Source: Candidatus Hydrogenedentota bacterium (GTDB lineage: Bacteria > Hydrogenedentota > Hydrogenedentia > Hydrogenedentales > SLHB01). From it: a DNA stretch of 34,701 nucleotides. Shown piece after piece: positions 1-34,701 of this stretch. The notes under the pieces were generated by a model that did not search any database, was not told the origin of the DNA, and saw only the letters and a program-made list of their open reading frames with translations. Made by a program: the position numbers and the translations under genes. Every line of letters begins with the position of its first letter. Positions within the stretch are counted from its first letter, which is position 1. The DNA lies in NCBI GenBank assembly GCA_016215105.1, contig JACRLJ010000027.1, positions 1 to 34,701 on the forward strand. Reading direction: 5' to 3'.

Positions 1-2
1 TA

Positions 3-19
3 ACAGGTCCTCCACCTGT
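3..19. repeat. small perfect inverted repeat at window edge
   Basis: ACAGGT and ACCTGT flank a CCTCC loop, a perfect 6-bp stem. It lies just downstream of the stop codon of the minus-strand membrane protein gene. It is too short and lacks the T-run expected of a strong intrinsic terminator. A degenerate TAGACCC-type direct repeat follows at about 47-70. Confidence 0.4.
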
Positions 20-73
20 CAACCTATATCAGGACCAGACACCTAGACCCTAGACCCCAGCCCCCAGACCCAA

Positions 74-2383
74 TCACCACGCCTTCGCCAACCCGATCAC
101 GCCAGCGCACACCAATAACGTCAGACTGGCAAGCGAAACGGCCCGGCCGACCTCGAAGCTAATCGGATCGTAGTCAAACACGACCTCATGTTCCCCCGCG
201 GGCAGCGCCACCCCCCGGCACAGCCCGTTCACGCGCGCCAGCGGGCAGGGCCGTCCATCCAGCCGAGCCTTCCAGCCCGGCGCAAAGCTGTCCGCCAAGA
301 CAAGCACACCCGCCTGAGGCGCCCGCGTCGTAACGCGCACTTGATCGTGCGCCAAGTCCGTCACGCTACACGTCGCGTCGCGGTAACTCAATCCAACTGG
401 GTCGGCCGTAACCGCCGGCAAACTCTCCGCGACGCGCGCGAATCCGGGCGCCGATGAATCCAAGACGCACGAACGCGACGGATCAAATCCCGGGTCCGCC
501 AATACCTCCAGCGCGCCGTCCACACCCGGCGCCACGCGCCATTGAGGCGCCCAGTACGCGCGCGGAAGCGCATCGTCATTGACAAACAGCCGCGCGGAAC
601 CTTCCACCCGCACTTCGCGAATGGCGGGGCCCGCGCCCTCCCAGCGGCCTGCAAAACTCTGTGAGCCCGGCGCTACCAAGAGAGCGTGGACCGCCATGAC
701 GTTCAAGAGCTTGGGTTGACTCGCCTGCGCCGATACGACCGCCATTTGCCGCTGACCAGGACTTTCTTCAGGACCGGAAAGAAGGCTCCACCACCGCGCT
801 TGATCACGGGTCAACGCCGCGGCCGGCGCGCCGGCAACGCTCAATGGCGTTAGCATACCCAACGCGTTGGACATACCCATATCAACGGGCCCGGAAACGA
901 TCTGGACCCGGCCACCCATGGACTGTTCTTCCGCGGCCCGCACGCTGGCGGCGTAGCTGTCGTAACACGCCGGCGCGTTGACGTATGGATGATAGAACGC
1001 GTTCGTATTCGCTACACCCAAGTCCACGACCAGCAGTAGCGCCACCAGGAACGCGCTCGCCGCGCTCATCCATCGGACGCGAATCAGGACCGCCGGAAAC
1101 ACCAACGCCGCAAACGCGGCAAGATAACCCCGCGACAATTCTCCTGACGCATAAAACAACAACCCCGCTGATCCCACCATCAGTAGCGCCGGAAACCGTA
1201 CTCGCGGACTGTGCGCGCCACGCGGCGAAAGCAGTCGATCGGCCCCAATCGCCGCCAGTACCGACACGGAAAACGCCGCCGGGTACAACAGCGCCGCGAT
1301 GGGAAATGACTCGGCGTTCCCCTTGGGAAGCCACAGGTAGAGGCCGTAGAGTAGAGGAAGCGCTCCGGCAAAAAAACCCGCGTCGCGCCACCGGTTGCGG
1401 CAAAACAACGCCACCGCCGCCAGCAGCAAAGTCACCAGGCCGGCATAGGCCACGTGAGGAACTAGTCCCGGACGCGGCAGAAGAAATTGCCCCAACAGTT
1501 CCTTGCCGGTGAGTGGCAGTTGGCCCGCAGCCGCGAAATTCCAGACAAACGCGCCGGGACGCGCCATTCGCGTCATCGCCGCCAGAGTCGGCGCCCATTG
1601 CGCCGCGGAAATTGCGAGCCCAATCGCTACGGCAATCACAAGCCCAACTAACCGGTCAGGCAACGATGGAAAGCGGCGCGTCTTCTCCCCGTTCCGCCAC
1701 CGCGCCTGAGAAGGCTGCGGGAAGACGCTCCAGAAAACCGTATACGACACCAAGAGTCCCAGCATGGCGAGCGCAAGCGCGTTTGCGCCGGATAACGCCT
1801 GAAGAGCAATGCCCACGCCCGCAAGGACCGCGGTCCGGTAGCGGAACTGCGTGACGTACTCGCGCGCAATCCAGAATGTGAACGCCGACCACACCAAGAC
1901 ACTGGCCATCGCGGGGCGCGATATGGCTGATATGCTCGCCCCGCACAACGCGTATACCACGCCGCCCAGCAAGGCTGGCGTGTAGCGAAGCCCCATCGAG
2001 CGGCCAAACAACGAAAAGAATGTGCCCATAAGAAACAGCGAGATGAACGCGTGCGCCGCCAGAGCCCGCGCCGCCGGCGCCGCCAGGAACACCGCGTTCA
2101 GGGGCTGAAACAACCCCGCGCGCGGATCGGCTTGAAACGGCGCCCCGCACAGTTGTTTCGGGTTCCAGAGAGGGATCCCGCCGTTCGCTACTCGGGAAAA
2201 ACCGTAGGAAAACGTGGGATAAATCGTCTGATAGAGGTCGGCGTTCTCATAGGCTTCCGGAATGGTCGCGGGACGCACATGCGTGAGCCTCCAAAATACC
2301 GGCGCCAGCAAAATGAAGAACAGCGCTATAAAGAAAATTGGCGCCGCGCCATAGCGGCGCTCTTCCCCAAGTTCAACAGTCAC
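74..2383 (-). CDS. YfhO-type polytopic membrane protein
   Basis: Probable 769-residue inner-membrane protein of the YfhO family, whose GT-C-like members are linked in Firmicutes to glycosylation of surface polymers. The visible hallmarks are an N-terminal membrane segment, then a loop reading IPLWNPKQLCGAPFQADPR, which matches the family's PLWNP...G.PF..DP signature, and many hydrophobic segments across the first two thirds. Near the C-terminus is a soluble stretch, FAPGWKARLDGRPCPL, typical of the family, and then a last membrane segment. I chose the GTG at 2383 because GAAGG lies about 9 bases upstream. Starting at 2503 would overlap the upstream oxidoreductase by 62 bases. The gene lies 58 bases after that oxidoreductase on the same strand, so co-transcription is likely. 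The substrate is unknown; a surface-glycan role is an inference. Confidence 0.85.
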   Translation of the reverse strand: MTVELGEERRYGAAPIFFIALFFILLAPVFWRLTHVRPATIPEAYENADLYQTIYPTFSYGFSRVANGGIPLWNPKQLCGAPFQADPRAGLFQPLNAVFLAAPAARALAAHAFISLFLMGTFFSLFGRSMGLRYTPALLGGVVYALCGASISAISRPAMASVLVWSAFTFWIAREYVTQFRYRTAVLAGVGIALQALSGANALALAMLGLLVSYTVFWSVFPQPSQARWRNGEKTRRFPSLPDRLVGLVIAVAIGLAISAAQWAPTLAAMTRMARPGAFVWNFAAAGQLPLTGKELLGQFLLPRPGLVPHVAYAGLVTLLLAAVALFCRNRWRDAGFFAGALPLLYGLYLWLPKGNAESFPIAALLYPAAFSVSVLAAIGADRLLSPRGAHSPRVRFPALLMVGSAGLLFYASGELSRGYLAAFAALVFPAVLIRVRWMSAASAFLVALLLVVDLGVANTNAFYHPYVNAPACYDSYAASVRAAEEQSMGGRVQIVSGPVDMGMSNALGMLTPLSVAGAPAAALTRDQARWWSLLSGPEESPGQRQMAVVSAQASQPKLLNVMAVHALLVAPGSQSFAGRWEGAGPAIREVRVEGSARLFVNDDALPRAYWAPQWRVAPGVDGALEVLADPGFDPSRSCVLDSSAPGFARVAESLPAVTADPVGLSYRDATCSVTDLAHDQVRVTTRAPQAGVLVLADSFAPGWKARLDGRPCPLARVNGLCRGVALPAGEHEVVFDYDPISFEVGRAVSLASLTLLVCAGVIGLAKAW

Positions 2384-2441
2384 GGCTAAACGCCTTCTTT
2401 CTTCCCGAACTGCCCGCGGCGCCCGATGGACCTCATGCGAA

Positions 2442-3437
2442 TCACTCGAGCAACTCGCTGACAAGCACCCGGCGCTTCTCCCGCACGGCCCGAACAATCG
2501 CATAGGTGGCGGCGAAGCTGTTCAAATTGCGCCGGCCGCTCGTCTCTGGCTCTTCTCCCTTCTCGAGCGCATCGCCGAACGCCTTCAACACATACGCTTG
2601 GTGAACCACCGGCCATTTCACCTGCGGAACCGCGCGCCGCTTCGAGGCCTTGTTCGAGAAGAAGAACTCGTCATTCTCCCAAAGCAACGCGCCCTTGCTC
2701 CCCTCGATCCGCCAGTCGGCGTTCCAGGGCGTTTCCCAACCCGAGGCCACCCAGCTCCCGAAATAATTCACCGCGATTCCGTTGTCCATCTCCACTTGCG
2801 CCAGGATCGTCGCGTCGCCCTTGTTCCAGTTCCACGGCGCATTGACACTCACCGCCTGGACCGCGTAGACATCGGCGCCCAGTATGCACCGCATCATGTC
2901 CACATGATGGATAGACATGTCCAATACCAGCGGATACGCCATCTCCTCGCGGAACCCGCCGAAGTGCGGCCCTTTGTGAAACCGCACGCCCGCATACCCC
3001 ACGTCGCCAAGTTTGCCGGACTCGAGAAAACGCTTCGCGGTTTGCGTCGGCGCTTGAAACCGGTAGTTCTGCGCCACCATGTACGTGCGCTTGTATCTCG
3101 CCGCGCGCGTCACAATAGCCTTTGCGTTCGCCACCGAGTCCGCCAGCGGCTTCTCCGACAACACGTGCAAGCCGTGCTCGAACGCCGCGCAACAGACCCC
3201 CTTCCGGATCTTGGGCGGGGTCACATCGAGCAACGCATCGGCCTCGACCTCGCGCAACGCCCGCGACAAATCCGTGTAGCACCGGGACTTGGGTACCTTG
3301 TGGCGCGCCGCCGCTTCCGCCAGCGCTCGCCTGTTGGTGTCTACGTACGCCACCGTCTCCCACTTGCGCGAATCCGCGACCCGATCCGTCCACACCCGGC
3401 CCATGCTGCCGACGCCGACCTGAATGATGCGCTTCAT
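2442..3437 (-). CDS. Gfo/Idh/MocA family oxidoreductase
   Basis: NAD(P)-dependent oxidoreductase of 331 residues, probably acting on a sugar, inositol or related polyol in the cytoplasm. The Rossmann start is visible as IIQVGVGSMGRVW (residues 3-15). The family motif SEKPLADSV, with the conserved EKP lysine, follows, and after it the C-terminal alpha/beta domain with DMSIHHVDMMRCILG, which carries the His/Asp residues typical of the active site. The start is the ATG at 3437, preceded by AGAGGA about 6 bases away; an upstream in-frame start at 3512 lacks support. It is divergent from the acylase lipoprotein gene (166 bases between starts) and precedes the YfhO-type gene. Such proteins are highly multiplied in planctomycete-like genomes, so the substrate cannot be assigned. 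Confidence 0.9.
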   Translation of the reverse strand: MKRIIQVGVGSMGRVWTDRVADSRKWETVAYVDTNRRALAEAAARHKVPKSRCYTDLSRALREVEADALLDVTPPKIRKGVCCAAFEHGLHVLSEKPLADSVANAKAIVTRAARYKRTYMVAQNYRFQAPTQTAKRFLESGKLGDVGYAGVRFHKGPHFGGFREEMAYPLVLDMSIHHVDMMRCILGADVYAVQAVSVNAPWNWNKGDATILAQVEMDNGIAVNYFGSWVASGWETPWNADWRIEGSKGALLWENDEFFFSNKASKRRAVPQVKWPVVHQAYVLKAFGDALEKGEEPETSGRRNLNSFAATYAIVRAVREKRRVLVSELLE

Positions 3438-3538
3438 ACTGTGTCCTCTGGCGCCAAAACCCGGCGCCGTCAACTCTCGACTCGTGAATACGTCCGCGGG
3501 AACGCGGGCCATTGCCCACGGCCTCCGAAAACAAAGGC

Positions 3539-3567
3539 TTTCATCCAGCCGGCGTCGTCGTTACAAT
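3539..3567 (+). promoter_or_regulatory. putative sigma70-type promoter before acylase gene
   Basis: TTTCAT (3539-3544), 17 bases, then TACAAT (3562-3567), about 35 bases ahead of the ATG at 3604. The -10 is good and the -35 weak. It lies in the divergent gap between the oxidoreductase and acylase genes. Called by eye only. Confidence 0.3.
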
Positions 3568-3603
3568 AGTGGTCTTGCGAAGTTAGATCAAGAGGAGGTT
3601 GCC

Positions 3604-5907
3604 ATGATTCGCCGAATCGCTATGCACGCTGCATCCGCTTTTCTTATCGCGTTCCTTTTCGTAAGTTGCGTCGGACCGGCCCCGATCGAGAAACCCGCCG
3701 GTACCACGTCAGCCCCGCCCGAAACCGCAACGGCGCAAACCGCCGCGAAGCCCGCTACCCCTCCAGATGCGGCCGCGCCTTCCGCGACACCCGCGCCAAC
3801 CACGCCCCCTGCGGCTCCCGCGCCACCTACTCCGGCCGCGCCCGAGGCCGCGCCGCGCTCGGCAAAGGTCTATCGCGACACGTGGGGGGTACCGCACATC
3901 TACGCGGACACCGAGGCCGACGCCGCATACGCGGTCGGGTATTGTCAGGCCGAGGATCGCCTCGAAGACATCTTCCTCAACGTGCGCACCGCCCTCGGAT
4001 GCTTGGCCGAAGTCACCGGACCGGATGAGGACGTCATTAAGATGGACTACTTCATGCAATTGGCCCGCAACGGCGAACTTTGCGAACTGTTCTGGAAGTC
4101 CGCGCCCCCTCAACTCCGCGCAATCGGTGATGCCTACGTCCGAGGCGTCCAGGCCTACATGGCCGAACACCCGGAAAAGAAACCCGAAGCCGCGCTGGAC
4201 CTCCAGGGATGGCACTGCGCCGCCGTCGGCCGCGCCATGATTCTGCGCTGGCCTATCGGGGCCATTATGGACGACTACAACCACCGCAAAAAGGATCCCG
4301 GCATTGGATCAAATGAGTGGGCCGTCGCGCCCGCCCGATCCGCCGACGGCTGCGCCATCCTGTTGACCGATCCCCATCTCACCTGGACCGGCCTCGCGAA
4401 ATTCTACGAGGCGCGCGTCGATGGCGGCGCGCTGCACATGAACGGTTTCATGCTCGTCGGCTCGCCCATCATTGCGCTCGGGCACAACGAGCACGTTGGC
4501 TGGGCATGCACCACCGGAGGACCCGATACCTCGGACTGCTACGAAATGAAGGTCAACTTCTCGAACATGCTCAAGCCGCAATATGAATATGACGGGCAGA
4601 TGGTTGATATCGAGATGAAGCAGATCATCATCAAAGTGAAGGGAAAAGACCCCGTCGTGCGGCCCGCCGGGTATACCAAACTTGGACCGCTCATCTCCGA
4701 GCCCGACAAGAACGGTGTCGCCTATGTGGGCGCGTCACCCTACTTCGATCAGGCCGGCGCCCTATTTGAACAAATGTACGCGATGTGCCTCGCGAAAAAC
4801 GCCAGCGAATTCTACGCCGCACTCGGTATGAACCAGATGATGGAACAGAACCTCATGTTCGCCGATACGGACGGCAATATCGAATACATCCGCGGCGGAC
4901 GCGTGCCGATCCGGCCCGACGGCTACGACTGGGACGCGCCGGTCCCAGGCAACATTTCCGCAACGAAGTGGCTGGGAATTCACGATATCAAGGAACTCGT
5001 CCAATGCAAGAACCCGCCCCAAGGGTATTTTGCGAACTGCAATGTCAGCCCGGAAAACATGATGAAGAACTCCCCCATGACTCCGGACAAATACAAGAAG
5101 TATCTCTACAACGTGTCGTGGGACTCCAACAACGCGCGCGGAAGGCGCATCGTCCACTTGCTTGACGCCGACGCCTCGGTCACCAAGGAAGAAGCCATCG
5201 CCTACGCCATGGACGTGTACGACGAACTGGTCCCCGCCTGGCAGAAAGCGCTCAAGAAAGCTGTCGACGCGTTCGGCGCCGCCCGAATGCAGGACCCCGA
5301 ATTCGCCAAGGCCGTGAACGACATTCTGGCCTGGAATTGCGAGTACACCACGGACAGCGTCGCCGCGCCGGTAGTCATGTACTGGAGGCTCAAAGCACAG
5401 CAGGACAACGGCGTGGACGTCGCCGCTATCGCCAACGAAAAATCCCTGAACGAAGGTGAGCAGGTCAAGCTGCTCACGTTGCTCAGCGATACGCTGGCGC
5501 TGATGAAAGCCGGTTACGGCAAACTCGGTGTCACCTGGGGCGATATTTACAAAGTCGGCCGCGGCGGAAAACTCTTCGGTACCGACGGCGCCGAGTTCGG
5601 CGGCGGCAAAGACAAAATGAATCAGACCGACACCCTGCGCGATACCGAGGGAGAAGAAGAAACGAAGGGCTCGGGAGTGTTCGTCGCCAAACAAGGTTCC
5701 ATGGCCACGATTCTAATGTTCATGCGCAAGGACGGCATCGAGTCGTTTTCCGCCACGCCCTGGGGACAAAGCGCCGACCCCGCATCGCCCCACTACATGG
5801 ATCAGGGCGAGAAACTCTACGCCAAGCGCGTGATGAAACCCACCTGGTGGAAAAAAGACGACCTTCTGAAAAACAAGGAATCGGAAAAGGACCTCGCCGT
5901 AAAGTGA
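3604..5907 (+). CDS. penicillin-acylase-family lipoprotein (Ntn hydrolase)
   Basis: Penicillin amidase/acylase family (PF01804) N-terminal nucleophile hydrolase of 767 residues, which hydrolyses amide bonds such as beta-lactam side chains or N-acyl signals. The N-terminus is a lipoprotein signal ending in LFVSC (Cys22), followed by a Pro/Ala/Thr-rich linker to about residue 90 and then the family start VYRDTWGVPHIYADTEADA. The self-cleavage site and nucleophile are visible at GSNEWAV (Ser236), and the oxyanion Asn is likely in YFANCNVSP (Asn478). The length suits a full two-chain enzyme. The start is the ATG at 3604 with AGGAGG 5 bases upstream; an in-frame start at 3424 lies inside the neighbour. 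The TGA stop overlaps the GTG of the next gene, so the two are translationally coupled. The substrate is unknown; the anchor and linker suggest a periplasmic or surface location. Confidence 0.92.
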   Translation: MIRRIAMHAASAFLIAFLFVSCVGPAPIEKPAGTTSAPPETATAQTAAKPATPPDAAAPSATPAPTTPPAAPAPPTPAAPEAAPRSAKVYRDTWGVPHIYADTEADAAYAVGYCQAEDRLEDIFLNVRTALGCLAEVTGPDEDVIKMDYFMQLARNGELCELFWKSAPPQLRAIGDAYVRGVQAYMAEHPEKKPEAALDLQGWHCAAVGRAMILRWPIGAIMDDYNHRKKDPGIGSNEWAVAPARSADGCAILLTDPHLTWTGLAKFYEARVDGGALHMNGFMLVGSPIIALGHNEHVGWACTTGGPDTSDCYEMKVNFSNMLKPQYEYDGQMVDIEMKQIIIKVKGKDPVVRPAGYTKLGPLISEPDKNGVAYVGASPYFDQAGALFEQMYAMCLAKNASEFYAALGMNQMMEQNLMFADTDGNIEYIRGGRVPIRPDGYDWDAPVPGNISATKWLGIHDIKELVQCKNPPQGYFANCNVSPENMMKNSPMTPDKYKKYLYNVSWDSNNARGRRIVHLLDADASVTKEEAIAYAMDVYDELVPAWQKALKKAVDAFGAARMQDPEFAKAVNDILAWNCEYTTDSVAAPVVMYWRLKAQQDNGVDVAAIANEKSLNEGEQVKLLTLLSDTLALMKAGYGKLGVTWGDIYKVGRGGKLFGTDGAEFGGGKDKMNQTDTLRDTEGEEETKGSGVFVAKQGSMATILMFMRKDGIESFSATPWGQSADPASPHYMDQGEKLYAKRVMKPTWWKKDDLLKNKESEKDLAVK

Positions 5908-6905
5908 CCTCGAAACTCAGCGGAGCGGAAGTGCTCGCGGAGACCATCCGCGAGCACTACGATTTGGGACGGGTGGGACTGCCCCACGAAATGCCCGACG
6001 CCCACCAGCGGCGCCATCGCAAACTGATTGTCGAGACCGGCGAAGGCAAGTTTCTCGTCAAGACCTACAAGCGCGATCCGCACGTGCTCGATGCGTTGCG
6101 TTTTCAACACCGCCTGTCGGACCACCTCGCCAAGAACGATCTGCCCGTCGCCCGCATACAGCCCGCCCGCAACGGCAAACGCATCGTCGAGGCCGACACG
6201 TGGGCGCTCGAACTCCAGCAGTTCGTCGAAGGCGACCCCATGGTAGTCACCGGTCAAACGCTGCTCGTGTCCTCCAAGGCGCTCGGACGTTTCCACGAGG
6301 TGTGCCGCGATTTTCCCCGCCCCGAACGCGACGCCCGCATGTGGCGCTTCAGCGAAGTTCCCCGCGCATCCTTCGCCAAACTCTACGAGCGCGCCAAGGA
6401 AAAGGGCGACACGCCCATCATGGACGATTACTGCAACCGGATCGCCCTCTTCTTGAAAACCGCCTCCGAGGAACTCAGCTACGAAGCGCGCAGCCGCTTC
6501 GAGACCGGTCTCATCCACGGCGATTGGCACAGCGGCAATCTGCTCTTCCGAGACGAAGAACTGGTAGGCATTCTCGATCTCGAATTCGCCGGGGACGGCT
6601 GCTACCTCGAGGACCTCTCGTACGCCCTGTCAAACCTCGCCATACGGACGACCATGAAGCCCGACCGCCTCGCCAAACGCGTCGATCTCGTCCTCTACCA
6701 CTACCAGAAATTCCGCTCGCTCTCGCTGCACGAGTTGGTCGCCCTCTACTACGCCGTCGGCGTCAAACACATCGCCACCGTCTCCTACCAAATCGAACAA
6801 CACGCAGGAAAAGTCGCCGGATTCACCGCCGGCGAATGGCTCGAACGCCTCGCCCTCCAATGCGACTGGCTCGCCGAACAAGCCCGAAAAGTCCGCTGGG
6901 GCTAA
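5904..6905 (+). CDS. APH-type small-molecule kinase (homoserine kinase II/CotS-like)
   Basis: Cytoplasmic protein-kinase-fold phosphotransferase of 333 residues, in the family that holds aminoglycoside phosphotransferases, choline kinases and type II homoserine kinases. The catalytic loop is HGDWHSGNLLF, with the Asp and Asn of the HGDxxxxN motif, and the metal-binding segment is ILDLEFAGDG. FLVKTYKRDP near the N-terminus is likely the ATP-contacting Lys. The GTG at 5904 shares bases with the acylase TGA (GTGA), which points to coupled translation; an in-frame ATG at 5847 would overlap more. The pairing with an exported acylase suggests a product released outside is phosphorylated inside, but that is inference. 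The substrate cannot be read, and resistance is not implied. Confidence 0.85.
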   Translation: MTSKLSGAEVLAETIREHYDLGRVGLPHEMPDAHQRRHRKLIVETGEGKFLVKTYKRDPHVLDALRFQHRLSDHLAKNDLPVARIQPARNGKRIVEADTWALELQQFVEGDPMVVTGQTLLVSSKALGRFHEVCRDFPRPERDARMWRFSEVPRASFAKLYERAKEKGDTPIMDDYCNRIALFLKTASEELSYEARSRFETGLIHGDWHSGNLLFRDEELVGILDLEFAGDGCYLEDLSYALSNLAIRTTMKPDRLAKRVDLVLYHYQKFRSLSLHELVALYYAVGVKHIATVSYQIEQHAGKVAGFTAGEWLERLALQCDWLAEQARKVRWG

Positions 6906-6992
6906 CAAGAACACTGCCGCCTTTTCCCATCTCCTTTTTCCTTCCCGTACCACTATCCGTCATCTTCATTCCGTTCTTCGCAGAAGTTCGCG

Positions 6993-7132
6993 CGGGAGGG
7001 TCGGCGTCCTCGCCGACCGGCCTTGGCACGGGTAACGCGCAAAGGGGGTAGTTCCGTCGAGCGCGCGAAGAGGTCCTTGCCGAACGGTGGATGTATGAGC
7101 GACGATGGTCGGCGGGGACGCCGACCCTCCCG
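6993..7132. repeat. paired inverted repeat, each arm a hairpin
   Basis: The 26-base arm at 6993-7018 matches the reverse complement of 7107-7132 at 25 of 26 positions, with 88 bases between. Each arm also folds on itself: GGTCGGCG and CGCCGACC enclose a 4-base loop in both (first at 6999-7018). This is the layout of a REP/BIME-like or miniature mobile element; no transposase is present. Confidence 0.8.
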
Positions 7133-7209
7133 AGGCGCACGCGCCGCCACCATTTGTCAGACCCTCAGGGCGCCGCCCTATTGTGACTGAGTGTCTGCCG
7201 CCGTACCCA

Positions 7210-7258
7210 TTTTGGTCGCGGCTACGCCGCGCTGTGTATTCCGTGTGTTCCGTGGTTT
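7210..7258. repeat. dispersed intergenic repeat module, copy 1
   Basis: TTTTGGTCGCGGCTACGCCG and following bases, with a 6-bp hairpin at 7217-7231 (CGCGGC, TAC, GCCGCG), runs straight into CTGTGTATTCCGTGTGTTCC. The first half recurs in altered form at 9606-9632 and 13119-13145; the second half recurs as a tandem array at 12019-12071. Confidence 0.8.
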
Positions 7259-7285
7259 GACGCGTTTCTTTCCCCCTTCCCCGAA

Positions 7286-7315
7286 ATTGCGAATTCGCCC
7301 CATCTCGCGGTAAAC
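7286..7315 (+). promoter_or_regulatory. weak putative promoter
   Basis: TTGCGA, 18 bases, then TAAACT, about 50 bases ahead of the ATG at 7367. It is a moderate match by eye, with a spacer at the long end. Confidence 0.25.
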
Positions 7316-7366
7316 TTCCTATAGGCCTCGCAACGCAAAGGCCAGCCAGAGTTTCGGGGGTACACA

Positions 7367-8794
7367 ATGTCCAAACGAAGCGCTCGTATCACGGCAATCT
7401 GCGGCTCCCTCGTTCTCCTCATCACGTGCGGCGTCCTGTACTCCAAAACACCCGCGCCCTCATGGCCCATCGACGCCATCTCCCGAGCCGAAGCCGAAGC
7501 CATCATCAACGGCCCTGACATACCCGAACCCACTCCCGTCACCCCTGAAGCCTTCCGCGCAGCCTTCCACGACGACGAGGCGCCGTCTCTCATCGATAAG
7601 ATGACTGCTGAGGAAATGTTTCAACGCTTCGGTACACCGTTGGAAATCAGGGGCGCTTACTGGGCAGATTACAAAGTTTACACGCGACTTCACCTGTCGT
7701 CGGACTCCTATGTGATGTATCCCGGCGGTGTCGAATTCCATGTCGAGGGCGGCACGTTGAAGGGGGTCGCATACCATGAACCACGGCACTTCTTCGCGGA
7801 CAAGGTCCAGGTTGGGTCCACCATGGACGACGTGTACGCCGTGGTGGATCGGCCAGTTTCAACAAAGAAGATGTCCCCGATGGTTATTAATGAGGCCGGA
7901 GAATGGCGGTGGCGGAGCAACTGCGAAGGGGTGCTCGTCAATGACCGCTTGTATTGGAGGACTTGGCGCGCAGGTATAGGTGTACACTTCGCGTTTCGTG
8001 ACCACCAGGTAACAGGGATCTTTCTCCTACCCACTAAAGTCGCAGAAGGTACGCCTTATTCCGCCAATTCAACTCCAGCAATTTCGTCAGTCAAGCCGCT
8101 GCGCAAGATTTACGAAATTAGAGTACCATCGACAGGAAGCTGGTGGCATAGCTGGGGTAAACCTCGTCGCTGCGATGCCAACCTGCGGCAACTGGGCACG
8201 GCATTAGCGGCATATTCCAACGAACACCAGGACCGATTCCCCGCTCTTGACGCTCGCCCGGGCCACTTCATGTTTAGAGCCGAATACATCTTCCCGAAAT
8301 ATGCGACCGACGCTACACTTCTTGTTTGCCCGAACACAGCGTATTCCACCAAGGGGCAAAGCGAGTCACCTGAGAATCGACCGCAGGTTGATGACCAATG
8401 CTACTGGTATCTTGGCTACGCAGTGTTCGATGAACTCGAAGGTTTGGCCCTTCTGGCGGCGTACCGCGACGCGCTACGCAACCATCTCGGGTTCGATCGC
8501 GACCTTCCCATACCATACAGGACACGCGCAGGCACATTAGGTCGCGCCGTACTGCTTCGACAAGGCGTCGAACGATCCTTCATTGTCGAAATCAACAACG
8601 ACGCTATTATCTCGTCTGTACGGAAAAGGATCCCCGTGATCATCGAACGCCCGGGTCACCACTGGCGCCAAGGCGGCTACGTCCTCTTTATGGACGGCCA
8701 CGTCGAATGGCGTGACTACCCTGGACCATTCCCCATGACACCTGCATTCATCGAAGGCCTGATCAACCTCGAAACGAAATTCGCTGGAAGTTAA
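7367..8794 (+). CDS. membrane-anchored protein with pseudopilin-like (DUF1559-type) C-terminus
   Basis: 475-residue protein of unknown function. Residues 8-25 form a single hydrophobic anchor, so most of the chain is probably outside the cytoplasm. The middle contains two stretches, EMFQRFGTPLEIRG and KVQVGSTMDDVYAVVDRP, that resemble the G-x-xxxxV...lGxP repeats of SmpA/OmlA-like domains (tentative). From about residue 265, RCDANLRQLGTALAAYSNEH, a CP-containing loop, and HHWRQGGYVLFMDGHVEW match the globular half of the planctomycete DUF1559/type II pseudopilin-like proteins. The spacing from the second His to DG is 10 rather than 9. It lacks the GFTLxE prepilin cleavage motif, so it is not expected to assemble as a pilin. 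GGGGG precedes the start by about 6 bases. It stands alone between repeat-rich gaps. Confidence 0.75.
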   Translation: MSKRSARITAICGSLVLLITCGVLYSKTPAPSWPIDAISRAEAEAIINGPDIPEPTPVTPEAFRAAFHDDEAPSLIDKMTAEEMFQRFGTPLEIRGAYWADYKVYTRLHLSSDSYVMYPGGVEFHVEGGTLKGVAYHEPRHFFADKVQVGSTMDDVYAVVDRPVSTKKMSPMVINEAGEWRWRSNCEGVLVNDRLYWRTWRAGIGVHFAFRDHQVTGIFLLPTKVAEGTPYSANSTPAISSVKPLRKIYEIRVPSTGSWWHSWGKPRRCDANLRQLGTALAAYSNEHQDRFPALDARPGHFMFRAEYIFPKYATDATLLVCPNTAYSTKGQSESPENRPQVDDQCYWYLGYAVFDELEGLALLAAYRDALRNHLGFDRDLPIPYRTRAGTLGRAVLLRQGVERSFIVEINNDAIISSVRKRIPVIIERPGHHWRQGGYVLFMDGHVEWRDYPGPFPMTPAFIEGLINLETKFAGS

Positions 8795-8851
8795 CAGTGT
8801 GATACATCGCGCGCGAGAGATGACTCGAGAAGTCCGAACAATCGCCGCATC

Positions 8852-9112
8852 TTACTCGAGCGGGTCTATCTTCTGAAGAGACTCCAGCGCTCGCGCCCGT
8901 TGCCAATCTTCCAGAAGCTCCCTCTGGCGCAATGCCGCCCACTCGATCACCAAACCCATCGCACGGGGCGCGAGACGTCCCGAAAACACCGATAGGTTAT
9001 TGATGTCCACGAGAACCTGCTGACCACCGTATTCCGCGTGGAAATGAGGAGGGTTGTGATCGTCAAAATACATCTTGATCACGATGCCAAAGAAACGGCT
9101 AATCTCAGGCAT
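8852..9112 (-). CDS. DUF4160 domain protein
   Basis: 86-residue protein matching the DUF4160 family across its whole length. The start PEISRFFGIVIKMYFDDHNP, followed by PHFHAEYGGQQ, is the family's diagnostic segment. The family is commonly encoded beside DUF2442, as here, and such pairs are often discussed as toxin-antitoxin-like, but no activity can be shown from sequence. The start codon overlaps the end of the DUF2442 gene by 8 bases, and no good ribosome site precedes it, so translation probably depends on the upstream gene. Confidence 0.88.
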   Translation of the reverse strand: MPEISRFFGIVIKMYFDDHNPPHFHAEYGGQQVLVDINNLSVFSGRLAPRAMGLVIEWAALRQRELLEDWQRARALESLQKIDPLE

Positions 9113-9389
9113 GGGCAGGACTAGACGCTACCGCTGAAAGCACCTCATCAACGCTCTTCCCCGTGACCCGCAGATAAAGCGAATCGGGACACAGGTCGAC
9201 CTCATCTCCCCAAGCCAATTCACCCGACGAACCGATCCGGACATTCTGAAACACTCCGGCCTCGAGCCATAGCGAGAACACGCCCCTTCCCGCCAAATCG
9301 GATAGATCCACGACGCCTTTCGTGCCGTCATCAAACGTAAGCGCCAGCTTGAATCCGTCGAGCGGCTGAACTTCTATCACCTTATGCAT
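9105..9389 (-). CDS. DUF2442 domain protein
   Basis: 94-residue protein of the DUF2442 family, recognisable from VQPLDGFKLALTFDDGTKGV, then VDLSDLAGRGVFSLW and the closing GELAWGDEVDLCPDSLYLR. It is first in the two-gene unit with DUF4160 and has its own site, GAGGATATGAG before the ATG. The pairing with DUF4160 is the usual order. DUF2442 members are proposed DNA-interacting or antitoxin-like partners, but this is not established, and I infer only a functional link between the two. Confidence 0.88.
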   Translation of the reverse strand: MHKVIEVQPLDGFKLALTFDDGTKGVVDLSDLAGRGVFSLWLEAGVFQNVRIGSSGELAWGDEVDLCPDSLYLRVTGKSVDEVLSAVASSPAHA

Positions 9390-9674
9390 CTCATATCCTC
9401 GTCGTTCAAGAACTTCCCGGCAACGACTTCAATCAATCACAAGTATAGCACGCCAAAGACGGCGCCGCGATCTCCGACACGTTGAATTTCGTGAATTTCC
9501 GCCGTGCTCTTTACCTGTTCGAAAATCTTCATCTGTGCGAATCTGTGGATGCCAATCTCTTGTTCCCTTCTATGCGTTCTATGCGTTCTTTTGCGGCAAC
9601 GTCAATTTGGCTGCGGCGACACCGCGCTGTGAACATCGGTGAAATCTGTGGATCAATCTCTCTTTTTTTTCTTC
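9390..9674. other. intergenic region with short tandem repeats, no gene seen
   Basis: About 285 bases with no supported gene. It includes ATCTGTGCGA/ATCTGTGGAT (9531-9550), a TTCTATGCG tandem (9568-9585), the GC hairpin-module relative (9606-9632) and GGTGAAATCTGTGGATC (9639-9655), ending in a T-rich run before the esterase stop. Confidence 0.6.
9531..9655. repeat. dispersed intergenic repeat module, copy 2
   Basis: Two 10-base units, ATCTGTGCGA and ATCTGTGGAT (9531-9550), are followed by two TTCTATGCG units (9568-9585). Next comes TTTGGCTGCGGCGACACCGC (from 9606), a diverged copy of the 7210 module, and then GAAATCTGTGGATC. The same word order, in part, recurs at 13071-13145. Confidence 0.75.
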
Positions 9675-10835
9675 TCACTTCACACCCGGATACGGCCAGT
9701 TGTTGTACGTTCCCGTCAGCGCTTTGCCGAAGAACACATGGTCCGCGAAATCTAGCAACGCCTCCCAATCCTCCGGGACCATGTCATGCCCGCCAGGCCG
9801 CTCGTGCAACGCGATCTTCTCTCCCGCGCCCAGAAACTGAAACACCGTCTCCGTCGCCTTATGCGTCGCTTGCATCCCCAACGGATTCGACCACTGATCG
9901 CCCCGCGCTTCGAGCGACAGAAACGCCCGCGGCGCCACCAACGCCTTCACGAAATGCTGATCGATCGGCAGCCGCGTTTCCTTCCCCGCAAACGTCCGCA
10001 GACGCGGATGAAACCAGTAGTAGAAGCGTTTCGGGTCCGTGATCGCCTCCAGCGTCTCGCAGTCCTTGTCCGCAATACGCAGCGCCCCCGCCCCGCCCGT
10101 CCCGGACGCATGCGGCGCGACCAGCGCGAACCGCTCGTCCAACGCCCCGGCCAACAGCGCCGCCTTACCCGTCCGCGAATGCCCCGTCACCGCCATATGC
10201 GCCGAGTCAATCTCCGGCAGCGTGCAAAGATAATCCGTCAGTCTCATGCACCCCCACGCCCACGCCGCCAGCGTCCCCCAATCGTAGTCCGGATAATGAG
10301 GGTACACCCCCTGCGTTCGCGTTCCCTTGTCGTCGTCCGCGTCGAAATACCACATCCCCGCAAACGCATAACCCCGCGCAATCACCTGACGCGCCGTCGG
10401 AACCACATGCGCCTGCCACACCGGGTCAATCGCGATCACCACGGGAAACCGCGGTCCGCCCGTCGCCGGCAGCAGCACCCCTACCTTCATCCGGAACCGC
10501 GGCTCCGGCCCCATCGCCAACGTCAACTCCCGCGAGATCGCCTTCCCGTCCAGCGCCGCATGCTCCACCACTTCCTCCGCCACCACGTCCCCCGGCGCGG
10601 GCGGCATATGCCCGTACTCATAGTGAAGCAGAAGTTCGATTAACTCCCGCCGCCGCTTCCCCCAATCCTCCCGACTCGTCACCCGCGTCCCATCCCGCAT
10701 CAAGAACAGGTCCGGCAAGTCCTTCAATTCCGGTAACGCATCCACCTCGGGAAACGCCGCGGCGCTATTCTCATCAGCCGGAACCGCCATCAGCATGCCG
10801 TGTATCACACCCGCCCAGACCAACGCTGTCAACAC
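9675..10835 (-). CDS. CE15-like (glucuronoyl-esterase-type) exported alpha/beta hydrolase
   Basis: 386-residue secreted alpha/beta hydrolase resembling carbohydrate esterase family 15, which cleaves glucuronate ester links between xylan and lignin. It begins with a hydrophobic signal segment (residues 1-18). The nucleophile elbow GHSRTGK (Ser220) and the following ALDERFALVAPHASGTGG match the CE15 GxSRxGK...ALDERxxLxxPxxSGxGG pattern, and the catalytic His is likely His350 in PGGHDM. The canonical acidic residue of the PQESG segment is Ala243 here, so the acid may instead be in the SLEARGDQW loop (Glu309 or Asp313), an arrangement known for some bacterial CE15 enzymes. The GTG at 10835 is chosen because GGAGGTGA lies about 5 bases upstream and the nearby ATG is out of frame. 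Confidence 0.82.
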   Translation of the reverse strand: MLTALVWAGVIHGMLMAVPADENSAAAFPEVDALPELKDLPDLFLMRDGTRVTSREDWGKRRRELIELLLHYEYGHMPPAPGDVVAEEVVEHAALDGKAISRELTLAMGPEPRFRMKVGVLLPATGGPRFPVVIAIDPVWQAHVVPTARQVIARGYAFAGMWYFDADDDKGTRTQGVYPHYPDYDWGTLAAWAWGCMRLTDYLCTLPEIDSAHMAVTGHSRTGKAALLAGALDERFALVAPHASGTGGAGALRIADKDCETLEAITDPKRFYYWFHPRLRTFAGKETRLPIDQHFVKALVAPRAFLSLEARGDQWSNPLGMQATHKATETVFQFLGAGEKIALHERPGGHDMVPEDWEALLDFADHVFFGKALTGTYNNWPYPGVK

Positions 10836-11197
10836 ATCTCACCTCCGCTACGTGTAGCGCCAACCGCTCGACGCCGATTCAGACAACAACCCAAACCAAG
10901 TGTAGTGATCCAAGATTGAAGCGACTCAACTGAACTCCGCAATCGAGCGAAAACCGGGGACTGACTCGCTTTACGGCAGTTGGAAAAGCGTGTCTGTCCC
11001 CGCTTTTCGCGGCTTTCGCGTCCAAGGATAAGATGTCATCGGCATAACTCACTACACTACAGGCGCGGCCATAAAGCGGACTTTCTGGCCGGAATCCTAG
11101 ACTTGCCCCACCATTCTACGTTCCTGCATAGTGAATGCGCGACAAGCACGGGCAAGTGACTCCAGGCAGTGGGCCGCCCGAAAGGAACGAAGACACC
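10836..11197. other. intergenic region with a long palindrome, no gene seen
   Basis: About 360 bases between the divergent esterase and small membrane protein genes. The only structure I see is the 26-bp stem at 10947-11010. Confidence 0.6.
10947..11010. repeat. REP-like 26-bp palindrome
   Basis: The left arm 10947-10972 pairs with 10985-11010 at 23 of 26 positions around a 12-base loop. The arms contain the words CCGGGGACTGAC and GTCTGTCCCCG, which resemble intergenic REP-type elements associated elsewhere with TnpA_REP (RAYT) transposases. No such transposase is in this window. Confidence 0.8.
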
Positions 11198-11632
11198 ATG
11201 GAAAGCTTCGGGACCTTATGTTCGATACCTGCCAGTTTTGCCGCCGGCGCAGTCTATTCAATTCTTATCGGCAAATTCATACGGCCGCACCGGCGCCTCT
11301 CTCTATACCTCGTCTCCGTTTCCGCGTTTGTCCTAATCGGCATCGCCGTAGAAGTGATTCTTCTGGCGACTGTGGGAGTACGACGCAGCCGTGGCTTGAT
11401 AGGTCCGGCCTTCTACCAGATTCATTCTTTTTGCTTCTTCTTCGGACCACCGTCATTGGTAAACGTAATCATGCTCGGACCGACGCGCCGCTTCCATTGG
11501 CTCGTGCCCGCGTTGTGGTGTGCCGCGTTCGGACTATTCTTGGTTCTACTCCAATACGGCGTCTTCGAGACTCTTTACGGCGTCGAAAGTGGTACCGGGC
11601 CCTACAGCGAGATTGACGGCCGCCGCCCCTGA
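11198..11632 (+). CDS. small four-helix membrane protein, unknown function
   Basis: 144-residue hydrophobic protein that I do not recognise. Four likely membrane helices can be seen at about residues 5-26, 33-60, 66-92 and 100-124, joined by short basic loops, with a short acidic, polar C-tail. The ATG at 11198 is preceded by AAAGGAA about 10 bases away; an in-frame upstream start at 11135 would add a polar, non-membrane extension. It has no close neighbour on its strand and lies at the edge of a repeat-rich area, so context gives no role. An overlapping frame from 11131 lacks membrane logic and is ignored. Confidence 0.6.
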   Translation: MESFGTLCSIPASFAAGAVYSILIGKFIRPHRRLSLYLVSVSAFVLIGIAVEVILLATVGVRRSRGLIGPAFYQIHSFCFFFGPPSLVNVIMLGPTRRFHWLVPALWCAAFGLFLVLLQYGVFETLYGVESGTGPYSEIDGRRP

Positions 11633-11782
11633 GGCCGTTGACTTGCCAGGACGGCGTCATGGGCGTCTTTGCGCGCACCGGCAATGCTTGGAAATCCTGG
11701 GAGAAGGCGCCGAATAGCTCTATCTTCATCGTGGTTCGGATTGGATTTCTGTCTCTCGCAAAATCAACGCTCCCGTAGGCCG

Positions 11783-11899
11783 CTTCGGTTTTCGCCGAAG
11801 GCGATAAACATCAAAGCCCTGGGTTGGCCACCGAAGGCTTTGCGAAGGTGGCCTACCCAGGGTACCGTAGCCCACCACGTCCCATCCCTGAAAGGGATG
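11783..11899. repeat. cluster of three hairpins
   Basis: Hairpin 1 is CTTCGG/CCGAAG at 11783-11800. Hairpin 2 has a 16-base arm at 11817-11832 pairing at 15 of 16 positions with 11847-11862 around a 14-base loop. Hairpin 3 is CATCCCT-GAA-AGGGATG at 11883-11899, perfect. Similar CCCTGGGT/ACCCAGGG and ATCCCTGAAAGGGAT words are familiar from intergenic repeats of planctomycete-like genomes (from memory, not searched). Confidence 0.8.
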
Positions 11900-12018
11900 A
11901 ACATTGCGACCCAGAAGTCGGCGCGGCGCAGTTTTGCCAAAACCGCATCTCTTGCCACGGCCCCAACCCTGGTCCCGATCATGGTCTCTCCCGGCGGCAG
12001 CCCTCGCTCTTTCTTCTT

Positions 12019-12071
12019 CCGTGTATTCCGTGTATTCCGTGTATTCCGTGTATTCCGTGTGTTCCGTGGTT
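12019..12071. repeat. CCGTGTATT 9-base tandem array
   Basis: Four exact CCGTGTATT units are followed by CCGTGTGTT and CCGTGGTT. A two-unit relative is at 7232-7258. There are no spacers, so it is not a CRISPR array. Confidence 0.9.
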
Positions 12072-12102
12072 GGGTGCTCTTCGCCACCACCCTGCGAATT
12101 GG

Positions 12103-13071
12103 TCAACGCAGGAAATCCACCCCTTCGGAAGCCCACTTAATGCCCTTGGCGCGAACAAACTCCTCGACCTCGGCGGTTAACCGAAACCCGTTCTTTTCAG
12201 CTATCCGATAGTACTCCGCGACGATTTTGCCGCTCTTGCTGTGCGGGTGTTTCCGGAAGTAGTTCTTCAAGACCTCCCGCGTCTCGGTCGGCATTACATA
12301 CTGTTCGCTGGTCGATGTGTCAACCATATTGAATTGGTTTTCTCGGCTCGGCTTGTCAACGCGCCGGAAAACCAGGGAGTTGTCAAGGCCACTTAACAAT
12401 GTGCCCAGGTAGGCTTCATAATAATGTTGCGCGTCAGCTTTCAAGGGCGTCTTACGATACTCTGCGAGGTAGCGATCCCAAGCGATTACCCGCTCGCCAA
12501 CGCGCTCAAGCGAGATGCACAGACCCCCGTCGGTCTGGAACCGCTCGCCGAGTTCCTGCTTTCGGATTTCCAAATACGCGCGAACGGACGGAGAAACATA
12601 CTTCGAGAAGGTTTCAGCCATAAACTCCGGAGTCTCTTCGAAAGTGAAGCCCCCCAGCTCACCGACTGCCTCAAGGCCATTCTGTTCGAGAAGCCGTACG
12701 AACGCCGGCTCTTCCAGCTTGCTAAAATACTCCTCACCACCAGCCGACCAATGTTCTTTCGTCAGCCTCTCCATCGCCTGCACGGCCACACGCTGACAGA
12801 AACTCCGAAAGAGCAAATAACCGGTGTCGCACCGATGAACGTCCTGTCCCGCAAACAACGTCACGAACCGGTCACGGGCCTTCCCGATTGACGCAATATC
12901 TGTGGCGTCCAGATCATGAAGGTACGCCTTGTACGCTTCGACAAAATAACGTCGCCAATTCTGTGCCTTTGAGCCGCAGCTTACTGACTTTCCGTCGTTA
13001 TCTCCCTCTATTGAATCTGTACTACTCACGTTCAGAATCGCGAATTCCTGTCGTAATTTCCCTTTCTTCAA
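12103..13071 (-). CDS. orphan hypothetical protein, 322 residues
   Basis: I do not recognise this protein. It is soluble, highly charged, and rich in Glu, Lys and aromatic residues. It shows no signal peptide, membrane segment or known catalytic motif, and is probably mostly helical. Distinct stretches are NWRRYFVEAYKAYLHDLDA near the N-terminus, a central helical region, and EVLKNYFRKHPHSKSGKIVA near the end. The apparent TTG start at 13071 sits inside a dispersed repeat and has a poor ribosome site; GTG at 13029 is an alternative that would remove 14 residues. Both ends touch repeats (12019-12071 and 13071-13145). The gene looks less GC-biased than its neighbours by eye, so it may be an acquired cassette. 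Confidence 0.6.
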   Translation of the reverse strand: MKKGKLRQEFAILNVSSTDSIEGDNDGKSVSCGSKAQNWRRYFVEAYKAYLHDLDATDIASIGKARDRFVTLFAGQDVHRCDTGYLLFRSFCQRVAVQAMERLTKEHWSAGGEEYFSKLEEPAFVRLLEQNGLEAVGELGGFTFEETPEFMAETFSKYVSPSVRAYLEIRKQELGERFQTDGGLCISLERVGERVIAWDRYLAEYRKTPLKADAQHYYEAYLGTLLSGLDNSLVFRRVDKPSRENQFNMVDTSTSEQYVMPTETREVLKNYFRKHPHSKSGKIVAEYYRIAEKNGFRLTAEVEEFVRAKGIKWASEGVDFLR

Positions 13072-13145
13072 TCTGCGAAAACCTGTGAAATCTGTGGATC
13101 GTCTCTTTCTTTATTTCACTTTGGTTGCGGCTACGCTGCGCTGCG
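13071..13145. repeat. dispersed intergenic repeat module, copy 3
   Basis: ATCTGCGAAA, ACCTGTGAA and ATCTGTGGAT (13071-13099) are followed by TTTCTTTATTTCAC and then TTTGGTTGCGGCTACGCTGC (from 13120). These are the same two words as in copies at 7210 and 9531. On the minus strand it supplies the last residues of the small protein gene and the start region of the orphan protein. Confidence 0.8.
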
Positions 13146-13353
13146 TTTTTTCGGTCAATTCGAGCACTGCGCGGAGCGCCTCATTAACGGCCTCCGACGT
13201 CGGAAACGCCTTGGCGACATCCGGACTAAGCAAGACCAAGTTTGAACCTTTTCGATAAGCCGCCAAGTACTTGCCGCGGACGCCCTTTCCAAGGTCTTCG
13301 CGGCGATACTCAGGACGAAGCTTGTTCTTCTCAGTAGTCCGTGCCTTCTTCAT
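13111..13353 (-). CDS. small conserved protein coupled to the isomerase gene
   Basis: 80-residue basic protein. The core RREDLGKGVRGKYLAAYRKG followed by SNLVLLSPDVAKAFPTSEAV, then NEALRAVLEL, matches a widespread small hypothetical family (pattern LRPEYxxxDL..GVRGKY...NLVLLxPDVAxAFPxxxAVNxALR). It is often seen in mobile or toxin-antitoxin-like settings, though a function is not established. The start is the ATG at 13353, with AGGAGA upstream, and it shares ATGA with the stop of the TIM-barrel gene. The last dozen residues (TQRSVAATKVK) are encoded by the dispersed repeat at 13119-13145, outside the family core, so the C-terminus was probably extended by the repeat. Confidence 0.75.
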   Translation of the reverse strand: MKKARTTEKNKLRPEYRREDLGKGVRGKYLAAYRKGSNLVLLSPDVAKAFPTSEAVNEALRAVLELTEKTQRSVAATKVK

Positions 13354-14153
13354 TGATTTCTCCTGCTCAGTTCCTCCCGCAGCTTCGTCAGATACGCTCC
13401 CTCGATCTCCGCAATCTCCCACGGGTCCCGCCTGCCTTCATGATTCGCATGCTCAATCGAAACGTAGCCATCGAACCCTTTCGCCATCAGCCGCGGCAGA
13501 GTCTCGCCGTAGTCGAGCACACCCTCCGCCAAGGGAAGCAAGTGACCACCGACCAGCGCCGTGTAATTGTGCGTGTGCATGTGCCACGTCACGTGACCGA
13601 GTTGTTCGATGGTCGTGTCGATGGTCTCGTGGCCGTCTTTGAGGGGGAGCTGCGGATTGACACCCAGATTTGGACGCCCGACCCCCGCGAGCAGCCGCAA
13701 CGCCCCCGGCGAGTCCGCCATGAGGCTGCCCCCATGGCATTCGAGCGCCAACCGAATCCCGTGCGGCGCCGCCATATCACAGACCCGCTGCAACCCCCGG
13801 AACGCCGCCTCCCACTGTTCCACCGTCGCCTCCGCCGGCCCCACGCCCGGCCCCGTGAACACCCGGATCAGCGGCTTACCCAATTGCAGCGACCACGACA
13901 CGTACCGCTCCGCGATCCGCAGCGTCTCGTCCCACTTCTCCTGGCCATGCACGAAATCGAAGTACGGACAGATCTGCGCACATGCAACACCGGTGTCCTG
14001 AAGGATATCCGCCAACTCCGCGATGTCCATCTTATCCAGGCTGACTGGCCAGAACTCGATACCCTCATAGCCGAACTTCCGCAGCCGCGCAAGATGTCCG
14101 CGTACCTCTCCAACGTCCCAACTCATCGGATAGCAAAGACCAATCCGAAACAT
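13350..14153 (-). CDS. sugar phosphate isomerase/epimerase-like TIM barrel
   Basis: 267-residue cytoplasmic protein of the xylose-isomerase-like TIM-barrel family (AP_endonuc_2, PF01261). Divalent-metal ligands are visible at the ends of strands: Glu in LALECHGG, an acidic-site neighbour in GVNPQLP (Asn where Asp is common), His in WHMHTHNY, and Glu in VSIEHANHEG. The start MFRIGLCYPMSW and length are typical. The stop overlaps the next small gene by ATGA. A good promoter candidate lies about 60 bases upstream. Members act on free or phosphorylated sugars, inosose or related keto-sugars; which one cannot be told. Confidence 0.85.
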   Translation of the reverse strand: MFRIGLCYPMSWDVGEVRGHLARLRKFGYEGIEFWPVSLDKMDIAELADILQDTGVACAQICPYFDFVHGQEKWDETLRIAERYVSWSLQLGKPLIRVFTGPGVGPAEATVEQWEAAFRGLQRVCDMAAPHGIRLALECHGGSLMADSPGALRLLAGVGRPNLGVNPQLPLKDGHETIDTTIEQLGHVTWHMHTHNYTALVGGHLLPLAEGVLDYGETLPRLMAKGFDGYVSIEHANHEGRRDPWEIAEIEGAYLTKLREELSRRNQ

Positions 14154-14212
14154 CGCTCATACCCTCCAAGACTTGCCCGACTTAATCCAACCACGAAGAT
14201 TCGCTCACTACT

Positions 14213-14240
14213 ACTATATTCATCATTATTTGTAAACCAA
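14213..14240 (-). promoter_or_regulatory. putative sigma70-type promoter of isomerase gene
   Basis: Read on the minus strand: TTGGTT (14240-14235), 16 bases, TATAGT (14218-14213), in an unusually AT-rich stretch about 60 bases before the ATG at 14153. Confidence 0.45.
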
Positions 14241-14319
14241 ACAACCCTCGTCTCACCAAGTTTATAGCCCCGCCCGTCAAGCGGCCCTGCCCAACAGACC
14301 CTCGTTTCGACACACGCCT

Positions 14320-14382
14320 CCTATTCGTCCCATAGGTCCCATAGGTCCCATAGGTCCTATAGGTCCTATTCGACCTATCCGC
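14320..14382. repeat. CCCATAGGT 9-base tandem array
   Basis: Seven 9-base units: CCTATTCGT, three exact CCCATAGGT, CCTATAGGT, CCTATTCGA and CCTATCCGC. It has the same period as the array at 12019 but an unrelated word. Confidence 0.9.
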
Positions 14383-14497
14383 TCAACGCATCCAAACGTG
14401 CGATTAGCCGAAACAGATAGCCTATACATATAGGGGATGTTGTACGGAACACTCTCCTCAGAGGCGCCACGGCCGAAAGATCTTCGGTCGGCCACCT

Positions 14498-16444
14498 CTA
14501 CCGATCTTGAGTTTTCGGCGCGTCGTCGCTGTTGCTGACCTCGACGGCCCCGGCCTGGCACAACGCGCGCAGTTGCGCAACGTCAAACGCTTCGAGAATA
14601 CCGAAGCAGAACAATGCCGGAACGTCCTCGTAGCGCACGCGTTTCTGGATAACAACCTTGAGCGATGTTGGGGCCCCTTGAGCGGACACGACCTCGTAGG
14701 GCGCCGGCGCAAGAGCTCCGGCGGCCAAGGCGGCTATGCCGGCGTTCCAGCCCTGGCCCGCAAGACTCACGGGGCCGGCGCCGTACGTATTGCGAACCCA
14801 GTCCGTCACCGCGAGCACCTGCGACACTTGGATACCCAGGGGCCGCTCGCCAATCGTGGCGATTAGCATCGCGTATTGGTGCGGCCGGTCACGGAGTTCG
14901 TTGCATTCGCCCATCAGTAGCGGATCGATCACCACCACGCGCGCGTGAGCGTCCCACTGGTCCGTCACGAGCGCCTGCGCGCGGAACTTGCCTCGGTCAG
15001 CGAAAATGATCCGCGTCGAGACTGGCGGCGCGCCTTCCGGCTCGATCACGGCCGCGGGCACGGTCCACGGCCCCACGCGCAGCCGGTACAGCGCGATGCG
15101 GACGCCCGTTGCGGTGCGCTCGTCAACCCGTGCAGCGTCATCGACCTGTAACGGTTTGAATCGAAGGAGTTCGCGCAGACCCGCCCGCGGGTCCGCTGGA
15201 GCGGCGCCCGGACGTTTTGCCAGCAATCCGTCCGCGATCGAGTAAAACGTGGCGTTGCCGGCCGGTACGCCCACGCGCAATTCGTCGAGCGTCTTTATTT
15301 CGCCGTCGCTGGAGATGTCGCTGTCAGCCCAATCGGACTCGGGCAGGAAATGACGATTGTAGAAACGATAGAACTGCTCGCGGTTGTCCCTGTCGTAATT
15401 GTGGTTGCCCGGATCTTCGTTAGTGTGAAATACGAAATCGCCGTCTTTGTTGAAGAGTGTATAGAAACCCACCACGGGTTCGTAAACCGCCGCGCGAGCG
15501 AGCGCCGCGCCAAAACAACAGTCGTCCTGGGCGTTGTACAGCAGCAATGCCGGCCGCGGCGCAAGCAGCGCCGTCAGCCCGGCGTAGTCCGTCGTCGCCA
15601 CAAAATCCGGTGGCGCTTGCTCGATATCGCCGACGTTGCTGATGTTTCGCGCGCGCTCGGCGATTCCCGTGTAGCCCGCGTCCGGCGCGGCCAGTTTGAT
15701 TCGCGTGTCCAGCGCGCTAAGGAGTATCGTTTGCCAACCTCCGCCCGAAAGTCCCGTCATCGCCACGCGCTCCGCGTCGGCGTTGGGCAAAGACAACAGC
15801 GTGTCCAAGCCCCGCTTCATCGCCTGGTAGAAGATAGACAGCCCGCTCACGCCGCACAGGTCGAGATACGCGGAGGCATTGTGGTCCAACGCGTCCACGC
15901 GCAGTTCGCCACAGTTGATCCACTCCGGATGCAACGACAGAATGCCGCGCTTGGCAAGGTTGATCGAGCGCATTTGCTCGTACGCCTTCGCCTTGCCCTC
16001 GAGCAGTTCGTGCCCATTGACATTGAACACACACGGCAGCTTGCCGGTCCGGCCAGTAGGTTCGTAAACGAGCGCGGGAATCCAGAACCCTGGAATCGCC
16101 TCGTAGCGCAACTTCCGGATTCGGTAGCCTTTCCCGGTCTCGATAGCGCCAACCCACTCGATACGCGCGGAACCCTCGCGCCACTCGGCCGGCGCGCCGC
16201 GGTAGACGACGCCCTCGAGCACGGCCCGCCGCAGCGCGTCCGCGTCCCGCGTCCAGTCCGCGGCCGATGCCGGCGCCGTACAGGCAGGCGCGCGTTTGCA
16301 GACGAATTGTTCGATCTCGGTCCGCGTCTGCCCGCTGGTCAGCAGTTGTTGGCGCAACGCCAGATCGACGGTGTTCCGCAGTTCGCTGGACACGCCGCCC
16401 GGCGCCAGCGAAGCAATCGCCACGAACAACGACGCTGTCAACAT
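14498..16444 (-). CDS. exported two-lobed alpha/beta hydrolase (acetyl-xylan-esterase-like)
   Basis: 648-residue secreted protein with two alpha/beta-hydrolase lobes. A hydrophobic leader spans residues 1-19. The first lobe carries the nucleophile elbow GLSGGGW (Ser233), Asp307 or Asp308 in YNAQDD and His348 in PGNHNYD, a complete Ser-Asp-His triad. The second lobe (about 430-640) has a matching strand-turn SLAGQGWNAG in which the nucleophile is Gln, so it is probably inactive and structural. The family resembles the acetyl-xylan-esterase/prolyl-oligopeptidase-type esterases common in planctomycete-like genomes; the ester substrate is unknown. The ATG at 16444 has AAAGGAG upstream. It ends with TAG and follows the ABC ATPase gene by 141 bases on the same strand. 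Confidence 0.8.
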   Translation of the reverse strand: MLTASLFVAIASLAPGGVSSELRNTVDLALRQQLLTSGQTRTEIEQFVCKRAPACTAPASAADWTRDADALRRAVLEGVVYRGAPAEWREGSARIEWVGAIETGKGYRIRKLRYEAIPGFWIPALVYEPTGRTGKLPCVFNVNGHELLEGKAKAYEQMRSINLAKRGILSLHPEWINCGELRVDALDHNASAYLDLCGVSGLSIFYQAMKRGLDTLLSLPNADAERVAMTGLSGGGWQTILLSALDTRIKLAAPDAGYTGIAERARNISNVGDIEQAPPDFVATTDYAGLTALLAPRPALLLYNAQDDCCFGAALARAAVYEPVVGFYTLFNKDGDFVFHTNEDPGNHNYDRDNREQFYRFYNRHFLPESDWADSDISSDGEIKTLDELRVGVPAGNATFYSIADGLLAKRPGAAPADPRAGLRELLRFKPLQVDDAARVDERTATGVRIALYRLRVGPWTVPAAVIEPEGAPPVSTRIIFADRGKFRAQALVTDQWDAHARVVVIDPLLMGECNELRDRPHQYAMLIATIGERPLGIQVSQVLAVTDWVRNTYGAGPVSLAGQGWNAGIAALAAGALAPAPYEVVSAQGAPTSLKVVIQKRVRYEDVPALFCFGILEAFDVAQLRALCQAGAVEVSNSDDAPKTQDR

Positions 16445-16585
16445 GTTCCGCTCTCCTTTCACCGGCGGCGCCGAATCGCGCCGGAACCACACTACCACGC
16501 CGAAGACCGGCCCCGCGACGGCGCGCATGGGAGGGCAGATGTCCTCATCCGCCAGTATGTAGCACTGCGCAGTATGTTAAGCGCG

Positions 16586-17602
16586 CTACGTGATCGCGCC
16601 GCGAAGATCGAGTTCTCCCGCAAGAGGGCAGCGCGCGAAACACCCGGGCGCCACCGCGTCAAGCTCGGGGACCTTCTCGCGGCACTGCGCTTGCTGGTAC
16701 ATGCACCGCGGATGAAACGCGCAGCCGGCCGGCCGGTTCGACGGATCGGCGACCTCGCCCTTCAACACGATACGCGAGCGCCGCTTCGCGGGGTCCGCCA
16801 CCGGAATCGCGGACAACAGCGCCTCCGTGTACGGGTGCCGCGGCCGCGCAAAGATGTCGTCAACCGGCGCCAGTTCGACCAGTTGCCCCGCGTACATCAC
16901 GGCGATTCGGTCCGCGATGTGCCGCACCACGCTCAAGTCATGCGCCACAAAGAGGTACGTCAGATTGAGCCGCTGCTGCAGTTCCTGCAACAGATTCAGG
17001 ACTTGCGCCTGCACCGAAACATCCAACGCCGATACCGCCTCGTCGGCGACGATCAGCTTCGGATGCAGCGCCAGCGCCCGCGCGATGCCAATGCGCTGTC
17101 GTTGCCCTCCGCTAAACGCATGCGGATACCGGCGCAGGTGTTCCTGGTTCAGTCCGACCTGCTGCAACAGCGCTCGCACGTGTTCCTCGCGCTCGCGCCG
17201 GTTCTTCATCCCGTGAATCAACAACGGCTCGCCCACGAGATCGAACACGTTCATGCGGGGATTCAGCGACGAATACGGGTCCTGAAAGATCATCTGCATG
17301 TGGCGGCGCAAGGGCTTGAGTTCATCATGACTGGCCTTTGCCAAATCGACTTCCTGCCCATTCAGTGTGAACAGAACGCTCCCGCCGGTCGGATCGAGCG
17401 CGCGAAGTATGGTTTTCGCCACCGTGGTTTTTCCCGATCCGCTTTCCCCAACCAATCCAAGGCATTCGCCTTCATGAATGTCAAAGCTCACGCCATCGAC
17501 CGCCCGAATCAGCCCCGCAACCTTGCCAAACATACCCTTGGTGATGGGGAAATGCTTGGTGAGGTCGCGCACCCGCAACAGCGGTTTCAGCCCGGCGTTC
17601 AT
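16586..17602 (-). CDS. peptide-type ABC importer ATPase, DppF/OppF-like
   Basis: 338-residue ATPase, the second of two that power the importer encoded upstream. The Walker A is GESGSGKTT, the signature [15 protein letters not shown], the Walker [13 protein letters not shown] and the switch His is in FVAHDLSVV. The C-terminal oligopeptide-transporter extension has the Cys-rich [17 protein letters not shown], which in this family holds an iron-sulfur-type or metal site. The ATG overlaps the preceding ATPase stop (ATGA), so both are made together. It ends with TAG. Last gene of the transporter run. Confidence 0.93.
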
Positions 17603-18624
17603 GTGCGTTCACGCTCCCGCTCGCGCGCAAAGCACGCCGCTTTACGGCCCGGAGCGATCTCGACAAACCCAGGAGGTCCGCCATGATCGCATCGGCCGGA
17701 AATCGTCTCGACACAGCGCGTGTGAAAGGGACATCCCGCGATCTGCGCCAATGGATCGGGAAGCGATCCGGCGATCGTCCGCAGTTGAACCTTGCGCTCC
17801 CGGCTCAGCGTCGGGATCGATTGCAGCAAGGCGCGCGTATACGGATGCTGCGGATTATCGAGGACCTCGTTCACTCGTCCTTGTTCCACGATGCGTCCCA
17901 AGTACATTACGGCCACTTCCTGAGCGGCCTCAGCGATCACGCCCAAGTCGTGCGTGATGAGCAGAATCGCCATTCCGAGATCCGCCTGAAGTTCGCGCAT
18001 CAACTCGAGGATCTGCGCCTGAATCGTCACGTCGAGCGCCGTCGTGGGTTCATCTGCGATCAGCAGCGCCGGCTCGCACGCCAACGCCATCGCTATCATG
18101 ACGCGCTGCCGCATGCCCCCGCTCAACTCGTGCGGGTACTGTCGAAAACGGCGCGGGGCGTCGGGAATGCCGACGCGCTCCAGCATCGCCGTCGCGCGGT
18201 CACGCGCGGTCCTGCCCCGCAATGCCGTGTGAAGCGTGATTGCCTCAACGATTTGGTTTCCCACGGAATGGACCGGGCTCAGCGAACTCATCGGCTCCTG
18301 AAACACCATCGAGATCGCCTTCCCACGGATTTGCCGGATGTCGGGACCGTCTTCGCTCATATCCGACAGCACGCGCTCGCGCCCGTTGTCGTAAAACACG
18401 ACGCGACCCGACTCAATACGTCCCGGCGGCGCTATAAGCTTCAGAATGGAGAACGCGGTCACGCTCTTCCCGCAGCCGCTCTCACCCACAATCCCGACGG
18501 TTGCGCCGCGCGGCACGTCCAAGTCCACGCCGTCCACCGCGCGCACTACGCCATCATCCGCGTGGAAGTATGTCCGCAGATTGCGGATGCTCAACACCAT
18601 GCTACGCGCCGCGTCAGCGTGCAT
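17599..18624 (-). CDS. peptide-type ABC importer ATPase, DppD/OppD-like
   Basis: 341-residue ATPase, partner of the next gene. Walker [13 protein letters not shown], signature [16 protein letters not shown], Walker [13 protein letters not shown] and switch His in LITHDLGVI are all intact, and the C-terminal segment has [13 protein letters not shown] chose the ATG at 18624, which overlaps the permease gene by 11 bases. A TTG at 18660 would overlap by 47 and has no ribosome site, and ATG 18600 is a third option. The C-terminus is an odd RERERERT run. Substrate class (dipeptide, oligopeptide or oligosaccharide) is not decidable from the ATPases. Confidence 0.92.
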
Positions 18625-19360
18625 AGGGGTCCGCCGCGTCTCGGAGTCCGTCTCCGACAAAGTTGAACGCCAACACCGTCACAATAACCGCCAGCGCCGG
18701 GGCCAACAGCCACGGGTAACTCGCAATCGCCTGTACGTTCTGCGCCTCTTTCAGCAGAACGCCCCAGCTCGTGATCGGCGGACGCAGACCGAGACCCAGA
18801 AAGCTAAGCGCCGTCTCGCCGAGAATCATTCCCGGTAACGCCAGCGTGAGCGACACAATGATGTGGCTGGTGAACGATGGCAGCAGATGCCGCAGCATGA
18901 TGCGCCACCGGCCCGCGCCCAACAGCGACGCCGCAACCACGAAGTCCTCCTCGCGCAGCGCCAGTATCTTGCCCCGGACTTGCCGCGCCAGCCCCGTCCA
19001 CCCGATGAACGACAGCACGAGCGTGATGCCGAGATAGACCTGAAGCGGCGACCACGACGCCGGCAGCGCCGCCGAAAGCGCCATCCACAAGGGAATCGTT
19101 GGAAACGAACGCAGAATCTCGATGCCGCGCTGGATGACATGGTCCGGCCAGCCGCCATAGTAGCCGGAGAAGACGCCGATGACGAGCCCGATCACAAAGC
19201 TGAGCGCAACACCGATAAGACCAATGGTCAACGAAATGCGGGCGCCGTAGATGACGCGGGAGAACACGTCCCGGCCTAGACTGTCCGTGCCCAACAGGAA
19301 CAGCGTTCCTCCCGGCGCCACGCTCAAGAGCCGGCGTGTGCATGGGATCAATCCCCACAT
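18614..19360 (-). CDS. ABC importer permease, DppC-like, C-terminal part after in-frame stop
   Basis: This 248-residue open stretch holds the whole transport core of a DppC/OppC permease. LLGTDSLGRDVFSRVIYGAR is the family's diagnostic entry to the membrane domain, the EAA loop is EDFVVAASLLGAGRWRI, and LGLGLRPPITSWGVLL and the closing [14 protein letters not shown] are conserved. It is the direct in-frame continuation of the upstream part at 19364-19768: only TAG, then CGG, separate them. The first ATG (19360) has no ribosome site, so independent translation would be weak. In intact relatives the sequence runs on without a break (family knowledge). Either the gene is inactivated, the base is a sequencing or assembly error, or the two parts are made separately. 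Confidence 0.85.
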   Translation of the reverse strand: MWGLIPCTRRLLSVAPGGTLFLLGTDSLGRDVFSRVIYGARISLTIGLIGVALSFVIGLVIGVFSGYYGGWPDHVIQRGIEILRSFPTIPLWMALSAALPASWSPLQVYLGITLVLSFIGWTGLARQVRGKILALREEDFVVAASLLGAGRWRIMLRHLLPSFTSHIIVSLTLALPGMILGETALSFLGLGLRPPITSWGVLLKEAQNVQAIASYPWLLAPALAVIVTVLAFNFVGDGLRDAADPYAR

Positions 19361-19363
19361 CCG

Positions 19364-19768
19364 CTACGGATTCCCCGTCGCGAACAGGCTCAGCGGATAC
19401 GTCCGAGACGTGTCTTCCACGAAATGCACGCGCAGACTCACCGGGTCACGATACCCTTTGAGCGAGTACACAAACGGCCACAGATGAATTCGGCCTTCAT
19501 GCATTACGTGTAGCCGTTGCGGAGGCGCGTACGCGTAGTCAACGTCACGATACGCTAGCGGATACGGAGCTAGGAAATCACAAAACAACGCCGCGGCGTA
19601 TAGACTCACGACGACTACGGCGGAATACACCGCCAGTCGGTGCTTGCGAAAGCGCCTTGCGATGAGCTGCCATTGCGAGGCCCCGTAAAGCTCATTGACT
19701 GGTGACTCGGCGCCGCCGTCCCGTGCAGGCGGCGTACCGTTAGAACTGAAGAGCCGTTCGACCGCCAT
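19364..19768 (-). CDS. ABC importer permease, DppC-like, N-terminal part ended by amber codon
   Basis: 134 residues: a cytoplasmic tail, then the OppC_N-type segment RRFRKHRLAVYSAVVVVSLY with the first membrane helix, then the large periplasmic loop characteristic of this permease subgroup. It ends SLFATGNP at TAG (19366-19364). From memory, relatives read a Tyr at this position before a G-L-I/F-P segment, and here RMWGLIP follows in the same frame. A TAT or TAC to TAG single-base change would explain it. Starts with ATG 19768, preceded by a G-rich site and 2 bases after the previous permease's stop. Without the downstream part it cannot form a channel. Confidence 0.85.
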   Translation of the reverse strand: MAVERLFSSNGTPPARDGGAESPVNELYGASQWQLIARRFRKHRLAVYSAVVVVSLYAAALFCDFLAPYPLAYRDVDYAYAPPQRLHVMHEGRIHLWPFVYSLKGYRDPVSLRVHFVEDTSRTYPLSLFATGNP

Positions 19769-19770
19769 CG

Positions 19771-20766
19771 TCAGCGCCCCCTTCCTTCGTACCGAATCCG
19801 CGGGTCGAGCCACAACAGCAGCAAGTCGGACAGCAGCGTTCCGACCACCGTCAACGTGCTTAACAGCATCACCATGCTGCCCGCGAGGTACATGTCCTGG
19901 TTCATCAGCGCGCGCAGCAAGAGCGGCCCGGTCGTCGGAAGGCCCAGCACGACCGAGACGATCACCGACCCCGAAACGATCGACGGCAGCAGCCAGCCAA
20001 CGGTGCTGGCCAACGGATTCAGCGCTACGCGCACCGGGTATTTCAGCAGCAGCTTGACGCGGGACACGCCCTTGGCGCGGGCGGTCACCACGTAAGGCTT
20101 GCGCAATTCATCCAAGAGATTAGCGCGCATGACGCGGATCAGGCTTGCCGTTCCGCCAAGCCCAATGATGAGGATCGGAATCCACAGATGCGACATAAGG
20201 TCCGCGAACCGCGCTAACGACCACGCCGCGTCTTGATACTGCGGCGAGAATAGGCCACCGGCGCTTACGCCGAAGATACGGTACCCGGCGAACATCAGTA
20301 TCAGCGCCAGGAGAAAGTCTGGTGTCGCCAGCCCGACAAATCCGAAGAAGGTAAACAGATAGTCCCAGATCGAATACTGGCGCACCGCCGAGAGTATCCC
20401 GATCGGGATGGCGATCGCCCAAGTGAACAGCAGCGTAGCGAGCGACAGAATCACCGTGATTACAATCTGCTCACCAATCAACTCCGTAACCGGCTTGTTC
20501 CATTCGAACGACATGCCCATGTCGCCGTGCATGAACCCGCCCATCCATTTGAAGTACTGAACGTATAAGGGCGCGTCGAGGTTGTAACGCGCGCGCAGCG
20601 CGGCTACTTGATCCTGATTGACCGTCTCGCCCGATTCCTCCAGCGCCGCGATGTACGACGTCAGGTAATCCCCCGGAGGAAGCTGAATGATCAGGAACGA
20701 CAAGATGGAAATGATGAACAACGTCGGAATCATCCAAAGAATGCGCTTGGCGATGAGCGTGACCAC
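19771..20766 (-). CDS. peptide-type ABC importer permease, DppB/OppB-like
   Basis: 331-residue inner-membrane permease with about six helices. The N-terminal helix (residues 8-28) and the following LPPGDYLTSY loop are typical of OppB_N. The EAA loop is visible as RKPYVVTARAKGVSRVKLLL, the ATPase-coupling segment. A long periplasmic loop (about 40-95) precedes the membrane core. It starts with GTG at 20766, with GGAGGGAG upstream and 3 bases after the binding-protein stop. The next permease starts 2 bases after its own stop, so the whole set is one operon. Confidence 0.93.
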   Translation of the reverse strand: MVTLIAKRILWMIPTLFIISILSFLIIQLPPGDYLTSYIAALEESGETVNQDQVAALRARYNLDAPLYVQYFKWMGGFMHGDMGMSFEWNKPVTELIGEQIVITVILSLATLLFTWAIAIPIGILSAVRQYSIWDYLFTFFGFVGLATPDFLLALILMFAGYRIFGVSAGGLFSPQYQDAAWSLARFADLMSHLWIPILIIGLGGTASLIRVMRANLLDELRKPYVVTARAKGVSRVKLLLKYPVRVALNPLASTVGWLLPSIVSGSVIVSVVLGLPTTGPLLLRALMNQDMYLAGSMVMLLSTLTVVGTLLSDLLLLWLDPRIRYEGRGR

Positions 20767-20769
20767 GCG

Positions 20770-22803
20770 TCAGTTCTCCCTCCGGAAAAAGCACTCGGGC
20801 GCCATGTTCCCCGGTGTCCGAAACACAAAGGAGGACACGGCTACGTCCGGCACGTTGCGAAAACCTTCTTTCACCACGCACAACGACGGTAATTCACCGA
20901 TCAGTCCGATGACCCACAAGTTTTGGCGGTTGATCTCGATAATCTCTTTGAAGAGGCCTCGCTGTTCCTGCTCGTCGGTTGCGGCCTCGATCTTGCGGTA
21001 GAGGTCAATGCAGCGGAGCATGTCCGGTAGCGGCTTCTCACCGCGCGCGGCGCCGCTGGTGTACCAGCGCATGAAGTCGAGTCCGTAGTACGAACCGACA
21101 TTGTGAGGGAAAAAATAGCGCGGATCGAGCAAAGGCTGATATTCGCCGGCGCCGGTCCACACGGTCACATCGTGCAGCGTGGCGTCCATGCGCCGGTTGA
21201 CCAACTCGCGCGCCAGCATCTTCATCTCGGTCTCGACACCGGCATTGGTCCAGTACTCCGCCACCAACTGAATTAACAGCGGATACAGCATCGCTGATGA
21301 AATCTCGATAGTGAGTTTTAGCGGCTTCCCGTCCGGACGCAGCCTGGTCCCGTTCTTTGCCCTGCGGTCCAGTCCCATTTCGTCCAGCAGGCGATTCGCT
21401 TCGTCCGGGTCAAACTGCGTGTAGGCCGCTTCGTAGTCCGCCGAGTAAAACGGCGACGCTTGAGGAGGGCAAAGTTGCCGGGGCTTGCCTATCCCGAAAT
21501 AGCACGCCTTGTTCAGCTCTTGGCGGTTGATGGCCAACGACATAGCCTTGCGGAACCGGAAGTCGCGGAAGATATCGCGCAGTATCGGGTCCCGGTGGTT
21601 CAGATTGATCAGAATCGCGTTCATCATATCCCCGCCGTCGATCCATTGCCGCACGGTGTATCCGCCGCGCGCCCGGTTCTCCATGAACAGCGGAAAGTTG
21701 TTGAACGCCAGATGACGGTCCTGCATATCCGCTTCGCCGTTGATGGTCTTCAGGTTGATGGTCTCGACGTCATAGATGCTAAGGTCGATGCGGTCGAGAT
21801 AGGGAAGTTGATTCCCCGCTGGATCAACCCTCCAATAGTAGGGGTTCCTTTCAAGCACGATAGGCCGGGCGGGCGGCGGACGCTTCATGATCCACGCGGT
21901 CAGCCGCGGCAAATCCGGATTGGTCCAGTCCTGTTTTCGCGCGAAGAGTTGGAACCACAAGTCGAGACGGTCCTCACGCGCCAATTCCTCCAGCTTCTCC
22001 TTGGGCGCATACTTCGGGTGATACTGTTTCAGATAATGTGCGGGATACAGGATTGCGTCGCTATACCGCGCCGCCATCAGCGGGATGAAGAGGCCGTACG
22101 GCTCCTTAAAGCGGAATCGGAAGGTGTATTCGTCCACGACCTCCAGACTCATCAATACCCCGCCCCGCATGAAGTACGATGGAAGCGTCGGCGTCAGATC
22201 CGCATTGTGCAATATGTCGTCATACCAAAAACGGATGTCATCCGTGGTAAAGGGGACGCCGTCGCTCCAACGAACGCCTTTGCGCAGCCAGAACGTAAAC
22301 GCGCGCCCGTCGTCGTCCACGCTCCAGCGTGACGCTAGATTGGGCAGGACACTGTCACCCAACGCGCCGTATCGGAGCAGGCCTTCGTAGAAGATTCGAT
22401 TCAATTGATTCGCGATGTCACCGGGGCTCGAGGCCAGCCGGTTCCAGGCGCCGCCGTATCGTCCGCATTGTTCGGGTGGTACGATTACCAACGGATCGAA
22501 AGGCAATCGATCGGAGACCGACGCGAGACTCCCCGGCGTGGTCAACGCGTGCAGCATGGGGGCCTCGTGGAACACGCGCCCCCGCTCTGCCGGCCACTCT
22601 TCGACATGGTGTACCGCAGTGGCCTTCGGAGGCGTCCATACCGGCGCCAACGCCGCTTCCGGCGCCCCGGCGGGGGCACTCGTCCCCGCGTCCGCCAACA
22701 TCCACGTCAGCCGCGCTACAACTTGCGTCAGGAAGAAGAAGCCCGCGAGTACCAGCGCGAGCGCCGCTACCGAGAGTGTGAGGAGCGACAAGGAACGCAT
22801 CAT
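20770..22803 (-). CDS. peptide-type ABC importer substrate-binding protein (SBP_bac_5)
   Basis: 677-residue extracellular solute-binding protein, longer than the usual 500-600. The N-terminus has a single long hydrophobic anchor (about residues 5-35) with no lipobox Cys, so it is tethered by a helix, not a lipid. After a proline/alanine-rich linker, the family signature regions are clear: LNRIFYEGLLRYG, FTFWLRKGVRWSDGVPFTTD (split over two strands), RFRFKEPYG and FRKAMSLAINRQEL. These features place it in family 5 (oligopeptide, dipeptide, nickel and some oligosaccharides). I prefer ATG 22803, though GGAGGAG is about 15 bases upstream; the adjacent ATG 22800 is equally possible. A GTG at 22851 lacks a site. 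Confidence 0.92.
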   Translation of the reverse strand: MMRSLSLLTLSVAALALVLAGFFFLTQVVARLTWMLADAGTSAPAGAPEAALAPVWTPPKATAVHHVEEWPAERGRVFHEAPMLHALTTPGSLASVSDRLPFDPLVIVPPEQCGRYGGAWNRLASSPGDIANQLNRIFYEGLLRYGALGDSVLPNLASRWSVDDDGRAFTFWLRKGVRWSDGVPFTTDDIRFWYDDILHNADLTPTLPSYFMRGGVLMSLEVVDEYTFRFRFKEPYGLFIPLMAARYSDAILYPAHYLKQYHPKYAPKEKLEELAREDRLDLWFQLFARKQDWTNPDLPRLTAWIMKRPPPARPIVLERNPYYWRVDPAGNQLPYLDRIDLSIYDVETINLKTINGEADMQDRHLAFNNFPLFMENRARGGYTVRQWIDGGDMMNAILINLNHRDPILRDIFRDFRFRKAMSLAINRQELNKACYFGIGKPRQLCPPQASPFYSADYEAAYTQFDPDEANRLLDEMGLDRRAKNGTRLRPDGKPLKLTIEISSAMLYPLLIQLVAEYWTNAGVETEMKMLARELVNRRMDATLHDVTVWTGAGEYQPLLDPRYFFPHNVGSYYGLDFMRWYTSGAARGEKPLPDMLRCIDLYRKIEAATDEQEQRGLFKEIIEINRQNLWVIGLIGELPSLCVVKEGFRNVPDVAVSSFVFRTPGNMAPECFFRREN

Positions 22804-22852
22804 GAACCGGTCAAGTACTCCTCCCTGTCTGCGGTGGCAATCCCAGGTCACA

Positions 22853-23908
22853 TCAATACGGGTATTCGAGGACGGCCTCCCGAAGGGCTAAATAGTTCTC
22901 CAAAGGGACCTCGTTGTTCAGTTCCGTGCTTGAACCTACCATTAGGCGGCCTTCCGCCGCATCCAGCGCGCGGCGCACGGCGTCGCGAACCTGCGCCGGT
23001 GTGCCGTGCGGCAGCAATTGCGAGACATCAATCGCGCCCGACATAAACAGATGCGGGTACCGGCGGTGAACTTCGCCCACGTCCATCCCCGCCAGCACTT
23101 CCATCGGATTGAGCCCATCGATTCCCGCCGCCACCAATCCGTCCAGGAGCGGGTTCAGATTCCCATCCGAATGAAACATCACCTTGATACCCTGGGCATG
23201 ATACGCGTCCAACACGCGCGTCAGCCGTGGGAAGTAGTGCTCGTGATACCACGCCGGGGCAAGAAACGGGCCGCCCTTGAACGCGATATCGTCTCCCGAG
23301 AACACGGCCTCGATGCCATGATTTCGCGGCAGGCGCTCAATCCACGCGCAGGAACTTACCGCATGACATTCGAGCAGTGCCGGCGTTAGTTCCGGGTAAT
23401 CGGCCAGGTAATAGGAGAAGTGCTCGAGCCCGATCTCACCGCAAATCCCCATTAGACCCAGTAGCGGACCGCCGGGGAAGAAGAACAGTTCTCCCAAGCG
23501 CCGGCGGTGGTCATCAATCGACGCCATGTAGGCGTCCATCTGCTCTTGCTTCGCCGGCGTCCACGATGGGTCGAAGGAGTCAATCTCCGCGCGTTTTGCC
23601 TTCGCATACGCTTCCCCATCCGCGTACCGGACATGTTCGGTCCAGGTGGTCCAACGGAATCGCCGCTCCGTCCGTCCATCGGGCCGAACGCTAGTTCCTT
23701 CTTCCTGGGGCAGCCGCACCATCGGACGAGTGGCGTCTATGGCCGGATCGTAGGCCCGAAACACCACTTCGGGCGCATTCTCGTTGGTCAAGGTTTCCCC
23801 TGCGAAGTAGCTGAGGACGGCGTCATTGCGCAGCAGGTCGAACAGAGGCGCCCGATCGGGCAGGTCACCCCGAATGACCGCTGAAACGCGTTCGCACGAA
23901 CCCTTCAT
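22853..23908 (-). CDS. UROD-like protein (uroporphyrinogen-decarboxylase superfamily), copy 1
   Basis: 351-residue cytoplasmic barrel of the UROD/MtaA superfamily, first gene before the ABC importer. The late-barrel segment IKVMFHSDGNLNPLLDGLVA (H246-S-D248-G249) and GIDGLNPMEVLAGMDV are typical, and GPLLGLMGICGEIGLEHF is the mid-barrel helix. It lacks the RQAGR segment of true heme-pathway UROD, and it lacks the Cys of the HxCG zinc motif in MtaA/CmuA-type corrinoid methyltransferases. So it is neither of those by residue content; the function is unknown, though such proteins are abundant in planctomycete-like genomes beside sugar genes. The ATG at 23908 has AGGAAGGGG upstream. The gap to the binding-protein gene is 49 bases. 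Confidence 0.85.
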   Translation of the reverse strand: MKGSCERVSAVIRGDLPDRAPLFDLLRNDAVLSYFAGETLTNENAPEVVFRAYDPAIDATRPMVRLPQEEGTSVRPDGRTERRFRWTTWTEHVRYADGEAYAKAKRAEIDSFDPSWTPAKQEQMDAYMASIDDHRRRLGELFFFPGGPLLGLMGICGEIGLEHFSYYLADYPELTPALLECHAVSSCAWIERLPRNHGIEAVFSGDDIAFKGGPFLAPAWYHEHYFPRLTRVLDAYHAQGIKVMFHSDGNLNPLLDGLVAAGIDGLNPMEVLAGMDVGEVHRRYPHLFMSGAIDVSQLLPHGTPAQVRDAVRRALDAAEGRLMVGSSTELNNEVPLENYLALREAVLEYPY

Positions 23909-23937
23909 GTTCCCCTTCCTGTTTCGGCCCCCCGCAG

Positions 23938-23965
23938 ACTATCCACCTGGGTGCGTTCGCATCAA
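23938..23965 (-). promoter_or_regulatory. putative promoter of UROD-like/ABC importer operon
   Basis: Minus strand: TTGATG (23965-23960), 16 bases, GATAGT (23943-23938), about 30 bases before the ATG at 23908. A moderate match by eye. Confidence 0.35.
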
Positions 23966-24278
23966 GTTTCCATGATTCGACGCGGTGGCCGTCAGCGCCA
24001 CGTGGTCACGATGTTCACGAGCGCGGCGCCGCCGCCGACACCCCGCGCATATACAACCCCCGGGCGGTCGATCTCTTTGTTCGTGTAGCGCCTGTCCTGG
24101 CGCTCGCGGGACGTCAAGCTCGTCATAGTGTTTGTTTCGCTCCAAACTTCAATTCGCCGAATTCACGCGCACGGAAGCCCCATCACTCTACGGCGGTGGC
24201 GATGGTGAAGTCCATGCGTGGCTAAACGCGGCCCTGTGCTGGCGCGCTGGCGCCTACCGGAAGCGCGGCCTCGCCCCA

Positions 24279-24308
24279 TTGACAAATTCGAAAACTAATA
24301 CGTAATAG
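24279..24308 (+). promoter_or_regulatory. putative sigma70-type promoter of phosphoesterase/receiver-kinase unit
   Basis: A perfect TTGACA (24279-24284), 18 bases, then TAATAG (24303-24308). The start would be near 24315, leaving about a 120-base leader before ATG 24435. The best -35 box seen in the window. Confidence 0.5.
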
Positions 24309-24434
24309 AGCTAGACTACCGGTGAAGATGGCTGTGGCGAATGGGCGATGGTCCCGCGAACCCAACATGCCGAGTGTATTTCGCGGGTGCGGGGTTCCAG
24401 GCCGCCGTAGTCAGGGAAACGAGGAATTACGCCG

Positions 24435-25166
24435 ATGTTGCTAGGAATCGTGGCAGATCTGCACGCGAATCTCGAAGCGACTCAGGCTATTCTCAAGAAG
24501 CTCGACGAAATTCGTCCGGACCGGATCATCTGTCTCGGCGATCTTGCCGGTTACAACGCCAACCCCAATGAAGTTATCGATTTAATCCGCGAGCGGGATA
24601 TCGCATGTCTCATGGGCAACCATGACGCCGCCGCCTGCGGCCTGGAAGAGCCATGGTTCTTTAACTCCCATGCGCAAGCAGCCATCTCGTGGCAGGCCGA
24701 ACGATTGCGCGAAGACAATCGGCGTTGGCTCCGGAACCTGCCCCCCGCCATTCGCCTGAACGGAAAATTCATCGGGGTACACGGGGCGCTTGTCAGCCGC
24801 GATGACTACATACTCGATTGGCTCGATGCGATGCGGCAGATGGACGCGCTTGAAGAGAGCGGAGTGCGAATCTGCTTTTTTGGCCATAGCCACCGCGCCT
24901 CGTTATTCAGTGAGAAAGGCGGAGTGGAAATTACGGGCCAAACCATTACGTGCCAGCTCCATCGCAATAATCGCTACTTCATCAATCCCGGCTCCGTCGG
25001 CCAGCCGCGCGATCACGACTGCCGAGCGGCGTTTGGCCTGTTTGACACGGCCAATCTGACCTTTGAATTCTGCCGAGTCGAGTACGATATCGAGATCACG
25101 GCGGGAAAGATTCTGGCCTGCGGACTGCCGGCCGGGTTGGCCAACCGGCTTGCGGCAGGGAGATAG
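24435..25166 (+). CDS. calcineurin-like metallophosphoesterase (YfcE/MJ0936-like)
   Basis: 243-residue binuclear-metal phosphoesterase. All ligand motifs are intact: ADLHAN (D8, H10), LGDLAGY (D36), GNHD (N62, H63), VHG near the middle and FGHSH, with NPGSVGQPRD near the end, typical of the YfcE-like single-domain group. Such enzymes hydrolyse phosphomonoesters, phosphodiesters or cyclic nucleotides; the substrate is unknown. GAGGA lies about 9 bases before the ATG. It is followed 71 bases later by the receiver-kinase hybrid, likely in one transcript, which hints at a signalling role. It ends with TAG. Confidence 0.88.
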   Translation: MLLGIVADLHANLEATQAILKKLDEIRPDRIICLGDLAGYNANPNEVIDLIRERDIACLMGNHDAAACGLEEPWFFNSHAQAAISWQAERLREDNRRWLRNLPPAIRLNGKFIGVHGALVSRDDYILDWLDAMRQMDALEESGVRICFFGHSHRASLFSEKGGVEITGQTITCQLHRNNRYFINPGSVGQPRDHDCRAAFGLFDTANLTFEFCRVEYDIEITAGKILACGLPAGLANRLAAGR

Positions 25167-25237
25167 GCAAAGTGAAGCCGGAACGAGCATGTTCCATTGA
25201 AATACGACTATTGCGCCGGACACGAGGAGTGTAGGTC

Positions 25238-26383
25238 ATGGATACATCTGGAATGAAGGTCTTGCTGGTCGACGATGACGAGGAAGAGTATCTTCTTACG
25301 AAGAAGCGCCTCAGCAAGACCCGCATTGGACCACTCTCTGTCACTTGGGCGTCTACATTCGAAGCTGCGCTCGACGAGTTGAAAAGAAGCGCCCACGACA
25401 TATGCCTCTTAGACTACCAGCTCGGCGACCGTACGGGAATCGAGCTTCTTAAGGAGATGCGGGCGCGCGAGCATGACTTGCCAGTGATCTTGCTCACGGG
25501 GCACGGCAGCCTTGAGGTCGACCTTACCGCCATGGAGCTGGGCGCGCTCGACTACTTGGACAAGAAGGACATCACCCCTACGCTGCTCGAACGTTCTCTC
25601 CGATATACGGTGAACGCGCATCGGGCGCGAGCGGCCTTGCGAAAGGCGAATGAAGATCTCGAGCGGAGAGTGCAGGAGCGCACCGCTGAACTGCACCGCA
25701 GCAATCGCGAATTGGAGCAGTTCGCGCAGATGGTCGCCTCCGATCTGCGCGAACCGCTGAAGATTCTGGTCCACCGCATTGAAGTCATACAGTCGAAAGA
25801 GCGCTCCCGGGAGAACGAGCGCGACCCGCGCATCGTGCGCGGAATTCTCGATTCGATTCTGCATGCCGTCCGCAATATGGAATTGCTGATTCAGAGTGTC
25901 CTCGATTACGCCCAAGCCGGAAAGACGTCGAGGTCGACTACTACGGTCGATCTCAGCGCCGCCTTTGCCGAAGCGCGGGACGACCTTGCCGAAGCGCTCT
26001 CGGAAGTGGACGCTGAAATTGAGGTCGAGCCCCTGCCCACAGTCCGTGGAGACCATAATCTTATTCGCGGTCTATTTCGCAATCTGCTCGACAATGCCAT
26101 TCAGTTCCGTGGCAAACAGACCCCGGTCGTCCGGGTGTGGTGTGAGAGCAAGGGAGACGCGTGGGTAATTGGTGTCACCGATAACGGCGTCGGAATAGAC
26201 CCCGACCGGATTAGCGACCTCTTCGTGATGTTTCATCGCGGCGATCCCGACGCTGAGGACACCGGCATCGGCATTGGCCTGGCTATGTGCCGGAAGATTG
26301 CGCAGTACCATGGCGGCCGGATCTGGGTTGACTCCGAGCCGGGGCGTGGCTCGACGTTCTACGTGGCGTTTCCTGCCCACTAG
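25238..26383 (+). CDS. receiver-histidine kinase hybrid lacking the phosphoacceptor His
   Basis: 381-residue cytoplasmic protein. Residues 6-125 are a receiver domain with acidic pocket D12-D14, phosphoacceptor D59, T87 and K109. A coiled coil (about 128-160) leads into a dimerisation helix reading FAQMVASDLREPL. In canonical relatives such as the neighbouring kinase this is FTYVASHDLQEPL, so Ser168 replaces the phosphorylated His. The ATPase domain keeps its N box (LFRNLLDNAIQF), DNGVGID and TGIGIGLAMC. Autophosphorylation at the usual site is therefore not expected; it may act as a receiver-controlled regulator or a dimer partner. The ATG at 25238 has GAGGAG upstream. It ends with TAG and faces the kinase/regulator pair. 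Confidence 0.88.
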   Translation: MDTSGMKVLLVDDDEEEYLLTKKRLSKTRIGPLSVTWASTFEAALDELKRSAHDICLLDYQLGDRTGIELLKEMRAREHDLPVILLTGHGSLEVDLTAMELGALDYLDKKDITPTLLERSLRYTVNAHRARAALRKANEDLERRVQERTAELHRSNRELEQFAQMVASDLREPLKILVHRIEVIQSKERSRENERDPRIVRGILDSILHAVRNMELLIQSVLDYAQAGKTSRSTTTVDLSAAFAEARDDLAEALSEVDAEIEVEPLPTVRGDHNLIRGLFRNLLDNAIQFRGKQTPVVRVWCESKGDAWVIGVTDNGVGIDPDRISDLFVMFHRGDPDAEDTGIGIGLAMCRKIAQYHGGRIWVDSEPGRGSTFYVAFPAH

Positions 26384-26423
26384 ACCGCTGGGGACCGCCT
26401 GGCGCCGCGCCTGGGACCGTTCG

Positions 26424-26882
26424 CTAAACGGAGGAATTTGGCAACACGACTAGGTCAAACCAATAGTGTTCGAGATCCTGGATCGCCCGGATAAAGCCTT
26501 CCATGCGGACGGGCTTAGTCACATACGAATTCACACCCAGGTCATAGCTGCGCAGAATGTCCTCCTCCTGCGAAGAGGTCGTAAGTATGACCACGGGGAT
26601 GCGGCGCAGCGACGGATCGCTCTTGATTTGGCTCAGGACAGCGCGGCCATCAACCTTGGGCATATTGAGGTCCAGCAGAATTAAATCCGGCCGTGGAGAT
26701 GACTTCGCCGCGGCGTACGCGCCCCGCCGGTACAAGTAATCCAGCGCTTCTTCGCCGTCGTCCACCGTCATGAGCACATTCCGCAGCTTGCTTGCCCGCA
26801 GTGCCCGCTTCGTCAATTCCTGATCCTCCGGATCGTCATCCACGAGCAAGATTACCGCCGCTCTGGATTGTGGCTCGCACAT
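26424..26882 (-). CDS. CheY-like response regulator (Rcp1-type)
   Basis: 152-residue stand-alone receiver domain without an output domain. The acidic pocket is D15-D17, the phosphoacceptor is D71 in LILLDLNMP, with T101 or T102 and K123 in TKP. The DGEEALDYLYRRGAY insertion is typical of Rcp1-type regulators, which pair with phytochrome-like kinases. I prefer ATG 26882, with GGGAGG about 10 bases upstream. A GTG at 26891, overlapping the kinase stop as GTGA, is possible but its site is only about 1 base away. It directly follows the kinase gene and is its likely target. Confidence 0.92.
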   Translation of the reverse strand: MCEPQSRAAVILLVDDDPEDQELTKRALRASKLRNVLMTVDDGEEALDYLYRRGAYAAAKSSPRPDLILLDLNMPKVDGRAVLSQIKSDPSLRRIPVVILTTSSQEEDILRSYDLGVNSYVTKPVRMEGFIRAIQDLEHYWFDLVVLPNSSV

Positions 26883-26887
26883 CGGAT

Positions 26888-29380
26888 TCACGCCTCCCGC
26901 TTTTGGGTTAAAGTAAATTTGAAGTGCGCGCCAGCGCCTAACTCGGACTCGACCCAGATCGCGCCTCCGTGCCGCTCCACAATCCGGCGGCAGATCGCGA
27001 GGCCGATTCCCGTGCCTTCGTACCGGCCGCGTCCATGCAGGCGCTTGAACGGCGCAAATACCTGCTTGGCGTACTCCGGTTTTATGCCGATTCCGTTGTC
27101 TGCGACGCCGAACACCCAGCCTCCCGCCTCTTGCGCAGCGGTCAACCGAATGTGCGGAGCAGTTTCACAGAACTTCAGCGCGTTACCTATCAAGTTTTGG
27201 TACAGTTGCGTCAACATACTCGCGTCGCCTCGCACCGTCGGCAATGCGCTGCGAATGATCTCGGCCGATCGTTCCTTGATCCGGATCTCGAGGGCGTCCA
27301 ACGCGTTATCGACACACTCGTCGAGCGCAACGGATTCCATGATCATTCTCTGGCGGCCGGAACGCGATAGCGCGAGCAAGTCCTGGACCAGACGCTGCAT
27401 CCGCTGAGCGCCTGAGGATAGTATCTCGATGTCCTTCAACACCGCGTCGCGGTCACCGGCTTCCATATCTTCGCGTAACGCGTCACTGAACGCCGTAATC
27501 TTCCGAAGCGGCTCCTGGAGGTCGTGGCTGGCGACGTATGTAAACTCGTCCAAGTCCTGGTTGCGGTGCTTCAAATCCACGTTTGCCTGTTGCAGCAGCT
27601 TCGTATGATTCTTGAGCGATTCTTCCATGATCTTGCGATCGGTAATATTGCGGCTCATGCCGACAATTCCCGCCACGTTCCCCTTCGCATCAACGAACGG
27701 CGCCTTAGTCGTCATCAGCCAGCGCTTTTTCCCGTTTTCGTCGATGACCTCTTCCTCGCGGTTAACCAAGAGCCGGCCCGTATGCACAACCGCCTGCTCA
27801 TCCGCAAAGTAGCGTGCGGCCAGCGGCTTGGGGAAAATGTCGAAATCGGTTTTCCCGGCCACCGCGCCGGCCGATTCCGCTCGCAAGAGACGAAGGTGCG
27901 CTGTATTATTCAAGACAAAGCGGCTTTCGGTGTCCTTCACGTAGATGTAGTCGGGAAGATTGTCGATCAGGGTACGCAGCAGGTTCCTCTCGCGCGTAAT
28001 GGTCGCCTCGGCGTGCTGATGCCGTACCGCATTCGTAAAGACCTGGCCCAGGATTCGCAGCAAGTGCGCCTCGTCATCATCCCACTTTTTGCCGCCGCTG
28101 TCCGAACATATTCCAATAAACCCGGCGACAGTCCCCTGGAAGCTCACGGGAACGCCCATCAGCGCTCGAATACCCAGCCGCCGCAACAATCTGCGCTCTT
28201 TCGCGGCCTCGGGAGGAAGTATGTCCACGGACTCCAAGGCAACGGGTTCCGACTGCCGTATGCGATCCTGCCACCACGACATCGTCCGGATGTCGACGGA
28301 TTGGAATCGTTTCCTGACGCTCGTCGCGGCGCCCCGTGGCCACATGTAGGTCGAGGAGAAGGTGTTTCCGTCTTCGGAAAACCGGGCGGCAAAGGCGGCG
28401 CTGGCCCCGGCGAATCGGCCGATTCGACCAAGGGCGTCCTCTATCGCATCAGTCGTTTGTTCCGGCGTTAGCCCGACAAATTCGGTCGAAATGTCAGAGA
28501 CGAGACGCGCCAGGACGCCGCGGTATCGCAGCAGAGTCTGCGTCTGCCGCTCCTCGGTGATATCGTTGAAGAGGACTACCGTGCCGTGAAACTTCCCGCT
28601 CACGTCGAGCATTTTTCTCGACGTAACGCGAAACCACCGAACGCCCTTGAGCGTCTCGAGTTCCCGCTCGATTTCGACTTGGCCGCTCTTCGTTCCGATC
28701 TCGATTTCGCGCGCAAGCCACGACAGCGGCTTCGGGAGAGGCCGATCCCCGTAGTAGGCCGCGCCGGGAACCCTCAGGCCTTCAAATACCTCGGCGGCGG
28801 CGTGATTCAGGTTCTCGAGCGCTCCGGCGGGCCCCAGCAGAATCGCGGGAATATGGAGGCTCTCAAGAACCGTCACGTATTTGTTCTTCTCGTTGGTCAA
28901 CCGCCGGTTGGCGGACTGAAGTTCGTCCACTCGGGCGTCCTGTCCCTGCGCGGACCATTCCGTGCAGAACCCGATTTCAATCCGGTCAAAGAAACGCTCC
29001 ACGACGCGCAGATACTGCGCTTGCTCTTCGGGCGCGAATCCGCCGTCATACACCAAGTCAAGATAGGCCTGGCGATAGTACTTCATCAGCCCTAAGAACA
29101 TGCCCAGCGTGACACCGCGCGACCGATGCCGTTGGGCCTCCAAGACGCCGAAGGACGCTGTCGAATCGAGGGAGTAGTCCTCGTCCGGATTCAGTTCTTG
29201 CGGGAGCGCGCTGCGTTTCAACAAATCAAGGAGCGAAGCGGATAGACCCGCGATAGAAATGCGCCAAGCTTCCGCCAGAGTCGAGGTGTACTTCACATAA
29301 TCGCGCTCTCTGGCGTAGCGCAAGATACGGTCGATGAGCCAGTCTTCCCGGGCGGCGACGAGATCAGCAAGAGTCCCCAT
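26888..29380 (-). CDS. multi-domain sensor histidine kinase (PAS-GAF-PAS-HisKA-HATPase)
   Basis: 830-residue soluble sensor kinase. Residues 1-150 are a helical N-terminal sensor of unknown ligand, possibly like RsbR- or globin-type sensors. PAS-like 1 spans about 165-280 (ending VVLFNDITEERQ), GAF about 290-455, and PAS 2 about 470-585 with LIDNLPDYIYVKD and GMSRNITDRK. The dimerisation helix YVASHDLQEPLRK has H619, and the ATPase domain has QNLIGNALKF, DNGIGI and TGIGLAICRR. There are no membrane helices, so it senses an intracellular or diffusible signal. The downstream regulator is the likely partner. The ATG is preceded by AAAGG about 12 bases upstream; a TATAAT lies at 29504-29509. Confidence 0.9.
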   Translation of the reverse strand: MGTLADLVAAREDWLIDRILRYARERDYVKYTSTLAEAWRISIAGLSASLLDLLKRSALPQELNPDEDYSLDSTASFGVLEAQRHRSRGVTLGMFLGLMKYYRQAYLDLVYDGGFAPEEQAQYLRVVERFFDRIEIGFCTEWSAQGQDARVDELQSANRRLTNEKNKYVTVLESLHIPAILLGPAGALENLNHAAAEVFEGLRVPGAAYYGDRPLPKPLSWLAREIEIGTKSGQVEIERELETLKGVRWFRVTSRKMLDVSGKFHGTVVLFNDITEERQTQTLLRYRGVLARLVSDISTEFVGLTPEQTTDAIEDALGRIGRFAGASAAFAARFSEDGNTFSSTYMWPRGAATSVRKRFQSVDIRTMSWWQDRIRQSEPVALESVDILPPEAAKERRLLRRLGIRALMGVPVSFQGTVAGFIGICSDSGGKKWDDDEAHLLRILGQVFTNAVRHQHAEATITRERNLLRTLIDNLPDYIYVKDTESRFVLNNTAHLRLLRAESAGAVAGKTDFDIFPKPLAARYFADEQAVVHTGRLLVNREEEVIDENGKKRWLMTTKAPFVDAKGNVAGIVGMSRNITDRKIMEESLKNHTKLLQQANVDLKHRNQDLDEFTYVASHDLQEPLRKITAFSDALREDMEAGDRDAVLKDIEILSSGAQRMQRLVQDLLALSRSGRQRMIMESVALDECVDNALDALEIRIKERSAEIIRSALPTVRGDASMLTQLYQNLIGNALKFCETAPHIRLTAAQEAGGWVFGVADNGIGIKPEYAKQVFAPFKRLHGRGRYEGTGIGLAICRRIVERHGGAIWVESELGAGAHFKFTLTQKREA

Positions 29381-29503
29381 TTCACTAACCGCCTTTCTGA
29401 AATCGGCTCGGCGAGACTGACGACCCAGCCCCTGCCGGCCGGTAACAGCGCTTCTTCGACGAGCAACCGCCGCCCGCCGTCACGCTCCGGCAAGCCTGGA
29501 GTG

Positions 29504-29532
29504 ATTATACACGCCGCCGCAATCCGCGGAAA
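29504..29532 (-). promoter_or_regulatory. putative promoter of sensor kinase operon
   Basis: Minus strand: a perfect TATAAT (29509-29504) with a weak TTTCCG -35 (29532-29527) at 17 bases, about 120 bases before ATG 29380. It lies in the 185-base gap after the PhyH gene. Confidence 0.4.
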
Positions 29533-29565
29533 GACGAAGCGCGATTCAGATCGGGTCGGGCGCCT

Positions 29566-30288
29566 TCACGTCCACTCGACAGGCGGGAGCGGCGCTCCCC
29601 ACCCCGGCGCGGGCGCCAGATTTCCTAGCTCGTCGTATTCCCAAATCACGGCCCGCCGGGAACAGCCGCTGTCATTGGCTCCCGAGTAGTGGATGGTCAG
29701 GGAACCGAAGAACATAGCGTCACCGGGTTCCGCCACGAAGGCCACTTCTCGCGCGCGATCCTGTTCCGTGACACGGCAAACCCAATGCCGTTCGCCCGAT
29801 TGGGCGTGATACTCCTCGTGGTGTTCTAACAACCCTTGTTTATGACTCCCCGGAATGGCGCGTAGACAGCCGTTGGCTTCGGTCGCCGGATCGATGCACA
29901 GAATCACCGCCACCTGATTGGCCTTTCTTCCTTGCCAATAGTAATAGTCTTGATGCGGCGGCTGCGCCGTACCAACGGACGCCGCCTTGCACATCAGCTT
30001 GGTGTGGTGGAGCTGAATGGCTCCGCCAAGAAATCCTCTGGCGCGCGTCACGATGTCCTCGCGATTGACCAGTTCGCGAAATGACGGGCAATAGTCGTAT
30101 GGGCCGAAGATCACACGCGCGACGCCTACGCGTTCAAATAGGTGGTTGCCTCGCCAGCGACCGGTTTCGACGTTGCGCCGCAGTTCGTCGAGCTCTTCGG
30201 TCAGGTTCTCTAGTGCGGAGCCCCTCACGGCGCCGCGCACAATCAGAAAACTGTTGTCCCGGTAGAACTGTAGTTCTTTGGCGTCCAT
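29566..30288 (-). CDS. phytanoyl-CoA dioxygenase (PhyH) family protein
   Basis: 240-residue Fe(II)/2-oxoglutarate dioxygenase of the PhyH family. Metal ligands are His112 and Asp114 in PPHQDYYYW and His200 in SLTIHYSG; Arg211 or Arg212 in SRRAV is the likely oxoglutarate-binding residue. The AIPGSHKQGLL stretch is typical. Such enzymes hydroxylate a wide range of small molecules; the substrate here is not known. The CGGAG site is 8 bases before ATG. Last of the cluster that starts with two SDRs, and separated from the UROD-like gene by 234 bases. Confidence 0.9.
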   Translation of the reverse strand: MDAKELQFYRDNSFLIVRGAVRGSALENLTEELDELRRNVETGRWRGNHLFERVGVARVIFGPYDYCPSFRELVNREDIVTRARGFLGGAIQLHHTKLMCKAASVGTAQPPHQDYYYWQGRKANQVAVILCIDPATEANGCLRAIPGSHKQGLLEHHEEYHAQSGERHWVCRVTEQDRAREVAFVAEPGDAMFFGSLTIHYSGANDSGCSRRAVIWEYDELGNLAPAPGWGAPLPPVEWT

Positions 30289-30526
30289 AGGTGATCTCCG
30301 CGGGTGTCATCTGCCGCCAAACATTCTCCCCCATCGTCCTGCGCAATTCAATGCGCCGCGCGTCCATCGAATCTGTCGGAAGCGCACGGGGATCGCCTTG
30401 AACCTGGTAGCGATGAAGCCCCACGGGACACGCGTACCCGGCGCCGTAAAACGTCTTCAGAATCGTGGCGTAGTCGTCAATCTCATCCGCCTCAAGTGGC
30501 CCGGTGTTCGACGGCCCCTGCGTCAG
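30289..30526 (-). other. coding-like frame with no clear start, possible remnant
   Basis: The gap between the UROD-like stop and PhyH holds an open minus-strand frame with amino-acid content and third-base GC bias like real genes, for example ADEIDDYATILKTFYGAGYA then CPVGLHRYQVQGDP. Its only starts are GTG 30424 and a later ATG, neither with a good ribosome site, and it runs on into PhyH in another frame. It might be a small gene, the tail of a degraded gene, or chance. No family is recognised. Confidence 0.25.
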
Positions 30527-31449
30527 CGCGCGTTGAATTCCCGAAACACTTCAAGCATGTACTCATAGTTCTCCAAGGGCATGCCCGGAAAGATCGTGTT
30601 CGAGGTGCTGAAGATATATCCGCCGCCGGGTGAAGCGTGCTCGAGACAATACAGCGCCGACGCCCGAATGGCCTCGCGCGGCCCGTCTTGCAGCAGGTTG
30701 CACTGCACGTTTCCCATAAGCGCGAGCCGTCCGTAGGTGAGCCGCTTTACCTCGGCAATGTCCACGCCCGCCATGGGGTCCAGGGATTGCAGCGCATGCG
30801 CCTCCACTGAAAGCAGATGGTCCAGAATCGGCATGATCTGACCGTCGGTATGAATAATGGCTAGCGCGCCGCGTTGCTTGACCCGCGCCACCAGCCGCGC
30901 CCAATACGGGGCTACAAACTCGCCAAACTGAACGGGGGATATGAACGGACCGGCGTTGAAGGCAACATCATGGGGCAAGTAAATAAAATCGGCGCCTGCA
31001 TCCGTCATTCGATCGATCAAGTCCATTGCGCCACGGCATTTGCGCTCCGCCTCTTCGTGAATCCGGTCGGGCGCCTCCAAGAGATCCGCGGAAAACTGCG
31101 CCCAATCCGTTACGGCCTCGATTGCCCAGACTCCTCCTCCGACCATGCCGCCAATCGCGATTCGCTCGCCGAATGCTTTCTTGGCGGCGCGCACCCCGTC
31201 TGGGTCGGACCAAGGCCAATACACTGCCAATGCGTCCCAAGCGTACTGCTCCACTATCCGCCCGTATATTTCGACACACGTCGCGATCTTGCGCGCTTTT
31301 TCAACGCCGGAACACCCATTCCAACTTCGGCGATCAGGAAAGCTCAATCCGAACGCCTCGCGCTCGAGCTCGAACATGGACTCGAAGTGCGGCGGACGGT
31401 CCGTCTCCTCGAACCGCAAAGCGCGCAGAAACCGCTCCTTACCGGTCAT
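30523..31449 (-). CDS. UROD-like protein, copy 2
   Basis: 308-residue UROD/MtaA-superfamily barrel. MTGKERFLRALRFEETDRPP is the typical start of this group (ERFxxAxxxxxxDRPP). The late-barrel segment ALAIIHTDGQIMPILDHLL has H200-T-D202-G203, the same HxDG pattern as copy 1 and again lacking the Cys expected of MtaA-type zinc sites. The mid-barrel LPHDVAFNAGPFISP and the closing NTIFPGMPLENYEYML are shared in spirit with copy 1 but the two are distant. The ATG (31449) overlaps the SGNH hydrolase TGA (ATGA), so they are co-translated. Function unknown; probably acts on the same class of small molecule as its operon partners. Confidence 0.85.
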   Translation of the reverse strand: MTGKERFLRALRFEETDRPPHFESMFELEREAFGLSFPDRRSWNGCSGVEKARKIATCVEIYGRIVEQYAWDALAVYWPWSDPDGVRAAKKAFGERIAIGGMVGGGVWAIEAVTDWAQFSADLLEAPDRIHEEAERKCRGAMDLIDRMTDAGADFIYLPHDVAFNAGPFISPVQFGEFVAPYWARLVARVKQRGALAIIHTDGQIMPILDHLLSVEAHALQSLDPMAGVDIAEVKRLTYGRLALMGNVQCNLLQDGPREAIRASALYCLEHASPGGGYIFSTSNTIFPGMPLENYEYMLEVFREFNAR

Positions 31450-32660
31450 GACGCCGCCTCGAAGGGAGCTATTCTGGAAAGCGACCTTGACCAGAGCTCG
31501 GCCATATAACCCATGCCGGCGATATTGGGGTGAACCGGGTCCGCGCCATACCACTTGCCTTTGTCCGTCGAGTAGGCCGTGAAGAAATCCGGACCGGGGC
31601 TAAGCTTGAGCCGCGAGACGGTCTGTTCGATAGCGCGGCAATACTCCTTGAGGATAGCTTCGGCGCCCTCGAAATAGTCATATGCCGGCGACGCGATCAC
31701 GATGTGATCGGACTTGGCGCCATAGTCTTTCATGAGAATCCGCGCGATGGCCTCGATGTTTTCCGCGACAGTGGCGGCGGGAACTTTGGCGCGCTCGTCG
31801 TTGACGCCCAAGTGTACCAACCAGACTTTCGGCTGCAAGAGCTTCATTCTTTGCTGCCACCCTGTGTCGGTTTGCATCATTTTCAGGTAGCCGGCGCTGG
31901 TAATTCCACCCCATCCCTCATTGGCGATGAAGACCGGACTTTTCCAGCGTTCGCTCGCCAAGTCGTTCAAACGCGTTGTCCAACTCTCGAAACAGTTCAC
32001 GGCCGGAAGGTGCGTCTTCGTGGTGGGCGAGTACTGAGGGAAGTTGCGCCGGTCGCGCGACACCGACACGGAAGGGAATGCGTCCCCCGTCAATTCGAGG
32101 CTATTGTGCAAGTAGCCCCGGCTAAAGTAGCCTTCCGTAATGCTGTCGCCGATGGCCGCCATCACGACCCCGATTCCGAGACGGTGATACGTGGCTCGCG
32201 CGACTACTTGTCCCGTTCTGTCGAGTCCGCGAAGCTGCACCGTGTACTCGCCGGGACTAAGAACGCCAAAATCGAGTGGGCCCGACGCGATCGCCAGCGC
32301 AACTCTCGGCTTGTGTCCCGGACACGACAAGACCGCCTCGACACGGGACACGTCTCGGCCGGGAAAGGGCGCCTTCATCCGCAACTCCCGGCTGGATTGT
32401 ATGTAGGGGATCGTGTATGACCCTTGTATGTCCTTGACGCGCAGGTAGAGGTCGTATGTGCCTTGGCCGGTCGTCTTGCTGAAGACATCGGGAACGGAAG
32501 TGTTCCCTGCGATGATCGCAATCTTCGCCGGCGTGTTCTCGGCGGCAAGTAAAGAAGTTGTCACGGTCGGTTCCGCTGCCCAGGTGAGTGTCGTGGCGAG
32601 CAATGCCGCAGTGAATAGGAACCGCGTGAAAGATCCTGAACATGCCGATAGTCCACGCAT
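31446..32660 (-). CDS. exported SGNH/GDSL hydrolase
   Basis: 404-residue secreted esterase-type protein. Residues 1-29 form a signal peptide ending near TWAAEP. An N-terminal beta-rich domain (about 40-160) carries an insert with two extended sheets. The SGNH blocks follow: AAIGDSITEG (Ser173), NEGWGG (oxyanion Gly), LGVNDE (Asn) and DPVHPN (Asp/His). These define the SGNH hydrolase superfamily, which deacylates sugars and other esters. GGGAG lies about 8 bases before ATG 32660. It is 30 bases after the SDR gene and overlaps the next gene by 4. The substrate is unknown. Confidence 0.88.
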   Translation of the reverse strand: MRGLSACSGSFTRFLFTAALLATTLTWAAEPTVTTSLLAAENTPAKIAIIAGNTSVPDVFSKTTGQGTYDLYLRVKDIQGSYTIPYIQSSRELRMKAPFPGRDVSRVEAVLSCPGHKPRVALAIASGPLDFGVLSPGEYTVQLRGLDRTGQVVARATYHRLGIGVVMAAIGDSITEGYFSRGYLHNSLELTGDAFPSVSVSRDRRNFPQYSPTTKTHLPAVNCFESWTTRLNDLASERWKSPVFIANEGWGGITSAGYLKMMQTDTGWQQRMKLLQPKVWLVHLGVNDERAKVPAATVAENIEAIARILMKDYGAKSDHIVIASPAYDYFEGAEAILKEYCRAIEQTVSRLKLSPGPDFFTAYSTDKGKWYGADPVHPNIAGMGYMAELWSRSLSRIAPFEAAS

Positions 32661-32690
32661 ACGTTAGCTCCCTTCATTTTCCGAGTTCCC

Positions 32691-33476
32691 TCACGCCCAG
32701 GCCGGCAGCGTGGCGCCTCCTCCGTTTACGGGTATAAATGCGCCGGTAATAAACTTCGCCAAATCCGAAGCGAGAAAGGCGACAACATTGGCGATATCCT
32801 GGTCCTCGCCGCGATGTTTGAGCGGCAACATGGCCGCGTACTTCCTTTCGGCGTCTTGAGGCGTTTTACCCGCGGCTTCCAACGCGCGATCGCGATCGCT
32901 CAGCATCCACCCGGGCGCAACCTGATTCACCGTAATACCGTGCGCGCCGACTTCCTTGGCCATCACTTGGAGCAATCCGTTCATGCCGTGCTTTCCGCTG
33001 ACGTACGCGGACTGGCTGGGCCAGCACTGAAGCGTGCATTCCGTGTTGATACCGATGACCCGGCCAGCGCCCTTGCGAATCATGCCTGGGAGAAAACACT
33101 TCGCCATGTGCAAGTTGTGCAGGACGCAGGACCGAAACTGGCTCTCATAATCGGAGACTTTCTGTTCGAGAATGGTCGTCCAATTGTATTGAATAACCGC
33201 GTTGTTCACGATGATATCGGCGTCGGCCCATTCGCGGGTGACCCGGCGCGCCATCCGCTGGACCGACGCGAAGTCCGTCACATCGGCGCGGGCGGTTAAT
33301 GCGCGCCCGCCAATCTTGATCACCTCAGCCGCCAACTCTTCGGCTTTCGCCTTGTTTCGGGCGTAGTGGATTACGACGTCCGCGCCGCATTCCGCCAGAG
33401 TGCGAATCATGACCCGGCCCAACTGGCCGGTAGCCCCGGTAACGACGGCTACCTTTCCCTCAAGATCAATTCTCAT
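32691..33476 (-). CDS. SDR-family dehydrogenase with Thr at the catalytic Ser position
   Basis: 261-residue classical short-chain dehydrogenase. The nucleotide motif TGATGQLG and the NNA motif at 91-93 are intact, and the Tyr/Lys pair is Tyr158-x3-Lys162 in SAYVSGK. The residue 13 before the Tyr, normally the catalytic Ser, is Thr145. Thr can sometimes stand in, so activity is uncertain. The closing FITGAFIPVNGGG is typical. It lies 15 bases after the first SDR and 30 before the SGNH gene. Substrate unknown, likely a sugar, polyol or keto acid from the same pathway. Confidence 0.88.
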   Translation of the reverse strand: MRIDLEGKVAVVTGATGQLGRVMIRTLAECGADVVIHYARNKAKAEELAAEVIKIGGRALTARADVTDFASVQRMARRVTREWADADIIVNNAVIQYNWTTILEQKVSDYESQFRSCVLHNLHMAKCFLPGMIRKGAGRVIGINTECTLQCWPSQSAYVSGKHGMNGLLQVMAKEVGAHGITVNQVAPGWMLSDRDRALEAAGKTPQDAERKYAAMLPLKHRGEDQDIANVVAFLASDLAKFITGAFIPVNGGGATLPAWA

Positions 33477-33491
33477 GGCGTGATACTCCGT

Positions 33492-34247
33492 TCATACGCA
33501 TACCGCCTGGTGTCCACCGTCCACCCTGAGACTGACGCCATTGATGTACGCGGCCTCTTTCGATGCAAGGAATACCGCGGCGTGGCCGATATCCTCCGGC
33601 GTGCCGATGCGTCCCACTGGAACGCGCCGCTTGATCTCTTCCGCTGGGCCGGGCTGTTCCCAGTGCCAGCGGGTCATGTCAGTCAGAATCATTCCCGGCG
33701 CGATGGCGTTGCAGGTAATGCCGTGCGGCCCTAGCCGTGTGGCAAACCCGGTCATCAACATGCGAAGCCCGCCCTTCGACGCTCCGTAATCCACCTGCGC
33801 CGGACCCGTGACATTCTCGGCCAGCGAGGTGATGAAAATAACACGGCCGCCCTGGCCCCGTTCGATCATGGGCCGCGCGGCCACTTGGGTGCAGTGAAAC
33901 GCCGCCGTCAGGTTGACTTCGATCGTCCTGACGAACACGTCCGGGGCCATCTCCATCACATCGATGAACGGACAAATTCCGGCGTTATTCACGAGAACGT
34001 CAATGCGGCCGTACCTGGCGACAACTTCGTTCACCATGGACTCGACATGCCCGCGATTGGTGATATCGCACCCAATACCAATGCACCGTACGCCGCCCTC
34101 GGCGTCCAGCCGCGCCGCCGCCTCCTGTGCGGCCTCGGCGTTCACGTCGGCGATGACCACGGCTGCGCCCTTCCGCGCAAAACACGTTCCGATCCCAAAG
34201 CCAATGCCCCGCGCGCCTCCGGTGATGATGACCACCTGGTTCTCCAT
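33492..34247 (-). CDS. classical SDR-family dehydrogenase
   Basis: 251-residue short-chain dehydrogenase with a complete active site: TGGARGIG (9-16), NNAG (87-90), Ser141, Tyr154 and Lys158, and a closing RVDGGHQ. The Asp at the end of the second strand (VIADVN) favours NAD. I chose the ATG at 34247, preceded by GGAGGG; an in-frame start at 34526 would add 93 residues unlike the family. First gene of the minus-strand cluster. It shares only fold-level similarity with the adjacent SDR. Confidence 0.92.
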   Translation of the reverse strand: MENQVVIITGGARGIGFGIGTCFARKGAAVVIADVNAEAAQEAAARLDAEGGVRCIGIGCDITNRGHVESMVNEVVARYGRIDVLVNNAGICPFIDVMEMAPDVFVRTIEVNLTAAFHCTQVAARPMIERGQGGRVIFITSLAENVTGPAQVDYGASKGGLRMLMTGFATRLGPHGITCNAIAPGMILTDMTRWHWEQPGPAEEIKRRVPVGRIGTPEDIGHAAVFLASKEAAYINGVSLRVDGGHQAVCV

Positions 34248-34569
34248 GTTCGTACCCTCCAAGTCTGCCGCGCCAGAATAGGACATTTGATCACCGAAAC
34301 TCGACTTGCCCGACCGGGCCCCTGACATCGCGACGAATCCACCGGCTCTGCCGGTAAGAATTGGACTGGCTCTGTCGTTCCGGCGATTCTCCGAATGCGG
34401 GACAACGAAGTGAAGATTCTGCCCCACACAAACAAACGACTCCACCCTAAACGCGTTTTGATCGCAAGTTGGCGGGAGATTCAAGAGGCTCCCATTGCCG
34501 AATCCTCTGTTATCTGCTACTGTCAACTACGACATGCCCGAACTGAAACGGAATAAGCGGGAGAATGCT
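34248..34569. other. divergent intergenic region
   Basis: About 320 bases between the SDR cluster and the Tat-exported protein gene. It holds a plus-strand promoter candidate at 34495-34523. No other feature seen. Confidence 0.55.
34495..34523 (+). promoter_or_regulatory. putative promoter of Tat-exported protein gene
   Basis: TTGCCG (34495-34500), 17 bases, TACTGT (34518-34523), about 47 bases before ATG 34570. Moderate match by eye. Confidence 0.3.
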
Positions 34570-34701
34570 ATGCGCACTCTTGATCGCAGGCAGTTTCTGA
34601 AACTGGCGGCAGCGGGTGTATGCGTGAACGCGGCCAGCGGCTTGCCGCGAACGGCCATGGCGGAACAAACCGCGGGCGCACCGAAGAAGTTCAACGTCCT
34701 G
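34570..34701 (+). CDS. Tat-exported protein, 5' end only; probably a sulfatase
   Basis: Only 44 codons are in the window. DRRQFLKLAAAGVCVNAASG is a clear twin-arginine signal with a hydrophobic core. After an Ala-rich cleavage region, APKKFNVL follows, which is how many exported sulfatases of planctomycete-like bacteria begin their mature domain (KxNVLFIxxDD). The catalytic region lies beyond the end, so this is tentative. GGGAG lies about 7 bases before ATG 34570; an in-frame ATG at 34534 has no site. Confidence 0.65.
   Translation, partial: MRTLDRRQFLKLAAAGVCVNAASGLPRTAMAEQTAGAPKKFNVL

Follow-up and report, generated by a model that had tools for sequence, protein, structure and literature searches.

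The 381-residue protein encoded at positions 25238-26383 of the window (the whole stretch of 34,701 nucleotides analyzed here) carries a receiver in front of a histidine kinase core that has no phosphoacceptor histidine, and the histidine is missing in all of its full-length orthologs. We consider it probable that this protein is a receiver-controlled pseudokinase on an LvrB-like chassis, which is switched via Asp59 and signals by binding. The features of its gene are as follows.

25238-26383, plus strand: REC-DHp-CA pseudokinase without phosphoacceptor His, 381 aa (open reading frame, Pfam, alignment, tree).
25256-25603, plus strand: receiver domain (Pfam Response_reg, alignment, structure model with pLDDT mostly >90).
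25604-25711, plus strand: coiled-coil signaling helix, residues 123-158 (identity by segment, spacing, model).
25712-25759, plus strand: H-box helix of the DHp domain without His, residues 159-174 (alignment).
25739-25741, plus strand: Ser168 codon TCC at the phosphoacceptor position (codon read).
25763-25849, plus strand: DHp residues 176-204, drifted among orthologs (segment identity).
26048-26377, plus strand: HATPase_c (CA) domain with N box N282/D285/N286, G1 box DNGVGI and G2 box GIGIGL (Pfam, alignment).

Orthologs were surveyed in 68 genomes of the window's phylum, all from one order. A full-length ortholog is present in exactly five of them (the window genome, G004, G010, G021 and G024), which belong to one bacterial family, so that the depth of conservation is limited. 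The four other orthologs are 44-48% identical to the window protein over the alignment. A sixth locus, in G011, holds only the first 51 residues at a contig end. One pattern scan of the genome contigs, including other phyla, gave no further full-length His-less member; its sole extra member was the truncated contig L053. The contig JAACEL010000529 (L053, L084) is titled Nitrospiraceae, and its phosphoesterase is identical to the one in G011. The genome set places G011 in the window's family, and the Nitrospiraceae record name is probably wrong for the bin.

Ser168 sits at the acceptor site of the H-box FAQMVASDLREPL (residues 162-174, positions 25721-25759). The acceptor column of the five full-length orthologs is ungapped and reads Ser (window), Arg, Arg, Gly and Gly. 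The VA-x-DL register is fixed by relatives that keep His and have FAFLVAHDLQAPL and FAHVIAHDIRAPL here. The proposal of the earlier note that Ser stands in place of the phosphorylated His is therefore borne out. Its statement that every flanking position matches the neighboring kinase was too strong, as only 6 of the 12 positions besides the acceptor are identical between FAQMVASDLREPL and FTYVASHDLQEPL of that kinase. It had also suggested that conservation of Ser168 be checked in orthologs, and Arg, Arg, Gly and Gly were found instead. Because the orthologs carry Arg or Gly, no Ser-specific chemistry can be deduced, and a conserved Ser or a Ser-specific role was ruled out. As judged from the alignment, the absence of His is the conserved trait and Ser is incidental. 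We also ruled out an indel reading (VAS-DL, with His deleted and an upstream insertion), since the relatives show VAHDL or IAHDI in the same register. The other aligned kinases, from the window genome and its relatives, have His in the acceptor column, and the lone other exception is a Chitinophagaceae set with Asn.

Neither the coil nor the DHp domain of the five orthologs has a conserved His column, and an alternative acceptor His was ruled out on this ground. H128, in the coil, is present in 4 of 5 orthologs and H153 in 3 of 5; H179 and H209 are confined to the window protein. The earlier note had held that an ortholog with His, or a neighboring His acting as acceptor, would indicate a local mutation or a misalignment. 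Both were looked for; no ortholog carries His and no neighboring His is conserved. A local mutation, a sequencing error or a misaligned H-box in an ordinary REC-HK would agree with the weak recognition of HisKA (PF00512) that persists in the window protein, where this domain appears degenerate with 23.4 bits, under the cut-off of 26.9 bits. However, four orthologs lack His in the same column, and the VAHDL relatives fix the register. Because TCC is two base changes away from CAC or CAT, a single sequencing error cannot give Ser168. We give this reading almost no chance, and on the aligned sequences the ortholog set already refutes it.

The domains on either side of the DHp domain are well recognized. 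Pfam assigned Response_reg (72 bits) and HATPase_c (90 bits) to the 381-residue window protein. Response_reg is above its cut-off in the window protein and orthologs, and HATPase_c scores 77-93 bits across all five orthologs. The Pfam scan at E<=0.01 gave no HisKA match in the other four orthologs. No PAS domain was found by Pfam in the window pseudokinase or its orthologs, and the N-terminus is the receiver. The D12-D14 acidic pocket, the acceptor D59, T87 and K109 of the receiver are invariant in 5 of 5 orthologs. The assignment of D59 (codon at 25412-25414) as receiver acceptor in the earlier note thus stands. The AlphaFold model of the pseudokinase has a mean pLDDT of 84.9. It predicts a single helix, residues 114-190, which runs continuously from the receiver into the DHp domain and bears residue 168. 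The receiver, another DHp helix and a CA domain whose ATP lid is loose make up the rest of the model. The spacing from K109 to site 168 is 59 residues in 5 of 5 orthologs and in the His-bearing relative L070.

Selection was compared along the gene between G010 and G021, where synonymous sites are near saturation, so that the dN/dS values of 0.073 (whole gene), 0.061 (REC) and 0.064 (CA) are approximate. The H-box segment is 100% identical in protein sequence between these two. Among the five genomes, the mean pairwise identity is 62% for REC, 78% for the coil, which is the best conserved segment, 77% for the H-box segment, 19% for DHp residues 176-204 and 56% for CA. The matching DHp stretch in the paired kinase stays at 58%. 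In working kinases, the part of the DHp domain that follows the His contacts receivers, and the drift of residues 176-204 is expected if phosphotransfer contacts are no longer selected. The loss of constraint is local, in the DHp domain after the H-box, with the receiver, coil and nucleotide site kept. With an intact receiver and with purifying selection on a conserved CA domain, the gene encodes a maintained pseudokinase and is not decaying. This supports the view of the earlier note that loss of the whole kinase is not the explanation. Its description of the ATP boxes as intact holds for the window protein and two orthologs and fails for G010 and G021 (genus g11), whose G2 boxes (SPGIGL, NPGIGL) no longer have the first Gly. 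Given this loss, ATP binding may not hold across the clade.

These values also bear on whether the protein is a dead-end phosphate sink, in which the receiver alone would matter by draining the paired kinase and the DHp and CA domains would be a passive dimer scaffold. The full conservation of the REC residues and the partial degeneration of the DHp domain are compatible with a sink. However, a passive scaffold would not need a CA domain of this identity with most nucleotide boxes kept, and CA has nearly the same low dN/dS as REC. The kinase is, moreover, already paired with a stand-alone receiver. A phosphate sink is therefore distinctly unlikely.

A maximum-likelihood tree of 53 rows was built from the DHp-CA regions. 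The five His-less proteins form a single clade (support 99/97), which three His-bearing proteins join at 99/98: L070 (G010), L025 (G034) and L026 (G026). The sister proteins G034/L061, G026/L062 and G010/L070 start with a receiver or receiver-like domain. In the G034 and G026 sisters, the REC domain is 38-41% identical to the window REC and is followed by a further segment, which is PAS in G034/L061 (Pfam), and then the kinase core. Because the His-less proteins are a single clade beside His-bearing REC-kinases, the simplest history is that a REC-controlled kinase lineage lost its His once, in an ancestor. The neighboring GAF/PAS kinase falls in a separate starred clade of the same tree. Origin by duplication of this neighbor is thus not favored, and the pseudokinase probably did not arise as its copy. 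The family offers a clean comparative case, with His-bearing sisters, loss on one branch and measurable drift just after the H-box.

Two side observations were made among the relatives. L070:1195-2670 (G010) has the reverse pattern; its His is kept (FAFLVAHDLQAPL) and its receiver is too diverged for Pfam. The Chitinophagaceae PAS-DHp-CA kinases with Asn for the H-box His (FTYITTNDIKEPL, FTYITSNEIKEPL) come from three species, Longitalea luteola, Longitalea arenae and Niastella vici (L054:2916-4157, L055:2843-4108 and L056:3196-4392). L054, the only one of the three that was scanned with Pfam, has HisKA below the cut-off and an intact HATPase_c. They make up another His-less lineage, distinct from the first, and here the residue that replaces His does look conserved.

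The pseudokinase gene is part of a four-gene island, whose other members are listed below.

24435-25166, plus strand: calcineurin-like metallophosphoesterase, 243 aa (Pfam Metallophos_2).
26424-26891, minus strand: stand-alone receiver, 155 aa, no output domain (Pfam).
26888-29380, minus strand: paired GAF/PAS histidine kinase, 830 aa, H-box VASHDLQEPL intact, with H619 (Pfam, alignment).

The order metallophosphoesterase > pseudokinase > < receiver < kinase is identical in 5 of 5 genomes. The metallophosphoesterase gene lies 71 bp upstream of the pseudokinase gene on the same strand and adjoins it in all five loci and also in the truncated sixth. The stand-alone receiver gene overlaps the kinase gene by 4 bp, and the window receiver is 74-76% identical to those at the other four loci. 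At E<=1e-100, orthologs of the paired kinase occur in exactly the five pseudokinase genomes of the 68; related kinase-receiver pairs without a pseudokinase occur elsewhere. The phosphoesterase family is found in 65 of 68 genomes of the phylum, and in the pseudokinase genomes the island holds an additional, separate copy. The island phosphoesterases group as a clade (100/98) that stands apart from the other copies. A mere housekeeping neighbor is for this reason not favored, although the family is nearly universal in the phylum. By island order, paired-kinase distribution and phosphoesterase clade, the four genes travel together. They make up a natural module in which the pseudokinase is the only receiver-linked output domain.

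Scans for promoters and terminators gave only shuffle-level signal and are uninformative. The island is flanked by metabolic genes (URO-D family, PhyH dioxygenase and solute-binding protein family 5 by Pfam), which lie at 22853-23908, 29566-30288 and 20770-22851 (minus strand) of the window. None of them has a match around the island of the other four genomes.

Co-inheritance with the neighboring kinase in five genomes and the conserved CA domain would also fit a heterodimer formed through the DHp domains, in which the pseudokinase inhibits its neighbor or lends its CA domain to the partner His, like FasB/FasC or RetS/GacS. Histidine kinase heterodimers usually pair close paralogs, and the two proteins come from different kinase lineages in the tree. 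The DHp loop of the pseudokinase is four residues longer, and its DHp domain has drifted after the H-box. Split or pseudokinase pairs such as FasBC and ChrS/HrrS are precedents (PMC12675982, PMC9491836). A heterodimer with this neighbor is possible but rather unlikely, and we do not favor it because of the different kinase lineage.

The adjoining, co-inherited phosphoesterase on the same strand raises the further idea that the GHKL domain phosphorylates another protein, with Ser/Thr or a partner His as the target; the metallophosphoesterase would then oppose it or serve as effector. GHKL kinases that act on Ser without a His exist, as in PDK and RsbW, and conservation of the CA domain despite the lack of an own His would be accounted for. 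However, the substrate is only putative, the CA domain belongs to the HATPase_c type of histidine kinases, one G2 glycine is missing in two orthologs, and the phosphoesterase family is also found away from a pseudokinase gene in most genomes of the phylum. We regard such a kinase as very unlikely. Just as slim is the chance that the protein is a receiver-switched GHKL kinase whose conserved ATP site serves to phosphorylate another protein rather than its own His, and which has, as its partner by descent, a dedicated metallophosphoesterase to reverse or execute the signal. If true, it would be a two-component system whose output is a couple of a non-His kinase and a phosphatase.

The receiver-switched pseudokinase remains our preferred reading and may be pictured as follows. 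The ancestor would have been an LvrB-type histidine kinase under receiver control. Its DHp phosphoacceptor His would have been lost once in the lineage, after which the position drifted to Ser, Arg or Gly. From the gene linkage and the intact receiver, the neighboring GAF/PAS kinase is a candidate phosphodonor for D59 and may phosphorylate both the stand-alone receiver and Asp59. By homology to LvrB, phosphorylation of Asp59 would rearrange the DHp/CA core along with the coiled-coil helix. In this new state the dimer, probably with nucleotide bound if the predicted ATP binding holds, would act as the pathway output by protein-protein contact with a putative partner. Without the His, the pseudokinase should neither autophosphorylate on its DHp domain nor pass phosphate on, and this is why an output by contact is expected. 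The lineage-wide loss of His in a protein kept beside a working kinase suggests a phosphorylation-operated switch, not a phosphate-passing enzyme. The earlier note had proposed phospho-controlled dimerization or an inhibitory partner; both are putative, and the mechanism we favor is a REC-controlled switch.

To our knowledge, few bacterial pseudo-histidine kinases have been characterized. In a Foldseek search, the best full-length PDB match of the pseudokinase was LvrB (8vc9; E 1e-20, TM 0.37). The match spans all domains, and the TM is low because the relative domain placement differs; the sequence match covers residues 6-380. LvrB is a REC-controlled histidine kinase of Leptospira (8vc9; PMC13269768), in which phosphorylation of the REC makes the coiled coil form and releases the CA domains to carry out autophosphorylation. 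It keeps the catalytic H161, autophosphorylates and hands phosphate to LvrC (PMC13269768). The two proteins share the order REC, helix, DHp, CA, a nearly equal length (381 vs 382 aa) and an intact acceptor Asp. The receiver pocket, continuous helix and CA boxes of the LvrB type are all found in the pseudokinase; the DHp acceptor His is gone in its whole clade, whereas LvrB keeps H161. Within the phylum, the sister REC-HKs that retain His have VAHDL or IAHDI; in two of them an extra segment lies between REC and DHp, and the acceptor of L070 likewise lies 59 residues from the REC Lys.

DivL of Caulobacter (4q20, rank 32 in the structure search) has Tyr550 in place of the acceptor and is a regulatory module without kinase activity (PMC4211667). 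Like the pseudokinase, it has lost the acceptor His from an otherwise recognizable HK core. However, DivL has N-terminal PAS domains and binds the separate receiver DivK~P, while the receiver of the pseudokinase is fused, and the residue is Tyr in DivL but Ser, Arg or Gly here, where it is not fixed. In FasBC and ChrS heterodimers, a kinase-like partner missing one activity also works with a competent kinase (PMC12675982, PMC9491836). These lose or forgo CA function, not primarily the His, and no fused receiver is described. The open-access literature searched yielded no description of a His-less REC-HK clade. The Caulobacter hybrid kinase CCNA_03265, however, is reported to lack the conserved His and to keep the receiver Asp, with a nearby His as candidate substitute (PMC11481889). 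The pseudokinase has no conserved substitute His, and the two are likened by description only. REC-HK architecture and DivL-like acceptor loss are thus each known, and their combination across a clade appears to be new. DivL sets the precedent that an output core can become a sensor once its acceptor is lost, and a whole REC-HK lineage without the acceptor would allow the LvrB-type REC-to-CA switch to be studied with the chemistry removed.
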